A program made the position numbers and the translations under genes. The notes under the pieces were generated by a model. That model was not told where the DNA came from. It searched no databases and worked only from the letters and a program-made list of their open reading frames with translations. A stretch of 64,000 bases of DNA from positions 1-64,000 of the forward strand of contig NZ_FOGD01000011.1 in the NCBI RefSeq assembly GCF_900111115.1, read 5' to 3'. The DNA is from Giesbergeria anulus. GTDB lineage: Bacteria; Pseudomonadota; Gammaproteobacteria; Burkholderiales; Burkholderiaceae_C. Shown piece by piece: positions 1 to 64,000 of this stretch (positions are counted from its first letter, which is position 1; every line of letters starts with the position of its first letter).

Positions 1-113
1 AAAGAACCATCAAGGTCTGTTATGCCAAAAAAAGCGCAATCAAAACAAAAAAGCTGATAAGACTCTATGAATTTAGCTGTATTGCCTATAAAGCGATACA
101 GCGCACAGTTTAA

Positions 114-227
114 GCCTGATGACCATAGCAAGTTGGTACCACTCCTTCCCATCTCGAACAGGACAGTGAAACGACTTTGCGCCGATGATAGTGCGGGTTC
201 CCGTGTGAAAGTAGGTCATCGTCAGGC
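114..227 (+). rRNA. rrf: 5S ribosomal RNA
   Basis: The ends pair as a long terminal helix: GCCTGATGACC at the 5' end against GGTCATCGTCAGGC at the 3' end. The interior carries the usual 5S core, including CCATCTCGAACAGG and GATAGTGCGGG. The length of about 114 nt suits a betaproteobacterial 5S. It is probably the last gene of an rRNA operon whose 23S gene lies upstream of the window. Positions 1-113 hold only AT-rich spacer. Confidence 0.95.
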
Positions 228-241
228 TAATATTAAAGCAT

Positions 242-277
242 CCCCCTCTGATCCTATCGGTCAGAGGGGGTTTCGCT
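242..277 (+). terminator. Intrinsic terminator of the rRNA operon
   Basis: A perfect 10-bp stem, CCCCCTCTGA at 242-251 against TCAGAGGGGG at 261-270, is followed by TTT and a T-rich stretch. It begins 15 nt after the 5S rRNA. Confidence 0.9.
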
Positions 278-333
278 TTGGGGAAACCTTATAAAATGCT
301 GCCTTTTTCACCAGTGCATGGGAAAATACGGCC

Positions 334-2415
334 ATGCATGCATTGTTTGAAGATTCCGGCAAATTCTTCGCCGGTCGTATCCTGTCTGAAACCGATACTT
401 CTGCCCAGGTAGAGCTGGAGTCGGGTAAACGGGTCAAGGTCAAGGCCACCCACCTTTTGTTGAAGTTCGACAAGCCCAGTCCTGTCGAATTGCTCTCTCA
501 AGCGCAGCAGGTGGCCTCCAGCATTGAACTGGACTTGGCTTGGGAATTTGCCCCCGAAGAGGAATTTAGTTTTGTCGATCTGGCACGAGACTATTTTTCT
601 GCGCAGGCGACGCTAGTGCAGCAAGCGGGAGCGCTGCTTTGTATGCAGGATGCTCCTCACTATTTTCGTCGCGCTGGCAAAGGGCGGTTTAAGAAGGCTT
701 CAGCGGAGGTGTTGCAACAGGCCTTGGCGGCGATTGAGAAAAAGCAAGCCATCTTGCAACAGGTAGCCGATTGGGCCCAAGCCTTGGGTCAGGGGGATTG
801 CCCGCAAGCGATCCGCGATCAGCTCTATAAAATTTTGTTTAAACCGGACAAAAATGCGCCGGAGTACAAGGCGGTGGTGGAGGCCAGCCGGGCTACGCAC
901 AAGGCACCGTTGGATTTGTTGCAGCAAGCGGGAGCGATTGATTCTGCGTACCAATTTCATTGGCAGCGCTTTTTGTTTGATAACTTTCCCAAGGGCACAG
1001 GCTTTCCCACACTGGAGGCACCCCTGCCGCCAGAAGACTTGCCACTGGCCCCGGTGCAAGCCTATTCGATTGATGATTCGCAGACCACCGAAATTGATGA
1101 TGCCTTGTCGGTACAGGGGCTGGGTAGTGGGACGGTGGTGCTGGGCATTCACATTGCTGCTCCCGGCTTGGCGATAGTGCCCGGCACGCCACTAGATCAG
1201 TTGGGGCGCAACCGTCTATCGACGGTGTATATGCCAGGATACAAGATTACTATGCTGCCCGATGCGGTGGTGCAGATTTATACTTTGGATGAAGGGCGTG
1301 CCAATCCGGCAGTGTCCTTGTATGTGACGATCAACGAAGAGACTTTGGAGATTACCGGCACGCAAACCAAGTTGGAGCGTGTGCCGGTGGCAGCCAATCT
1401 GCGCCACGACCGGCTTGACCACATCGTGACCGAGGGTTGGTTGACAGACCCCACCATCGAAGTGCCAGAAACGCCCGAAGTGTTGCTGGGTTTGCGTGCG
1501 CAGTTGGCCTTTTTGTACCGCTTAGCCAAGCAACTGAAGGCGCAGCGCGAGGTGGTGCGTGGCAAGCCAGAAAACTTTAACCGGGCCGATTACAACTTCC
1601 GTTTGCAGGGCAATGATGGCGCGCAGCCTGATGGTTCGGAAACGGTGCAAATTAGCACTCGCCAACGGGGGGCACCGATGGACTTGATTGTGGCCGAAGC
1701 GGCGATTGTGGCCAACAGTACGTGGGGCGGCTGGTTGGCAGAATTGGGTGTGCCGGGTATTTACCGCAGCCAAGCCAGCATGGCACCGGGCGTCAAGGTG
1801 CGCATGGGTACCAAGGCTTTGCCTCATGCTGGTATTGGTGTGCAAAGCTATGCGTGGGCGACGTCACCACTGCGCCGTTATGTGGATTTGGTGAACCAGT
1901 GGCAAATTATTGCCTGTGTACGCCACGGCAATACGGCAGCACTTGCAGCACCTTTCAAACCCAAGAGTGCCGAATTGTTCTCCATTATCAGTAGCTTTGA
2001 TGCTACCTATGGTGCTTACAACGGTTATCAGGCGAGCATGGAGCGTTTCTGGACGCTCAAATATCTACAGCAAAACGCTATCACCGAGTTGGACGCCACT
2101 GTTATCAAAGATGTGCCTGGAGGTCACTGCTTGGTGCGCGCTGACACTTTGCCGCTGGTGTTCTCGGTGCTGGGAGCGCAGAATTTGCCACGCGGTGCCC
2201 GTTTGCGCGTGAAGCTCGGGGCGGTGGATGAGATGGCCTTGGATGTGCATGGCACGCTGTTGGAGCGGCTGGACAATCCTGCTGAGGTCTCTGCGGTGGT
2301 GACCGACGGTGAGGAGGATGAAGAAGAAACCGTAGCCGGGCCGATTGCTATTGCGATGGATCTGAATGATACCGATACAGACAACCATGTGCCGCTGGCG
2401 CCCAGTGCCGGATAA
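334..2415 (+). CDS. RNB-domain exoribonuclease (RNase II/R family)
   Basis: A 693-residue protein predicted to degrade RNA 3' to 5' in the cytoplasm. The central RNB catalytic domain shows the acidic metal-binding motif SIDDSQTTEIDDALS (residues about 248-262), whose aspartates bind Mg2+ in this family. The later stretch ATSPLRRYVDLVNQ (about residue 511) is the conserved arginine-rich RNB segment. The N-terminus lacks obvious cold-shock domains and the protein is shorter than E. coli RNase R, so I do not assign rnr or rnb. It starts at an ATG about 60 nt after the rRNA terminator and is followed 9 nt later by the TonB-like gene, so cotranscription with the genes up to ruvC is likely. Confidence 0.88.
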   Translation: MHALFEDSGKFFAGRILSETDTSAQVELESGKRVKVKATHLLLKFDKPSPVELLSQAQQVASSIELDLAWEFAPEEEFSFVDLARDYFSAQATLVQQAGALLCMQDAPHYFRRAGKGRFKKASAEVLQQALAAIEKKQAILQQVADWAQALGQGDCPQAIRDQLYKILFKPDKNAPEYKAVVEASRATHKAPLDLLQQAGAIDSAYQFHWQRFLFDNFPKGTGFPTLEAPLPPEDLPLAPVQAYSIDDSQTTEIDDALSVQGLGSGTVVLGIHIAAPGLAIVPGTPLDQLGRNRLSTVYMPGYKITMLPDAVVQIYTLDEGRANPAVSLYVTINEETLEITGTQTKLERVPVAANLRHDRLDHIVTEGWLTDPTIEVPETPEVLLGLRAQLAFLYRLAKQLKAQREVVRGKPENFNRADYNFRLQGNDGAQPDGSETVQISTRQRGAPMDLIVAEAAIVANSTWGGWLAELGVPGIYRSQASMAPGVKVRMGTKALPHAGIGVQSYAWATSPLRRYVDLVNQWQIIACVRHGNTAALAAPFKPKSAELFSIISSFDATYGAYNGYQASMERFWTLKYLQQNAITELDATVIKDVPGGHCLVRADTLPLVFSVLGAQNLPRGARLRVKLGAVDEMALDVHGTLLERLDNPAEVSAVVTDGEEDEEETVAGPIAIAMDLNDTDTDNHVPLAPSAG

Positions 2416-2424
2416 TGGGCCGCT

Positions 2425-3285
2425 GTGAAATCCCCTGCTTTTTTTTCTTCTTTGAGCGCTTTGCAGTGGGCATTGACGGTCTCGGTGGCCCTGCACGCTG
2501 TTTTACTGACGGTGCGTTTTGTTCATCCAGAGGCTTTTGAGCGGGTGTTTCAGGATACGCCGCTGGAGGTGATCTTGGTCAATGCGCGCTCGGATGAACG
2601 CCCTGACCAAGCGCAAGCCATTGCCCAGTATGCCCTAGCTGGCGGCGGTGAGGCTGCCCAAGGGCGGGCCAGCAGCCCTTTGCCGTATTCGGCGTTGACC
2701 AAGGTGGGGGATGACTACGAGGAGGCCCAGCGCCAGCTCGATGCCTTGCAAATGCAGCAAATGCGGCTGTTGGCCCAGTTGCGTCAGCAGTTGGCGGCTT
2801 TGCCACCCTCCGACCCCCAAAATGCCGTGGTGTCTCGGGCCGCACAAGAGCAGGAAGAAAAGCGCCGCCAGCTGCTCAAGCTGTTGGCTGAGATTGAAAA
2901 GCGTATCAACGATGAAAACGCGCGGCCCAAAAAGCGCTACATCAGCCCTGCCACCCGCGATGAGGTGTATGCCGTTTATTACGATGCCATGCGTCGCAAG
3001 GTGGAAGATAAGGGGACGGCTAATTTCCCAGAAAAAAATGGGCAAAAAATCTATGGTGAGCTGACGATGATTGTGACTGTCAACCACGATGGACAAGTGT
3101 TGGACACTGAAGTGGTGCAGAGTTCAGGCAATTTGCTGCTCGACCGCCGTGCCCAAGCTATTGCCCGTGCTGCGGGGCCTTTTGAGCCTTTTGGTCAGGC
3201 TATGCGCCGCCAAGCTGACCAGATTGCCGTAGTGTCACGCTTTAAGTTTACCCGCGACCAGACTTTGGAGACCAATGTGCAATGA
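2425..3285 (+). CDS. TonB-like energy-transducer family protein
   Basis: A 286-residue protein starting at GTG. Residues about 13-32 form one N-terminal membrane anchor. A long Gln/Ala/Arg-rich helical spacer (about 90-170, probably coiled coil) follows, then a C-terminal domain typical of the TonB family. That domain carries GELTMIVTVNHDGQVLDTEV and SSGNLLLDRRAQAIAR. Family knowledge suggests it is anchored in the inner membrane and spans the periplasm. There are no ExbB/ExbD genes nearby, so a link to TonB-dependent transport is only an inference. Its stop overlaps the aroE start by 4 nt (ATGA), showing translational coupling. Confidence 0.75.
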   Translation: MKSPAFFSSLSALQWALTVSVALHAVLLTVRFVHPEAFERVFQDTPLEVILVNARSDERPDQAQAIAQYALAGGGEAAQGRASSPLPYSALTKVGDDYEEAQRQLDALQMQQMRLLAQLRQQLAALPPSDPQNAVVSRAAQEQEEKRRQLLKLLAEIEKRINDENARPKKRYISPATRDEVYAVYYDAMRRKVEDKGTANFPEKNGQKIYGELTMIVTVNHDGQVLDTEVVQSSGNLLLDRRAQAIARAAGPFEPFGQAMRRQADQIAVVSRFKFTRDQTLETNVQ

Positions 3286-4160
3286 GTGGCTGTACTGATC
3301 TTTATGCTGTCATGGGCCATCCGGTGGAGCACAGCCGCTCACCGTGGATTCATGCCCGGTTTGCACAATTGACGGGTGAGGCGCTGCGCTATGAGCGTCG
3401 ATTGGTGCCACTCGATGGCTTTACCCAAGCGGTGCATGATTTTGCTGCCACGGGTGGCCGTGGTTGCAATGTGACGGTGCCGTTCAAGCTAGAAGCGGCT
3501 GCGCTGGCCAGCCACTGCAGTGAGCGCGTGTTGTTGGCTGGTGCCGCCAATACCCTGAGCTTCAGTGCAGGTGCTATCGTTGCTGACAACACGGATGGTT
3601 TGGGCTTGGTGGCAGATTTGACGCACAACGCCGGTGTGGTGCTGGCGGGGCGCGATGTGCTCTTGATTGGCGCTGGGGGGGCTGCTGCAGGGGCCTTGGG
3701 GCCGTTGCTGGCGTGTGGGCCACGTCGGGTGGTGGTGGCCAATCGAACCTTGGGGCGCGCCCAAGTGCTGGTGGCCGCCCATGCTGCGTTGGCCTCGTCG
3801 CATCATGTTCAATTGCTGGCTACGACACCACAAGGATTAGAGGCCGATTTTGACGTGGTGATTAACGCTAGTGCTAGCAGTTTGGCGGGTGATGCCGTGC
3901 CCGTGGCCGCTACAGTGCTGCGCCCTGGTGCGTTGGCCTACGACATGATGTATGGCGCTGCTGCCCAAGGTTTTTTGGATTGGGCCAGCGCCCACGGTGC
4001 GCAGGCCCGCGATGGTTTGGGCATGTTGGTAGAGCAGGCCGCTGAAGCCTTTGCTATCTGGCGTGGCGTGCGTCCGCCCAGTGCGCAAGTGCTGGCCGAA
4101 TTGCGTGCGCTGCTGGAACCACCGCCCTCTGTGCCCAACCATGCGCATTCTGGGCATTGA
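3282..4160 (+). CDS. aroE: Shikimate dehydrogenase
   Basis: A 292-residue NADPH-dependent enzyme that reduces 3-dehydroshikimate to shikimate in aromatic amino-acid synthesis. Seen in the sequence: the substrate-binding start [20 protein letters not shown] with the catalytic lysine, NTDG with the catalytic aspartate, and the nucleotide-binding loop GAGGAAAGA. Length is normal. It overlaps the upstream gene by 4 nt and the downstream ruvC by 20 nt, so the three form a tight operon. Confidence 0.95.
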
Positions 4161-4689
4161 TCCGGGCTTGCAAACCACGGGTTTTGGCGTCATTGATGTG
4201 CAGGGCCAGCAACTGGACTATGTGGCCAGTGGCACTATTCGCACGACCAAGTTGGCCTTGGGCGATTTGCCGGGGCGCTTGAAGGTGCTGTTTGAGGGCA
4301 TCACTGAGGTGGTAGCGCGCTACGAGCCGGATACCGCAGCGGTGGAGATTGTGTTTGTCAATGTCAATCCGCAATCGACGCTGTTGTTGGGGCAGGCCCG
4401 TGGCGCTTGCATCACGGCTTTAGTGGCTCGTGATTTGCCGGTGGCCGAATACACGGCACTGCAAATGAAAAAAGCCGTGGTGGGCCATGGCCGGGCAGCC
4501 AAGTCTCAGGTGCAAGAGATGGTGCGGCGTTTGCTGCAATTGCCCGGTTTGCCCGGTACCGATGCTGCCGACGCACTGGGGCTGGCCATTACCCATGCCC
4601 ATGCGGGTGCTGCGATGGCGCGGCTGGGGTCTAGCACCACGTTGCAGCGCCGCCAACATGCCATGTTTAAGGCTGGGCGCAGTTACTGA
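4141..4689 (+). CDS. ruvC: Crossover junction endodeoxyribonuclease RuvC
   Basis: A 182-residue Holliday-junction resolvase of the RuvABC recombination pathway. It begins [16 protein letters not shown], with the first catalytic aspartate in GIDPG. It continues through the conserved AAVEIVFVN block and ends with the [14 protein letters not shown] region that carries the last acidic residues. The ATG at 4141 is chosen because the family motif begins directly there, although the frame is open further upstream. The start lies inside the 3' end of aroE. ruvA and ruvB are not in the window. Confidence 0.94.
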
Positions 4690-4806
4690 GGTGGTTTTGT
4701 CCTTGGTGTTTGCACGGTTGACAAAAAAGAGTCACAGGGTATGGGCATAGTTGCCGAGTAGGCTGCCACTGGGTGGCCGCTCCCATCCCCCTGAACGGCT
4801 TCTCTC

Positions 4807-6444
4807 ATGTACTCTACTCTAGGCACACCCGAAACGCGGCGCGGCAGTTTGGGACGTCGTTTGCTTTCTGCATTTTTGCTGGTGCTGTTGCTGGGCCTGA
4901 TGGGGACTTTGGTGGGCCTGTGGTCACTCAGCCGCATCAATGATGCCACCACCGACATGGTGCAACACGGCATGGCCACAGAGCGTTTGGTGGCTGATGC
5001 CTACCGCGCCCAAGCCATTAATTCTGAACGCTACAAAGCTGTGGCTTTGAGCTCTGAGCCTGAGGTGGGCGAGATTTTGGGGGCAGACATTGTCAAGGCG
5101 CAGGCCAGCTACGATGGCCTGATGGTGCAACTGGATGCGCAGCTAAAATCGCCTGAAGAGCGTGAGTTGCTAGCGCGTATCCACGCCAGCGCCAAAGATT
5201 TTACGCTGGCCCGCACGGAGCTGGTGGCCGCGCGCGATTCGGGCCTGACCGAGCGTATTCGTCTGGTCTATAACAATCGTTTTTTGCCAGCGGCCAATGG
5301 ATTGCAGACTGCTCTAGGGGCACTGACCCAATGGCAGCGCAATACGATTGATGCCCGCCACCGTGAGATTGCGCAGTGGAGTGACTGGGCGCGGTTGGCC
5401 CTGATGGGGTTTACCGCTTTGGCCTTGGTGCTGGGCGGCACTTTGGCACTGTGGCTCAGGCGCAGTATCACGCAGCCCATTGCCACGGCCAGCGCCACTG
5501 CTGACCGGGTAGCCAACTTGGATTTGCGCCAAGAAATACAAGGCCACGCCCGTGATGAAGCAGGGCAGATGCTCACGTCTTTGGCGGTAATGCAAGACGC
5601 TTTGCGCACCCTGGTCGCGCAGGTGCGCGATTCAGCGCAGAGTATTCGCACGGCTACTTCGGAGATTGCTGTGGGCAATGGCGATTTGTCGGCCCGCACA
5701 GAAGAGACGGCCTCCAATCTGCAAGAGACGGCTGCTTCACTGGAGCAAATTACTGGGCGTGTGGCGCAATCGGCAGCGGCGGCACGGCGGGCCGAGGCAT
5801 TGGCCAGCACGGCAGCCACCGTGGCTGAAGAGGGAGGCATGGCAATGACCGAAGTGCAAAACACTATGCATGGGATGCAAGAGTCATCTCGCAAAATTGT
5901 GGACATCATCAGTGTGATTGATGGCATTGCCTTCCAAACCAACATTTTGGCTTTGAATGCTGCGGTAGAGGCGGCACGGGCTGGTGCAGAAGGGCGCGGC
6001 TTTGCCGTGGTAGCCAGTGAGGTGCGCTTGCTCGCTACCCGTTCTGCTGAGGCGGCCCAGCAAATTAAGGGCTTGATCGAGACCTCGGTGGGCCAGGTGC
6101 AAAGTGGCGCTGCATTGGTCAGTAATGCCAGCCAAACGATGGTGCGTACCGTGGCATCTATCCGTGAGGCGGCCCAAGCCATGAGCGAGATCAGCACCGC
6201 TGCTTTGGCTCAAAACGAGGGCATTGGCCAGATCAATGTGGCCGTGGCCCGTATTGACCAAATGACGCAGCAAAACTCGGCATTAGTTGAAGAGTCAGCC
6301 GCTGCCTCTGAGAGCTTGCAGCACCAAGCCCAAGAGCTGGCGCAGTTGATTAGCCGCTTTGTGTTGCCCGACTCTGTGCTGCTGGAACCTAGCAGGCTAG
6401 AGGCTGTGCCTGCCCTGCAACTGAAGATGTCGCCGGGCCTTTGA
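4807..6444 (+). CDS. Methyl-accepting chemotaxis protein (4HB type)
   Basis: A 545-residue transmembrane chemoreceptor. TM1 is about residues 17-40, followed by a periplasmic helical domain of four-helix-bundle type (about 41-195). TM2 is about 197-218, followed by a HAMP domain and a cytoplasmic signalling hairpin. The conserved tip region is visible as [22 protein letters not shown] followed by [12 protein letters not shown]. No C-terminal CheR-binding pentapeptide such as NWETF is seen. The gene stands alone with no che genes nearby. A TTGACA box at 4718-4723 could belong to its promoter, but the matching -10 (TATGGG) is weak. Confidence 0.93.
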   Translation: MYSTLGTPETRRGSLGRRLLSAFLLVLLLGLMGTLVGLWSLSRINDATTDMVQHGMATERLVADAYRAQAINSERYKAVALSSEPEVGEILGADIVKAQASYDGLMVQLDAQLKSPEERELLARIHASAKDFTLARTELVAARDSGLTERIRLVYNNRFLPAANGLQTALGALTQWQRNTIDARHREIAQWSDWARLALMGFTALALVLGGTLALWLRRSITQPIATASATADRVANLDLRQEIQGHARDEAGQMLTSLAVMQDALRTLVAQVRDSAQSIRTATSEIAVGNGDLSARTEETASNLQETAASLEQITGRVAQSAAAARRAEALASTAATVAEEGGMAMTEVQNTMHGMQESSRKIVDIISVIDGIAFQTNILALNAAVEAARAGAEGRGFAVVASEVRLLATRSAEAAQQIKGLIETSVGQVQSGAALVSNASQTMVRTVASIREAAQAMSEISTAALAQNEGIGQINVAVARIDQMTQQNSALVEESAAASESLQHQAQELAQLISRFVLPDSVLLEPSRLEAVPALQLKMSPGL

Positions 6445-6498
6445 GTGCGCAAAGGGCTATTTGGCGGGGGGTGCTCCCGTGCCCGGTATAGAGTAGGA

Positions 6499-6514
6499 TT
6501 GACGTGAACGTTAA
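6499..6514. promoter_or_regulatory. Possible second LiuR half-operator
   Basis: TTGACGTGAACGTTAA lies about 35 nt upstream of the chosen liuR start. It resembles the left arm of the perfect palindrome at 6951-6966, so LiuR may also bind its own promoter. The symmetry is imperfect. The site also overlaps an alternative GTG start at 6504. Confidence 0.35.
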
Positions 6515-6548
6515 GGCCCTATGCCCCGGCTTTGTAGCACACACCACT

Positions 6549-6947
6549 ATGGCCATCACCTATACCATCAGCGACCTTGCCAAAGAGTTTGACCTCACCA
6601 CCCGCGCTATGCGGTTTTATGAAGACGTGGGCTTACTCCAGCCCGAACGCACCGGCCCCGGAGGGCGCAGCCGTATTTACAGTGCGCGTGACCGGACGCG
6701 GCTCAAGCTGACCCTACGTGCCAAGCGTTTGGGGCTGTCCCTGTCCGAGGCCAAAGAGATTATTGACATGTACGACAGCCCGCGTGATACCGGGGTGCAG
6801 TTGCGCAAATTTCTGACGGTGCTGGCCGGGCACCGACGCCAGCTAGACGAGCAGATGGCTGACTTACAGGCCAACCTAGACGAAATCAAAGAGCACGAAA
6901 AAGAAGCCCGTGCCCTGCTGGCAAAGATGGAAAAAAATCAGCCATAA
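6549..6947 (+). CDS. liuR: MerR-family regulator of leucine/acyl-CoA catabolism (LiuR-like)
   Basis: A 132-residue DNA-binding protein. An N-terminal MerR helix-turn-helix (YTISDLAKEFDLTTRAMRFYEDVGLL) is followed by an arginine-rich wing and a coiled-coil dimerisation tail (about 85-125). There is no cysteine cluster, which argues against a metal sensor. The match to LiuR rests on the family sequence and on the isovaleryl-CoA dehydrogenase gene downstream. I chose ATG 6549 because MerR homologues begin close to the helix-turn-helix. A GTG at 6504 with an upstream AGGA is an alternative. The operator palindrome begins 4 nt after its stop. Confidence 0.85.
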   Translation: MAITYTISDLAKEFDLTTRAMRFYEDVGLLQPERTGPGGRSRIYSARDRTRLKLTLRAKRLGLSLSEAKEIIDMYDSPRDTGVQLRKFLTVLAGHRRQLDEQMADLQANLDEIKEHEKEARALLAKMEKNQP

Positions 6948-6950
6948 TTG

Positions 6951-6966
6951 ACGTTTACGTAAACGT
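6951..6966. promoter_or_regulatory. Perfect 16-bp palindrome, probable LiuR operator
   Basis: ACGTTTACGTAAACGT is its own reverse complement. It sits between liuR and the thioesterase gene, 15 nt upstream of the latter's start, preceded by TTG. MerR regulators bind such symmetric sites, and known LiuR sites in proteobacteria resemble this TTGACGTTTACGTAAACG pattern (from memory). It probably controls the operon from 6982 onward. Confidence 0.7.
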
Positions 6967-6981
6967 AATTCAGGAGCTGGC

Positions 6982-7449
6982 ATGGCAGTAAGTGCGACCG
7001 TTTTTGAACCGCGTAACCCGCAATACTTGCCACGGGTGCATGAAAGCTTTGCCCGCCAACAAGCCATGCACACCTTGGGGGCGCGCTTAGAGAACGTGAC
7101 CCCCGGTGCCGTGGATATCGGCTTGGATTGGGCGGCTGCCCTGACGCAGCAGCATGGTTTTTTGCACGCGGGCATGGTATCGGCGGCACTCGATTCTGCT
7201 TGCGGTTATGCCGCCTTTACGCTGATGGCCCCTGAGGCCGAAGTGCTGACCATCGAGTTCAAGATCAATCTGCTGGCCCCAGCACGGGGCGAACGCTTTC
7301 GCATGGAAGGCCGGGTGCTCAAGCCGGGCCGCACCATCACCGTGGCCGAAGGCCGGGCTTACGCCTTGGCCGACGGCCAAGAAAAGTTGGTTGCCACCAT
7401 GCACTGCACCTTGATGGCCGTGACAGGCCGCGAGGACGTGCGCAGTTAA
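6982..7449 (+). CDS. PaaI-family acyl-CoA thioesterase (hotdog fold)
   Basis: A 155-residue protein. The hotdog-fold signature [21 protein letters not shown] (split here as HGFLHAGMV and [12 protein letters not shown]) occupies about residues 56-76. It is followed by the strands [16 protein letters not shown] and [15 protein letters not shown]. It is predicted to hydrolyse acyl-CoA thioesters in the cytoplasm, perhaps recycling CoA during branched-chain degradation; the substrate cannot be read from sequence. A CAGGAG ribosome-binding site supports ATG 6982. It is the first gene after the LiuR palindrome. Confidence 0.82.
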
Positions 7450-7501
7450 CTGGATTTGCGTTTTTTCTTTCCTTCATAACAACACACTAGGAGACATCCC
7501 T

Positions 7502-8692
7502 ATGAGCCTTCCCTCCAACCTGCCCGGCCTGAACTTCCAATTGGGTGAAGACATTGACGCCCTGCGCGATGCCGTGCGTGACTTTGCCCAAGCCGAGATT
7601 GCCCCCCGCGCTGCCGAAATTGACCACACCGACCAGTTTCCGATGGAGTTGTGGCGCAAGATGGGCGATTTGGGCGTGCTGGGCATTACGGTGTCTGAAG
7701 AGTACGGCGGTGCCAACATGGGCTATCTGGCGCACATGGTGGCGATGGAAGAAATCTCCCGTGCTAGCGCCTCGGTGGGCTTGAGCTATGGCGCGCACTC
7801 CAATTTGTGCGTGAACCAGATCAACCGCAATGGCAATGCCGAACAACGGCAAAAATACCTACCCAAGCTCATCAGCGGTGAGCATGTGGGTGCCTTGGCG
7901 ATGAGCGAGCCGGGTGCAGGCTCTGACGTCATCAGCATGAAACTCAAGGCCGAAGACAAGGGCGGTTACTACCTGCTCAACGGCAACAAAATGTGGATCA
8001 CCAACGGCCCCGATGCCGATACGCTGGTGGTGTATGCCAAGACCGAGCCAGAGCTGGGCGCGCGTGGTGTGACGGCCTTTTTGATCGAAAAGGGCATGAA
8101 GGGCTTTTCGATTGCGCAAAAGCTCGACAAACTGGGCATGCGCGGCAGCCACACCGGCGAGCTGGTGTTTGAGAATGTTGAAGTGCCCGCGCAGAACATT
8201 TTGGGCAACGTCAATGGCGGTGCCAAGGTGCTCATGAGCGGCCTAGACTACGAGCGCGCTGTGCTGACTGGTGGCCCGCTGGGCATCATGCAAGCGGTGA
8301 TGGACAACGTGGTGCCCTACATCCACGACCGCAAGCAGTTTGGCCAAAGCATTGGCGAGTTCCAACTCATCCAAGGCAAGGTGGCCGATATGTACACCGT
8401 GCTGCAAGCGGGGCGCTCTTTTGCTTATACCGTAGCCAAAAATTTGGATATGTTGGGCACCGACCACGTCCGCCAAGTGCGTAAAGATTGTGCCAGTGTG
8501 ATTTTGTGGTGTGCCGAGCAAGCCACCAAAATGGCAGGCGATGGCATTCAGATTTTTGGTGGCAATGGCTACATCAATGAGTACCCCTTGGGCCGTTTGT
8601 GGCGCGATGCCAAGCTCTATGAGATTGGCGCTGGCACCAGCGAAATCCGCCGCATGCTGATTGGCCGCGAGCTGTTTGCTGAGACCTGTTAA
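7502..8692 (+). CDS. liuA: Isovaleryl-CoA dehydrogenase
   Basis: A 396-residue FAD enzyme that oxidises isovaleryl-CoA to 3-methylcrotonyl-CoA in leucine breakdown. Acyl-CoA dehydrogenase blocks are visible: [38 protein letters not shown] and the C-terminal [20 protein letters not shown]. The position of the catalytic base supports the isovaleryl subtype. Glutamate occurs in [15 protein letters not shown], while the usual short-chain site near the C-terminus reads GAGTSEIRR, without that glutamate. AGGAG lies 8 nt before the ATG. The last codons and the stop are part of a direct repeat continuing into the carbonic anhydrase leader. Confidence 0.93.
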
Positions 8693-8776
8693 CGCTCAAC
8701 CTTGAAGGAACTTCTTGGTTGAACATGAGACCCATCTTCGATTTGCCCAAACCTGTTAACTCTCAACCTTGAAGGA
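8684..8776 (+). repeat. Direct repeat spanning the liuA stop and the next ribosome-binding site
   Basis: A 26-bp segment at 8684-8709 recurs at 8751-8776 with one mismatch (G/T at repeat position 11). Each copy contains ACCTGTTAAC and CTCAACCTTGAAGGA. The first copy supplies the end of liuA (…CCTGTTAA), the second the ribosome-binding site of the carbonic anhydrase gene. The repeats are 67 bp apart start to start. The 41 bp between them (8710-8750) is unrelated to either copy. Confidence 0.85.
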
Positions 8777-8784
8777 GTCCCGTG

Positions 8785-9447
8785 ATGAATAACCCCTCCA
8801 TTAGCCAACTGTTCGACAACAACCGTGCCTGGGCAGCGCAGATGGAACGCGATCGTCCGGGGTTTTTTACCAACCTGCTGGCGCAGCAAAAGCCGCGCTA
8901 TATGTGGATTGGCTGCTCCGATAGCCGCGTGCCAGCCAACCAAATTACTGGGCTGGAGCCGGGTGAAGTATTTGTCCATCGCAACATTGCCAATGTGGTG
9001 GTCCCTACTGACCTCAATTGCTTGTCTACCATCCAGTATGCAGTCGATCAGCTCAAGGTGGAGCACCTGATGGTGGTGGGCCACTACGGTTGTGGTGGCG
9101 TGTTGGCAGCCTTAGAAGATGCTCGTGTGGGCTTGGCTGACAACTGGATTCGCCACGTCAAGAAAGATGTGCGCGACCGCCACCGTGAACTGCTGGCCCG
9201 AATGGCACCCCAATGGCGTCACGATGCGCTGTGCGAACTCAATGCCATTGAGCAGGTAGTCAACATTGCCCAGACTACGGTGTTGCAAGATGCTTGGGCG
9301 CGGGGCCAAAACGTGACGCTGCATGGCTGGTGCTATGGTCTCAAAGATGGGCTGATTAACAACCTGCACATGTCTATCAGCGGCAACGATGGCTTAGATG
9401 CCCTGTACCGCGCAGCGGTGGCTGGGGTGGCCGAAGGGCGCTGCTAA
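8785..9447 (+). CDS. can: Beta-class carbonic anhydrase
   Basis: A 220-residue zinc enzyme interconverting CO2 and bicarbonate. The beta-class zinc ligands are visible: cysteine in WIGCSDSRVP, histidine and cysteine in VVGHYGCGGV. The aspartate-arginine pair sits in CSDSR. ATG 8785 is chosen over GTG 8782 because of its spacing from AAGGAG at 8772-8777. Within a leucine operon it may supply bicarbonate for methylcrotonyl-CoA carboxylase, but that carboxylase is not in this window, so this is inference. Confidence 0.92.
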   Translation: MNNPSISQLFDNNRAWAAQMERDRPGFFTNLLAQQKPRYMWIGCSDSRVPANQITGLEPGEVFVHRNIANVVVPTDLNCLSTIQYAVDQLKVEHLMVVGHYGCGGVLAALEDARVGLADNWIRHVKKDVRDRHRELLARMAPQWRHDALCELNAIEQVVNIAQTTVLQDAWARGQNVTLHGWCYGLKDGLINNLHMSISGNDGLDALYRAAVAGVAEGRC

Positions 9448-9494
9448 AAGCGCCAAACCTAATACCAAAACTCAATATCACAGGAGACAAAACC

Positions 9495-10688
9495 ATGACA
9501 TCAACGAACGCAGATTCCATCGTTATTTTGGGTGCAGCCCGTACTCCAATGGGGTCGTTTCAGGGCGATTTTTCTGGCCTCGCCGCCCATGATTTGGGTG
9601 GCGTAGCGATTGCCGCAGCCGTGGCGCGTGCAGGTGTGGCCCCGGCCACCGTGGGCGAAGTGTTGTTTGGCAACTGCCTGATGGCAGGCCAAGGCCAAGC
9701 CCCAGCGCGCCAAGCGGCCTTCAAGGGTGGTTTGCCCAAAGAGGCCGGGGCCGTGACGCTGTCCAAAATGTGCGGTTCTGGCATGAAGGCCGCGATGTTT
9801 GCCCACGATATGCTGCTGGCAGGTACGCACGATGTGATGGTGGCAGGTGGCATGGAGAGCATGACCAACGCCCCCTATCTGTTGCAAAAAGGCCGGGGCG
9901 GCTACCGTATCGGCCACGACCGCGTTTTTGACCACATGATGCTCGATGGCCTAGAAGACGCTTATCAGGCCGGCCGCTCGATGGGTACCTTTGGTGAAGA
10001 TTGTGCTGCCAAGTATGGCTTTACCAAAGAGCAGCAAGACGCCTTTGCTACCGCCAGCGTGCAGCGTGCCCAAGCAGCCATTGCTTCGGGGGCCTTTGTG
10101 GCTGAAATTGCCCCAGTGATGGTCAAGACCCGTAGCGGAGAAGTGGTGATTTCGATGGATGAAGGGCCGGGCAAAATCAAGCTTGAAAAAATTCCGCAGC
10201 TCAAGCCAGCCTTTAAGAAAGACGGCACGATCACGGCAGCGTCCAGTTCCAGCATCAACGATGGCGCTGCCGCGCTGGTGTTGGCGCGGGCCTCCACCGC
10301 CGCGCAGTTGGGTGCTAAACCGCTGGCGCGCATTGTGGCCCATGCCACCCATGCCCAAGAGCCAGAATGGTTTGCCACTGCACCCTTAGGGGCTACGCAA
10401 AAAGCACTTGCCAAAGCGGGCTGGAACGCGGCAGATGTGGATTTGTGGGAAATCAACGAAGCCTTTGCCGTGGTACCGATGGCACTGATGCACGACTTGA
10501 ATCTGCCACACGACAAGGTGAACGTGAACGGCGGCGCTTGTGCTTTGGGTCACCCCATTGGTGCTAGTGGTGCGCGAGTCATGGTGACGTTGATTTACGC
10601 TTTGCAGGCCCGTGGCCTGAAAAAAGGCGTGGCAACGCTGTGCATTGGCGGTGGTGAGGCCACGGCAGTGGCGATTGAACTGCTTTAA
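9495..10688 (+). CDS. Acetyl-CoA C-acyltransferase (thiolase)
   Basis: A 397-residue thiolase that condenses or cleaves beta-ketoacyl-CoA in the cytoplasm. Seen in order: the nucleophilic cysteine in KMCGSGMKAAMFA (about residue 93), the NEAFAVVPMAL motif, the GGACALGHPIGASGAR motif with its catalytic histidine, and the C-terminal CIGGGEATAVAIE. Length is normal for acetyl-CoA acetyltransferases. A strong CAGGAG precedes the start. In the leucine pathway it would split the final acetoacetyl-CoA. Confidence 0.92.
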   Translation: MTSTNADSIVILGAARTPMGSFQGDFSGLAAHDLGGVAIAAAVARAGVAPATVGEVLFGNCLMAGQGQAPARQAAFKGGLPKEAGAVTLSKMCGSGMKAAMFAHDMLLAGTHDVMVAGGMESMTNAPYLLQKGRGGYRIGHDRVFDHMMLDGLEDAYQAGRSMGTFGEDCAAKYGFTKEQQDAFATASVQRAQAAIASGAFVAEIAPVMVKTRSGEVVISMDEGPGKIKLEKIPQLKPAFKKDGTITAASSSSINDGAAALVLARASTAAQLGAKPLARIVAHATHAQEPEWFATAPLGATQKALAKAGWNAADVDLWEINEAFAVVPMALMHDLNLPHDKVNVNGGACALGHPIGASGARVMVTLIYALQARGLKKGVATLCIGGGEATAVAIELL

Positions 10689-10710
10689 GCCCTAAGCCCA
10701 GGAGAACCCC

Positions 10711-11841
10711 ATGCTGCTGACCCAAGATCAGGAAATGATCCGCGACGCTGTGCGCGACTTTGCCCAGCGCGAACTGTGGCCCCATGCCGCCCGCTGGGAC
10801 AAGGAGCACCATTTCCCTAAAGAAGCGCACCAAGGGCTGGCCGCATTGGGGGCTTACGGCATTTGTGTGCCCGAAGAACTGGGTGGTGCCCAGCTCGACT
10901 ATGTAACGCTGGCGCTGGTGCTGGAAGAAATTGCCGCTGGTGATGGCGGCACCAGCACCGCCATTAGCGTGACTAACTGCCCGGTCAATGCCATTTTGAT
11001 GCGTTATGGCAACGCCCAGCAGCAACGCCAGTGGCTGACGCCGTTGGCCCGTGGTGAGATGCTGGGGGCGTTTTGCCTGACCGAGCCCCATGTTGGCTCT
11101 GATGCTTCTGCTTTGCGCACCACGGCCACCCGTGATGCGGATGGCTACGTCATCAATGGTGTGAAGCAGTTTATTACCAGCGGCCAAAATGGTCAGGTAG
11201 CCATCGTGATTGCCGTGACCGATAAAGCCGCAGGCAAAAAGGGCATGAGCGCCTTTATTGTGCCCACCAACACCCCCGGCTATGTGGTGGCCCGCCTAGA
11301 AGAAAAACTCGGTCAGCACAGCAGCGATACGGCGCAAATCAATTTTGACCAGTGCCGCATTCCAGCAGAAAACCTGATTGGCACTGAAGGCGAGGGCTAC
11401 AAAATTGCGCTGTCGGCGCTAGAAGGCGGGCGCATTGGCATTGCTGCACAAAGCGTGGGCATGGCGCGCAGTGCATTTGAGCTGGCCGTGCAGTATGCCA
11501 AGCAGCGCGAGAGCTTTGGTACGGCCATTATTAACCATCAGGCTGTGGGTTTTCGGCTGGCCGATTGCGCCACGCAACTAGAAGCGGCGCGCCAGTTGAT
11601 TTGGCATGCTGCCAGTTTGCGCGATGCAGGCCGCCCCTGCCTGAAAGAGGCGGCCATGGCCAAACTCTTTGCCAGCGAGATGGCCGAGCGCGTGTGCAGC
11701 GCTGCCATCCAAACGCTGGGCGGTTATGGCGTGGTGAATGATTTTCCAGTCGAGCGCATCTACCGTGATGTGCGGGTGTGCCAGATTTATGAAGGCACCA
11801 GCGATGTGCAAAAAATCATCATTCAGCGGGCGCTGGCCTGA
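10711..11841 (+). CDS. Acyl-CoA dehydrogenase (short/branched-chain type)
   Basis: A 376-residue FAD-dependent dehydrogenase and the second of its class in this operon. Motifs: FCLTEPHVGSDASALRT, KQFITSGQNGQVAIVIAV, and near the C-terminus QTLGGYGVVNDFPVERIYRD followed by YEGTSDVQK. Unlike the isovaleryl enzyme upstream, it keeps the glutamate in YEGTS, the usual catalytic base of short-chain enzymes. The substrate is therefore likely a short or 2-methyl-branched acyl-CoA. The start follows CAGGAG and lies 22 nt after the thiolase stop. It is the last gene of the operon and is convergent with the next chemoreceptor. Confidence 0.88.
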   Translation: MLLTQDQEMIRDAVRDFAQRELWPHAARWDKEHHFPKEAHQGLAALGAYGICVPEELGGAQLDYVTLALVLEEIAAGDGGTSTAISVTNCPVNAILMRYGNAQQQRQWLTPLARGEMLGAFCLTEPHVGSDASALRTTATRDADGYVINGVKQFITSGQNGQVAIVIAVTDKAAGKKGMSAFIVPTNTPGYVVARLEEKLGQHSSDTAQINFDQCRIPAENLIGTEGEGYKIALSALEGGRIGIAAQSVGMARSAFELAVQYAKQRESFGTAIINHQAVGFRLADCATQLEAARQLIWHAASLRDAGRPCLKEAAMAKLFASEMAERVCSAAIQTLGGYGVVNDFPVERIYRDVRVCQIYEGTSDVQKIIIQRALA

Positions 11842-11851
11842 CAGGCCAGCC

Positions 11852-11887
11852 GATGGTGGCGAGGCCACGGTAGTGGCCACCACCATC
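11852..11887. terminator. Nested hairpin between convergent genes
   Basis: GATGGTGG at 11852-11859 pairs with CCACCATC at 11880-11887 around an inner stem, GGCCAC/GTGGCC with a GGTA loop. A second hairpin, CTGGCCT/AGGCCAG (11833-11849), overlaps the preceding stop codon. The position between converging genes suggests a bidirectional terminator, although the T-run is poor. Confidence 0.6.
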
Positions 11888-11897
11888 CTTTGTGCAA

Positions 11898-13751
11898 TCA
11901 AAGGCGAAATGCTGCCATCAGGGTAGTTAGGCGACTGGCCTGTTGTCCCAAGTCGGCAGCCACCGAGGTGCTTTGCTCCACCAAGGAGGTGTTTTCCTGC
12001 GTGACGGTATCGAGTTGCGCTACGGCGCAACCAATCTGTTCTAGTCCTTGGCTTTGTTCTTGGCTGGCCTGACTGATTTCTTGAACCAGTTGATCCATCT
12101 GGGAGACTTGGCGCAGGATGTTGTCCATAGAACTGCCAGCCCCTTTGGCTTGTTGAGAACCTAAATTGACAGTTTGCACATTGGCCTCGATGAGTTCTTT
12201 GATTTGCTTGGCAGCTTCCCCTGAGCGTTGGGCCAGCATACGCACCTCTGAGGCCACCACAGCAAAGCCCCGGCCTTGCTCTCCGGCGCGGGCTGCCTCT
12301 ACGGCTGCATTAAGCGCCAATATGTTGGTTTGAAATGCAATGCCGTCAATCACCCCCGTGATGTCGGTAATCTTGGACGATGTACCATTGATCTCTGTCA
12401 TGGTCTGGATTACATGGCCCACCACCTGGCCGCCTTGCTGCGCTGCTTGGGTGGCCTGATTGGCAATTTGGGCTGCGTGTTGTGAGGTGGCTGTGTTGTG
12501 GTGCACAGTGGCAGTGAGCTTTTCCATAGAGGCGGCTGTGCGTTGCAGATTTCCCGCTTGCTCATCCGTTCGTTGGCTTAGGTTGACGCTGCCAGTGGCA
12601 ATTTGGGTGGCATCGGTGGCAATCAGTTGGGCGCTGTGGCGCACATCTCGCACCAGGGTAGATAGCGCATCGACCAGACGGTTAATGGCTTGGCCCAGTT
12701 GGCCTATTTCATCTTGGGTGTTAGCAGGAATTCGATGGGAGAGATCGCCATTGGCAATTTCGGCCAGCAAGCTCACTGCATGTTGTATAGGTGCTGCAAT
12801 GGCACGGCTGACTACAAAGGCCACAGCAACGGCTGCGGCACCCCCGATCAGCAAGGCTATCAAGCCTGCAACGCGAACAGCCTGCAAGATGGGCCCAGTG
12901 AGTTCGGATATTGGAACTTCGGCAATCACATAGGCTTGTAATTCAGGAATAGGGGCAGATACCATGATGTAGTCATTGCCCTCTTTTTGGTAGCGCACTT
13001 GACCAAATGCCTGCTGGCCCAAAAGCTGGCTGGCCATTGTGGCATCCAGACCGGGCATATCCTTGAGGTGGTGTTTGCCATCAATGAGTGCTTTGTCTTG
13101 GTGCATCAGGATGGAACCATTGGCACGTACCAGATAAACCACCCCACTATCGGCAATTTTGTATTGGGCAATGCTCTGTGCTACGGCATCTACCGACAGC
13201 GCAAGGCCAGTGACGGCCCGCTGCCCAACGGGGCCATCAACGCGCACATTGATGAACATCATGTAGTTTTGAGCTGCAACATCTAGATCAAGGTTGAGTG
13301 CGTAGTCCACCTTGGAATTGAGTGCTTCTGAAAACCAAGTTTCTGTGGGCAAGATGGTGCGGGTAGAGCCATCGTCTTTTTGGTACTTCATGCCGCTTTC
13401 AGAACACCAAAAAACCCCTGCTGCTGACTGTTGTTTTTTGATGGCGTTGGCATAACGCAACCAAGTGGCATGTCCCGATTCAGGCATACCTGCCCGGTCC
13501 CAATCGATCAAGAAGGCGTTATCGGCCATGCCCCGTGCGGCATTGATAGAGGGGGCCAGCTGGCGCTGAATGTCGGAGCGGATGCCTTGTACCAGTGCAG
13601 GTAGTTCTTCTGTAAAAGCGCGTTGGTGGATTTCCTTAGTAATCATGCTGCTACTGATGGTGGCAGAGATGGCACTAAAAAGGATCAGGGACAAAACTAG
13701 ACTGCCAATCGATTTGGTACTGATGGATAAATTCTTAAAGTGGTGCAACAT
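11898..13751 (-). CDS. Methyl-accepting chemotaxis protein with Cache-type sensor
   Basis: A 617-residue chemoreceptor. TM1 is about residues 12-34. The long periplasmic region (about 35-280) looks like a double Cache sensor: it carries [34 protein letters not shown] and [19 protein letters not shown]2 is about 286-310, followed by HAMP and the signalling hairpin with [22 protein letters not shown] and [18 protein letters not shown]. The frame is open from a TTG at 13757. ATG 13751 (MLHHFKNL) is chosen. Cache domains in this class usually bind small organic acids or amino acids; the ligand is unknown. Confidence 0.9.
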
Positions 13752-13801
13752 GGGCAATAAGGGAGTGCTTAACGAGGCGCTAGAGAGTTATTATTTGGAA
13801 G

Positions 13802-14293
13802 TCAGTGGCGTGGCTTAGGCATAGGCATAGGCCAGTCCATCAGACGCCAGCCCATGAGCGCGGCTGGTACATCAAACAGATGGGCCAGCTCTAGTATGTC
13901 TAGCATGGCCATGTCTTGAACGCAGTAGCGCAAGACTGGCTCCGGGATGAGCAAGCGCAGGGCAAACTGCTGGGCTTCGCGCTCGGTGCGGCTGGGGTCG
14001 TCTAGCGCAAAATCTTCTGTGACCACGATGCTGCGCTCCAAGCCGGGGCGCAGGTGGTGCAAGGCCAGATGGCCCAAGGCTTGTGCGGTGGCATAGCGCT
14101 GTAGCGCTGGGGCATGGTGCTGGCACAGGGTCAGGCTGGGCTGGTTTTGTGCGTTGATCTGCAATTGCGCGCAGGTAGCCAAGCTGCTACTGTGGCGCAC
14201 GGCCATGCCCATGCGCTGGGCAATGTGCGCCACATCCACGGGCACCGATTGATCCCAGTGGAGTTTGAGAACGCCCTCTGCAAACATCACCAT
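13802..14293 (-). CDS. ImmA/IrrE-like protein lacking the HExxH motif
   Basis: About 163 residues from ATG 14293 (ATG 14287 is also possible; the frame is open to 14425). The layout resembles the ImmA/IrrE peptidase family: an N-terminal helix, VPVDVAHIAQRMGMAV, the zinc-site region, then REAQQFALRLLIPEPVLR, which fits the family's 'A..FA..LLMP' helix. Where the metallopeptidase should read HExxH, this protein has QALGH followed by LALHH. Both the first histidine and the catalytic glutamate are absent. It is therefore probably not an active peptidase. Its start lies 14 nt after the RsuA-like stop, in the same operon. No antitoxin-like or phage regulator gene is adjacent. Confidence 0.6.
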   Translation of the reverse strand: MVMFAEGVLKLHWDQSVPVDVAHIAQRMGMAVRHSSSLATCAQLQINAQNQPSLTLCQHHAPALQRYATAQALGHLALHHLRPGLERSIVVTEDFALDDPSRTEREAQQFALRLLIPEPVLRYCVQDMAMLDILELAHLFDVPAALMGWRLMDWPMPMPKPRH

Positions 14294-14307
14294 GCCTGCA
14301 TTTTCAA

Positions 14308-15096
14308 TCAGAACTTTTCCCAGTCGTGCAGGTAGCGCCATTGGCCTTCGGGCACCTTTGCCAGCGGCACCCGGCCTAGGCGGATGCGCCGAATCGCCAG
14401 CACGCGCAAACCCACTGCTTCGCACATGGCCGGGATTTGTCCGGGGCGGATGCCCTTGAGGGCAAAACGCAGCCGGGTTTCATTTTGCCAACTGACCTTG
14501 ATGGGGGGCAGGGGGCGTCCATTGAAACTCAGGCCGTGGCAGAGTTTTTGTAGCCCGCCTTCGACAATTTGACCGGCCACTTCGACAATACACTCTTGCT
14601 CTAGGGTTTCGATGTCTTCGGCCAGTTTGCGGGCGATGCGCGGGTCTTGGGTATAGACCACCAAACCACTGGCGGGCGTGGGCAGCGGCGTAAAGCATTG
14701 CAACTGCTTGAAATGGCGCAGCAACACTTGGATGCCTGAGGCATCTTCGGGCATGTGTGAGGCTGCATTGAGCAGCGTGACTGCCTGCGGCGCGCCTTGG
14801 CTGCGGCTGCCGTGGGCGGCAGCGCCAGCCTCTAGGCCCAAGCCTGCTTCAAAGCCGGGCGGCTTGTGCAGCAGCAAGGTGATGGGGGCCAAGTCCAGCA
14901 GGCTGGCATTGGGTGCCAGTGCTACGGTTTGCTGCGGTGCCACGCGGGCACCCGGCAGCTCTACGACCTTGCCATCGACGCTGACCAAGCCGCCTTCAAT
15001 ATATTGCTCGGCCATGCTGCGTGAGCAGCCCAATTGCTGTGCCAAACGTTTGGCTAGGCGTACCAGTCCGGTGGGGGTGTGGGTGGGTTCAGTCAT
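14308..15096 (-). CDS. RsuA-like pseudouridine synthase homologue with altered active site
   Basis: A 262-residue protein with an N-terminal S4 RNA-binding domain (RLAKRLAQQLGCSRSMAEQYI, then GLVSVDGKVV). A pseudouridine-synthase-like fold follows, ending with the RLRFALKGIRPGQIPAMCEAVG and RRIRLGRVPL blocks. In active members the catalytic loop reads GRLDxxTSGL. Here it is FTPLPTPASGL, so the catalytic aspartate is replaced by proline. I infer an RNA-binding protein that may not catalyse pseudouridylation. The ATG at 15096 overlaps the stop of the upstream gene by 8 nt. Confidence 0.75.
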   Translation of the reverse strand: MTEPTHTPTGLVRLAKRLAQQLGCSRSMAEQYIEGGLVSVDGKVVELPGARVAPQQTVALAPNASLLDLAPITLLLHKPPGFEAGLGLEAGAAAHGSRSQGAPQAVTLLNAASHMPEDASGIQVLLRHFKQLQCFTPLPTPASGLVVYTQDPRIARKLAEDIETLEQECIVEVAGQIVEGGLQKLCHGLSFNGRPLPPIKVSWQNETRLRFALKGIRPGQIPAMCEAVGLRVLAIRRIRLGRVPLAKVPEGQWRYLHDWEKF

Positions 15097-16759
15097 TGCC
15101 CGGCTCCATGCTTTGAATACGTTCGACATGGGCCAGCAAAGAGCGCTGGGCCACGGGCCACAACCTTGGTGGTACATCGGCATAGGCGTGAGCCGCCCAG
15201 TCTTGTACCGTGCCTTCGGGCAGGGCCTGCATGGCGGCCAGCACCTTGGCTTCGCGGGCCAGCCGGTGGGCTTTGAGTTGGGCAATGGCAGCGCGTGCGC
15301 TGTGCAGCACATAGCCGTGGGCAGGCAGAATGAAATCAACCTCGTATTGACCGCACAGGGCATCGAGCCGATCGAGCGAATCGAGGTAGTCGGCCATGTT
15401 GCCATCGGGCGGGTCAATCACTGTGGTGCTGCCGTTGAGGATGTGGTCGCCAGAGAACAGCAGGCCATCTTCTTCGAGCAGAAAGCACAGGTGGTTGGCG
15501 GCATGGCCGGGAGTGTGTACCACTTGCAGGGTGTGGTGCACCTCGCCTGCAGGGCTTTGCCCGGTGAGTGTGAGCCGCTGGCCGTGTTGCAGCACTTCAT
15601 CGGGGCTAAAGGCGCTGGCGGCGCGGGCGGTGGGCGCGGAGGGCAAACCAAGAATAGGCGGGGTGGCGCGCCCGGCTTGGGTGCAGAGGGCCTGCAAGGG
15701 GGCCGCACCGGGTGAGTGGTCGGGGTGGGAGTGGGTGCAGACAATGGCGCGGATATCGCCCCCAGCGGCACGCCACAGTTTATCGAGGTGCTCGTGGTCA
15801 GCCGGGCCGGGGTCGATGGCGATATAGCCGGTGCTGGGCTCGCCCACCAAATAGCTGTTGGTGCCGGGGCCAGTCATAAAGCCGGGGTTGGGGGCCGTCA
15901 GGCGCTGCACATTGCGCAGTAGCGGCACTGGGCTTGCGCTTTGCCAGTCTAGTGGGTGCAGAGCTTCGCCATTGGGGCAGACCAAGGCCAGCTCGCCAAA
16001 GGGGTGCTCGTCTTCCATGTAATGGACTTCTTTGCCCGCCAGCAGGCCACCACGCGGGCAGCTGACCCACAGTGGCTGCTCGTGGGCGACAGCGGCCAGT
16101 ACTGCATCGGCGTTGGCAAAACGGGCCAAACGCTCTAGGGTGCGGATGGTCGGAAAGATCATGAAGAACTGCCCCGCAGCATGGCGCTCTAGCGCTTGCT
16201 GCGGTGAGACCCAAACTGGCTCAAACTGCTCTTGTTCATCGGCCACGGGGGTTTGGCCTTCGGGCATACGGGCCACCAAAAAGGGCACGGCAAAGCGCTT
16301 GCTCAGTTCGCGCGCGCCTGTCCAATGCGCCAGCACATACACCGTGTCGGCGGCCAGCGTCAGGCCCTGTGCGGCACATTGGGCGGCAAAGGGGGCATGG
16401 CGGCTCAGGCGGGCAATGTCTTGGTCATCGGCCATGCGGCCATCGGCGTGGCGGGCTAGCAAAATGCCCAGTTCTTCAAAACTCTCGCGGATGGCGGCAA
16501 TGGCTTGGGTCAGGTGCAGGTCGCTTTGTGTGGGGCGTCGGGCAGCCACAGCGTGCGATTGCGCATCCAGTGCATCAATGCCTCCACCGGGAAAGACGTA
16601 AGCCCCCGGTGCAAAGCTGGCATGGTCGGAGCGGCGGGTCATTAAAACTTGCAAGCCTTCGGGGCTGTCGCGCAAGAGCAGCACGGTGGCGGCATCGCGA
16701 ATGGCAGCAGGGGTGCGTGGGGGATGGAGAAGCTGGCTGGGGCGGATCATGGCCTGCAT
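15089..16759 (-). CDS. Nudix hydrolase fused to metallo-beta-lactamase-fold hydrolase
   Basis: About 556 residues. The N-terminal half is a Nudix-like domain with YVFPGGGIDALD and, after a short insertion, IRESFEELGIL, which carries the REUxEExGU core. The C-terminal half (from about residue 270) is a metallo-beta-lactamase fold: THSHPDHSPGA is the zinc-binding HxHxDH motif, with later ligands in HTPGHAANHL, FSGDHILNG and LPAHGYVL. The C-terminal domain resembles LACTB2-like hydrolases; substrates are not predictable. ATG 16759 and ATG 16750 are both plausible starts. It is the first gene of a three-gene minus-strand operon and is divergent from the metallophosphoesterase gene. Confidence 0.82.
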   Translation of the reverse strand: MQAMIRPSQLLHPPRTPAAIRDAATVLLLRDSPEGLQVLMTRRSDHASFAPGAYVFPGGGIDALDAQSHAVAARRPTQSDLHLTQAIAAIRESFEELGILLARHADGRMADDQDIARLSRHAPFAAQCAAQGLTLAADTVYVLAHWTGARELSKRFAVPFLVARMPEGQTPVADEQEQFEPVWVSPQQALERHAAGQFFMIFPTIRTLERLARFANADAVLAAVAHEQPLWVSCPRGGLLAGKEVHYMEDEHPFGELALVCPNGEALHPLDWQSASPVPLLRNVQRLTAPNPGFMTGPGTNSYLVGEPSTGYIAIDPGPADHEHLDKLWRAAGGDIRAIVCTHSHPDHSPGAAPLQALCTQAGRATPPILGLPSAPTARAASAFSPDEVLQHGQRLTLTGQSPAGEVHHTLQVVHTPGHAANHLCFLLEEDGLLFSGDHILNGSTTVIDPPDGNMADYLDSLDRLDALCGQYEVDFILPAHGYVLHSARAAIAQLKAHRLAREAKVLAAMQALPEGTVQDWAAHAYADVPPRLWPVAQRSLLAHVERIQSMEPGND

Positions 16760-16835
16760 TATGGGCAAGGCGGCGCGGCGGTGCTGGCATACGATATCTG
16801 CCTGTTTGTTTTTTGCCGCTTTCTGCGCTCAAGCG

Positions 16836-17873
16836 ATGCTGTCATTTTCTTTATGGATGCCTGCCCGTGGGCGTTGCGTGGCTGCAGCGGCGTACCGTGT
16901 TGGTGCAGCGTGGTGTCTGCTGGCAGCGTTGCTGGCGCTGTGGGATGTGCAGGGGCGTTGGATTGAGCCAGGGCGGGCGGCGGTGGTCTGGTTCAAGCTG
17001 TGGCTGTTCTGGGCAGGGTGGGCGCTGTTGCCTTGGCTGCTGGGCTGGTTGCTGGAATTGCGTCAGGCGGTGGGCCTGCGGGGGCGGTATTTGCTGGGGC
17101 TGGTAGTGCTGGTGGTGGCGGCTTGGGGGGCCTTGGTAGAGCCGCGCCTGCTGGTGGTGCGTACCCATCCGCTGGCCTTGCCCGCAGGCAGCCCACCCTT
17201 GCGGCTGGCGCTGGTGGCTGATCTGCATGTGGGCTTGTTTGTGCGGTCTTGGCAGTTGGAGCGTTTGGTCGATGTGCTCAATGCCCAAGAGGTCGATGCC
17301 GTGGTGGTGGCCGGTGACTGGACTTATGACCCACCATTGGATGTGCAAGCCGCCTTAGCCCCGCTGGCCCGGCTGCACCACCCAGTCTGGGCGGTGTTGG
17401 GCAACCACGATACGCAGGCCCCCGGCCCACCACTGACCGCCGCGCTGCGCACGGCCTTGCAAACCCACGGCGTGCAGGTGCTGGAGGGGCGCAGCCTATC
17501 GTTCAAGGGCTGGGAGATCGTGGGTCTGGGGGATTTGTGGGGCGCTGACCCGCACGCCGATATTGCTCGCTTGCTGCCACCGGGGCCAGCGTCCCAGCCT
17601 CGGCTGGTGCTGGCCCACCAGCCAGATACCACCGCTTTGCTGCCCGCAGAGTCGGCTACGCTCATAGTGAGCGGCCACACCCACGGCGGCCAGATTACCC
17701 TGCCGTGGATCACCCAGCACCTTGTATTGCCCGGCATGAGCACCCACGGCTGGTATGCAGGCCGCTACAGCACACCCGCCGGGACACTCTTTGTTACCAC
17801 GGGGGTAGGTACTATCGGGCTACCGGCAAGGCTGGGTGTGCTGCCCAGAGTCGATGTGTTGCAACTGCACTGA
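16836..17873 (+). CDS. Membrane-anchored metallophosphoesterase
   Basis: About 345 residues from ATG 16836. The N-terminal third has three or four hydrophobic segments (about residues 15-130). A calcineurin-like phosphoesterase domain of the YkuE/YaeI type follows. The metal-binding motifs are visible in order: DLHVG, GDWTYD, GNHDTQ, LAHQPD and SGHTHGGQ. Such proteins may act on lipid or nucleotide phosphates at the membrane; the substrate is unknown. It lies about 75 nt from the divergent Nudix fusion, so both promoters must be in this short gap. Confidence 0.85.
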
Positions 17874-17916
17874 AGTGCAGTACACAGCAGCCAAGCCTAC
17901 AACGATAATTGCCGCC

Positions 17917-18798
17917 ATGCAGATCCGCTTTACCAAGATGCAGGGTGCGGGCAACGACTTTGTCGTGCTCGACGAAACCCAAGGCCGTCTGGGCCTGACG
18001 CCAGCGCACTACCGCCTGTTGGGCGACCGCCACTTTGGCGTCGGTGCCGACCAAATCCTTACCGTGCGTCCCTCGCCGGGGCCGGGCATTGATTTTGAAT
18101 ATGTCATCCACAACGCCGATGGTGGCGAGGTAGAGCAATGCGGCAATGGTGCGCGCTGCTTTGCCCGCTATGTGCGCGATCAGGGCCTGACAGACAAAGA
18201 CACCATCCGCGTGCAAACCCGCGCTGGCATCATTGCTCCCGAACTCACCCCAGATGGCCGTGTCACTGTGGATATGGGGTGCCCGGTGCTGGAGCCTGCC
18301 CGTGTGCCCTTTGATGCCAGTGGCTTGCAACCTGAGGCGCAAGGCCAAGGCCAGCGCTGGCCGCTGGTGTTGGGCAGCAGCACAGCCCCGGTTGCCGTGG
18401 TGCAGGTTAGTGTGGTGTCGATGGGCAACCCTCATGCCGTGCAGATTGTGGACGATGTAGACACTGCCCCCGTGGCCCAAACCGGCCCGTTGATCGAGCA
18501 CCACCCGCGCTTTCCGCAGCGGGTTAATGCGGGTTACATGCAAATTGTGGCCCGCAACCACATCCGTCTGCGCGTTTATGAGCGCGGTGCCGGTGAGACC
18601 TTGGCTTGCGGCACTGGTGCCTGTGCTGCTGTTGTGGCCGGTATTCGCTTGGGGCTGCTTGATGCCCGCGTGGACGTGGACACCCAAGGCGGGCGTTTGA
18701 GCATTGCTTGGAGCGGCCAGCCCAGCGATGCGGTGTTTATGACCGGCCCGGCCACCTCCGTTTTTCAAGGCCAGATCGAACTCCCCGACACCCTATGA
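17917..18798 (+). CDS. dapF: Diaminopimelate epimerase
   Basis: A 293-residue enzyme converting LL- to meso-diaminopimelate for lysine and peptidoglycan synthesis. It begins [20 protein letters not shown]. The two catalytic cysteines sit in [14 protein letters not shown] and [17 protein letters not shown] 17917 is the family start; the upstream extension of the frame is discarded. The stop overlaps the next start (ATGA), so the two genes are translationally coupled. Confidence 0.96.
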
Positions 18799-19493
18799 CT
18801 GTCTACGACCCCACCCCTTTCATTGCTCCGATCACCGAAGAAGACATTGCCGACTACCTCATGCAGACGCCGGGGTTTTTTGAGCGCCATGCCGAGCTGC
18901 TGACCAGTGTGCAGATCATCAGTCCGCATGGGCACCGGGCCGTGAGTTTGCAAGAGCGCCAAGCCGAGCGCCTGCGCGCCAAAATTGCCGACTTGGAACA
19001 GCGCATTTTGGAGATGGTGCACAACGGCCAGCAAAATATGTCGATTGACCAGCGCCTGCACCAATGGGCCTGTGATTTGCAGCGCATGACGCATCCGCCC
19101 TCGCTGCCTGAGGCCGTGGTGCAGGGCATTCGGCGTCAGTTTGAGGTGCCCCAAGCTGCCATGCGCGTCTGGGGCGTGTCTCCGGCCTATGCCAACGCAC
19201 CGTTTGCGGTGGGGGCAAGTAACGATGTGCGCGCTTTTGCCTCCTCCTTGACCATGCCTTTTTGTGGCCCTAATTTGGGCTTTGAGCCGGTGGGTTGGCT
19301 GCGCGACGGTGACATGGTGCAATCGTTGGCGCTGCTTCCCCTGCGCGATGGCCCAATGGAGCACGCCACCCCGGCCTTTGGTATGCTGGTGCTGGCCTCA
19401 GACGATCCGCACCGCTTTGAGGCCACCATGGGCACCGATTTCCTGACGCGCATTGCCGAAACGGCCAGCGCTGCCTTAGCGCGTTTGCGTTAA
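18795..19493 (+). CDS. DUF484 family protein
   Basis: A 232-residue protein. The N-terminal region [22 protein letters not shown] is the hallmark of the DUF484 family. A coiled coil follows ([20 protein letters not shown]), then a GAF-like domain. The biochemical role is unknown. Coupling with dapF is common in proteobacteria, often followed by xerC, but no xerC follows here; the next gene is a convergent histidine kinase gene whose stop lies directly adjacent. Confidence 0.9.
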
Positions 19494-21266
19494 TCAGGTA
19501 TTGGCTGGGGCTGGGGTCGGTGTGCTGCCGTGCTGCACCAGAGGCAGCGAGAGCGTAAACCGTGCGCCCTGCCCCGGTGCCGACTGTAGTGTCAGGGTGC
19601 CGCCCAGTAGCTGCGCCAGCCCCCTAGAAAGACCCAGCCCTAGGCCAGTGCCGCCGTATTCGTAACTGACACGTGCATCGCCCTGGCGAAAGTACTCAAA
19701 AATGCGCTCGTGCAATTCGGGGGCAATGCCCGGCCCGGTATCGCTGACCTGCAACAACACTTGCTGCCCGGTCAGGTCGAGTTTGACCTGCAAAGCAATA
19801 TGGCCCTGCTCGGTAAATTTGACCGCGTTGGACAGCAAATTGTTCAAAATCTGTTTCAGTTTGAGCGGGTCGGTGTGAATGTGCTCAGGCACGTTGGGTT
19901 CTACTACCAAGTCCAAAGTCAGGGATTTGGCCACTGCACTGATCTGAAACAGCGCTGTCACTTCATTGACTAGCGTGCGCAAGGGCACCGTTTCGGGGAG
20001 GGTAGGCATGGCCTTGGCTTCAATGCGGGCCAAATCCAAAATCTCGCTTAGCAAGCTGTTCAGGTGGGTGGCTGCGCGGTTGATCAGGTCGGCTTGCTCG
20101 GCAGTGACGGCATCTTTGCTGCGCATAGCAATCAGTTCGGAAAAGCCCTTGATGCTGGTCAGTGGCGTGCGCAATTCATGCGACATAGCTGCCAGAAACT
20201 CGCTTTTGGCTTGGTTGGCCTGTTGGGCTTGGGCCTCGCTGCGTACCAAGGCTTCATGGCTTTGTGCCAGCTCGCGCACGCTGCTACGAAACAGCCACAA
20301 AAAACCCCCTACACATAGGCTAGACAAGGTGGACATTACCAACAGCATATTGCGGTTGGTGCGCCAGCGGGCAAATGCCTCTTGTACAGTGGTGCTACTA
20401 ACTACCGTGAGTGGGTAATTGCCCACCCGACTGTAGCCCACAAGGCGCTCGACGCCATCGTGGCCCATGCTGATCATGGTGCCGTCCAAGTTTTCTAGGG
20501 TGGCTGCTGCCAGCGCTGTAGCCACACGCTCGCCCATGCCAGAGCTCATGCCATCTATCACCTGCACCCGGATAACCTCGTCCAATCCGGACAACATCAG
20601 TCCTGCTCCAGGGCTCAGTTGCACATTGCTATAAACGTTGGACAGATGCACGGGGTTCATTGAGGCCACCACCACGCCCAGGGTGTGTCCATCCAGTCCC
20701 ATCACTTTGCGTGAGAGCTGGATGCTCCATTGTCCTGATACTCGGCCCAGCAGGGGCTTGCTGATGAACAAACCATCATCCAATAATTGGCGCGAGGTGT
20801 GGTCGGCTTCACCCCTGTGCAAATGCACCCGAATGTGTTCCCTGTCTTTGAGGGAGACATGACCACTGCGCTTGCCATCGGGGTCGAGGTTGCTGCCCTG
20901 AAAATTTCCCTGTGCATCTATAAACGCCAGTTGCGTAATGATGTTGGGTGTCAAACCCGTTTCGTTGGCCGTGCGCAGATAGTCCTGTGGCAGTGGTTTG
21001 CGTTCGGTGGCTAGCGTTTGCAAGCGCAAGATGGCCTGATCTATGGTTTCTAGCACCTGCAGGGTGTGCTCTTTGATGGCCCGGGCCATATTGATATTTT
21101 GGCGTAGCTCGGCCTCTAGGGTAGCTTGCCATTGCCAGTACAGCACCGTGGCCACCGTAGTCCAAGCCATAACCAAGGCAAGAATACTAAAGCCATACAC
21201 GATACCCGCATAGTGGTGCGGGCGGTGCTTGTTGGTGGCAGGTGCCGAGGATGAGGAGGCAGTCAA
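19494..21266 (-). CDS. Membrane sensor histidine kinase
   Basis: A 590-residue kinase. TM1 is about residues 21-45. The periplasmic sensor (about 46-295) resembles a double-Cache/PDC domain, with the segments DREHIRVHLHRGE and GRVSGQWSIQLSRKV. TM2 is about 308-328, followed by a short coiled coil. The HisKA box AMSHELRTPLTSIKGFSEL carries the phosphorylated histidine. The ATPase domain shows LSNAVKFTEQGH, VSDTGPGIAPELHERIFEYF and GGTGLGLGLSRGL. There is no receiver domain on this protein. The apparent start is a TTG. It lies 38 nt after the HD-GYP gene and completes a receiver, phosphodiesterase and kinase cluster. Confidence 0.9.
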   Translation of the reverse strand: MTASSSSAPATNKHRPHHYAGIVYGFSILALVMAWTTVATVLYWQWQATLEAELRQNINMARAIKEHTLQVLETIDQAILRLQTLATERKPLPQDYLRTANETGLTPNIITQLAFIDAQGNFQGSNLDPDGKRSGHVSLKDREHIRVHLHRGEADHTSRQLLDDGLFISKPLLGRVSGQWSIQLSRKVMGLDGHTLGVVVASMNPVHLSNVYSNVQLSPGAGLMLSGLDEVIRVQVIDGMSSGMGERVATALAAATLENLDGTMISMGHDGVERLVGYSRVGNYPLTVVSSTTVQEAFARWRTNRNMLLVMSTLSSLCVGGFLWLFRSSVRELAQSHEALVRSEAQAQQANQAKSEFLAAMSHELRTPLTSIKGFSELIAMRSKDAVTAEQADLINRAATHLNSLLSEILDLARIEAKAMPTLPETVPLRTLVNEVTALFQISAVAKSLTLDLVVEPNVPEHIHTDPLKLKQILNNLLSNAVKFTEQGHIALQVKLDLTGQQVLLQVSDTGPGIAPELHERIFEYFRQGDARVSYEYGGTGLGLGLSRGLAQLLGGTLTLQSAPGQGARFTLSLPLVQHGSTPTPAPANT

Positions 21267-21304
21267 AGCGATGTGGGTGAAAGGTCAAAGATCCTCGTGG
21301 GTGT

Positions 21305-22072
21305 TCAACGCGCTAGGGGCTTGTCGTGAACCAAATCAGCAAAAGTCATCCGATGGATAGTGACGTGCTGGCGCATGGCCTCTAGCGATGCACTGTGCTC
21401 CATAAAGCAGTCCACTACGCTGGGGTCAAAGGCCCGGCCACGCTCGGCCAATAGCATCTCTAAGGCTTTTTCGGTGCTAAAAGCCTCGCGGTACACCCGA
21501 TCCATGGTCACTGCATCGTAAAAATCAACCACCGTGACGATGCGCCCCGACAGCGGGATATCTTCTCCAGCCAGTCCTGAGGGGTAGCCCTTGCCGTCCC
21601 AGCGTTCGTGGTGCGCTAGGGCAATTTCTGAAGCCATCTGGAAAAGGGCAATGCGCGACTTGCCCAGAATATCAGCCCCAATGCCAGGGTGCTGGTTCAT
21701 AATTTCGCGCTCGGCAGGGTCGAGTTTTCCTGGCTTTTTGAGCACATTGTCTGGAATGCCGATTTTGCCAATGTCGTGCATGGGCGCGGCTTTGCGCAGC
21801 AGCGTAGCGTAGGCCCGCGATTGCCCTAGGTGCCGGGCCAAAGCCTCGGCCAAAAAGCCAATGCGCACGATATGCACGCCTGTGTCGTCATCTTTGTATT
21901 CCGCCGCCATAGCCAGCCGGAACAACGCCTCATGGTGGGCACGAGCCACCTCTTGTAGCGCCTCATTGCGCTCGTGGTACATCCGCCCCAGATCAGAGAT
22001 GATGGTCTCCATCTGGTCGGCGGCGGCGGCATCAAACTGCGTCGCCTCAGGCTGATGCTCGGTTTTGGGCAT
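21305..22072 (-). CDS. HD-GYP domain phosphohydrolase
   Basis: About 255 residues from ATG 22072 (a TTG at 22081 overlapping the upstream stop is possible). A short N-terminal helix precedes a complete HD-GYP domain: HDIGKIGIPDNVLKKPGKL, then HHERWDGKGYPSGLAGEDIP with the GYP signature, and VVDFYDAVTMDR. HD-GYP proteins usually hydrolyse cyclic di-GMP. Since its receiver is encoded separately just upstream, it probably works with that stand-alone receiver and the kinase. Confidence 0.9.
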   Translation of the reverse strand: MPKTEHQPEATQFDAAAADQMETIISDLGRMYHERNEALQEVARAHHEALFRLAMAAEYKDDDTGVHIVRIGFLAEALARHLGQSRAYATLLRKAAPMHDIGKIGIPDNVLKKPGKLDPAEREIMNQHPGIGADILGKSRIALFQMASEIALAHHERWDGKGYPSGLAGEDIPLSGRIVTVVDFYDAVTMDRVYREAFSTEKALEMLLAERGRAFDPSVVDCFMEHSASLEAMRQHVTIHRMTFADLVHDKPLAR

Positions 22073-22077
22073 GGGCC

Positions 22078-22446
22078 TCAATCTTCTAGGCTATTGATGG
22101 TTTCGATGAGCTTAAGGGGGCTGAAGGGTTTGAGCAAGTAGGCATTGGCCCCGGCATTCATGCCTGCTTCAACGTCTTGGCTTTGTCCGCGTGCTGTGAG
22201 CAAAATAACGTTGGGCCGTCCCAGTGTGGGGTCGGTTTTCACCAAACGACACAAGCCTAAACCATCCATACTGCCGGGCATCATCACATCTAGCAGTAGC
22301 AACTCAGGGCCCCACTCACGCACCTGCACCAAGCCCTCATCGGCGTTGGCGGCCTCGCGGATGTCGTGGTCTTCAAACTCGAGGGTCATGCGGATCAGCC
22401 GACGAATATCGGCGTGGTCTTCAACAATCAATATACGCTTGCCCAT
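22078..22446 (-). CDS. Single-domain response regulator
   Basis: A 122-residue CheY-like receiver. The acidic pocket is in LIVEDHAD, the phosphorylated aspartate is residue 53 in LLLDVMMPG, and the conserved Thr and Lys are in LLTARG and LLKPFSP. It has no output domain. It is the first gene of the minus-strand cluster with the HD-GYP protein and the histidine kinase, which points to a phosphorelay controlling cyclic di-GMP. Confidence 0.93.
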   Translation of the reverse strand: MGKRILIVEDHADIRRLIRMTLEFEDHDIREAANADEGLVQVREWGPELLLLDVMMPGSMDGLGLCRLVKTDPTLGRPNVILLTARGQSQDVEAGMNAGANAYLLKPFSPLKLIETINSLED

Positions 22447-22599
22447 GATGCTTTCTTGGTGGGAAGTGAAAGATTATGCCCAGTTCGCCTCATCCTAGCC
22501 CAACGGGGTTATAAAAACTGTTCCATAGTGGGGACTCACTGCTGGGCCATAGGCGGCTAGTGCCTGCGCGTTGGCACTTATTAGTGGTAGATTCGTGCC

Positions 22600-22770
22600 A
22601 TGACTGAAAGCACCAACCCCACTCCGCTGCAATCCCAAGCCGAAAAAATTAAGGCTGACCTGTCTGCTATGTTGCTTAAGGCGGCCCAAGCTGGTGCCAA
22701 GGCATCATCGCCAGCTTCTTCTACCTCCGACACGGCCCTAGAACCCCAATCCCCCCCGGCTGCTCAGTGA
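22600..22770 (+). CDS. Hypothetical 56-residue protein
   Basis: A short ORF starting MTESTNPTPLQSQAEKIKAD, with one amphipathic helix (about 14-35) and a Ser/Pro/Ala-rich tail. Codon use resembles the neighbours. No clear ribosome-binding site is visible. It lies between the divergent response regulator and the flavin oxidoreductase gene. I do not recognise a family. Confidence 0.4.
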   Translation: MTESTNPTPLQSQAEKIKADLSAMLLKAAQAGAKASSPASSTSDTALEPQSPPAAQ

Positions 22771-22822
22771 TCTGGTAGTGGGCTCATAGTGCCCTGCGTG
22801 CAGCAGCCACAATGTGGGTACT

Positions 22823-23839
22823 ATGATTACTTCTCATTGCCCTGCTCTGTCCATGCTGGACTTGGTGGCCGTCCGCGAAGGCGGTACCGTGGCCCAAGCC
22901 TTGGACATTGCCCTGCGCACTGCCCAGCACGTTGAGGCGCTGGGCTTTCGTCGCTACTGGCTGGCTGAACACCACAATATGCCCGGCATTGCCAGTTCGG
23001 CCACTGCCGTATTGGTCGGTCACATTGCCGCCCACACCCAAAGCATCCGCGTAGGCTCGGGCGGCATCATGCTGCCTAACCATGCTCCGCTGGTGGTGGC
23101 TGAGGCTTTTGGCACCTTGGCTGAACTGTATCCCGGTCGTATTGATCTGGGACTGGGTCGTGCCCCCGGTACCGATGGCCCAACCATGCGTGCTTTGCGT
23201 CGCGACCGGGTCGAAACCGAAGAAGATTTTCCGCGCGACGTGGCAGAGGTCCAGCGTTTGCTGGGGCCTGCCCAGCCCGGTCAACGCATTACTGCCATGC
23301 CCGGAGCTGGCACCCAAGTGCCCATTTGGCTGCTAGGCTCTAGCCTGTTTTCGGCGCAACTGGCAGCGCAGATGGGATTGCCCTATGCTTTTGCTTCGCA
23401 TTTTGCACCGCGCATGTTGTTGCCAGCACTGGAGTTGTACCGGCGGCTGTTTCGGCCATCGGCCACGCTCAAAAAACCTTATGTAGTGGTGGGTGTACCG
23501 GTGATTGCAGCCCCTACTGACGAGGAAGCGCAGTATTTGGCCAGCAGCACTTACCAGCGGGTGCTGGGCATTTTGACGGGGCAACGTGGCCGTTTGCAGC
23601 CCCCACTAAAAGATTTTATGGCCCACATTGGTGCCCAAGAGCGCGCAGGCATTGCCGATTTTCTCGCTGCTGCGGTGATTGGCGGCCCCGATACTGTGCG
23701 TGCTGGTTTTGCTGCGCTGTGGCAAGCTACGCAGGCAGACGAGTTTATGCTAGTCAGTGATGTGTTTGACCCTGCTTTGCGCCTGCACTCGCTAGAGATT
23801 GCAGCCTTGGCTGCTCAGTCTCTTTCACCAATACCCTGA
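22823..23839 (+). CDS. LLM-class flavin-dependent oxidoreductase
   Basis: A 338-residue luciferase-like monooxygenase with a TIM-barrel fold. Typical blocks: [51 protein letters not shown] and [20 protein letters not shown]. It presumably uses reduced FMN; the substrate is unknown. ATG 22823 is chosen over GTG 22814 because the luciferase-like strand (MLDLVAV) should lie near the N-terminus. It is monocistronic and followed by an AT-rich gap. Confidence 0.88.
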
Positions 23840-23968
23840 TCCCTGATAGCACCATCTTCTCAGGCCCCTTAGGGGCTTGAATTTGCGTTCAGTTTTATTG
23901 ATTAATAATAAATATTATATAGATAATTGGCTCTGGTGGCATAGATTGCTCCAGAATGGGCAGCTGCG

Positions 23969-24115
23969 ATGGTAGTAAAAATATACCATTACCTGTGTGA
24001 AAGAGTTGAAGAAAAAATTGCTGCCACCCTATGCAGTGACCGCTATTATTTCATGTTGCGTGTCCTGCATATAAATGGCATGAGCAAGGCCTATATCAAA
24101 AGATTTATGCTGTAA
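23969..24115 (+). CDS. AT-rich 48-codon ORF, unknown
   Basis: The intergenic stretch 23840-24386 is much richer in A and T than its surroundings, especially 23880-24180. Inside it this ORF begins MVVKIYHYLCERVEEKIAAT and ends at TAA 24113. It contains several Tyr, Ile and Lys residues, unlike the Ala-rich proteins around it. No ribosome-binding site is evident and I recognise no family. It may be a fragment of transferred DNA or chance. The remainder of the gap shows only a short GCCCC/GGGGC hairpin near 23863 and no further gene. Confidence 0.3.
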   Translation: MVVKIYHYLCERVEEKIAATLCSDRYYFMLRVLHINGMSKAYIKRFML

Positions 24116-24386
24116 GCCAGATTTTTATTTTTGGATTCCTCTATGTTGGTAAGATCAGCATGGGGTTGCGTTGGGCTTTTGTTATAAATGCACAGTGCTG
24201 TCCTGCGCCGTGCTGCACGCACCAAGCCAGCAAGCCCGCTGCACTGATGGATGAAGCCATCCCCCAGTACAACGGGAGCTGAAGACGACAGGCAAAGCTT
24301 CTAAATACGACGTGGCCGGTGGGTGGGCGGTTCAGCAGCTACCATGCACGGCTTGATGCTGTGCTCTGAACGCCCGATTGCTGCCT

Positions 24387-25616
24387 ATGCCCGCTTTTTC
24401 TTTTGAAGCCCTCGATGCCCAAGGCCAGACCCGCAATGGGGTGCTGGAAGCCGATACGGCCAAGGCGGCGCGCAGCCAGTTGCGTGCCCAAGCCTTGGTG
24501 CCATTAGCGGTAGCACTGGTAGAGGCTGGTTCTGCTGGTGGCAGTGCGCCATCGTGGAGTCAGCGCCTGCTGATGCGCCCAGTGTTTAATGCCACGACAT
24601 TGGCGGTGTGGACACGCCAATTGGCCGGGTTGGTGGTCTCAGGTTTGCCGTTGGAGCGCGCCCTGACCGCCTTGGCCGATGAGGCCGAAGACGAGCGCCA
24701 GCACCATCTGTTGGCCGCTTTGCGTGCCGAGGTTAATGCCGGTTCTAGCTTTGCCCGCGCCTTGCAACAGCACCCACGGGAGTTTTCTGACATTTATTGT
24801 GCCGTGATGGGGGCCGGTGAGGCCAGCGGCAGCCTAGGGTTGGTGCTAGAGCGGCTGGCCGATGATCTGGAAGAGCGCCAAGCCCTGCGCGCCAAACTGA
24901 TGGGGGCTGCCCTGTATCCTGCCATCGTGACTTTGTTGGCCTTGGTGATTGTGCTGTTTCTCGTCACCTATGTAGTGCCCCAAGTAGCCAGCGTGTTTGC
25001 TGGCACCAAGCGCGCTTTGCCCTTTTTGACGGTGGCTATGCTGGCCTTGAGCAGCGCCGTGCGCCAGTATGGCTGGGCGGTGTTGCTGCTGCTGCTCTTG
25101 GGGGGGATAGGCTGGCGCTGGATGCTGACGGGCGAAGCCTTTCGGCAGAAGGTGGATGCGGCGTGGTTGCAATTGCCCTTGTTGGGGCGGCTGGCGCGCA
25201 GCTACAACGCCGCCCGCTTTGCCAGCACACTGGCCATGCTGGCCGGTGCCGGGGTACCGATTCTCAAAGCCTTGCAGGCCGCCGCTGAAACCTTAAACAA
25301 CCGGGCTATGCGAGCCGATGCTTTGGAGGCGTTGGTGCTGGTACGCGAGGGCGCGCCACTGGCGTCAGCGTTGGCACAAAAAAAACGTTTTCCGGGGCTG
25401 GTAGCCATGTTTGCCCGGCTGGGTGAGCAAACCGGCCAGTTGCCGTTGATGCTGCAACGCGCTGCGCAGCAACTGTCTGCCGAAGTGCAGCGCCGCTCCA
25501 TGCAGTTGGCCACTATTTTGGAGCCGCTGCTGATTGTGACGATGGGGCTGGTGGTGATGCTGATTGTGCTGGCGGTGTTGTTGCCTATCATCCAACTCAA
25601 CCAGTTTGTTAAATAA
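24387..25616 (+). CDS. gspF: Type II secretion/type IV pilus inner-membrane protein, GspF/PilC family
   Basis: A 409-residue platform protein of a type II secretion or pilus-like assembly. It starts MPAFSFEALDAQGQTRNGVLE, typical of GspF. It has the duplicated GspF cytoplasmic domains and three membrane segments (near 170-195, 220-240 and 380-400). GAGEASGSLGLVLERLADDLEER and LGEQTGQLPLMLQRAAQQLS are the two family repeats. No gspE, gspG or pilin gene lies beside it, so it is an orphan here. The AT-rich gap upstream means no upstream operon partner is visible. Confidence 0.85.
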   Translation: MPAFSFEALDAQGQTRNGVLEADTAKAARSQLRAQALVPLAVALVEAGSAGGSAPSWSQRLLMRPVFNATTLAVWTRQLAGLVVSGLPLERALTALADEAEDERQHHLLAALRAEVNAGSSFARALQQHPREFSDIYCAVMGAGEASGSLGLVLERLADDLEERQALRAKLMGAALYPAIVTLLALVIVLFLVTYVVPQVASVFAGTKRALPFLTVAMLALSSAVRQYGWAVLLLLLLGGIGWRWMLTGEAFRQKVDAAWLQLPLLGRLARSYNAARFASTLAMLAGAGVPILKALQAAAETLNNRAMRADALEALVLVREGAPLASALAQKKRFPGLVAMFARLGEQTGQLPLMLQRAAQQLSAEVQRRSMQLATILEPLLIVTMGLVVMLIVLAVLLPIIQLNQFVK

Positions 25617-25634
25617 CCTTGGCCCGTATCCACC

Positions 25635-26549
25635 ATGAGCGCATCATTACAAAACCGGTTGGTCGTGGCGATCTCCTCGCGGGCTCTGTTTGATTTTGAG
25701 GAAGAAAACACCGTTTTCGACCGTGATAACGATGCCGCCTACCGGGCTTTGCAACACCAGCGTTTAGAGGTGCCCGCATCCCCCGGTGTGGCCTTTTCCT
25801 TGGTGCGCAAGCTGCTGGCCTTTAACACGCCTGAGCAGGCACGAGTCGAGGTGGTGCTGCTGTCACGCAATGATCCGGTCAGTGGCTTGCGCGTGTTTCG
25901 CTCTTGCCAAGCGCACGGGCTGCCCAGCATCCAGCGCGGTGTTTTTACCCAAGGGCGCGAGCCTTTTGGCTATCTGCGGCCTTTGGGCGCGCATTTGTTT
26001 TTATCTGCCAATGAGGCCGATGTGCGCCAAGCCCTGCACTTGGGCTATCCCGCCGCGCGGGTGCTGACTGAATCGGCCCAAGCAGGCAACGCCCATCCGC
26101 AAGAAGTGCGGATTGCCTTTGACGGCGATGCTGTATTGTTTTCGGACGAGGCCGAGCGCGTGTTTCAAGCGCAGGGCCTAGATGCCTTTCAGCGCCACGA
26201 GAGCGATAAGGCGGCCCAACCCCTGCCGCAAGGCCCGTTTAAGCCCTTGCTGGTGGCCTTGCACCGCTTACAGCAAGCCAGCGGCAGCAGTGGTATGCGT
26301 ATTCGCACCGCGTTGGTCACGGCGCGCAGCGCACCGGCGCATGAGCGCGCCATCCGCACCCTGATGGATTGGAACATTGCCGTCGATGAGGCCATGTTCT
26401 TGGGGGGCCTGCCCAAGGGGGAGTTTCTGCGCGAATTTGAACCGGATTTTTTCTTTGATGACCAAACCGGCCATGTCACTTCTGCGGCCCGCCATGTACC
26501 GGCAGGCCATGTCAGCAGCGGCATTGCCAATGCACCGCTGGCGGGCTAG
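25635..26549 (+). CDS. Cytosolic 5'-nucleotidase
   Basis: A 304-residue protein of the NT5C1-like 5'-nucleotidase family, predicted to dephosphorylate nucleoside monophosphates. Motifs: FDFEEENTVFDRDND near the N-terminus, EVVLLSRNDPVSGLRVFRS, RIAFDGDAVLFSDEAERVF (DxD nucleophile region), and LPKGEFLREFEPDFFFDDQ near the end. It begins 18 nt after gspF, on the same strand. Functional coupling with secretion is not implied. Confidence 0.85.
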   Translation: MSASLQNRLVVAISSRALFDFEEENTVFDRDNDAAYRALQHQRLEVPASPGVAFSLVRKLLAFNTPEQARVEVVLLSRNDPVSGLRVFRSCQAHGLPSIQRGVFTQGREPFGYLRPLGAHLFLSANEADVRQALHLGYPAARVLTESAQAGNAHPQEVRIAFDGDAVLFSDEAERVFQAQGLDAFQRHESDKAAQPLPQGPFKPLLVALHRLQQASGSSGMRIRTALVTARSAPAHERAIRTLMDWNIAVDEAMFLGGLPKGEFLREFEPDFFFDDQTGHVTSAARHVPAGHVSSGIANAPLAG

Positions 26550-26551
26550 GG

Positions 26552-26989
26552 TTACAAACCGCCGGTGCGTTTGACCTTGGGGTCGGAGTAGGTCAGATCT
26601 GGCTCGTTTTTGGCTTGCAGGGCCATGCGCTCTTGCAAGGTCATTTTGTTGATTTCTTGCGCCATCTCGATGGCCGTGCCGCTGGCGCGCCACATGGATT
26701 GGATAAAGTCGAGCAACTGTTTGTAGATTGGCTCTGGCTCTGGCTCTGGGGGCAGCTCTGGCACCAGCTTTTTTTCTTCTGGGGTTGTCCAGTCGCGGTT
26801 GGGGCCGTCGGTATCCGAGGGCTTGTCTGGCGTCTTGACAATGGCCCCCTCACCGAGCCGGTCCATAGATTCGACTGGATTGGGCGCGTTGATGGGGCGC
26901 ACGGGCACAGCCCCAGACGCGCCGGTGGTAGACAGATCAGCACTGATCGTGCGCCACGATGGGGATCGGTCAACGGGAGGAATTTGCAT
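26552..26989 (-). CDS. Hypothetical protein, Pro/Glu-rich
   Basis: About 145 residues from ATG 26989 (an upstream start at 27034 would add a short hydrophobic stretch). It contains a Pro-Glu run (PELPPEPEPEPIYKQLLDF) and a C-terminal helix (EMAQEINKMTLQERMALQAK). I recognise no domain. The arrangement SWRTISADLSTTGASGAV followed by a charged helix recalls small proteins of Burkholderiales without known function. It lies convergent to the nucleotidase gene with 2 nt between stops. Confidence 0.55.
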   Translation of the reverse strand: MQIPPVDRSPSWRTISADLSTTGASGAVPVRPINAPNPVESMDRLGEGAIVKTPDKPSDTDGPNRDWTTPEEKKLVPELPPEPEPEPIYKQLLDFIQSMWRASGTAIEMAQEINKMTLQERMALQAKNEPDLTYSDPKVKRTGGL

Positions 26990-27147
26990 GGCGAGGCCCC
27001 GTAGCAGTAATAGTAAAACGCAAAAGCCCCACAAAAGGCTTTATGGCTGTCCTATATAACGGCAAACCAACGCAGAAGTGAAGCCTTTTTTCAGGATGGC
27101 ACTATTGTGATCCGGTGCGCCAAAAATTGCACGCCCTTACCCCGCAC

Positions 27148-27513
27148 TCAGGAGAAGCTCGAACCGCAGCCGCAAGTGCTGGTGGCGTTGGGGTTTTTAA
27201 TCACAAACTGCGCGCCTTGCAGGTCTTCTTTGTAGTCGATCTCTGCACCCACCAAATACTGGTAGCTCATGGCGTCGATCAGCAGCGAGACGCCATTTTT
27301 GGTCATGGTGGTATCGTCTTCATTGACGATTTCATCAAAGGTAAAGCCATACTGAAAGCCTGAGCAGCCGCCACCCTGCACAAATACGCGCAGCTTCAGG
27401 TCGGGGTTGCCTTCTTCGGCGATCAAGTCGGCCACCTTGGCGGCGGCGCTGTCAGTAAAGATGATCGGCGCAGGCATTTCTTCGATCTGAGGGGCTTGGG
27501 CTACAGCAGTCAT
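27148..27513 (-). CDS. erpA: Iron-sulfur cluster insertion protein ErpA
   Basis: A 121-residue A-type carrier that transfers iron-sulfur clusters to target proteins. The three cluster-ligating cysteines are visible in [11 protein letters not shown] and [10 protein letters not shown] short N-terminal extension precedes [16 protein letters not shown] candidate IscR site lies 36-60 nt upstream. Confidence 0.95.
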
Positions 27514-27548
27514 GGGGAGAATCTCCGGAATTTTGGGAACTTGCCCGA

Positions 27549-27573
27549 ATACTACTCAAAAACAGTCGGTCAT
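27549..27573. promoter_or_regulatory. Candidate IscR type 1 binding site
   Basis: On the plus strand the 25-bp site runs ATACTACTCAAA, AACAGTCGGTCAT. Against the remembered type 1 consensus (ATASYYGACT, RWWWY, AGTCRRSTAT) I count about 19 of 25 positions. The right half AGTCGG is complete; the left half is weak. It lies just upstream of erpA, a known IscR target in other proteobacteria. Confidence 0.4.
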
Positions 27574-27635
27574 TCAGGCGGGCGGCACTTGCCGCTCATG
27601 GGGGTAGGGGCATTATGCAAACCCCAGCAACAACA

Positions 27636-27665
27636 AAGCCGCCCTAGGCGAACCCTGGGCGGCTT
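27636..27665 (-). terminator. Terminator of the rplM-rpsI operon
   Basis: AAGCCGCCC at 27636-27644 pairs with GGGCGGCTT at 27657-27665. On the minus strand it is followed by TGTTGTTG. It starts 22 nt after the rpsI stop. Confidence 0.8.
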
Positions 27666-27687
27666 GGGTAGCAGGCAAAAAAGCGGA

Positions 27688-28080
27688 TTAACGCTTGGAG
27701 AACTGCTTGGCGCGGCGTGCAGAACGCAGACCGACCTTCTTACGTTCGACTTCACGCGCATCGCGGGTCACGAAGCCAGCTTGGCTCAGGACGGGCTTGA
27801 GGGTTGCGTCGTAGTCGATCAGGGCGCGGGTGATGCCGTGGCGGGCTGCACCGGCTTGGCCGGATTCACCACCACCGTGGACATTGATCATCACGTCGAA
27901 GGTTTCGACATGGTTGGTCAGTGCCAGGGGTTGCTTGGCGATCATGATCGAGGTTTCGCGACCAAAGTAGGACTGGATGTCCTTGCCGTTGATCGTGATT
28001 TTGCCAGTGCCTTTTTTCAGAAATACACGGGCCACGCTGGATTTGCGACGGCCAGTGCCGTTGTTCCATTCACCAATCAT
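27688..28080 (-). CDS. rpsI: 30S ribosomal protein S9
   Basis: A 130-residue ribosomal protein. Conserved segments: [19 protein letters not shown] near the N-terminus and the basic tail [14 protein letters not shown], which reaches toward the P-site tRNA in the ribosome. An AGGAG site precedes the ATG. It follows rplM by 9 nt in the usual rplM-rpsI operon. Confidence 0.98.
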
Positions 28081-28089
28081 CTCGGCTCC

Positions 28090-28518
28090 TTAGATTTCCA
28101 GCACTTTGGGCTGTTGGGCGCTGTGCGGATGCTCGGCACCGCCATACACCTTCAGCTTTTTGATCATGGCATAGCCCAGGGGGCCCTTGGGCAACATACC
28201 CTTGACAGCCTTTTCCAGTGCGCGGCCAGGGAACTTGGCTTGCAGGTCACGGAAGTTGGTGGCTGTGATGCCGCCGGGATAACCGGAGTGGCGGTAGTAC
28301 ACCTTGTCCAAGTTCTTGGTACCAGTGACCTTGAGCTTGGCAGCGTTGATGATGACGATGAAATCGCCGGTATCAATGTGCGGTGTGTAAATGGCTTTGT
28401 GTTTGCCGCGCAGACGGAGGGCAACTTCGCTGGCTACCCGTCCGAGCACCTTATCGGTGGCGTCAATCACAAACCACTCGTGCTGCACGTCAGCGGGCTT
28501 GGCGCTGAAAGTTTTCAT
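28090..28518 (-). CDS. rplM: 50S ribosomal protein L13
   Basis: A 142-residue protein starting [19 protein letters not shown]. Conserved blocks [35 protein letters not shown] and [19 protein letters not shown] are present. ATG 28518 is the family start; the longer open frame upstream is leader. The operon is probably autoregulated, as in other bacteria, through its structured leader. Confidence 0.98.
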
Positions 28519-28697
28519 GCTGTATTTCTTTCGAGGGTTTGACCAGCCTGAACAGGGGCTGGCGTCCTGGGAACTCTTTTCCACGGTCGGTGTTTCTCTG
28601 AAGGAAACCTCTTAGGTGGTGTTGGCAGCAGGTGTTTGTGGCTACTGGCTGCCCTTCGTCGCGGAGTTGCGCAATCGCTGCGAAGCCTGCGATTATA
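28519..28697 (-). promoter_or_regulatory. Promoter and structured leader of rplM-rpsI
   Basis: A perfect TATAAT on the minus strand (28692-28697) is followed by a GC-rich discriminator, as in promoters of translation genes. The -35 region is poor and falls in a GC-rich hairpin (near 28702-28722). The leader of about 165 nt holds several potential stems, including CCAGCC/GGCTGG, GGCAGC/GCTGCC and CTTCG/CGAAG. This could be a protein-binding autoregulatory leader; that role is inference. Confidence 0.55.
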
Positions 28698-28728
28698 TAA
28701 CGGCCCCCATTTTGGCGGGGGGCATTTT

Positions 28729-30582
28729 TTAGTTGGACGAGCGCACTTCTAGCGGCTCCATTTGCTTACGGAACTCGACACACACGGGCAGGTTGGCGGA
28801 GGCGGGCAGGCGGCATTCGCTGCGAAGGCACATGCTGCGCGTGAGCGCGCTGCTGTCGGCGCACAAGGTGGGGGCCGCCGGTTTGGGCGCACTGGTTGGG
28901 TGGCTGGCCGGGGTGGGTGGGGTGTTGGGCATGGCCGGAGCTGGCTCTGGCGTGGCTGCCACTGGTACAGGCGCTGGGGGCGGTTTGCGCACCGGTGCCG
29001 GTTTGGGCGCCGTTTGCGATAGCGCACGGGGGTCGGTTTTTTCGACAAACGCCGGGGCTGGCGTGTCTGGGGCTGGCTCGGCGCTGGCCGGTGCTGTGTC
29101 GACGGCAGCCGCAGGCGGTGCAATGGCTGGCGTTGGCGCAGGCTTGGGGGCTGGATCGGCCATCTCGGTAATGATGTGCTGGTCTGCGTTGGACGCGGCC
29201 TTGACCGAGGTGCGGTTGGTATACACCCCAGTGCCTGCTGTGATGACTGCCACCACCGCAGCCACGCCCGCCCATCTGACCCATGGACGTTGGGGTGTAG
29301 CGGTGGCAGACGGTGCGGTGGGGGGGGCGGGGCGCATCGAGTGGCGCTCAGGCCAGTTCGATTCTAGGCCGATGGATTCGGGGGATGTATCGCCTTGGAT
29401 GAGGGTGTCTGGGCCGTGCAGCAGCATCGTGTCTTGCACATCTTCTAGCAGCATGGTGTCTCCGGCATCGGCCACCAAGTAGCTGGGCGATGCTGCCGGG
29501 GCAGGAATGGGGCCAGCACTGACGGCTTTGGGCGTGGACAGGTCTACCGTGGGCATGGCCCTAGCGCCGCTGGGTTGGTCGGTGGGTTCGACCCAGATGT
29601 CGCCCAACGCTGCCCGAAAATCGAAGCTCTGCATGGGGGCCGGGGCGTTGGGCATTTCCAGCAGTTGTAAAAAAGCCTCAATGCTTTGTGGGCGCTCTTG
29701 GGGTTGCAACGCCAGCGCTTGCGTGATGGCGTTGACGAACGCGGGCGAATAGGTTTGACCAAACTCCTGCCCCACGGTGCGGGCAACGCGGGCAAAGGGC
29801 ACCATGCGGTCGCGGATGGCGCGCAAGGTGGAGGGGTCGGGCACGTCGTTGCACAGGCAGCCATAGACCACGGCGGCCAAGGAGTACAAATCACTCCACG
29901 GGCCTTGGGGCAGGTCGGCGTCGCCGCTGGCGTACTGCTCTATCGGGGCGTAATTGACCTTGAGCACAGCGGTGTGCTTGCGCTCGCGGTCACTGATGGC
30001 TTGGCGGGCTGCGCCCAAGTCCAGCAGCACAGGCGGGCCAACATCTTGCAAAAAGATGTTGTCGGGCGAGATATCACGGTGCAGGGTGTTACTGTTGTGC
30101 AGGGTACGCAAGGCCCCCAGCACCGACCACAGCACTTGGCGCAGCCATGCTTCGGGCGGCGGGGAGCGCATTTGCAGCCGCGCTTGCTTGAACGTCATGC
30201 CGCTGTACAGGGGCATGACCATATAGGCGGTGTGGTGGGCCTCCCAAAACCGAAACACCTTGACCAGCGATGGGTGATCGAATTGCGCCAGCATGCGCGC
30301 CTCGCCGATAAAGGAGCGCAGCCCGGCTTCAAAGGCTGGCACATCGGCCAGCGCCCGCACGGCCACCGACAAATCGGGCGTGCGCCCCGCCAAGCTGGCT
30401 GGCATATATTCTTTGATGGCTACTGAGCGGTGCAGGGAGTGGTCAAAAGCTTGGTAGACCATGCCAAAGCCACCCACGCCAAGCAGGGCAAGCACTTCAA
30501 ACTCGCCCAAGCGCGCCCCTGAGGGCAAGGCATCCGCATGGTAAATGGCAGACACAGGGGTACCGTAAGAAGATTCGGACAT
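28729..30582 (-). CDS. Hanks-type serine/threonine protein kinase
   Basis: A 617-residue membrane kinase. The cytoplasmic kinase domain (about residues 25-310) shows the glycine loop LLGVGGFGMVYQ, VAIKEYMP with the ATP-binding lysine, HRDISPDNIFL (catalytic loop) and LLDLGAARQ in place of the usual DFG. A single TM segment lies near 440-460 (VRWAGVAAVVAVITAG). The extracytoplasmic part is an Ala/Pro-rich low-complexity stretch ending in a short cysteine-containing tail (TLCADSSALTRSMCLRSECRLP). No phosphatase or FHA-domain partner is adjacent. The substrate is unknown. Confidence 0.9.
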   Translation of the reverse strand: MSESSYGTPVSAIYHADALPSGARLGEFEVLALLGVGGFGMVYQAFDHSLHRSVAIKEYMPASLAGRTPDLSVAVRALADVPAFEAGLRSFIGEARMLAQFDHPSLVKVFRFWEAHHTAYMVMPLYSGMTFKQARLQMRSPPPEAWLRQVLWSVLGALRTLHNSNTLHRDISPDNIFLQDVGPPVLLDLGAARQAISDRERKHTAVLKVNYAPIEQYASGDADLPQGPWSDLYSLAAVVYGCLCNDVPDPSTLRAIRDRMVPFARVARTVGQEFGQTYSPAFVNAITQALALQPQERPQSIEAFLQLLEMPNAPAPMQSFDFRAALGDIWVEPTDQPSGARAMPTVDLSTPKAVSAGPIPAPAASPSYLVADAGDTMLLEDVQDTMLLHGPDTLIQGDTSPESIGLESNWPERHSMRPAPPTAPSATATPQRPWVRWAGVAAVVAVITAGTGVYTNRTSVKAASNADQHIITEMADPAPKPAPTPAIAPPAAAVDTAPASAEPAPDTPAPAFVEKTDPRALSQTAPKPAPVRKPPPAPVPVAATPEPAPAMPNTPPTPASHPTSAPKPAAPTLCADSSALTRSMCLRSECRLPASANLPVCVEFRKQMEPLEVRSSN

Positions 30583-30665
30583 GGCGCGGCTGACAAAAAG
30601 ACGCCATCATCGACGATAAAGATGAAAAAATGCTGATCCAGCGCAGCGATCGTTACCATAGCACC

Positions 30666-31559
30666 ATGTTCAGTTACCGCCATGCCTTCCACGCAGGCAA
30701 CCATGCCGATGTGCTCAAGCACACCGTACTGATTGCCACTTTGCAACACCTGACCGAGAAAGACGCCGCGCTGATGGTGCTGGACACCCATGCTGGTGCC
30801 GGTTTGTACCGGCTCGATGGCGACTATGCCAAGACCAGCGCCGAGGCCGCTGATGGCATTTTGCGCCTCACGGTGCCTGGGGCCGCCCATGTGCCGCTGG
30901 CACCGGCATTGCAAGCCTACATTGACTTGGTGCGTTCGTTTAATGCGGGCAGCAACACCAAAATTTACCCCGGCTCGCCCTTTATCATCCAGCGCTTGCT
31001 GCGCAGTCACGACAAGCTCAAGCTGTTTGAACTGCACCCCTCGGATATGCGCTCTTTGAGCGGCAATGTGGCCCAACTAGAAGCAGGCCGCCAGATCGCT
31101 GTGCTGCACGAAGATGGTTTTGAGGGCCTGAAGAAATTTTTGCCCCCGCCCTCGCGCCGCGCGCTGGTGTTGTGCGACCCCAGCTACGAGATCAAAACCG
31201 ATTACGGCAAAGTGCTCGATATGGTGCAAGACAGCCTCAAGCGCTTTGCCACTGGCACCTATGCCGTGTGGTATCCGATCATTCCGCGCCCAGAGGCACA
31301 TGATCTGCCGCGCCGGTTAAAGACGATGGCCCAAAAGGCGGGCAAGAGTTGGCTGCATGCCACCCTTACCGTTAAATCGAGCAAGATCACCGAAACGCTC
31401 GAAGGCCAAACCAAGCGCCCCGGCTTGCCCGCCAGTGGCATGTTTCTGATTAACCCGCCCTATACCTTAAAGGCAGAACTCAAGGATGCGCTGGCCCAGA
31501 TGGTGCAATTGCTGGGGCAAGACCGCAACGCTACCCACACGCTAGAGTCGGGCAGCTAA
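30666..31559 (+). CDS. rlmJ: 23S rRNA (adenine(2030)-N6)-methyltransferase RlmJ
   Basis: A 297-residue SAM-dependent rRNA methyltransferase. It starts MFSYRHAFHAGNHADVLKH, the family signature. The SAM-binding motif is VLDTHAGAGLYRLDG. The catalytic motif reads CDPSYEIK, a variant of DPPYE. Length is close to E. coli RlmJ. ATG 30666 is preferred to the upstream start because the family begins at MFSYRH. It is convergent with rlpA; the two stops abut at 31559/31560. The reaction produces SAH, which links it loosely to the ahcY locus. Confidence 0.93.
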   Translation: MFSYRHAFHAGNHADVLKHTVLIATLQHLTEKDAALMVLDTHAGAGLYRLDGDYAKTSAEAADGILRLTVPGAAHVPLAPALQAYIDLVRSFNAGSNTKIYPGSPFIIQRLLRSHDKLKLFELHPSDMRSLSGNVAQLEAGRQIAVLHEDGFEGLKKFLPPPSRRALVLCDPSYEIKTDYGKVLDMVQDSLKRFATGTYAVWYPIIPRPEAHDLPRRLKTMAQKAGKSWLHATLTVKSSKITETLEGQTKRPGLPASGMFLINPPYTLKAELKDALAQMVQLLGQDRNATHTLESGS

Positions 31560-32174
31560 TCAGTTGCCGGGGCACACGCTGTCTTCATCGGGCAAGGTGT
31601 GCAGCGTGACGGGTTTGGTGCCCAGCTGCACTATGCCCAGTGCCTCGGCAGCAGCGCGGCTGATGTCAATCACGCGCTTGCCACCGTGTGGCCCCCGGTC
31701 ATTGATGCGTACCACCACCTCACGCCCAGTCAGGGCGCTGCGTACGCACACCCGTGAGCCAAAAGGCAGTGTGGGGTGGGCGGCAGTGAAGTCGTGCATA
31801 TCAAACGGCTCGCCGCTGGCGGTGCGTTTCTTGTGCTGTTTAGCGCCATACCAAGAGGCCAAGCCATATTCTTGCGGAAACTGCAAATCAACTTGGGGCA
31901 GCCCGGTATCCTCTGATGCCGTAGTGCTGGCGCTGTCGGTGCTGAGAAGGTCGCTTTGTACCGGTACGGCCAATAATGCACTGGCGTTGGGCGCTTTGAG
32001 GCCCAGAGACGGCGCTGGCGCTGGTGCTGCCGTGGTGGTGCTGTCTTCCTCCAGCACTGGCGGGGGGGCGTCGTTGGCGCTGGCGATGCTGGCTCCTAGG
32101 CTCAGGATGGCAGAAATTAGCGTGTGCGCGGGGCGGCAGCGCCGCCATGAAACCGTTGGCAACAGAGGCATCAT
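31560..32174 (-). CDS. rlpA: RlpA-like septal ring lytic transglycosylase
   Basis: About 204 residues with an N-terminal signal segment (PAHTLISAILSLGASIASAND). A linker rich in Ala, Pro and Thr precedes the double-psi beta-barrel: YGLASWYGAKQHKKRTASGE, then HPTLPFGSRVCV, VVRINDRGPHGGKRVIDIS and AAEALGI. Family members cleave glycan strands lacking stem peptides at the septum. There is no SPOR domain, and no clear lipobox. ATG 32174 or 32171 may be the start. Confidence 0.88.
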   Translation of the reverse strand: MMPLLPTVSWRRCRPAHTLISAILSLGASIASANDAPPPVLEEDSTTTAAPAPAPSLGLKAPNASALLAVPVQSDLLSTDSASTTASEDTGLPQVDLQFPQEYGLASWYGAKQHKKRTASGEPFDMHDFTAAHPTLPFGSRVCVRSALTGREVVVRINDRGPHGGKRVIDISRAAAEALGIVQLGTKPVTLHTLPDEDSVCPGN

Positions 32175-32238
32175 GTGCCAGAGCCTTTCCAAAAAAGCAG
32201 GGGCGCTGATGTTAGCGCAGTGCCTTTAGGCCCAGTAC

Positions 32239-32263
32239 AAAAAAAATCCCGCACATGGCGGGA
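32239..32263 (-). terminator. Terminator of ompW
   Basis: On the minus strand TCCCGC/GCGGGA (stem 32247-32252 and 32258-32263) with a 5-nt loop is followed by TTTTTTTT. It lies about 33 nt after the ompW stop. Confidence 0.85.
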
Positions 32264-32295
32264 TGATAGTAGAGCCAAGCAGCGCGCGCTGGATT

Positions 32296-32910
32296 TTAGA
32301 AGCGCCAGCCCAGACCAATACCGACCAACACGGGGTCTACGCGGAACTCGCCCACCTTGCGGCCAGACGAGGCCACATCGGTACGAATTTGCACTTTTTT
32401 GACGTCCAAATTCAGATACATATTGTCTTTGAGGTGAATATCGACACCGGCTTGGATGGCCAAGCCCCAGCTATTTTTGTCTACCGAAGGGTGCAGGGCA
32501 GCGACCACAGCTGGCGAGAAGTTCACATTAGACAGGCGGGTGTAATTGACACCAGCACCCAAGTAAGGCTTGAACGCGCCCAAATCGGTAAAGTGGTATT
32601 GCGCCGTCAGGGTGGGGGGCAGGTGCTTGAAGGTGCCGATAGCGCCACCGTTGGAGTACAGGGTGTGCTTTTGTGGCACGGTCAGGATCAGCTCGACCGC
32701 CAGATTCTTGGTGTAGAAATAACTGATATCGACTTCAGGCAGCCACTTGTTGTTAGTGGTCAGGCCCAGAGGCGTGGAATCGCCGTTGCTGCTTTCCAGA
32801 TGGACGGCACGGGCGCGCACCATCCAAGAGCCTTCAGTAGCTTGCTGCGCAAATGCAGAAGACGACAAAACAGCACCCAACAGGGCAGCAGCCAGAACAG
32901 TTTTTTTCAT
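32296..32910 (-). CDS. ompW: OmpW family outer-membrane protein
   Basis: About 204 residues with a cleavable signal peptide (KKTVLAAALLGAVLSSSAFA, cut before QQATEG). An eight-stranded barrel typical of OmpW follows: GSWMVRARAVHLE, LPEVDISYFYTKNLAVELI, LPPTLTAQYHF and the C-terminal VGIGLGWRF with terminal phenylalanine. It is predicted to form a small hydrophobic channel in the outer membrane. The gene is monocistronic with its own terminator. Confidence 0.93.
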   Translation of the reverse strand: MKKTVLAAALLGAVLSSSAFAQQATEGSWMVRARAVHLESSNGDSTPLGLTTNNKWLPEVDISYFYTKNLAVELILTVPQKHTLYSNGGAIGTFKHLPPTLTAQYHFTDLGAFKPYLGAGVNYTRLSNVNFSPAVVAALHPSVDKNSWGLAIQAGVDIHLKDNMYLNLDVKKVQIRTDVASSGRKVGEFRVDPVLVGIGLGWRF

Positions 32911-33021
32911 CACAAAAATCCGGAAAATTCAGGGGACATTCCCAAGTCCTTATTAACCACCTTGTCGCCAGGGCCATGCTTGATATGCGTCAAGGGGCCA
33001 CGCCAATGTGGTGCAAAAACA

Positions 33022-33879
33022 TCACCCCGCCAGCCCCAGACGTTTGCAAATTTCTAGTGTGGCAGTGTTCTGGTTCATGGTGTAGAAATGTAGTGCGGGC
33101 GCGCCACCTTGGCGCAGTTGCTCGCACAGTTGGGTGACTACATCCAAGCCAAAGGCTTTGATGCTGGCGGTATCGTCGCCATAGGCTTGCAGACGCAGGC
33201 GAATCCAACGCGGAATCTCTGCGCCACAGGCGTCTGAAAAGCGCAGCAACTGGGTGGAGCTGGCAATGGGCATGATCCCTGGTACCACCGGCACGTCAGC
33301 CCCCAGTTTGCGCGCATCTTCTACAAAGCGAAAATAAGCATCGGCGTTGTAAAAATACTGGGTGATGGCTGAGTCGGCCCCGGCGCGCACCTTGGTGGCA
33401 AACGCCTGCAAGTCAGCCTCAGGCGATTTGGCTTGTGGATGCACTTCGGGGTAAGCGGCCACTTCAATCTGAAAGTCTTGCCCAGTCTCAGCGCGAATAA
33501 AGGCAACCAAATCGCTGGCGTAATTAAATTCACCGCCCAAGCCATAGCCGCTGGGCAAATCGCCGCGCAGGGCCACGAGGCGGCGCACGCCCATCGCTTT
33601 GAGGGTAGCCAGTTGCTCGCGCACGGTGTCGCGGGTGGCACCAATGCAAGAAAAGTGCGAGGCTGCATCCATGCCTTCGGCCAAGATGTCGCGCACGGTG
33701 GCAAAGGTGCCCTCGTGCGTGGAGCCGCCCGCGCCGTAGGTGACGGAGCAAAACTCTGGGCGCAGCGCATACAGCTGCTGGCGCACGGCTTGCAGCTTGC
33801 TGGCCCCTTCGGGGGTTTTTGGGGGAAAAAATTCTAGGCTCACCGGCAAGCCGGTAGCTGATGCAGTGGCAGCAGTCAT
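33022..33879 (-). CDS. metF: 5,10-methylenetetrahydrofolate reductase
   Basis: A 285-residue flavoenzyme making 5-methyltetrahydrofolate for methionine synthesis. Blocks: SLEFFPPKTPEGASKLQ, FCSVTYGAGGSTHEGT, LVALRGDLPSGYG and ADSAITQYFYNADAYFRFV. Its ATG overlaps the tlyA stop (ATGA). It is the last gene of the ahcY-tlyA-metF operon, placing methyl-group supply under the SAH riboswitch upstream. Confidence 0.96.
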   Translation of the reverse strand: MTAATASATGLPVSLEFFPPKTPEGASKLQAVRQQLYALRPEFCSVTYGAGGSTHEGTFATVRDILAEGMDAASHFSCIGATRDTVREQLATLKAMGVRRLVALRGDLPSGYGLGGEFNYASDLVAFIRAETGQDFQIEVAAYPEVHPQAKSPEADLQAFATKVRAGADSAITQYFYNADAYFRFVEDARKLGADVPVVPGIMPIASSTQLLRFSDACGAEIPRWIRLRLQAYGDDTASIKAFGLDVVTQLCEQLRQGGAPALHFYTMNQNTATLEICKRLGLAG

Positions 33880-34874
33880 GCGGCGCTCCTTGCCAAAACA
33901 AAAAATTCACGGTTGCCGTCACCGCCCGCAATCGGGCTGTCCAGCCAAGTTTGCACGGCCAGGCCCAAACCGGCGCAGCAGTCGCGGATGCGCTGCTCTA
34001 CCACGGGGTAGAGCGCTGCGTCGCGCACGATGCCACCTTTGCCAACTTGGCCCGGCTGCAATTCAAATTGCGGCTTGACCAGCATCAACAGCGTGCCACC
34101 GGGGGCCAGCAGGGGCACCAGTGCGGGCAGTACCAGCGTTAAAGAGATAAAAGACAGATCGCCAGTAATGACGTCAAATGAGGGCGTGATATCCACGCCT
34201 TCTAGCCCTGCACGGCGACGGCGTTGCACCGGCAACGTGCCCGCTTGGCGCGCTTGCTGCTTGGCGGCGCGCTCGGCCTTGAAGGCTTCGATGTCTTGCT
34301 CTTTGGCGTCGTCACTGTCGTCGTATTCTTCATCGACCAAGCCGCCATTGCGCATCCAGCTATAGGGGGCGACGGGCTGGGTGTCGTTGTCTTCGGCTTC
34401 TTCGATCACTTCAGACAATGCCAGTTCGCAGGCGGCCTGCAAATCGGCTGCAGTCATGCTGCGGGCGTTAAGACCCTCCACACACACCACGCGCCCATCT
34501 TGGCGCAAGCGCTCATGCAACTGGCCGTGGCCTACATCGACGCCAATCACCTGTGTCGCCCCTTGCTGGAGCAGGCAATCGGTAAAGCCGCCCGTACTTT
34601 GGCCTACATCCAAGCAGCGCAAGCCGCTCACTTGCAGCCCAGTGGCAGCCAGCGCCCCTTCGAGTTTGAGACCGCCGCGCGAGATGTATTTGGCCTCGGC
34701 ACCATCGAGCAGCCGCAACTCGGCCATGACCGGGATTTCATCGCCGTTTTTGGCTACTTTTTGCCACGGTGCGAATGACGACAAGCGCCACTCGACCCCG
34801 GCAGTAATCAGCCGCTGCGCTTGGGAGCGCGTGGCCGCATGGCCCTTTTCTACCAAAAAAACATCTGCACGCAT
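33876..34874 (-). CDS. tlyA: TlyA-family RNA methyltransferase with long insertion
   Basis: A 332-residue protein; usual family length is about 245-270. An N-terminal S4 domain (ADVFLVEKGHAATRSQAQRLI) is followed by a Rossmann methyltransferase: YISRGGLKLEGAL, CLDVGQSTGGFTDCLLQQGA, ITGDLSFISL and LVKPQFELQPGQVGKGGIVRD. Between residues about 148 and 228 there is an extra charged segment, first acidic (EEAEDNDTQ, VDEEYDDSDDAKEQD) and then basic (AAKQQARQAGTLPVQRRRR). TlyA enzymes methylate 2'-OH groups of rRNA. The gene is between ahcY and metF with short spacing (24 nt and a 4-nt overlap). Confidence 0.88.
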   Translation of the reverse strand: MRADVFLVEKGHAATRSQAQRLITAGVEWRLSSFAPWQKVAKNGDEIPVMAELRLLDGAEAKYISRGGLKLEGALAATGLQVSGLRCLDVGQSTGGFTDCLLQQGATQVIGVDVGHGQLHERLRQDGRVVCVEGLNARSMTAADLQAACELALSEVIEEAEDNDTQPVAPYSWMRNGGLVDEEYDDSDDAKEQDIEAFKAERAAKQQARQAGTLPVQRRRRAGLEGVDITPSFDVITGDLSFISLTLVLPALVPLLAPGGTLLMLVKPQFELQPGQVGKGGIVRDAALYPVVEQRIRDCCAGLGLAVQTWLDSPIAGGDGNREFFVLARSAA

Positions 34875-34898
34875 AGCGGATCACATTCTCAAGTTGGC

Positions 34899-36332
34899 TT
34901 AGTAGCGGTAGCTATCGGCCTTGTAAGGGCCGTTTTTGGGTACGCCAATGTAGGCGGCTTGGGAGTCAGTCAGCTCGGTGAGCATGGCACCGACCTTCTT
35001 CAGGTGCAGGCGGGCCACCTTCTCGTCGAGGTGCTTAGGCAGCACATAGACCTTGCCGTTTTGGTATTGGTCGGGCTTGGTGAACAGCTCGATTTGGGCG
35101 ATGGTTTGGTTGGCAAACGAGGCGCTCATCACAAAGCTGGGGTGGCCGGTGGCGCAGCCCAAATTGACCAAACGGCCCTTAGCCAGCAAGATAATTTTCT
35201 TGCCGTCTGGGAACTGGATGTGATCGACTTGGGGCTTGATCTCTTCCCACTGGTATTTTTCAATCGACGCCACGTCGATTTCGTTGTCAAAGTGGCCGAT
35301 GTTGCAGACGATGGCCTGGTCTTTCATGGCGGCCATGTGCTCGTGGCGAATGACGTCGCGGTTGCCGGTGGTGGTCACGAAGATGTCGGCCTTGTCGGCA
35401 GCGTATTCCATCGTGACTACTTTGTAGCCTTCCATTGCCGCTTGCAGGGCGTTGATGGGGTCGATTTCAGTCACCCAAACTTGGGCGCTCAGGGCGCGCA
35501 GCGCTTGGGCCGAACCCTTACCCACATCGCCATAACCGGCCACACAGGCCACTTTGCCTGCAATCATCACGTCGGTGGCGCGCTTGATGCCATCGACCAA
35601 AGACTCGCGGCAGCCATAGAGGTTATCAAACTTGCTCTTGGTGACCGAATCATTGACGTTGATGGCGCGGAACAGCAGCGTGCCCTTGGCCGACATTTCG
35701 TTCAGGCGGTGAACGCCGGTGGTGGTTTCTTCGGTCACGCCAATGATTTCCGCCGATTTGCGCGTGTACCATGTGGCATCCACGGCCAGTTTGGCGCGGA
35801 TGGCGGCAAACAGGATGGTTTCTTCTTCGCTGGTGGGCTTGTCGAGCACCGACAGGTCTTTTTCAGCGCGCTGGCCCAAGTGCATGAGCATGGTGGCATC
35901 GCCGCCATCGTCCAAAATCATGTTCGGGCCTTCGCCGGGGGTACCGGCTGCGCCAAACTCAAAAATGCGGTGGGTGTAATCCCAGTAGTCGGACAGTGAT
36001 TCGCCCTTGACGGCAAATACCGGCGTGCCACCATCGGCAATGGCGGCAGCGGCGTGGTCTTGGGTGCTAAAAATGTTGCACGAAGCCCAGCGCACTTGCG
36101 CGCCCAGTGCTTCCAGAGTTTGGATGAGCACGGCGGTTTGGATGGTCATGTGCAGGCTGCCGGTGATGCGTGCGCCTTTGAGGGGCTGGCTGGCGGCAAA
36201 CTCTTCACGGATGGCCATCAGGCCGGGCATTTCGGTCTCGGCGATGCGGATTTCTTTGTGGCCCCAAGCGGCCAAGGCGATGTCAGCAATCGCGCAATCG
36301 GCGTTAACGAAGGTGGAAGAAGGTGCATTCAT
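34899..36332 (-). CDS. ahcY: Adenosylhomocysteinase
   Basis: A 477-residue NAD-dependent enzyme that splits SAH into adenosine and homocysteine, relieving inhibition of methyltransferases. NAD-binding motif [16 protein letters not shown], substrate blocks [17 protein letters not shown] and [13 protein letters not shown], and the C-terminal [10 protein letters not shown] are typical. ATG 36332 is the family start ([20 protein letters not shown]); the extra upstream codons lie in the leader. An SAH aptamer with a terminator platform occupies 36383-36485, ending about 50 nt before the start. Confidence 0.97.
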
Positions 36333-36382
36333 GGGCGGCTCCAAACAGGGGTGAACAAGCCACTTGCCGACACAGGATTGCC

Positions 36383-36417
36383 AAAAAAAAAGCTCACCGC
36401 ACGGAAAGTGGATGAGC
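36383..36417 (-). terminator. Riboswitch-controlled terminator before ahcY
   Basis: On the minus strand GCTCATCC (36410-36417) pairs with GGTGAGC (36392-36398), followed by nine T residues (36383-36391). The GCTCA used here is also the 3' strand of the aptamer's P1 helix (GAGCGT/ACGCTC). The two folds are mutually exclusive. SAH binding should therefore prevent termination and switch ahcY on, as known for this riboswitch class. Confidence 0.85.
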
Positions 36418-36485
36418 GTCGTTGCTAGGGTGGGTTCCGAGCCTCACGCCCCGCTATGCTGGGGACGCTGCAACGCTCCTCGGAA
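36413..36485 (-). promoter_or_regulatory. SAH riboswitch aptamer B, upstream of ahcY
   Basis: Minus-strand features match the SAH riboswitch class. TTCCGAG pairs with CTCGGAA (7-bp pseudoknot), GAGCGT pairs with ACGCTC (P1), and the conserved core reads GAGGAGCGTTGCAGCG. GTGAGGCTCGG and AACGACGCTCA follow. The variable hairpin is CCCC/GGGG. Compared with the known Ralstonia aptamer (from memory), P1 changes GCGC/GCGC to GCGT/ACGC, a compensated change. A perfect TATAAT lies 5 nt upstream (36491-36496) inside the chemoreceptor gene, so ahcY may have its own promoter there. The first 42 nt are also the end of the chemoreceptor reading frame. Confidence 0.93.
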
Positions 36486-38120
36486 GGAAGGATTATACGA
36501 AACTTGGCTGGGTTTGCCGCTGGCGATCGTGTCGATAGCGGGGCGACTCACTACACCCACCACAACGTCTTCTGTTGGATGTGATGACAGTTTGAAAACC
36601 GCCACTGTTTCTACCAACTCTTGGGCTTGGTTTTCTAAACTGCTCGCAGCAGCGGCCATTTCTTCGACCAACGCTGCATTTCGTTGGGTGGTGTGATCCA
36701 TCTGTGTGACGGCTTCACCCACTTGTGCTACCCCTTGGCTTTGCTCGCTACTGGCAGCACTGATTTCACCCATGATGTCGGTCACGCGGCGAATGGAGCC
36801 GACCACTTCGGTCATGGTGTCCCCGGCTTGATCGACCAAGATAGAGCCTTCTTTGACCCGTTGGACACTGGCATCGATCAGGATTTTAATTTCTTTGGCT
36901 GCCTCGGCAGAACGTCCCGCTAAAGAGCGAACTTCAGAGGCCACCACCGCAAAACCACGGCCTTGTTCGCCTGCCCGTGCAGCTTCGATTGCGGCATTCA
37001 AGGCCAAAATGTTAGTTTGAAAAGCAATTCCATCAATTATGCTGGTAATGGCTGCGATTTTTTTCGATGAATCATCAATCTCCTTCATGGTTCCCACCAC
37101 TTGGGCCACCACTTCGCCGCCTTTGATCGCTACGTTACTTGCACTTTTTGCCAATTGATTGGCTTGGCGGGCGTTTTCGGCATTTTGTGTGACGGTAGAA
37201 CCGAGCTCTTCCATTGCGGCAGCAGTTTCTTCTAGTGCACTGGCTTGTTGCTCAGTTCTGGTTGACAAATCATTATTGCCTTGCGATATTTGGGCGCTGG
37301 CTGTAGCCACGCTCTCTGAATTTTGACGGACGTTATACACCACACTAGACAGTGAGGCTTGCATCTGTGCGACGGCTGCCATGACACTGACGGTATCGTT
37401 ACTGCGAACCTGTAAAGGAGTGTCTAAATCACCTTTGGCTACACGATTCACTGCTTCTGACAACTCAGAAGGCTCTGCCCCCAGTGCGCGTAACAAATCA
37501 CGAGAAATAATCAAACCGACCAATGAGCCAATAACAAACATTAATATAGCCATGCCGGTCATTAGGCTGACGGAAGTGCGGGCCAATTCTGCGGCTTCCC
37601 CTGCGATCTTTTCAGATAGTTCTTTTTGTAGCTTGCGGGAGTCATCCGTAGCTTTAAAAACAATGTTTTGCAGAGCAAGTGTTTCGTTAAAAAGTAAACG
37701 CTCGGCTTCGGCTTCATCACCTTTTTCAGTGAGGGCTATTACACGATCAATGCTGCTGTTATAAATGCCACGGTTGTCGGTGATAATTTTTAAAAGGTTA
37801 CGCGCTTGGGGTATTTTTAAGGTTTTATCAAGTTTTTCGAGTAATTCGCTGTTTGCTGCGCGCAGGGTGGCGATTTTTTTCTTTTCTTCGCTATGCAAAG
37901 CGACATTTTCACTTATTACAATATTGCGGGTAAGTAGGCCAATCGAGTTAAAGTTTTCTTTGAGTTCTGTGAACTGAGCCACCTTGACCATGCGGTCGTT
38001 GGCTACCTGATCAAGATCAGTTGCTAGTTCGCTCATTCGGAATGAGCCAATGATGGTAATCAAAATGCCTATCGTGGCAACGATACCAAAGCCCAGTGCT
38101 AGACGAGTAACAACTTTCAT
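36444..38120 (-). CDS. Methyl-accepting chemotaxis protein between two SAH riboswitches
   Basis: A 558-residue chemoreceptor. TM1 is about residues 7-28, a four-helix-bundle periplasmic domain about 29-185, TM2 about 188-210, HAMP to about 265. The signalling hairpin carries [22 protein letters not shown] and [18 protein letters not shown]. After the hairpin, a 50-residue tail ends [13 protein letters not shown]; these last 13 residues and the TGA are encoded by aptamer B. No NWETF-like tail is seen. The first half is clearly more AT-rich than its neighbours and uses many Lys, Ile and Asn codons, suggesting acquisition. AGGAG lies 6 nt before the ATG, and aptamer A ends 18 nt before it. Confidence 0.94.
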
Positions 38121-38138
38121 GAAGTTCTCCTAACATTT

Positions 38139-38213
38139 TGAGCGTCGTTGTGGTGGTGGATTCCGAGCCTCACGTACCCCTGTGCTGGGGGCGCGCTGCA
38201 ACGCTCCTCGGAA
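38139..38213 (-). promoter_or_regulatory. SAH riboswitch aptamer A, upstream of a chemoreceptor gene
   Basis: The minus strand repeats every conserved element of aptamer B: TTCCGAG/CTCGGAA, GAGGAGCGTTGCAGCG, GTGAGGCTCGG, and ACGACGCTCA pairing with GAGCGT. The variable hairpin differs in sequence but still pairs (CCCC AGCACA GGGG), and the 3' spacer also differs. There is no terminator after it. The aptamer ends 7 nt before the AGGAG of the chemoreceptor gene, so any control is more likely translational. It begins 9 nt after the gmhB-like stop. Confidence 0.88.
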
Positions 38214-38222
38214 GTGGCCGGA

Positions 38223-38849
38223 TCATCCGGAGTTGGTGGTGGCCAGTGCAACCGATGTTAGGGGGGCACACGCAGCCATTGCGGTAGGCACTGGCGTGGC
38301 CGGGGCCAGTAATTGATCGACCAACGCGACCATACTGGCGTGGGTTTGTATGCCTGTGGGCCACTCAGGCGGCAACGGCGCTGCTGGGTCTAACTCTGCG
38401 GCTTGACCGGTGCAGACCAAATGCAAAATTCCCTTTACCGTGGCACCCGCTTGCATATGCGGTAGGCAACTGCCAATGATGCAGACTTTGCTGGCATCCA
38501 CACCATAGCGCTCGCAAATTTGCTCTAACAAGCCGGGGGCGGGCTTGTGGCAATAGCAGGCTTCGTCGGGGGTATGGGGGCAGTAAAACACAGCATCAAT
38601 GCGCCCACCCACGGCAGCCAGTTGCTTGTGCATAGCCCCATGAACCGCATTGAGCGTGGCCATATCGAACAGGCCGCGTCCCAGCCCCGGCTGGTTGGCC
38701 GCTACCACCACATGCCAGCCTGCATGGTTGAGCCGGGCAATGGCATCCAGCGCACCGGGCAGGGGTTGCCAATCGGTGGGGGAGGTGATGAACTCATCTT
38801 CGCCCAAGGCGTTGATGGTCCCGTCGCGATCAAGAATGGCGAGTTTCAT
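38223..38849 (-). CDS. gmhB: GmhB-like HAD phosphatase with altered motif IV
   Basis: A 208-residue HAD-family protein resembling D-glycero-beta-D-manno-heptose-1,7-bisphosphate 7-phosphatase of lipopolysaccharide core synthesis. The nucleophile motif LAILDRDGTIN is intact and the zinc-loop cysteines are present (YCPHTPDEACYCHKP). Motif IV, normally VGDSLRDLQAG, reads IIGSCLPHMQAG: both acidic metal ligands are replaced by Ser and His. The C-terminal tail (about 30 residues) is also unusual. Activity is doubtful. ATG 38849 is 8 nt after the membrane-protein stop, which belongs to the glyS operon. Confidence 0.78.
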   Translation of the reverse strand: MKLAILDRDGTINALGEDEFITSPTDWQPLPGALDAIARLNHAGWHVVVAANQPGLGRGLFDMATLNAVHGAMHKQLAAVGGRIDAVFYCPHTPDEACYCHKPAPGLLEQICERYGVDASKVCIIGSCLPHMQAGATVKGILHLVCTGQAAELDPAAPLPPEWPTGIQTHASMVALVDQLLAPATPVPTAMAACAPLTSVALATTNSG

Positions 38850-38857
38850 GATCACAA

Positions 38858-39475
38858 TTATGGAAGAAAAGCCTCCGGTGTGCTGGCTGTTGGCGCTGCG
38901 CTGGGCAGGGCCTGCCAGCCAGTGACAAACAGGCCACTGTGGCGGCCCCGTGCCCATTGCAATTGCAAAGTTTGCCCCGGCTGCCACTGCGCCGCCTGTG
39001 GATCGTCGATCAGTATTTGCTGCAAAGGCTCTAGGGTGGCAACGCGCAACACCAGTTCGGTGCCGCCCGTGCTGCGCAGATTGGGCATTTTGGTATGGTG
39101 GCCCAACACTTGCGCTTGCACAGGGGGCAAGGCTTGCAAGCCTTGCAGGTTGTAGGGCCGCCACAGCAAGGCTGCACCGCCACCCAAACAAACGGCCACC
39201 CACAAGCCCAACAAAATGCGCTGCACCGTAGGCCAACCCCAGCGCCGCCGCACCCACCACAGGCCCAGTGCCAGCACCAGCAGGGCCAGTAATGGCCCCG
39301 CCACTTGCCAGAGCATGGCGGATAAGGGTTGTGCCCCAGCAAACGGCGACAGTGGCAGCACCGTAGAGGCAGGGCCGCGCCCCTCTTGCCATTGCAGCAG
39401 CCAGCGCAGCCCGGTGAGCAACGCGGGTGGCGCAAACAGCCACCATGCCGTGCGTTGCTGTGTGGTCAATGCCAT
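38858..39475 (-). CDS. Hypothetical membrane protein
   Basis: A 205-residue protein with three hydrophobic segments (about 10-25, 52-75 and 86-104). A soluble C-terminal domain follows, predicted on one side of the inner membrane. No motif is recognised. It lies between glyS (13 nt gap) and the gmhB-like gene (8 nt gap), so it is part of the glyQ-glyS transcription unit. A role in envelope assembly is possible but only from context. Confidence 0.65.
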   Translation of the reverse strand: MALTTQQRTAWWLFAPPALLTGLRWLLQWQEGRGPASTVLPLSPFAGAQPLSAMLWQVAGPLLALLVLALGLWWVRRRWGWPTVQRILLGLWVAVCLGGGAALLWRPYNLQGLQALPPVQAQVLGHHTKMPNLRSTGGTELVLRVATLEPLQQILIDDPQAAQWQPGQTLQLQWARGRHSGLFVTGWQALPSAAPTASTPEAFLP

Positions 39476-39488
39476 GCTTGCGAGGCGT

Positions 39489-41627
39489 TCAAGCCGCCAG
39501 ACGTGACAGATCGGCCACGCGGTTCATCGCTTCGTGCAGGGTTTTGAGCAACCCTTGGCGGTTGAGGCGCAAATCCATTTCTTCGGCGTTGACCATCACA
39601 TCGTCAAAGAAGGCATCGACCGGCGCGCGCAGCACGGCCAGCGTTTGCAGGCTGGTGGTGTAGTCTCCCGCGTCAAACTGGGCATTGGCTTCGGGCACAA
39701 AGCGTTGCAAGGCGGCAAACAAGTCTTGCTCGGCTTGCTCTTGCAACAGCGCTGCGTTGACGTGGGCATCGACTTCGCCTGCCTTTTTCAGGATGTTGCC
39801 CACGCGCTTGTTGGCGGCAGCCAAGGCTGGTGCTTCGGGCAGGGCGGCAAAGGCACGCACGGCTTCTAGGCGTTTGGCCACTTCGGCCAGACGCTGGGGG
39901 CGCAGGGCTAGCACGGCATCCACTTCTTGGGCGCGGTAGCCTTGCTCGCGCAGTGCACCGGCCAAACGGTCGTAGATAAAGTCGGCCAGCGCGGGTGTTG
40001 CGTCTGTAATTTTGTCGCCAAAGGCCGGGACGGCACTGGCCAACAATGTGCCCAACTCCAGCGGCAGGTCTTTTTCGACCAACATGCGAATCACGCCCAA
40101 GGCGTGGCGGCGCAGCGCGAATGGGTCGCGGTCGCCGGTGGGCAGGTTGCCAATGCCGAACATACCGACCAAGGTTTCGAGTTTGTCGGCCAGTGCCACC
40201 ACCACGCCGGTTTGGTTGCGCGGCAGGGTATCACCGGCAAAACGCGGCTTGTAGTGGTCTTCAATGGCGTCGGCCACATCGGCGCTCAATCCGTCATTGA
40301 GTGCGTAGTAGCGGCCCATGATGCCTTGCAGCTCTGGAAACTCGCCCACCATGTCGGTGACTAGGTCGGTTTTTGCCAGCAAGGCGGCTTGGTCAATCCA
40401 CTGGGGCAGGGCGGTATCGCCTAATTGCCCGGCAATAGCGTGGGCAATGGCGCGCACGCGCTGCACGCGCTCGCCTTGGGTGCCCAGTTTGTTGTGATAG
40501 ACCACTTTGCCCAGCCCCTCAACGCGCGAGGCCAGCGTTTTTTTGCGGTCTTGGTCAAAGAAGAATTTGGCATCGGCCAAACGTGGGCGCACCACGCGCT
40601 CGTTGCCTTGTACCACCGCACTGGCATCGTCGGGGCTGATGTTGCTGACCACCAAGAACTGGTGTGTGAGCTTGCCAGCGGCGTCGAGCAGCGGGAAGTA
40701 TTTTTGGTTTGCCTTCATCGTCAAGATCAGGCATTCCTGCGGCACGTCGAGGAATTCTTTTTCAAACTCGCATACCAGCACATTGGGGCGTTCGACCAGT
40801 GCAGTCACTTCGTCCAGCAGTGCGGCATCTTCAATCGGGCGTACGCCATTGCCAATGCGCTCTGCGGCGGCGGCCAATTGGCGGGCGATGTCGGCGCGGC
40901 GCTTGGTAAAGCTGGCAATCACGGCACCATCACGCGCCAGTGTGGCGGCGTAGCTGTCGGCGTCGGTAATCACCACTGGTGATACCGCCGCCTCAAAGCG
41001 GTGGCCTTGTGTGGTGTGGCCTGCTTGCAAACCCAGTGCCTTGACGGGCACCACGGTGCTGCCATGCAGCGCCACCAAACCGTGGGCCGGACGCACAAAA
41101 TGCACGCTGCTCCAGCCGGGCAACTCGCAGTCGCGCTCCAATTGGTAGGTCATGACCTTGGGGATGGGCAACTTGGCAATGGCTTCGTCCAGCGCTTTTT
41201 GTAGGCCCACGTCCAGCGTAGCGCCAGTGACGAGGCTGTGATAGAACAAAGCCTCGGCCTTGCCATCGGGGGCGCGGTGCAGGCTGGCGGCTACGGCGGC
41301 TGGATCGGTCGGGTCGATGTCGGCACCCAGAGCGGCGAGTTTCTTCAGCAGTGCGGGGGTGGCGTGGCCTTGGGCATCCAGCCCCACGGCGACTGGCATG
41401 AGTTTGACTTGCACCGGCTTGTCTTCGGCCTTGAGCCAGATATGGCTGATGTGGGCGGCCAAACGGCGTGGCGAGGCATAGGCCGTTGTCACGGTGTCCG
41501 CCGAGGTCAACCCTTGGGCTTGGAGTTGTTCAAACAGCACGCCTGCAAAGGCGTCGCCCAGCTTTTGCAGGGCTTTGGGGGGCAGTTCTTCTACGAACAG
41601 TTCAACCAGCAAATTTTTTGTCGTCAT
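39489..41627 (-). CDS. glyS: Glycyl-tRNA synthetase beta subunit
   Basis: A 712-residue subunit of the heterotetrameric (alpha2beta2) glycyl-tRNA synthetase, containing tRNA-binding domains. It starts NLLVELFVEELPPKALQKLGD and has the family blocks GNGVRPIEDAALLDEVTALVE, SNISPDDASAVVQGNERVVRPRL and RRHALGVIRMLVE. ATG 41627 is the family start. It is separated from glyQ by a 3.9-kb restriction-modification gene, whereas the two subunits are normally adjacent. Confidence 0.96.
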   Translation of the reverse strand: MTTKNLLVELFVEELPPKALQKLGDAFAGVLFEQLQAQGLTSADTVTTAYASPRRLAAHISHIWLKAEDKPVQVKLMPVAVGLDAQGHATPALLKKLAALGADIDPTDPAAVAASLHRAPDGKAEALFYHSLVTGATLDVGLQKALDEAIAKLPIPKVMTYQLERDCELPGWSSVHFVRPAHGLVALHGSTVVPVKALGLQAGHTTQGHRFEAAVSPVVITDADSYAATLARDGAVIASFTKRRADIARQLAAAAERIGNGVRPIEDAALLDEVTALVERPNVLVCEFEKEFLDVPQECLILTMKANQKYFPLLDAAGKLTHQFLVVSNISPDDASAVVQGNERVVRPRLADAKFFFDQDRKKTLASRVEGLGKVVYHNKLGTQGERVQRVRAIAHAIAGQLGDTALPQWIDQAALLAKTDLVTDMVGEFPELQGIMGRYYALNDGLSADVADAIEDHYKPRFAGDTLPRNQTGVVVALADKLETLVGMFGIGNLPTGDRDPFALRRHALGVIRMLVEKDLPLELGTLLASAVPAFGDKITDATPALADFIYDRLAGALREQGYRAQEVDAVLALRPQRLAEVAKRLEAVRAFAALPEAPALAAANKRVGNILKKAGEVDAHVNAALLQEQAEQDLFAALQRFVPEANAQFDAGDYTTSLQTLAVLRAPVDAFFDDVMVNAEEMDLRLNRQGLLKTLHEAMNRVADLSRLAA

Positions 41628-41694
41628 AGCGGTGCTCTTGGAATAGCTAAAAATGAGGGCGGATTTTGGCGGACTGTGGGTGGGCCAGCGCCGC

Positions 41695-44600
41695 TTAGGC
41701 GCTGATGCCAAACAGGGTCAGGTATTCTGGGCGCTTGGCCGCCATGACCTTAAAGCTGTGCAGCACATGCAGCAGCTCGTCGTGGCCCAAACCGTACAGG
41801 CGGGCCACGCGCTGGTCAATGTCGGCGCGCAGTTTGTCTTGGGCTTTGGCGGTGGCGGGCAGGTCTTTTTTGGCGATGCCCAAGGCTTTCATTTGCGGGG
41901 CCAGGGTGCTAGCAAAGTCGTCCCAACTGGCGGCCAGTGTGAGCAGCAGGGCATTTTTAGCCAGCGCTGTGTAGTCGGGGTTTTGCAGGATTTCCTCGTC
42001 GCTGGGCTGGGGCATGGGCAGGCGGTAGAGGTAGGTTTGGCTCACGTTGATTTGCACCATAAGGCGTGCTAACCAATCCATCGGCAGACTGTTAAACCAT
42101 GCCAACGCAAACAGCAGGCGCAGGTATGAAACAGGCTGCACGGTAACGCGTTGTTCTTGCTTGTTGCCATTAGCACTTGCAGGGGGCGGCAATGCGTAAT
42201 GTTTGGGCACAGTTGCAAACATCGAGTGGCCCGTACCGCAGTCTTGGGGTAATAACGCAAAAACTAACGTTCGCTCATTGGTGTCACTGGCAATGACGCG
42301 AAACGCCAAACGCACAAACTCACGATCAAAACGCACAGCACTGGCATATTTCGTTACCTGTGCTTTGGGTACCCCCAAATCCTGCGCCATGCGGTACAGC
42401 TCTTTGCTGTGTAACCGCGCATCAAAAGCCGCAGGCTCTAGCCAATACTGTGCCGTGTCAAACAAGTGTTTGTATTGCCAGATCATTTTGCCCTCGTACA
42501 AAGGCAAAGCGCTAGGCGTGGCACGCTCCAAGAATAAATCCTTGTCGTGCGTCATGTGCAACTCGCGCCGGAAGTCCAGCCAATCAGCCGACAGTGGCGC
42601 AAAGGCGGCGTGGCACTTGCCCAAGATGGGCAAATCGGCAGCATCGCGCAGTTCCATTAGCGCCCATTGTTGTGGCGACAAGGTTTTGAGCGTTGCCAGC
42701 GGGTAGGGCACATGGCGCGCGGGGTCGTCTAGCTCTGCGGCATCCAGCACATAAAACGCGGTGTCGATGGTGGCTACTTTGGCTGCCGCTTTTTTGCCTT
42801 TGGGTGGTGGTACGTTAAGTACCTGCATCAGGGCAAATTTATAGCTGCGATGGACGTCTGGGAAGATGCCTTTGTTGTTCTCAAAGCTGTAAAAGAACGG
42901 CATTTGGCAGTGCGTCAGGATGTGCCGGCGCAGTGCCAGCGAGCCTTCTTCAAACATCAAGGCACTGGGCAGCACATAGTTGAGGCTGCCGCCGGGGGCC
43001 AGCAGGCGCAGGTTGCGTTCTACAAACAAGCGAAACAGGTTGCCATCAATAGCCCCCTTGTTCAGCGGAAACAGGTCTTTTTCTTTGTAGTAGGCATCAA
43101 GCGCCCCTGTCTTGCTCTGTGCTTCGTCGTATGCCGCTTGAATATGTGCGCTGCCCAACAGCCGCTGTTGAATGGCTGCCTTTTCGGTATTTTTGGCGCT
43201 GCGGTAGCGGCTGTGGTACTGCGGGAAAAAGTCGGTATCGCTGAACTTGGTTTTGTCCCACGGCGGGTTGCCCAGCACGACATCAAAGCCCGATGCACTG
43301 CCGCCAAAGGCTTCGGGAAAGGCCACTTCGTAATGGAAGAAGTGGTAGCGCCGGGCGTAGTCTTCAATCTGCCGCAGCACTTGCGTGGGCGCGCTGCCGT
43401 TTTCGTCAAACAGTTGTGCTAGCAGGTCGGGGGTTTTGTCCAGCGCTTCGCATTCTGGCGCTTTGCCTTCGGCCAACAACATGCGCCGCGTGGTCATAAA
43501 GCTCAAGGCGCGAAACAGCGGGCGCAGTTGGGGCGTGATGCTGTTGCGCCACAGGGCTTTGCTTTGGGCTACTTCGGCGGCGGTGGTATCGCGCATGGCG
43601 TCTAGTTCGTGCATGACGCTGCGCAGGGCGTCAAAGCGGGCAGCAATGCCTTGCACAAACAAGTCGTCTTGTGCGCCGGTGGTGGCGTTGTAATTTTCGC
43701 AATCTTGCACCGTGGCACCCACCAAGGCGTTGCCGTGCTGAATGTGGTGCTCGATAAATGACAGCGGTGTGCCAAAAATAAAGCTGTCCATCCACAGGCT
43801 TAGGCGGGCCAGCTCCACGGCAAAGGGGTTCAGATCGACGCCATAAATGCAGCGCTTGAGCAGCAGGCGTTTCAAAATCTGGCCGTCGTCGGGGGTGTAC
43901 GGCAAGTTGAGCGCCGCAAACTGCTGGGTGATTTTGGCGCGTTCCTCGTGGAGCAGTTGTGCCAGTGGGGCGTCGTGCTCTAGCCGCTGCACAGCCATAT
44001 CGGCCAAGCAGGCCAGTGCCTGCACCAAAAAATGGCCGCTGCCGCAGGCGTTGTCCAAAATTTTGAGTTGGGCCAGTGGTTTGCCTGCCTCCAGCGCCCG
44101 CTCAATGCTCGCTTGCACCAGCCGGTCGGACAGACTGGCGGGCGTGTAGTAGCTGGCGCTGGTTTTGCGCGAGTTGCTGGCGCTTTTCAGGTACACGGCC
44201 CCGGCCTGCACGCTCAATTCGCGCAGCACCTTAAAGCCTTTTTCTTTGCGCAGTTGCGCTACGTCATAGGCGTCAAAGTAGGCTTCTACGCTTTTGCCTG
44301 CGGTGCTGCTGCTTTGGTATTCGAGGTAGGTGGCGGTTTCAGGTGCGCACTCAAAGCGAAATTCAAGCAAACCTTCGTAAATGCGGCCCAAATGGGTCAC
44401 ATTCATGTTTTTGAAGTCGCGCCGGGTGTCAAACAGCGTATTGCCCCGGTGGCTTTTGAACAGCAGTTTGTCCAAAATCGACAGCAGGGTGCGGTTGTCA
44501 AAGATTTTTGCTGCTTTGAGCAGCGGCGCACGTTGCGGGTCAAACAGGCCACCGTTGAACAGTGGCACGTCAATGTCGCCTTCGCCTTCGTCCAGCATCC

Positions 44601-45630
44601 GAAACAGTTGGCGCAATGCCAACATACCGTTGTGCTGCTGCGGGCGTTGGGCCATATCACGGCGCAACTTTTGGTGCAGGGCTTGCAAGCTGTGTTCGTT
44701 GTAAAACGGGTGCAGGGCTAGCAAGTCGCGGTTTTTGTCTTCAAAATAAACCACGAACAGCAAGCGAAACAGCAAGACAATGCTGTTTTCGTAGACCGCC
44801 TCTAGGGTGGGGGGCTGCGGTTGGGCGTTGGCTTGGTAAATGGCCTTGCCAATCAGCTCAAACAAAGAGTCTTCGCCGTCGTAGCCGTAAATCACGGCTT
44901 TGAGGTTTTCTTCTACCGCCACCGTGAATGCGCTGGAGTCAGCAATCGCCTGTTCCATTGCATTGCCGGTGGGTGCGGTAGCTGCCGGAGCGTAGGTGTC
45001 GCGGCTAAAAAAGAAGGTAAATAACGCCAGCGCCTGCTGCTGCTCATCGCCAGCAGGCAGGGCCAAGATCTTTTCTAGGTCAAACTCAATGAACGATTTT
45101 TTGGCGGTGATTTTGTCGGTGTCATAGACCCGCCAACACCGGCCATTGGTCAAAAAGCCAAAGCGCACGCGCAGGGTGCTGAGGTAATCCTGCAATTGGT
45201 GGTGCGGGTTGTCTTGGCGCGCCTTGCCGGTATCGAGGGGCTTGTCCCAGGCTTTGGATTCGCAAATGGCAGCAATCAGCCGGTGGCCTTCGCTTTGCTG
45301 GGCCATCAGGGCTTGGGCTTGCTCAGGTTGCAACAGCAAACACCAATCGGGCTTGGCGGTTTTGCCTTGCACCACCAGCACTTGCTGCGGCACGCTCACC
45401 CAGCCCAGTTGTTTGAGCAATGGGCTGATAAAGCAGTCTTCTAATTGCGCCTCATTGCTGGCGGCCAACTGGCTGGGTTGAAACTGCTGCTGCAACCACG
45501 CCAACCACCCCGACGGCAGGGGCTGTGCTGCCAGTTCCCGGCTTTTTTGCTGCAAAAAGCTGGTGTCCAGCAGGCTGTTGTTCAGCCACGGCGCAGCAAA
45601 CAGTTCTAGGGTGGTGGTAGGTGTAGGCAT
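41695..45630 (-). CDS. Type IIG-like restriction-modification enzyme (nuclease-methyltransferase fusion)
   Basis: A 1311-residue protein from ATG 45630. The N-terminal nuclease region shows PDW (94-96) and ESK (124-126), consistent with a PD-(D/E)xK site. A helical connector ends in SASYYTP (491-497). The adenine-methyltransferase domain carries motif I DNACGSGHF (526-534), GVDLNPFAVELARLSLW, and motif IV NPPW (788-791). The last 400 residues would hold the target-recognition domain. Such Eco57I-like enzymes both methylate and cut DNA and act as phage defence. It lies exactly between glyQ (16 nt upstream) and glyS (67 nt downstream), all on the minus strand, so it would be transcribed with them. 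The recognition site is unknown. A related BREX-like methyltransferase lacking nuclease activity is a less likely alternative. Confidence 0.85.
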   Translation of the reverse strand: MPTPTTTLELFAAPWLNNSLLDTSFLQQKSRELAAQPLPSGWLAWLQQQFQPSQLAASNEAQLEDCFISPLLKQLGWVSVPQQVLVVQGKTAKPDWCLLLQPEQAQALMAQQSEGHRLIAAICESKAWDKPLDTGKARQDNPHHQLQDYLSTLRVRFGFLTNGRCWRVYDTDKITAKKSFIEFDLEKILALPAGDEQQQALALFTFFFSRDTYAPAATAPTGNAMEQAIADSSAFTVAVEENLKAVIYGYDGEDSLFELIGKAIYQANAQPQPPTLEAVYENSIVLLFRLLFVVYFEDKNRDLLALHPFYNEHSLQALHQKLRRDMAQRPQQHNGMLALRQLFRMLDEGEGDIDVPLFNGGLFDPQRAPLLKAAKIFDNRTLLSILDKLLFKSHRGNTLFDTRRDFKNMNVTHLGRIYEGLLEFRFECAPETATYLEYQSSSTAGKSVEAYFDAYDVAQLRKEKGFKVLRELSVQAGAVYLKSASNSRKTSASYYTPASLSDRLVQASIERALEAGKPLAQLKILDNACGSGHFLVQALACLADMAVQRLEHDAPLAQLLHEERAKITQQFAALNLPYTPDDGQILKRLLLKRCIYGVDLNPFAVELARLSLWMDSFIFGTPLSFIEHHIQHGNALVGATVQDCENYNATTGAQDDLFVQGIAARFDALRSVMHELDAMRDTTAAEVAQSKALWRNSITPQLRPLFRALSFMTTRRMLLAEGKAPECEALDKTPDLLAQLFDENGSAPTQVLRQIEDYARRYHFFHYEVAFPEAFGGSASGFDVVLGNPPWDKTKFSDTDFFPQYHSRYRSAKNTEKAAIQQRLLGSAHIQAAYDEAQSKTGALDAYYKEKDLFPLNKGAIDGNLFRLFVERNLRLLAPGGSLNYVLPSALMFEEGSLALRRHILTHCQMPFFYSFENNKGIFPDVHRSYKFALMQVLNVPPPKGKKAAAKVATIDTAFYVLDAAELDDPARHVPYPLATLKTLSPQQWALMELRDAADLPILGKCHAAFAPLSADWLDFRRELHMTHDKDLFLERATPSALPLYEGKMIWQYKHLFDTAQYWLEPAAFDARLHSKELYRMAQDLGVPKAQVTKYASAVRFDREFVRLAFRVIASDTNERTLVFALLPQDCGTGHSMFATVPKHYALPPPASANGNKQEQRVTVQPVSYLRLLFALAWFNSLPMDWLARLMVQINVSQTYLYRLPMPQPSDEEILQNPDYTALAKNALLLTLAASWDDFASTLAPQMKALGIAKKDLPATAKAQDKLRADIDQRVARLYGLGHDELLHVLHSFKVMAAKRPEYLTLFGISA

Positions 45631-45646
45631 ACTGCAGCAATCGGGC

Positions 45647-46552
45647 TCAGGCGGCTTTTTTCTGGATTTGTGCAACCCACTCGCGCGGGGCCATCGGAAA
45701 GCCCAAGCGTTCGCGGCTTTCGTAGTAGCTTTGTGCCACGGCCCGCGCCAAGTTGCGGATGCGGCCAATGTAGGCGGCGCGCTCGGTCACGCTGATAGCG
45801 CCGCGTGCATCCAGCAGGTTAAAGCTGTGCCCGGCCTTGAGCACTTGCTCATAGGCGGGCAGGGCCAATTGCTGCTCCATCAGGTATTTGGCCTGCTTTT
45901 CATGGGCATTGAAGGCGGTAAACAGAAAATCGGCGTCGGAGTGCTCAAAGTTGTAGGTGGATTGCTCCACTTCGTTTTGGTGGTACACATCGCCGTACTT
46001 GAGCGTGTCTGTCCATTGCAGGTTGTAGACGTTGTCCACGCCTTGCAGGTACATGGCCAAGCGCTCTAGGCCGTAGGTGATCTCGCCGGTAGCGGGCTTG
46101 CAGTCAATGCCGCCCACTTGTTGAAAGTAGGTGAACTGCGTCACTTCCATGCCGTTGAGCCAGACCTCCCAGCCCAAGCCCCAAGCGCCGAGGGTGGGGT
46201 TTTCCCAATCGTCTTCGACAAAACGGATGTCGTTCTTTTTCAGGTCAAAGCCCAGCGCCTCTAGGCTGCCCAAGTACAGCTCTAGGATGTTGGCTGGGGC
46301 TGGTTTGAGCACCACTTGGTATTGGTAGTAGTGTTGCAGGCGGTTGGGGTTGTTGCCATAGCGGCCATCTTTGGGGCGGCGGCTGGGCTGCACATAGGCT
46401 GCTTTCCAAGGTTCGGGGCCAATGGCGCGCAAAAAGGTGGCAGTGTGCGAGGTGCCAGCGCCCACTTCCATGTCGTAGGGTTGCAGGAGTGCGCAGCCCT
46501 GGGCATCCCAGTAGGACTGCAACTTCAAGATGATTTGCTGGAAGGTCAACAT
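45647..46552 (-). CDS. glyQ: Glycyl-tRNA synthetase alpha subunit
   Basis: A 301-residue catalytic subunit that activates glycine with ATP. Starts [20 protein letters not shown]; class II motif regions [22 protein letters not shown] and [21 protein letters not shown] are present. ATG 46552 is the family start. Upstream (46553-46690) there is no gene; it holds the glyQ promoter region and the asparaginase terminator. Confidence 0.97.
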
Positions 46553-46690
46553 GGCTTTGAGAGGCTCGCTGGCAGGGCCAGGGCCGGGCAATAAGAAAGG
46601 ATAAAAAGGCGCGCGAGGAGGATGCCACCGCGTGTGCAGCCCATGATTTTAGGGGGCCAGTGGCACAGGTGCCGATTGCACCGCTCCAAA

Positions 46691-46724
46691 CAACAAAGGC
46701 CAGCACCCTTTGGGGGCACTGGCC
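46691..46724 (-). terminator. Terminator of the asparaginase gene
   Basis: GGCCAGCACCC at 46698-46708 pairs with GGGCACTGGCC at 46714-46724 (11 bp, two GU pairs on the RNA). On the minus strand TTTGTTGTTTG follows. Confidence 0.85.
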
Positions 46725-46765
46725 TGGTCAAATGGCGCATTCAGGGCGCGCAGCCCCTTAGAAGA

Positions 46766-47929
<1,164 letters not shown>

Positions 47930-48011
47930 TTAGCACCTACATAGATCAAAATCTGGTTGAATTTTGATGAAACTATCGTTTACCCCAAGCCACTGGGGTT
48001 GAGCGTGTTGC

Positions 48012-48053
48012 CAAAAAACAAAAAGCCTGCCTGCGCACTGGTACGCAGGCAGG
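48012..48053 (-). terminator. Terminator of the fabA-fabB operon
   Basis: A perfect 10-bp stem, CCTGCCTGCG (48026-48035) with CGCAGGCAGG (48044-48053), is followed on the minus strand by CTTTTTGTTTTTTGG. It starts 33 nt after the fabB stop. Confidence 0.92.
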
Positions 48054-48086
48054 TTATCGCAGTAGAGGCCGCACAATCTCAGCGGT

Positions 48087-49307
48087 TTATGGCTCCCAGC
48101 GGCGCAGCACCAAGCTGGCATTGGTGCCACCAAAGCCAAAGCTATTGGACAAGGCGGTGCGGATCGGGGCGTCGCGCGTCACTGTTACCAGCGGCATGCC
48201 TTCGGCGGCAGGCTCTAGGGTCTCGACGTTGGCCGAACCGGCAATAAAGCCGTCTTGCAACATCAGCAGGCAATAAATGGCTTCTTGCACCCCCGTGGCG
48301 CCCAGCGAGTGCCCGGTGAGCGACTTGGTGGACGAGAACGGCGGAATGGCATCGCCAAACACGGCGCGGATGGCCCGCAGTTCGGGCACGTCGCCCACTG
48401 GCGTGGAGGTGCCGTGGGTGTTGATGTAGTCGATGGGCACGTCCAAACCCTCAATGGCTTGGCGCATACAGGCAATCGCGCCCTCGCCGGAGGGGGCCAC
48501 CATGTCTTCGCCATCAGAGGTGGCACCAAAGCCGACCACTTCGCCCAAAATAGTGGCACCACGGGCCAAGGCGTGCTCTAGGCTTTCGAGCACCACGGCA
48601 CCGCCGCCACCGGCAATGACAAAACCATCGCGATTTGCATCGTAGGCGCGCGAGGCTTTTTCGGGGGTCTCGTTGTACTTGCTCGACATCGCACCCATGC
48701 CGTCAAACAGCAGCGCCATGCCCCAGCTCAGTTCTTCGCCGCCACCGGCAAACATCACATCTTGCATACCCCACGCAATTTGCTGCGCAGCCGCACCAAT
48801 GCAGTGTGCCGAGGTGCTGCACGCCGAGGTGATGGAGTAGTTGATGCCCTTGATGGCAAAGTTGGTGGACAGGCAAGCCGACACCGTAGAGCTCATGCAG
48901 CGCGTGACTTGGTACGGCCCGACGCGGCGGATGCCCTTGCTGCGCAAGATGTCAGCTGCTTCGATCTGGTTGGCGGGGGAGCCGCCGCCCGAACCCATAA
49001 TCAAGCCGGTGCGTGGGTGCGAGACCTGCTCAGGCGTCAGGCCCGCTTGGGCAATGGCCTCTTGCAAAGAGATGTGCGCGTACGCTGCGGCATCGCCCAT
49101 AAAACGCAATTGCTTGCGGTCAATGCGCTCTTCGAGGTTGATTTGTGGAATGCCTGCCACTTGGCTGCGCAGCCCCAGCTCGGTAAAGGCAGGCATGGCG
49201 CGGATGCCTGAGCGGCTTTCGCGCAGGGATTGCACCACCGTGGCCCGGTCGTTGCCAATGCACGAGACAATGCCTGTGCCCGTAATCACTACCCGTTTTT
49301 TGCTCAT
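48087..49307 (-). CDS. fabB: Beta-ketoacyl-ACP synthase I
   Basis: A 406-residue condensing enzyme needed to elongate fatty acids in the unsaturated pathway. The Cys-His-His triad is visible in [23 protein letters not shown] and [11 protein letters not shown]. Assigned FabB rather than FabF because it is coupled to fabA (ATGA overlap at 49304-49307) and keeps FabB-like blocks. The organism therefore uses the FabA/FabB route for unsaturated fatty acids. Confidence 0.92.
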
Positions 49308-49828
49308 GCTGCCAACTCCTTGCCATCGCCCTCACGCATGAACAAGCCTACACGCAGGTCGTTAGCGACATAAATTTCTTTGCCATCGGCCAACAGGCGG
49401 GCATCGCCAATGGCCATGTTGAGTTTGCGCTTAATCACGCGCTTGATGTCAATTTCGTAGGTGACGCGTTTGACGTCTGGCCCGACTTCACCGGTAAATT
49501 TGACTTCACCCGCGCCCAAAGCGCGGCCTCGGCCCGGCAGTTGCAGCCAAGTGAGGTAAAAGCCAATCAGTTGCCACATCGCGTCTAGCCCCAAGCAGCC
49601 GGGCATGACCGGGTCGCCCTGAAAGTGGCAAGCAAAGAACCACAGGTCGGGTTTGACGTCTAGCTCGGCCACGATGCGGCCCAAGCCGTGGGCTCCGCCA
49701 TCGGCATCGATATGGGTGATGCGGTCAAACATCAGCATGGGCGGCAGCGGTAGGCGGCCACTGTCGGGGCCGAACAGCCGTCCTTCGCCCGAGGCAATCA
49801 GTTGTTCATAGGAAAAGGAATCTGCCAT
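49304..49828 (-). CDS. fabA: 3-hydroxydecanoyl-ACP dehydratase/isomerase
   Basis: A 174-residue enzyme that introduces the cis double bond of unsaturated fatty acids. The active-site histidine is in [22 protein letters not shown], which also holds the aspartate. ATG 49828 is chosen; a TTG two codons upstream is possible. It is upstream of and overlapping with fabB. Confidence 0.95.
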
Positions 49829-49905
49829 GTTCAATCGTGCTCCACAACAGCGGCGCTGCCGCTTCGGTTTTTTGTAGTCCGCCTGCGGGCGGTGTCAACC
49901 CTCGA

Positions 49906-51507
49906 TTATCCCGCTACTACGGGCCTTGCGGCAGACCGTTGTGCGTGCCATGTCAGCAATAGCACCAGAGCGGCTAGCAACCACATGGGCCACAGCCCCC
50001 AACGCGCCACCCAAAAGGCATAGGGCGTGGGTGGGCCATCGTGCCCTCGCACCTGTGCAATCAGTACGGCGCGGGTGTGGCGTGGTAGCTGGTGCGTGAC
50101 CACGCCCCGGTGGTCAATCACAGCGGTAGCGCCGGTGTTGGTGGCCCGCACCATCGGGCGTTCAAACTCTAGCGCGCGCATCCGGCTGATGTGCAAGTGC
50201 TGGTCAATCGCCAAACTGTCACCAAACCAAGCAATGTTGCTGAAGTTGACAAAAATAGTAGGCGCTTGCGCCGGATCAATAAAGCGGGCGGCCAGTTCTT
50301 CGCCAAACAAATCTTCGTAGCAGATGTTGGGGGCGATGCGTTGCCCGCGCCAGTGCATGGGCGGTTGGGCCAAGGCCCCCCGGTTAAAGTCGCCCAGCGG
50401 GATGTTCATCATCTCCGTAAACCACTTGAACAGTGGTGGGATGAATTCGCCAAAAGGCACCAGATGGTGTTTGTCGTAGCGGTATTGGGCCTCTGGGCCG
50501 GGCAGCCAGCCCAGCACCGAGTTGGTATAGCCTTGGCGCATATCGCCTAGCGGGATACCCAGCAAGGCTGCTTGCGGCCCGGTGCGGTAGTGTTGCTCTA
50601 AGCCTTCTAAGTAGCCGGGCAGCAGTTGCTGTGGCAGCAAGGGGATGGCGGTTTCTGGGGCAATGACCAAATCTGCCTGGGCGCGCTTGAGCTCTTGGGC
50701 ATACCAGCGCAGCGCCAGTGGCACGCCACTGCCGGGCTGAAACTTCTCATCTTGGGGAATATTGCCTTGCAACAGGGCTAAGGTGAGTGGCTGGGTGGGC
50801 GGCTGTAGGGGAGGAGCGCACTGCTCCAAGGCGCAGTGGCGTTGCCAACCCAGCAGCGCCAAGCCACCCAGCAGGGCCACGCCCAGCAGCCCCGTGCGCA
50901 GGCGGCGCAGATCACCCCGCTGGGCTTGCACCGCCAGCATGGCTAACGTAGCTGCTACAAAACCAATGCCATACACGCCCACCGTGCGCGCCAACACGGC
51001 CAGTGGGCCATCGACATGGGCATAGCCGCTGGCCCCCCAAGGAAAGCCCGTCCACCACGTGCCACGGGCCAACTCGGCCAGCAGCCAAGCCGCGCCAAAA
51101 CTAACGGCCACTAGCCCCCGGCTATTGCGTGGTGCCAGCCAAGCAAACAGCGCCAGCGCTGCCGCGTAATAGCTGGCTAAAAAACCGGCCAGTGCCAGCA
51201 CTGCCAGCACCGCCAGTGGTGCATCCAGCCCGCCATAGGTGTGCATGGAAATAAATAGCCACCAGAACGTGCCCACCAACCAAGCGCTGGCAAATACACC
51301 GCCATACCAAGCTGCCAGCCGCCACGGCACAGGCGGGCGCACCAACCACGCCAGCACGGCTATAGACACCCATTGCAGCCCCCATAGGGGCTGGCCGCTG
51401 CTCGGCCACGCTAGCGAGGCCGCTTGTGCAAAACCTGCCAGTACAGCCAGTACACCGCCGCGCCACGGGCCTTGCAGCGCCGTGGGTATTGTCACTGGCG
51501 CTGTCAC
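49906..51507 (-). CDS. lnt: Apolipoprotein N-acyltransferase
   Basis: A 533-residue inner-membrane enzyme adding the third acyl chain to lipoproteins. About six or seven membrane segments precede the nitrilase-like periplasmic domain. The catalytic Glu-Lys-Cys residues are in VIAPETAIPLLP, YDKHHLVPFGE and NICYEDLFGEE. A GTG at 51507 overlapping the corC stop (GTGA) is the likely start; the open frame further upstream is within corC. The C-terminal TM segment is near the end. Confidence 0.93.
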   Translation of the reverse strand: MTAPVTIPTALQGPWRGGVLAVLAGFAQAASLAWPSSGQPLWGLQWVSIAVLAWLVRPPVPWRLAAWYGGVFASAWLVGTFWWLFISMHTYGGLDAPLAVLAVLALAGFLASYYAAALALFAWLAPRNSRGLVAVSFGAAWLLAELARGTWWTGFPWGASGYAHVDGPLAVLARTVGVYGIGFVAATLAMLAVQAQRGDLRRLRTGLLGVALLGGLALLGWQRHCALEQCAPPLQPPTQPLTLALLQGNIPQDEKFQPGSGVPLALRWYAQELKRAQADLVIAPETAIPLLPQQLLPGYLEGLEQHYRTGPQAALLGIPLGDMRQGYTNSVLGWLPGPEAQYRYDKHHLVPFGEFIPPLFKWFTEMMNIPLGDFNRGALAQPPMHWRGQRIAPNICYEDLFGEELAARFIDPAQAPTIFVNFSNIAWFGDSLAIDQHLHISRMRALEFERPMVRATNTGATAVIDHRGVVTHQLPRHTRAVLIAQVRGHDGPPTPYAFWVARWGLWPMWLLAALVLLLTWHAQRSAARPVVAG

Positions 51508-52379
51508 CGGGGTGTGGGAGAGGTGTTTGCCAGGGCTACCTTGAGCCAACGCACGGCCCCGCCCCGGGTGTGCAGCACAGAAAATTGCAGGCCGCACAGC
51601 TGTATCTGCTCGCCGCGCCGGGGGGCATGGCCCATTTCGTGGGCGATCAGGCCGCTGATGGTCTCGAAGGACAAATGTGCATCGCTGCTGCACAGTGGCA
51701 GCCCCAAGGCTTGGGCTAGCCTGTCTACCGGGGTATCGCCACTGACGCGGTAGGTTTTGTCGGGCAAGCCCAAAATATCGCCTTGGTCTTCAGGCAGGTC
51801 AAACTCGTCTTCGATCTCACCGACGATCTGTTCTAGCACGTCTTCAATGGTGAGCAATCCGGCCACACGGCCAAACTCGTCAATCACGATGGCCATGTGG
51901 TTGCGGTTGCCCCGAAACTCGCGCAGCAGATCATTGAGGCCCTTGGTTTCGGGCACAAACATGGCTGGGCGCAGCAAGTCGCGCATTTGCAGCTGTGGGT
52001 TGTGTTGCAGCTTGAGCAAATCTTTGGCGATCAGCACGCCCACAATGTTCTCTCGTTCGCCTTGGTACACCGGAAAGCGCGAATGCCCTACCCCAATGAT
52101 GGTGGGCAGCAGGGCATCGAGTGTGGCATCTACCGGGAGCATGTCCATGCGTGGTGCGGGCACCATCACGTCGCCTGCTCGCACATCGGTTAGACCAATG
52201 ACGCGCTCTAGCATCAGGCGCACTTCGGCGTCAATCAGGGCATTGCTTTCGGCCTCGGTGAGCACTTCCAGCAGCTCGGCCCTAGAGTCTGGCCCAGGGT
52301 GAATGAACTCGACCAGCTTTTGCAGGAAGGTGCGTTTATCTTCCCTGTCGGGCCAACGCGCAGAGTGTGGATCGGACAC
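51504..52379 (-). CDS. corC: CorC/HlyC-type CBS-domain protein
   Basis: A 291-residue cytoplasmic protein. It has two CBS domains (RAGDVMVPAPRMDMLPVDA and LLREFRGNRNHMAIVIDEFGRVAGLLTIEDVLEQIVGEIEDE) and a C-terminal CorC_HlyC domain (YRVSGDTPVDRLAQALG, TISGLIAHEMGHAPRRG). It lacks the membrane DUF21 domain, like E. coli CorC (YbeX). The corC-lnt pair is a common conserved arrangement. Start is GTG 52379. Confidence 0.93.
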   Translation of the reverse strand: MSDPHSARWPDREDKRTFLQKLVEFIHPGPDSRAELLEVLTEAESNALIDAEVRLMLERVIGLTDVRAGDVMVPAPRMDMLPVDATLDALLPTIIGVGHSRFPVYQGERENIVGVLIAKDLLKLQHNPQLQMRDLLRPAMFVPETKGLNDLLREFRGNRNHMAIVIDEFGRVAGLLTIEDVLEQIVGEIEDEFDLPEDQGDILGLPDKTYRVSGDTPVDRLAQALGLPLCSSDAHLSFETISGLIAHEMGHAPRRGEQIQLCGLQFSVLHTRGGAVRWLKVALANTSPTPR

Positions 52380-52470
52380 AGCCTTGGATGCAGGACGTGC
52401 AGTAGTAGTGAAAAGGATGGGTAGGATACCGGATGGCTGCTGTTTCGGGTATCTTTTGCTGCACGCCCGT

Positions 52471-53196
52471 TTATTCTGGCGATTGGTGGCGCGCTGCTTG
52501 CACCCCAGCCAAAAAGCGCCAAAACCGCTGCGCTTGTTGTTTGAGTCGGTAGTCCAGCTCGGCCCATTGCTGCTCTACTAGCTCGGTCATGCGCGAGTCT
52601 AGGGTGGCGGGGGGCAGAGTGAGGTAGGCTTCGGACTCGCAGCCGTCTTGTGTAATCACGGCCCCAGCATGGCGCACGATGTTGAGCATCGCACGGTTTT
52701 GCGTTAGTGCATGGATAAAAATCATGCGTACACCAGCGTTGCGGGCATGGATAGTGGCCCGTTCAAACAAGCGCGTGCCCAAGCCTTGCCCGCGCCCCTT
52801 GGGGAGCACCGAGACACCAAACTCAGCGCATTGCTCGTGCCCAGGGTTTTGTGCCAGCGCCAGATGGGCCATCGCAATCAGCTCTAGACGTCGGTTATAG
52901 ACGCCAAAAATCTCATCCTGCTCAAAATTGAGTTGATTTACATAGCGGTGGATATGTTCGTCACCGGCGTAGTAGCCAAAACGCAGATAGCGGTCTGCTG
53001 GCTCTAATGCCAGCAGGTGGGTCGCGATGCGTTCGCGGTAGGTGGGGCCTAGCGAACGTATGGGCACCACCAAGGTGGGTTGGGGCAAGGGGTGGGAGGG
53101 GGGAAGGGCATCGTCGGTTTCCCGGTTGCTCACGGGGCGCAGCAGATCTATGCCAGCGTTCCAGGATGCCTTGAGCCAGTCTTTGGTCGGGATCAT
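52471..53196 (-). CDS. GNAT family N-acetyltransferase
   Basis: A 241-residue protein with a central GNAT fold. It includes FGVYNRRLELIAMAHLAL, FGVSVLPKGRGQGLGTRLFERA (acetyl-CoA pyrophosphate loop) and ALTQNRAMLNIVRHAGA. The N- and C-terminal extensions are unassigned. The acceptor substrate is unknown. ATG 53196 is the likely start. A perfect 17-nt palindrome lies 44 nt upstream. Confidence 0.8.
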   Translation of the reverse strand: MIPTKDWLKASWNAGIDLLRPVSNRETDDALPPSHPLPQPTLVVPIRSLGPTYRERIATHLLALEPADRYLRFGYYAGDEHIHRYVNQLNFEQDEIFGVYNRRLELIAMAHLALAQNPGHEQCAEFGVSVLPKGRGQGLGTRLFERATIHARNAGVRMIFIHALTQNRAMLNIVRHAGAVITQDGCESEAYLTLPPATLDSRMTELVEQQWAELDYRLKQQAQRFWRFLAGVQAARHQSPE

Positions 53197-53239
53197 GCCT
53201 GTGACTTTAGGGGTTTTGCCACAACTCTTCAAGCATTTT

Positions 53240-53256
53240 TTGTTGCAGTGCAACAA
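53240..53256. promoter_or_regulatory. Perfect 17-nt palindrome upstream of the GNAT gene
   Basis: TTGTTGCAGTGCAACAA is symmetric around its central G, flanked by AT-rich sequence. It lies between the GNAT gene (minus strand) and the tRNA-Arg gene. TTGCA/TGCAA-type palindromes are typical repressor sites. It resembles sites I remember for the polyhydroxyalkanoate regulator PhaR, but that identity is unproven. Confidence 0.5.
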
Positions 53257-53309
53257 TTTTATCTATCTGAGCCAAGCACGGCGCTAAAGCCTTAGAATCT
53301 TGCCTGCTT

Positions 53310-53386
53310 GCGGCGTTAACTCAGCTGGATAGAGTACCCGGCTTCTACCCGGGCTGTCGGGGGTTCGAGTCCCTCACGCCGCGCCA
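53310..53386 (+). tRNA. tRNA-Arg (anticodon TCT)
   Basis: A 77-nt cloverleaf. The acceptor stem is GCGGCGT/ACGCCGC, and GTTCGAGTCCC forms the T arm. The anticodon stem CCCGG/CCGGG encloses the loop CTTCTAC with anticodon TCT. CCA is encoded. A TAGAAT -10 box lies at 53293-53298. Confidence 0.96.
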
Positions 53387-53418
53387 AATCACCATCTCAC
53401 AGCATTTCACGCCATATC

Positions 53419-53454
53419 AAAAGCCCCACCCTTCAGAGAGAGCGGGGCTTTTTT
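53419..53454 (+). terminator. Terminator after tRNA-Arg
   Basis: AAGCCCC (53421-53427) pairs with GGGGCTT (53444-53450), followed by TTTT. It begins 33 nt after the tRNA. Confidence 0.85.
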
Positions 53455-53490
53455 GTTGTCTCACGTCACTTTATAGGGCACCATGACAGA

Positions 53491-53553
53491 CCAACAAATT
53501 GTTGGTTGTTTTGTTGGTTCCTCAGACCCGTGGCACCAACAGGAACCAACAAA
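53491..53553. repeat. Clustered CCAACAA repeats beside tRNA-Arg
   Basis: CCAACAA or its complement appears repeatedly: a 15-bp palindrome CCAACAAATTGTTGG (53491-53505), then TTTGTTGGTTCC (53510-53521) and its exact inverse GGAACCAACAAA (53542-53553). These sit between the tRNA terminator and an integrase-like fragment. Such iterated sites suit the arm-type binding sites of a tyrosine integrase; that role is inference. Confidence 0.6.
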
Positions 53554-53574
53554 CACTCATGGGGATGGCGTACC

Positions 53575-53715
53575 GTGGCACTGACTGACAGTTTCATCAA
53601 GAATACTAAGCCCGGCGGTAAGCCTGCTGGGGACAAGCACAGCGATGGCGGGGGGATGTTCCTGCGTGTCAAGGCATCGGGCAAATACTGGCGCTACGCT
53701 ATCTACGGTAAGCGC
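53575..53715 (+). pseudogene. Integrase N-terminal fragment (P4-type, remnant)
   Basis: GTG 53575 opens ALTDSFIKNTKPGGKP, then GDKHSDGGGMFLRVKASGKYWRYA: the N-terminal arm-binding domain of P4-like tyrosine integrases (about 45 residues). After GKR the match stops. The frame continues with unrelated AT-rich sequence and a hairpin (CTATGC…GCATAG, 53726-53756) to a stop at 53881-53883. No catalytic domain remains. Integrases of this family sit next to tRNA genes, as here. Confidence 0.72.
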
Positions 53716-53872
53716 ATTCTCCCCACTATGCTCACGGGAAAAAATCCCGCGCATAGCACCACTACAAAAACCTTAGTTACCAAAGCGCCCGTAATCAGGA
53801 AGCACTTTTCTTTTTTACGGTACTTTTGTAATTTTTATGCGGTTTTCATTGGGGAGCGTGAACCCCTTGTGC

Positions 53873-54967
53873 TCAAACGTTGAACAAGAAGTTCAGTACG
53901 TCGCCATCTTTAACGACGTATTCTTTGCCTTCAGCGCGCATCTTGCCCGCATCCTTGGCACCTTGCTCACCCTTGTACTGGATAAAGTCATCAAAGGCGA
54001 TGGTTTGGGCGCGGATAAAACCGCGCTCAAAGTCGCCGTGGATCACGCCAGCCGCTTGCGGGGCTGTATCACCGACGCGGATCGTCCAAGCGCGCACTTC
54101 CTTCACGCCTGCGGTAAAGTAAGTTTGCAGGCCCAGCAGCTTAAAGCCAGCGCGGATCAGGCGGTTGAGGCCCGGCTCGGTTTGGCCCATTTCAGCCAGG
54201 AACATATCGCGGTCTTCGTCGCTCATTTCGGCCATTTCGGCTTCCATTTTGGCGCAAATAGCCACTACGGGGGCATTTTGGCTGGCAGCGTACTCTTGCA
54301 GACGTTCCAAGTAGGGGTTGTTCTCAAAGCCGTCTTCGGCCACGTTGCCGACAAACATGGCCGGCTTGGCGGTAATCAAGCAGAAGGACTTGAGCAGGGG
54401 CTGGTCTTCTTTACTCACCTCGACTGAGCGCGCGGGCTTGCCCTGATCGAGTGCCGCTTGGATGCGCGTGAGCAAGGCCACCAACTTGGCAGCATCTTTG
54501 TCGTTGCCCGATTTGGCTGCCTTGCTGTAGCGGTTGAGGGCTTTTTCTACCGTGCTCAGGTCGGCCAAACACAGCTCGGTTTGGATGACTTCAATGTCGG
54601 CAATCGGATCGACGCGGTTAGCCACGTGAATCACGTTGTCATCATCAAAGCAGCGCACGACATTGACGATGGCATCGGTCTCGCGGATGTGTGCCAAGAA
54701 TTGGTTGCCCAAACCTTCGCCCTTGGAGGCTCCGGCCACCAGCCCGGCAATGTCCACAAACTCGACAATCGCAGGCACGATGCGCTCAGGGTCGATGATT
54801 TTGGCTAGGTCTTGCAAACGGGGGTCGGGCACCTCGACCACGCCGGTATTGGGCTCAATGGTGCAGAAGGGGTAGTTCTCGGCGGCAATGCCGGCTTTGG
54901 TCAGCGCGTTAAAAAGGGTGGACTTGCCAACATTGGGCAAACCCACGATGCCGCATTTGAGGCTCAT
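53873..54967 (-). CDS. ychF: Ribosome-binding ATPase YchF
   Basis: A 364-residue OBG-family nucleotide hydrolase associated with translation. The P-loop is [17 protein letters not shown], switch [17 protein letters not shown], and the C-terminal TGS-like domain contains [21 protein letters not shown] and ends VLNFLFNV. Length is normal. It faces the integrase remnant. Confidence 0.97.
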
Positions 54968-55054
54968 GGCAAGGCTTTCAGGTAATCAGGGGAAACAGAA
55001 GTGGCGATTTTAGAGTCCCGCCACAAAGGCGAGTGCGCCTCCTACAATCGCCCC

Positions 55055-56182
55055 ATGCCGCAAACCTTTGATGTCTGTATTCGTGGTGCCGGTGTGGTTG
55101 GTCACACTTTGGCGCTTTTATTGGCGCGCGAGAGGCTGCGCGTGGCGCTGGTCAGCAGTGCGCCGCCCTGTGGCCCTGACGTGCGGGCCTACGCGCTCAA
55201 CACGGCCTCGCGCCAGTTGCTCGAATCCTTGCGCACTTGGCCCGATGCTGTTCATGCCAGCCCGGTGCTGCGCATGCAGGTGCAGGGCGATCAGGGCGGC
55301 GAGGTGCTGTTTGACGCCGCCAGCCAAGGCGCCGAGGCCCTGACTTGGATTGTCGATGTACCGGCGCTAGAGACGCGCTTGGCCGAAGCCGTGCGCTACC
55401 AGCCCCAAGTGGAACGTGTCTCAGCCCCAGTGCCTGCGGCCCTCACCGTTATCTGCGAAGGCCGCGCCAGCCAAACCCGCACTGAATTGGGCGTCGATTT
55501 TGAAGTAACGCCGTACGCGCAACACGCCATTGCTACCAGGCTGGTGTGCGAACTGCCCCACGGCCAAACGGCGCGGCAATGGTTCCACCAAGGCAGCATC
55601 TTGGCCTTGTTGCCGTTGGATGGTGAAGGAGGCCACAAAGTGGCCGTGGTTTGGTCAGTACCGGCAGAACAGGTGGCCGAGCTGCTGGCGCTGGACGACG
55701 ACAGCTTTACCCAAGCCCTAGAGGCCGCCAGCTACGGTGAACTGGGTGCATTGCAATTGTGTGCAGCCCGTGCTGCGTGGCCGTTGCAACAAGCGCAGGC
55801 CAGCCGCTGGTGCGGCCCGGTGTTGCACCACGGCCAGCCCAGTACCGAGAGCTGGGTGCTGGCCGGTGATGCCGCGCACAACGTGCACCCGCTGGCAGGC
55901 CAAGGGCTGAACCTAGGGCTGGGCGATGTGCAGGCGCTGGCGCAGATTTTGAGTCAACGTGAAGAATGGCGCAGTGTGGCCGATTTGCGCCTGCTGCGCC
56001 GCTACGAGCGCGAACGCAAGGCCGCCATCTTGCCCGTGGGTTTGCTGATGGATGGCTTGCAGCAATTGTTCTCGCGCCCCGAACCGCCCTTGCAGGCCCT
56101 GCGTAACTGGGGCATGAACAGCTTTGAACGCAGCGGCCTGCTCAAAGACTGGATGGCGCGCCGTGCGATGGGTACGCGCTAA
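55055..56182 (+). CDS. FAD-dependent monooxygenase, UbiH/UbiF/Coq6 family
   Basis: A 375-residue flavoprotein, likely a ubiquinone-ring hydroxylase. The FAD-binding motif is VCIRGAGVVGHTLALLLARE, with the second site in VLAGDAAHNVHPLAGQGLNLGLGD. The middle segment matches Coq6-type enzymes less well. Which ring position it hydroxylates cannot be decided. ATG 55055 is chosen because the FAD motif starts 10 residues after it. dsbC follows 39 nt later. Confidence 0.85.
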   Translation: MPQTFDVCIRGAGVVGHTLALLLARERLRVALVSSAPPCGPDVRAYALNTASRQLLESLRTWPDAVHASPVLRMQVQGDQGGEVLFDAASQGAEALTWIVDVPALETRLAEAVRYQPQVERVSAPVPAALTVICEGRASQTRTELGVDFEVTPYAQHAIATRLVCELPHGQTARQWFHQGSILALLPLDGEGGHKVAVVWSVPAEQVAELLALDDDSFTQALEAASYGELGALQLCAARAAWPLQQAQASRWCGPVLHHGQPSTESWVLAGDAAHNVHPLAGQGLNLGLGDVQALAQILSQREEWRSVADLRLLRRYERERKAAILPVGLLMDGLQQLFSRPEPPLQALRNWGMNSFERSGLLKDWMARRAMGTR

Positions 56183-56221
56183 GACCCTGCTTTCCCCCGA
56201 TACCCTTTTTTAAATCTGAAT

Positions 56222-56962
56222 ATGACCCTGATTCGTACCCTGCTGGCTGCGGCCAGCTTGGGCGTGGCTTTGACTGCCACCGCCCAAGAACCGGCAGCCA
56301 TCCGCAAGACTTTGGTCGAGCGCATTCCGCAACTGGAAAAAATCGACGAAATTCGACCCACCGCGATGAAAGGGCTGTACGAAGTGCGTGTCGGCACTGA
56401 TCTGTTTTACACCGACACCAAGGGCAACTTTCTGATTCAGGGCGAGCTGATCGACACCCAAGCCAGGCGCAACCTGACCGAAGACCGCATTAAGCAACTG
56501 ACGGCGGTGGACTTTAATGCGTTGCCACTGCAAGACGCCTTTGTGACCGTGCGCGGTAACGGCAAGCGCAAGCTGGTGGTGTTTGCTGATCCCAATTGCG
56601 GCTATTGCAAACGCTTCGAGCGCGACCTTCTCAATGTGGACAACATCACCATCCACACTTTCCTCTATCCCATCCTCAGCCCCGAATCGGCAGAAAAATC
56701 GCGCAACATTTGGTGTGCTAAAGACCGCACCACCGCATGGAACGACTGGATGCTGCGCGACAAAACGCCGCCCGCTGCTAGTTGCGACACCACGGCCCTG
56801 CAACGCAATTTGGCTTTTGGCAAAAAGCACAAAATTACCGGCACGCCCACGCTGCTGTTTGCCAACAACCTGCGCATCCCCGGTGCTGTGGGTGCTGCAG
56901 AAATCGAAAAACGCCTGACCGAAATCGACGCCAGCGCCAACAAGGTCAGTGTGGCCCAGTAA
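56222..56962 (+). CDS. dsbC: Periplasmic disulfide isomerase DsbC
   Basis: A 246-residue protein with a signal peptide (LIRTLLAAASLGVALTATAQ). It has an N-terminal dimerisation domain and a thioredoxin fold with active site VVFADPNCGYCKRFE (CGYC). A second cysteine pair is at WCAKDR and SCDTT. The cis-proline is in GTPTLLFAN. It repairs wrong disulfides in the periplasm. Confidence 0.94.
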   Translation: MTLIRTLLAAASLGVALTATAQEPAAIRKTLVERIPQLEKIDEIRPTAMKGLYEVRVGTDLFYTDTKGNFLIQGELIDTQARRNLTEDRIKQLTAVDFNALPLQDAFVTVRGNGKRKLVVFADPNCGYCKRFERDLLNVDNITIHTFLYPILSPESAEKSRNIWCAKDRTTAWNDWMLRDKTPPAASCDTTALQRNLAFGKKHKITGTPTLLFANNLRIPGAVGAAEIEKRLTEIDASANKVSVAQ

Positions 56963-56972
56963 GCGGTTTGTG

Positions 56973-58745
56973 ATGTCTACTCCGCCCACACCTGCCGCCC
57001 TGCACTACCGCGTTGTGCTGGCTGATCTGCACGCGCATCTGTTTCATGTCACGCTGACCATTGCCCAGCCGCTGGCGGCACAGGAGCTATCGTTGCCGGT
57101 GTGGATTCCGGGCAGCTACTTGGTGCGTGAATTTTCCAAAAACCTGCAAAATCTGCGTGCTAGCCAAGGTGGGGAGCCTGTAGCACTGGTGCAGCAAAAC
57201 AAGCAGCGCTGGCAAGCCGCCTGCCAGAGCGGCCAGCCGTTAGTGCTCGAATACGAGGTCTATGCTAATGACCCATCTGTGCGCACGGCCAGCTTGGATG
57301 CACTGCGCGGATTCTTCAACGGTACCAGCCTGTGCCTGCGTGCCGAAGGCTTAACGCAGCAGCCCTGCACACTGGACATCATTGCGCCCGCGTTATCCGC
57401 AGAGCAAGCCGCTTGGCAGTGCGCCACCGCCCTCACCCCGGTGCAGACCGATGCCGCTGGCTTTGGCTGCTACCACGCCGCCGATTACGACGAACTGGCC
57501 GACAGCCCGGTCGAAATGGGTGCTTTTTGGAGCGCCCACTTTGTGGCGGCGGGTGTAACGCACCGGCTGGTAGTGGCTGGGGCCACGCCCTCGTTTGACA
57601 GCAGCCGCCTGCTGGCCGATACCCAGCGCATCTGCGAAACTGCCATTGCTTTCTGGCACGGCGCAGAGCCACCGCCGTTCCAAAGCTATGTCTTTTTGCT
57701 GCACGCCACGGCGGACGGTTATGGCGGGCTGGAGCACCGCCACTCTACCGCCCTGATTTGTACCCGTAGCGATCTGCCCCGCCTAGGCCAAACCGCCGCC
57801 AGCGAGGGCTACACCACGCTACTGGGCCTGATTAGCCACGAATACTTTCATACGTGGAACGTCAAGCGGCTGCGCCCGGCAGAATTTACCCATTACGACT
57901 ACAGCCAAGAAAATTACACCCAACTGCTGTGGTTTTTTGAAGGCTTTACCAGCTACTACGACGATCTGCTGCTGCGCCGCGCCGGGCTGATTGACGATGC
58001 CACCTACCTCAAACTGCTGGGTAAAACCATCACCCAAGTGCAGCAAACCCCCGGACGGCTGCTGCAAACCGTGGCCCAAGCCAGCCTCGATGCTTGGATC
58101 AAATACTACCGCCAAGACGAAAACACGCCCAACGCCACCATCAGCTACTACACCAAGGGCGCACTGGTGGCGCTGTGCCTAGATTTAACGCTGCGCCACG
58201 AAGGCCAAACCACCTTGGACGCGGTGATGCGCGCACTGTGGCAGCGCTGCGCCGGTGGCCCCATGACCGAAGCTGACTTGCGTGCTGTGCTGCACCAGTT
58301 GGCCGGGCGCTCTTTGGATGCTGAACTCGATGCTTGGGTACATAGCACGGCAGAATTGCCCGTGCCCGCCCTGTTAGCTGCCCACGGCATTGCCCCCGAA
58401 GCCGAAGAAACCCCTCCCGCCCAAGCGTTGGGCTTGCGTGTGACAGAAACCAGCGGTATTCGCCTGCAAAGCGTGCTGCGTGGCAGTTTGGTCGAACGCG
58501 CCGGTATGGCTGCCAACGATGAATGGCTGGGCCTAGAGGTGCAAGGCCAAGGCTGGCGTTTGCGCAAACTGGCCGATGTGGCCTTGTATGCGGGCCAAGC
58601 CACCCAAGTGATGGCGCTGGTGGCGCGAGGCGACCGCCTGCTACGCCTGCCACTCAAGTTGCCTAGCGCAGAGGCATGCACAACCGCCAGCCGTTGGAAG
58701 GTCAGCGATACGGTGCAAGCCAGCTGCTGGTTATCAGGAAGTTGA
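56973..58745 (+). CDS. M61 family metallopeptidase with PDZ domain
   Basis: A 590-residue aminopeptidase-like protein. The N-terminal beta domain carries LSLPVWIPGSYLVREFSKNL, typical for M61. The zinc site is ISHEYFHTWNVKRLRP (HExxH) with a downstream glutamate in WFFEGFTSYYDDL. A PDZ-like domain lies near residues 490-565. There is no obvious signal peptide, so cytoplasmic location is likely. Start ATG 56973 lies 10 nt after dsbC, probably cotranscribed. Confidence 0.9.
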   Translation: MSTPPTPAALHYRVVLADLHAHLFHVTLTIAQPLAAQELSLPVWIPGSYLVREFSKNLQNLRASQGGEPVALVQQNKQRWQAACQSGQPLVLEYEVYANDPSVRTASLDALRGFFNGTSLCLRAEGLTQQPCTLDIIAPALSAEQAAWQCATALTPVQTDAAGFGCYHAADYDELADSPVEMGAFWSAHFVAAGVTHRLVVAGATPSFDSSRLLADTQRICETAIAFWHGAEPPPFQSYVFLLHATADGYGGLEHRHSTALICTRSDLPRLGQTAASEGYTTLLGLISHEYFHTWNVKRLRPAEFTHYDYSQENYTQLLWFFEGFTSYYDDLLLRRAGLIDDATYLKLLGKTITQVQQTPGRLLQTVAQASLDAWIKYYRQDENTPNATISYYTKGALVALCLDLTLRHEGQTTLDAVMRALWQRCAGGPMTEADLRAVLHQLAGRSLDAELDAWVHSTAELPVPALLAAHGIAPEAEETPPAQALGLRVTETSGIRLQSVLRGSLVERAGMAANDEWLGLEVQGQGWRLRKLADVALYAGQATQVMALVARGDRLLRLPLKLPSAEACTTASRWKVSDTVQASCWLSGS

Positions 58746-58810
58746 AACCAGCCTGTCTTGCAGCTTGGTTATATTGACAGGCCTTATTCCCCATAAACTC
58801 AGGAGATAGC

Positions 58811-59590
58811 ATGACCTATGAAATGATTGAAGTGCGTGTAGAAGCCGAAAAAGTCGGCATCATCACCCTCAACCGCCCTAAGCAACTCAACGCCCTGAAC
58901 GACCAACTCATGGACGAGCTGGGTGCGGCTCTCAAGGCCTTTGATGCCGATGAAAAAATTGGCTGCATCATCCTGACAGGCAGCGAAAAAGCTTTTGCCG
59001 CTGGTGCTGACATCACCGTCATGGCTAAGTTCACCTTTGCCGACGCCTACAAAGGCGACTTCATCACCCGCAACTGGGAAACCATCCGCACTATCCGCAA
59101 GCCAGTGATTGCTGCTGTGAGTGGTTTTGCCTTGGGTGGCGGCTGCGAGTTGGCCATGATGTGCGACTTCATCATCGCCGCCGACAACGCCAAGTTTGGT
59201 CAGCCCGAAATCAAGCTGGGCACCATTCCCGGTGCCGGTGGCACGCAACGCCTGCCCCGCGCCGTGGGCAAGTCCAAAGCGATGGACATGGCCCTGACAG
59301 GCCGCATGATGAACGCTGAAGAAGCCGAACGCGCTGGCTTGGTCAGCCGCGTGGTGGCGCTGGACAAGCTGCAAGAAGAGGCATTGGGTGCCGCTTTAGT
59401 GATTAGTGACTACTCGCAAATTACCGTGATGGCCGCCAAAGAAGCCGTCAACCGTGCCTTTGAAGGCACCCTGTCGGATGGTTTGATGTTTGAGCGCCGC
59501 CTGTTCCACTCGCTGTTTGCTACCGCTGACCAAAAAGAAGGCATGGACGCTTTCGTGAACAAGCGCAAGGCCGTGTTCACACACCAGTAA
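58811..59590 (+). CDS. Enoyl-CoA hydratase
   Basis: A 259-residue crotonase-family enzyme hydrating trans-2-enoyl-CoA. The oxyanion-hole segments are [15 protein letters not shown] and [19 protein letters not shown]. The two catalytic glutamates are in GGCELAM and [16 protein letters not shown] context. CAGGAG precedes the start. It is followed directly by the tRNA-Met promoter. Confidence 0.95.
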
Positions 59591-59605
59591 TTTTTCGGCT
59601 ATAAT
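59576..59605 (+). promoter_or_regulatory. Promoter of tRNA-Met
   Basis: TATAAT at 59600-59605 lies 11 nt before the tRNA; TTCACA at 59576-59581, with an 18-nt spacer, is a five-of-six match to the -35 consensus. It overlaps the end of the enoyl-CoA hydratase gene. Confidence 0.65.
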
Positions 59606-59616
59606 TTTGCTCGTTC

Positions 59617-59693
59617 GGTGATATAGCTCAGTTGGTTAGAGCGCAGCATTCATAATGCTGATGTCGGTGGTTCAAATCCACCTATCACCACCA
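59617..59693 (+). tRNA. tRNA-Met (elongator, anticodon CAT)
   Basis: A 77-nt cloverleaf. Acceptor stem GGTGATA/TATCACC; anticodon stem CAGCA/TGCTG with loop TTCATAA; T arm GGTTCAAATCC; CCA encoded. The paired acceptor end excludes an initiator tRNA. The sequence does not look like the lysidine-type isoleucine tRNA. Confidence 0.95.
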
Positions 59694-59701
59694 AACAAGA
59701 T

Positions 59702-59737
59702 AAAACCCGCCAGCTCAGTGCAGTTGGCGGGTTTTTT
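59702..59737 (+). terminator. Terminator after tRNA-Met
   Basis: AAAACCCGCCA (59702-59712) pairs with TGGCGGGTTTT (59725-59735), followed by more T residues. Confidence 0.9.
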
Positions 59738-59772
59738 CATTGGGAAAATGGGTTAGCTACTGTGCAGGTTAG

Positions 59773-59928
59773 GTCAAGGCGGTACGCGGCCAGCCAGCAC
59801 TAACTGGGGTAAAACTACTGGCGGTGGCCCTATGGGCAGACAACAAGCGCTGTAAGCCCTCTGCCATCTTTGCTGCTATCGAGCGTACACTCAAAGTCGA
59901 AGTTCACACCACGGTGGTGATGGCATAA
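59773..59928 (+). pseudogene. Possible 3' remnant of an unknown gene
   Basis: An open stretch without a good start reads VKAVRGQPALTGVKLLAVAL, continues WADNKRCKPSAIFAAIERTL and ends TAA at 59926-59928. The composition looks protein-like. It ends 12 nt before the RlaP-like gene, in the 247-nt gap after tRNA-Met. No family is recognised. It may be chance; otherwise the gap holds only the terminator. Confidence 0.3.
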
Positions 59929-59940
59929 CGGCGCACGCCC

Positions 59941-60762
59941 ATGACCGATTTGCACCCTATCGACCCCACAGTTCGCACCCAGATCGAGGCCAGCCTAAAA
60001 ACTATTGAAGCCGACTATGGTGTGCGTGTGCTTTACGCCTGCGAGTCCGGTAGCCGGGGTTGGGGCTTTGCCTCGCCCGACAGCGACTATGACGTGCGTT
60101 TCATCTATGTGCATCCGTTGCCGTGGTACCTACAGGTAAGTGAGCACCGCGATGTCATTGAACTGCCGATTTCTGGCGAATTGGACATCAATGGCTGGGA
60201 GTTGCGCAAGGCGCTGGGCTTGCTGAAAAAAGGCAATGCCACATTGATCGAGTGGCTAGACTCCCCCGTGGTGTACCAAAGCGACGCCCATTTTTTGCAC
60301 GCCGTGCGCGATGTGGTGCAGCAAGTCCACCGGCCTGAGCGCACATTCCACCACTATCTGCACATGGCGCGCAAAAATTACCGTGAATACCTGCATGGCA
60401 GCACGGTGCGGCTGAAAAAATACCTCTACGTGCTACGGCCTCTGTTAGCAGCTCTGTGGATTGAGCAAGGACGCGGCGTGGCCCCTATGCGCTTTGAGGC
60501 CTTGGCGCAAGCCATTGTCATCAATCCAGAGGTGCAGCAGGCCATTGCGCAATTGCTGCACATCAAACGTGCTGCTAAAGAGTCTGAATATGGTCAGCCG
60601 CTGCCCATCCTGAATACTTTTATTGACACTGAACTGACCCGATTGGAGTCCAGCCAGCCGCCAGCGCCACACGAAATGAATTTCTCGACTCTTGATGGTT
60701 TGCTGATGAATACTGTGCTGGCGCAGGATGCCATGCTAGGGGTTTCTCCCAGCGCGAGATAG
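59941..60762 (+). CDS. RlaP-like nucleotidyltransferase
   Basis: A 273-residue protein of the polymerase-beta fold. The signature is ACESGSRGWGFASPDSDYDVRFIYV: the GSRGWG loop and the metal-binding DSDYDVR. LDINGWELRKALGLLKKGN and the helical C-terminal half match the RlaP/YcgL family (PF10127). In other genomes relatives lie with RtcB-type RNA-repair genes; none is present here. The reaction is unproven. It sits just after tRNA-Met. Confidence 0.82.
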   Translation: MTDLHPIDPTVRTQIEASLKTIEADYGVRVLYACESGSRGWGFASPDSDYDVRFIYVHPLPWYLQVSEHRDVIELPISGELDINGWELRKALGLLKKGNATLIEWLDSPVVYQSDAHFLHAVRDVVQQVHRPERTFHHYLHMARKNYREYLHGSTVRLKKYLYVLRPLLAALWIEQGRGVAPMRFEALAQAIVINPEVQQAIAQLLHIKRAAKESEYGQPLPILNTFIDTELTRLESSQPPAPHEMNFSTLDGLLMNTVLAQDAMLGVSPSAR

Positions 60763-60926
60763 CAGAGTGCATGGCTGCGCCCCGCCAGCAATCGCCCAAA
60801 AAGCCGCCCCATTGCAGCAGATACCTGGCCATTCAAACTGCGCGCTTGCGTTAAGGTTACATCGGTAAATCAGACTGCCCCCACCTCGCGGCAGTCTGCC
60901 GCCATTGATTGACCGGGAGACGCGCC

Positions 60927-61553
60927 ATGCTTAAAAAATTCCATGCCTGCTGGCTGCTGCTGGCCCTGACGGCTGGGGGCATAGCCTGTGCGCAACCTTT
61001 GGTTCCATTGTCTGAGTTCACTGCCACCGACACGGTGGCCACCCCAGCCAGTGCGCAGGAGCCATCTGCCCTGTCCACCCTGCACGCCTATGCCGAAATG
61101 GGCCACCTCTTGGCACAATACCAATTAGCCCAGCGCTACTACAACGGCGATGGCGTGGCCCGTGATCTGCCACAGGCTGCCATGTGGTTTCAACGTGCCG
61201 CCGATTCTGGCGAGCCGCGCTCGCAATTGGCGCTGGCGCAACTGCATGCCAAGGGCGAAGGCGTAGCGCGTAGCGAACGCTGGGCCGCCTACTGGACGCG
61301 CCAAGCCGCAGAAAGTGGTTTTCGGGAGGCACAACTGCAACTGGGGCGTTTGTACGAACGCGGCCAAGGTGTGAACAAAGACGAATCTGAAGCCTATTTT
61401 TGGTACTACTTGGCCAGCGATGGTGGCTGGAGCGGCGACGAGGCCCTGCGCGAGCGCGAACGGCTGGGGCCACAACTGACCCATGTGCAGCGCACCTCAG
61501 CGCGCTATGCAGCATTTCATTGGCGGCCTCGGCAAGGTATGGTTGCACCTTGA
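60927..61553 (+). CDS. Secreted Sel1-repeat protein
   Basis: A 208-residue protein with an N-terminal signal peptide (WLLLALTAGGIACA, cleaved before QPLVP). About three Sel1-like repeats follow, such as AQYQLAQRYYNGDGVARD, SQLALAQLHAKGEGVARS and AQLQLGRLYERGQGVNKD. These form a helical solenoid for protein contacts in the periplasm. ATG 60927 is the likely start. The gap 60763-60926 upstream holds no supported gene. Confidence 0.88.
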   Translation: MLKKFHACWLLLALTAGGIACAQPLVPLSEFTATDTVATPASAQEPSALSTLHAYAEMGHLLAQYQLAQRYYNGDGVARDLPQAAMWFQRAADSGEPRSQLALAQLHAKGEGVARSERWAAYWTRQAAESGFREAQLQLGRLYERGQGVNKDESEAYFWYYLASDGGWSGDEALRERERLGPQLTHVQRTSARYAAFHWRPRQGMVAP

Positions 61554-61571
61554 GGTGCAACCGCCATTTTC
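61541..61571 (+). terminator. Hairpin at the end of the Sel1 gene
   Basis: GGTTGCACCT (61541-61550) and AGGTGCAACC (61553-61562) are perfectly complementary around the stop codon; GCCATTTTCT follows. It may stop transcription before ppk2. Confidence 0.6.
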
Positions 61572-61589
61572 TAGTGCCAAAATGTGGGC

Positions 61590-62783
61590 ATGAGCCAAAA
61601 ACCCGCACCCCAGACCACCGAGCGTCTTGCCTCCACCGGCACTGACACCCCCCCACCTCCTAAGGCAGTTGCGGTCAAACCCGCTGCACGCTCCCGGTCG
61701 CGCCGGGCTAGCAGTGGCGATACCGCGCCTGTGCTGAACACAGCTGCTGTGGCACAGCATGTGCCGCAGGAGGCCACCCTCGCGGCGCAAGACAGGCAAG
61801 TAGCCGCCATTGCTGGTTTGCTGAACAACGATGAGTTGCCCAGCAAACAGCGGGCTGCCGCGTTGCGTGCGACGCTGGAGGGGGCCTCGGCAGACGATTT
61901 GGCCGTGTTGCGCCAAATGTTGCTCGGTACCAGCGGGGCGACGATTGTTAAGGGGCACCCCGATGAGCAGTTAGCCTCTGATTGGCGCGAAGGCGGTTAT
62001 CCCTACAAAAACCTGATGCGCCGCTCTACTTACGAGGCGCAAAAGTACCAATTGCAGGTCGAACTGCTGAAATTGCAGGCTTGGGTCAAAGAAACTGGCC
62101 AGCGCGTGGTCATTTTGTTTGAAGGCCGTGATGCGGCGGGCAAGGGCGGCGCTATCAAGCGCTTTATGGAGCACCTGAACCCCCGTGGTGCCCATGTGGT
62201 GGCCCTAGAAAAGCCCAGCGAGGTCGAGCGCGGTCAGTGGTATTTTCAGCGCTATATCCAGCATTTGCCTACCGCTGGTGAGATCGTGCTGTTTGACCGC
62301 AGCTGGTACAACCGTGCTGGCGTTGAGCATGTGATGGGCTTTTGCTCGGATGCCGAATACAACGAGTTCATGCGCCAAGTGCCTGAGTTTGAGCGCACGC
62401 TGGTGCGTAGCGGCATCCATCTGGTCAAATTTTGGTTCTCGGTTAGCCAAGCCGAGCAGCGCCGCCGCTTTAAAGAGCGCGAAGTGCATCCGCTCAAGCA
62501 ATGGAAGCTCAGTCCGATTGACTTAGCCAGCCTTGACAAATGGGACGACTACACCCGCGCCAAAGAAGCTATGTTCTTTGGTACCGACACCGCTGATTCC
62601 CCTTGGACGGTGGTCAAGAGCAACTGCAAAAAGCGCGCCCGCCTCAATGCCATGCGCTATGTATTGCACAAGTTGCCCTACACCAACAAAGACCTCGACA
62701 CCATTGGCAAGCTCGATCCGCTGATCGTGGGCCGCGCCCATGTGGTGTATGAGCGCGGCGAACAGCCCGGCTCGCTGTTGTAA
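61590..62783 (+). CDS. ppk2: Polyphosphate kinase 2
   Basis: A 397-residue kinase transferring phosphate between polyphosphate and nucleotides. A 130-residue basic/proline-rich N-terminal extension precedes the PPK2 domain. The Walker A loop is VILFEGRDAAGKGGAIKRF and the Walker B region LFDRSWYNRAGVEHVMGF. The lid segment is EQRRRFKEREVHPLKQWKLS. The long N-terminus suits a single-domain (class I) PPK2 with an extension. ATG 61590 is chosen over the GTG at 61584. Confidence 0.94.
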   Translation: MSQKPAPQTTERLASTGTDTPPPPKAVAVKPAARSRSRRASSGDTAPVLNTAAVAQHVPQEATLAAQDRQVAAIAGLLNNDELPSKQRAAALRATLEGASADDLAVLRQMLLGTSGATIVKGHPDEQLASDWREGGYPYKNLMRRSTYEAQKYQLQVELLKLQAWVKETGQRVVILFEGRDAAGKGGAIKRFMEHLNPRGAHVVALEKPSEVERGQWYFQRYIQHLPTAGEIVLFDRSWYNRAGVEHVMGFCSDAEYNEFMRQVPEFERTLVRSGIHLVKFWFSVSQAEQRRRFKEREVHPLKQWKLSPIDLASLDKWDDYTRAKEAMFFGTDTADSPWTVVKSNCKKRARLNAMRYVLHKLPYTNKDLDTIGKLDPLIVGRAHVVYERGEQPGSLL

Positions 62784-62886
62784 TAGCGTTGAGCCTGTCG
62801 TTTGGGTAAAGTTGCTACGGTGGGTGCCGTGGCAGCCGACACTATAGGTGGATCTTTTTTTCTTCACCTTAGCGAGGAGTTTTCTT

Positions 62887-63075
62887 ATGGACAGTGTTTC
62901 TGCGGTTTCCTCTGTCACCCAACAGTCCCAAGCTCAAGCGGTGCGTGCCACCAAAGCCGACTCGGATGCAGACCAAGATCGCTCCAAAGTCGAAACCAAG
63001 GAGCAGGCTCCCACTCAGCCCCAGGTTTCTAAGCCGACGGCAACAATGGGTAACAATGTGAACGTGATGGTGTAA
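62887..63075 (+). CDS. Hypothetical 62-residue protein
   Basis: A short ORF starting MDSVSAVSSVTQQSQAQAVR with a strong GAGGAG ribosome-binding site. It is hydrophilic, rich in Ser, Gln, Lys and Asp, and ends NNVNVMV. A good terminator follows, so it is probably a real monocistronic gene. No family is recognised. Confidence 0.62.
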   Translation: MDSVSAVSSVTQQSQAQAVRATKADSDADQDRSKVETKEQAPTQPQVSKPTATMGNNVNVMV

Positions 63076-63102
63076 TGCCATCGGGTCTGTTGGCCCGCAA
63101 TA

Positions 63103-63127
63103 CAACCCGCTACGTGCGGGTTGTTTT
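63103..63127 (+). terminator. Terminator of the 62-residue ORF
   Basis: CAACCCGC (63103-63110) pairs with GCGGGTTG (63116-63123), loop TACGT, then TTTT. Confidence 0.9.
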
Positions 63128-63156
63128 ATGTGGCATGGTGCAAAATCGGGGTGGTT

Positions 63157-63567
63157 ATGTTTCACTTAAGCACTTCTGTCTGCCCTTGTGGGCGTTTGTC
63201 TACACGTTCCCAGCCCTTAACGTACGTTAGCTGCTGTGGTCGTTATATCGAGCATTTCGATGTCACTGCCGCCCCTGATGCGCAGTCGTTGATGCGTTCA
63301 CGTTACAGTGCCTTTGTATTGCAGCGTGTCAATTACCTCCTTGCTACTTGGCACAGCAGCCAGCGCCCCGCTACACTGGAGCTTGAACCCCAAGCACAGT
63401 GGTTGGGGTTAGAAGTGCGCGGCCAGCGCAGCGTAGGTGTAGACCATGCCGAGGTGGAGTTTGTGGCTCGCTACCGTGTAGCAGGCCGGGCGGTGCGTTT
63501 GCACGAGCGCAGCCGTTTTGTGCGCGAAGCGGGCCGCTGGTATTACGTCGATGGCGACAATGGCTGA
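63157..63567 (+). CDS. ychJ: YchJ family protein
   Basis: A 136-residue protein of the UPF0225/YchJ family. An N-terminal zinc-binding part (VCPCGRL and SCCGRYIEHF) precedes PDAQSLMRSRYSAFVLQ and an NTF2-like fold with RSRFVREAGRWYYVDGD. Function is not established. ATG 63157 is chosen because the cysteine motif begins 8 residues later. Confidence 0.9.
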   Translation: MFHLSTSVCPCGRLSTRSQPLTYVSCCGRYIEHFDVTAAPDAQSLMRSRYSAFVLQRVNYLLATWHSSQRPATLELEPQAQWLGLEVRGQRSVGVDHAEVEFVARYRVAGRAVRLHERSRFVREAGRWYYVDGDNG

Positions 63568-63619
63568 AGGCGCGGCTGTGCCGCCACAGAATGCTTGCAC
63601 TAAATAACAATGGGTAGCC

Positions 63620-64000
63620 ATGACATTTGAAGCCGTTTTATTCGATTGCGATGGAGTCTTGGTCGATAGCGAACCCATCACCAACGGCGTGCTGTGCCAG
63701 ATGCTCAACGAGGCCGGTTGGGCACTGAGCGCGCAAGAATGTATGCGCATTTTTCTGGGAAAAACGGTGCGCAGCGAGGCCGCTCGCATCCAAGCGCACA
63801 CGGGCCGCCCACTCACCGATGAGTGGATGGCTGTCTTTTATGAGCGGCGCAATGCCAAGCTCAAGGCCCAGCTCAAACCTATTGCTGGCGCGGTAGCTGC
63901 CGTGCAGGCGGTGCATAGTCTGTTGCAAGGGCGCATTGCCTGTGCTTCAGGCGCTGATCGCTTTAAGGTAGAAATGCAATTGGCCCAAGTGGGGTTGGCG
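63620..64000 (+). CDS. HAD-superfamily hydrolase (3' end outside window)
   Basis: The first 127 residues of a HAD phosphatase. Nucleophile motif VLFDCDGVLVDSEP, the cap helix region with AGWALSAQECMRIFLGKT, and the beginning of motif II (RIACASGADRFKVE). It resembles phosphoglycolate phosphatase/beta-phosphoglucomutase relatives. The gene runs off the end of the window. Confidence 0.88.
   Translation, partial: MTFEAVLFDCDGVLVDSEPITNGVLCQMLNEAGWALSAQECMRIFLGKTVRSEAARIQAHTGRPLTDEWMAVFYERRNAKLKAQLKPIAGAVAAVQAVHSLLQGRIACASGADRFKVEMQLAQVGLA

Follow-up and report, generated by a model that had tools for sequence, protein, structure and literature searches.

An SAH-class aptamer upstream of a chemoreceptor gene, apparently placed by recombination at the ahcY leader in Giesbergeria anulus

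The locus and its two aptamers

The window analysed here is a stretch of 64,000 nucleotides (positions 1 to 64,000 of contig NZ_FOGD01000011.1), and all coordinates refer to it. On its minus strand glyS is followed by a small unassigned gene, a HAD-type phosphatase gene (38223-38849; PF00702, 31.1 bits), an aptamer designated A, a methyl-accepting chemotaxis protein (MCP) gene, a second aptamer, B, and then ahcY, tlyA and metF. These last three encode S-adenosylhomocysteine (SAH) hydrolase (34899-36332; PF05221, 469.9 bits), a tlyA-like FtsJ/S4 rRNA methyltransferase (33876-34874; PF01728 and PF01479) and methylenetetrahydrofolate reductase (33022-33879; PF02219). Further upstream, a 1357-aa Eco57I/MmeI-like restriction-modification protein is encoded at 41695-45768 (minus strand), between glyQ (45647-46591) and glyS (39489-41711); at the equivalent place the genus member G022 (L034) encodes a 67% identical protein, and the genus member G015 has a protein end of 95% identity.

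In an Rfam covariance search of the window, the SAH riboswitch model RF01057 matched aptamer A at 38133-38214 (minus strand) over its full length (model positions 1-78) with 48.2 bits, above the gathering score of 37, and an E-value of 7.8e-06 for a search space of 64 kb and 4227 Rfam families. P1, P2, the linker, the conserved core and a pseudoknot arm able to pair with GAGCG were all found, as were the elements TTCCGAG/CTCGGAA, GAGCGTTG/CAACGACGCTC and GTGAGGCTCGG named in the preliminary description, whose claim of a complete SAH-class aptamer is borne out by the score. Chance likeness to the model, given the E-value across the whole library and window, the intact core motifs and the 51.1 bits scored by the orthologous copy in G015, has a negligible probability and was rejected. 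By sequence and predicted structure aptamer A is a true SAH-class aptamer, in a new gene position. The last base of its 3' arm (...CGCTC) is 38140, the AGGAG lies at 38131-38127 and the ATG of the MCP gene begins at 38120, which places the arm about 8 nt from AGGAG and 19 nt from the ATG; the distances of 7 and 18 nt given earlier apply when the aptamer is taken to include the A at 38139.

The open reading frame directly 3' of aptamer A (36444-38120, minus strand, 558 aa) is an MCP gene, as had been proposed: it carries MCPsignal (PF00015, 182.4 bits), 4HB_MCP_1 (PF12729, 83.5 bits) and a weak HAMP match (23.5 bits, below its cut-off of 25). Against G015 its dN is 0.039 and its dS 0.162 (dN/dS about 0.24), and by this measure it is under purifying selection. 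Two more MCP genes lie in the window, at 4807-6444 (plus strand) and 11898-13757 (minus strand), with no Rfam match adjoining either; in the genome, 45 MCPsignal matches were counted in total.

Aptamer B, absent from the preliminary description, is the stronger of the two (36407-36487, minus strand; RF01057, 61.7 bits) and lies between the MCP gene and ahcY. From codon 542 onward the MCP frame runs through the ahcY leader, reading its TATAAT -10 box (36492-36497, minus strand) as Tyr-Asn and then entering aptamer B, and its stop codon (36444-36446) is the TGA of the conserved GTGAGG in that aptamer; the same is seen in G015. A C-terminal W-x-x-F motif, which we take to resemble the CheR-docking pentapeptide, was counted by eye in 14 of the 22 family MCP homologues with a readable C-terminus (seven of 29 were left out, five being cut at the locus end and two being short frames without a signalling domain), and is missing from both SAH-associated MCPs and from eight other homologues. 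Since the frame runs into aptamer B and lacks a motif present in 14 of 22 homologues, the receptor's own C-terminal end was likely lost at a recombination junction.

Occurrence and origin of the arrangement

The gene 3' of the aptamer was recorded for 128 distinct SAH hits, made up of 32 loci in the window's own genome and genus, 29 further best loci and 57 other strong hits in the family sample, and 10 hits in five selected genomes, after removal of the duplicates L203, L204 and L205; strong hits are over-represented in this sample, and all come from one family of bacteria. The gene was ahcY in 86 cases, metH in 38 and an MCP gene in two, and two weak hits had no assigned gene. Assigned genes begin 18-128 nt after the aptamer arm, and all 38 sampled metH genes 18-96 nt after it. 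Both MCP cases are one locus in two species, that of the window and G015, in agreement with the earlier statement that no chemoreceptor target of an SAH riboswitch was known. The search of related genomes proposed there yielded the second case, in G015, and none elsewhere (two of 26 genus genomes); a scan of genome contigs recovered one locus, on a Burkholderiaceae MAG contig, and the total for the arrangement stays at two genomes.

An SAH match was present in 245 of 250 genomes of the family sample, and four of the 250 have three matches: the window's genome, G180, G197 and G239. The three hits of the window's genome precede the MCP gene, ahcY and metH, the last (contig C8, 48 bits) standing before a gene with Pterin_bind and B12-binding domains. 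The third aptamer of G239 (L135; C11:845070-845174) lies before a second ahcY gene, which is 78.6% identical to the ahcY of the window. The matches L136 in G180 (38.8 bits) and L137 in G197 (38.1 bits) are weak, lack the core motif searched for and are probably due to chance; the open reading frame after L137 begins, by eye, like DNA ligase LigA. An exact-pattern aptamer search of 399 genomes of the order returned only the two aptamers of the window and is uninformative on other genomes, because the pattern was too strict.

An MCP orthologue was found in two of 26 genus genomes, and the next-best homologue among 399 family genomes reaches no more than 50% identity across the 241 N-terminal residues. 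At E 1e-37, 28 of these 399 genomes (the window's included) have a homologue; in an order-wide sample of 399 genomes, only the window's own gene was returned at E 1e-60. None of the 29 loci of family MCP homologues contains an RF01057 match at gathering score. The idea of the MCP gene and SAH leader as a widespread unit was dropped on these counts.

Comparison with two genus members points to the origin of the arrangement. In G015 the layout HAD - A - MCP - B - ahcY is that of the window, with MCP and ahcY proteins 91.6% and 99.4% identical. In G022 the HAD gene is followed by one aptamer and ahcY, and the MCP gene is absent there. The upstream flank of G022 and its aptamer through GGAATCC agree with A, and from ACCCTAGCAACG on, through the terminator hairpin and leader of ahcY, its sequence agrees with B. 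This hybrid aptamer, A-like in its 5' part and B-like in its 3' part, marks the aptamers as a recombination junction, and, as judged from the alignment, one recombination within the aptamer separates the two layouts. Either the line leading to the window's species and G015 gained an insertion, or G022 underwent a deletion between direct repeats. Among the 26 genus genomes, the HAD gene adjoins the ahcY leader only in these three; in 20 others it is on a different contig or at least 30 kb from that leader, two have the HAD gene and no SAH match, and one has no HAD match. An assembly artefact is unlikely, since a separate contig of G015, at about 15% synonymous divergence, shows this layout too.

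The position of aptamer A before the MCP gene is apparently accounted for by recombination that wedged this gene into the ahcY leader. The chemoreceptor gene would have come between two aptamer copies in the common ancestor of G015 and the window's species, or at an earlier time and been lost again in G022; with the breakpoint inside the aptamer, A would be an additional copy of the aptamer from the ahcY leader, and the outcome would be the order HAD - A - MCP - B - ahcY-tlyA-metF. Aptamers may in this way provide the homology for recombination, with a passenger gene placed between two copies and given its stop codon by the second.

Constraint, promoter box and leader hairpins

Substitution rates were computed for five genes of G015 and one of G022 (a 30-nt G022 'MCP' row was not used). 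Synonymous differences per site against G015 were 0.146 for MCP, 0.168 for HAD, 0.124 for ahcY, 0.18 for tlyA and 0.19 for metF. Of 72 aligned sites, two are substituted between aptamer A and its G015 copy, whose linkers also differ by a 3-nt gap; two or fewer substitutions have a probability of 0.001, 0.0045 and 0.00004 at the synonymous rates of MCP, ahcY and metF, respectively. One substitution exchanges purines at a position that is G in other SAH hits too; the other turns a C-A mismatch in P2, the only mismatch of that helix in the window, into the C-G pair of the G015 copy. Both fit the predicted aptamer structure. Compared with B and the G022 aptamer, A has two additional pairs in P2, a helix predicted to fold in either species, at -10.6 and -16.6 kcal/mol. 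Aptamer B shows no difference in 73 bases. In this one comparison of two genomes, the only two that carry the arrangement, A is thus conserved beyond neutral expectation and less constrained than B, which stayed unchanged over the same time.

The -10 hexamers of 125 distinct SAH leaders were picked by position with our own scoring matrix. TANAAT was found 11-16 nt 5' of AGGAGCG in 118 of them and a one-base variant in five, B retaining TATAAT; GATGAT, two bases off TANAAT, occurs only in the two copies of A, where in the window it overlaps the HAD stop codon (38222-38227 and 38223-38225, respectively, minus strand). A promoter 5' of P1 is a recurrent feature of the leaders sampled here; membership of the SAH family does not formally depend on it. 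It is judged by aligned position, since a general consensus scan for promoters and terminators (two promoter-like sites against 1.6 expected) listed the leader elements of neither A nor B. With its promoter box lost, aptamer A is probably transcribed from upstream, by read-through of the HAD operon.

Downstream of aptamer A no terminator arm was found; a hairpin is predicted over the Shine-Dalgarno (SD) sequence instead (38091-38143, minus strand), in which MCP codons 10-12 supply (U)UGGGC as the partner of GCUCA(A) from the aptamer's arm, and codons 5-8 pair with the SD AGGAG. An initial guess that A lacks any expression platform was given up on finding it. Its stability is -15.3 kcal/mol in the window and -16.8 kcal/mol in G015, with 18 and 21 of 300 shuffles equally stable, which falls short of significance at 5%; with GCUC withheld, hairpins of -8.8 and -9.4 kcal/mol are predicted, in which most of the SD is still paired. 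Whole-leader folds did not exceed shuffles in stability (z -0.32, -0.16 and -1.08). A hairpin whose 5' arm overlaps the 3' arm of the aptamer was obtained for 55 of 67 leaders, both copies of A among them.

In the ahcY leader, the 5' arm of a terminator-like hairpin (36383-36417, minus strand) shares its first bases, GCTC, with aptamer B; GCTCATCCAC forms the stem with GTGCGGTGAGC, and nine T follow (-16.7 kcal/mol; six of 300 shuffles equally stable), and its absence from the consensus scan is due to a bulged stem. As read by eye, the GCTCACCTGT arm of the aptamer in genus metH leaders opens a hairpin with ACAGGTGAG in which the SD is placed, which gives translational control a precedent in that group; A lacks the GCTCA..TGAGC type of hairpin seen in the genus ahcY and metH leaders. 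Seven and five of 300 shuffles were equally stable for two metH leaders of other genus members; the metH leader of the window's own genome failed as a control, its statistic being undefined (300 of 300). The SD hairpin is offered as a suggestion for the platform of A. Translational control, which the preliminary description had read from the 7-nt spacing, is the only mode suggested by the leader anatomy, through the missing terminator arm and the hairpin over the SD; the spacing alone does not show control.

Possible control of the chemoreceptor by SAH

Judging from the anatomy, aptamer B, with the promoter and terminator hairpin of ahcY kept, would be the usual SAH-ON antitermination switch. 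Aptamer A would probably be carried on read-through RNA of the HAD operon; in the absence of SAH its 3' arm GCUC would pair with MCP codons and extend the hairpin that hides the SD, and with SAH bound the arm would be held in the pseudoknot and the hairpin would weaken. We give a probability of roughly 0.5 to this explanation as a whole, in which a recombined second ahcY aptamer now most probably serves the MCP gene as a translational ON switch of modest effect; SAH control of the MCP by aptamer A is a plausible hypothesis.

Aptamer A may instead be a leftover of the recombination, able perhaps to bind SAH and without control over the MCP, which would be expressed by upstream read-through or hardly at all. 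This is a strong contender, held at somewhat under even odds: the promoter box is lost in both copies of A against TANAAT in 118 of 125 leaders, the hairpin type of the genus ahcY and metH leaders is missing, the SD hairpin is weak against shuffles and leaves the SD mostly paired in both states, and the receptor is one among many (45 matches). Such a leftover is, however, hard to square with substitutions below the synonymous expectation (P 0.00004-0.0045) and with a P2 helix that was remodelled yet pairs in both species. A translational ON switch is placed slightly ahead of a functionless leftover.

An extension of the ON-switch reading is doubtful. In it, motility signalling and SAH hydrolysis would be at once separated and coupled by two tandem SAH sensors on one transcript: SAH would control translation of the MCP gene, ribosomes ending in aptamer B would disrupt that aptamer, and the ahcY terminator would then serve the MCP gene.

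A steric OFF switch, in which the SAH-stabilised pseudoknot just 5' of the SD blocks the 30S subunit, would agree with the short distances from the arm to AGGAG (about 8 nt) and to the ATG (19 nt), but is very improbable: 19 nt from the ATG is at the edge of the 30S footprint, the 38 sampled metH genes start 18-96 nt after the arm, and genus metH leaders show an ON-type SD hairpin.

The logic first proposed for the arrangement, that receptor methylation by CheR produces SAH which feeds back on receptor synthesis, is not supported, since this is one of many receptors and its gene seems to have arrived at the locus by chance. Only one of the genome's three SAH hits precedes an MCP gene, the arrangement occurs in two of 26 genus genomes, the promoter box is lost and the position is explained by recombination.

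If aptamer A is active, it would be the first case found of a chemoreceptor under SAH sensing, within the accessible part of the open-access literature and the 128 SAH hits from one family, and would link the state of the methyl cycle to motility; even if inactive, the locus would show a riboswitch moving to a new gene.

In the accessible text of Leyn et al. 2014 (PMC4239095) the core SAH regulon is ahcY and metF, with metH and COG1189 added in Comamonadaceae; its counterpart here is ahcY-tlyA-metF and metH. That of Sun et al. 2013 (PMC3766115) mentions PF04020 and PF04993 for Ralstonia SAH riboswitches. The word 'chemotaxis' is absent from the main text of both, and no paper linking an SAH riboswitch with a methyl-accepting chemotaxis protein was found in the open-access literature as far as accessible. 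The target of aptamer A, an MCP gene, lies outside SAH and methionine recycling.

Aptamer A is alike in sequence and structure to the SAH riboswitch of ahcY in Burkholderiales and Comamonadaceae, the element represented here by B. Unlike that riboswitch, it precedes a gene outside the methyl cycle and lacks the TANAAT box and the terminator hairpin. With the genus metH riboswitch it shares a layout in which the SD and the start codon lie only tens of bases beyond the arm, whereas the hairpin of A differs from that over the metH SD, being weaker and reaching into the coding region.

The c-di-GMP-I riboswitch (RF01051) is commonly associated with chemoreceptor genes, likewise standing 5' of MCP genes, and differs in ligand and aptamer. 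Such an aptamer was found at one of the 29 loci of MCP homologues (L113:1159-1244, plus strand; 65.6 bits), 5' of a 40% identical MCP gene in G238.
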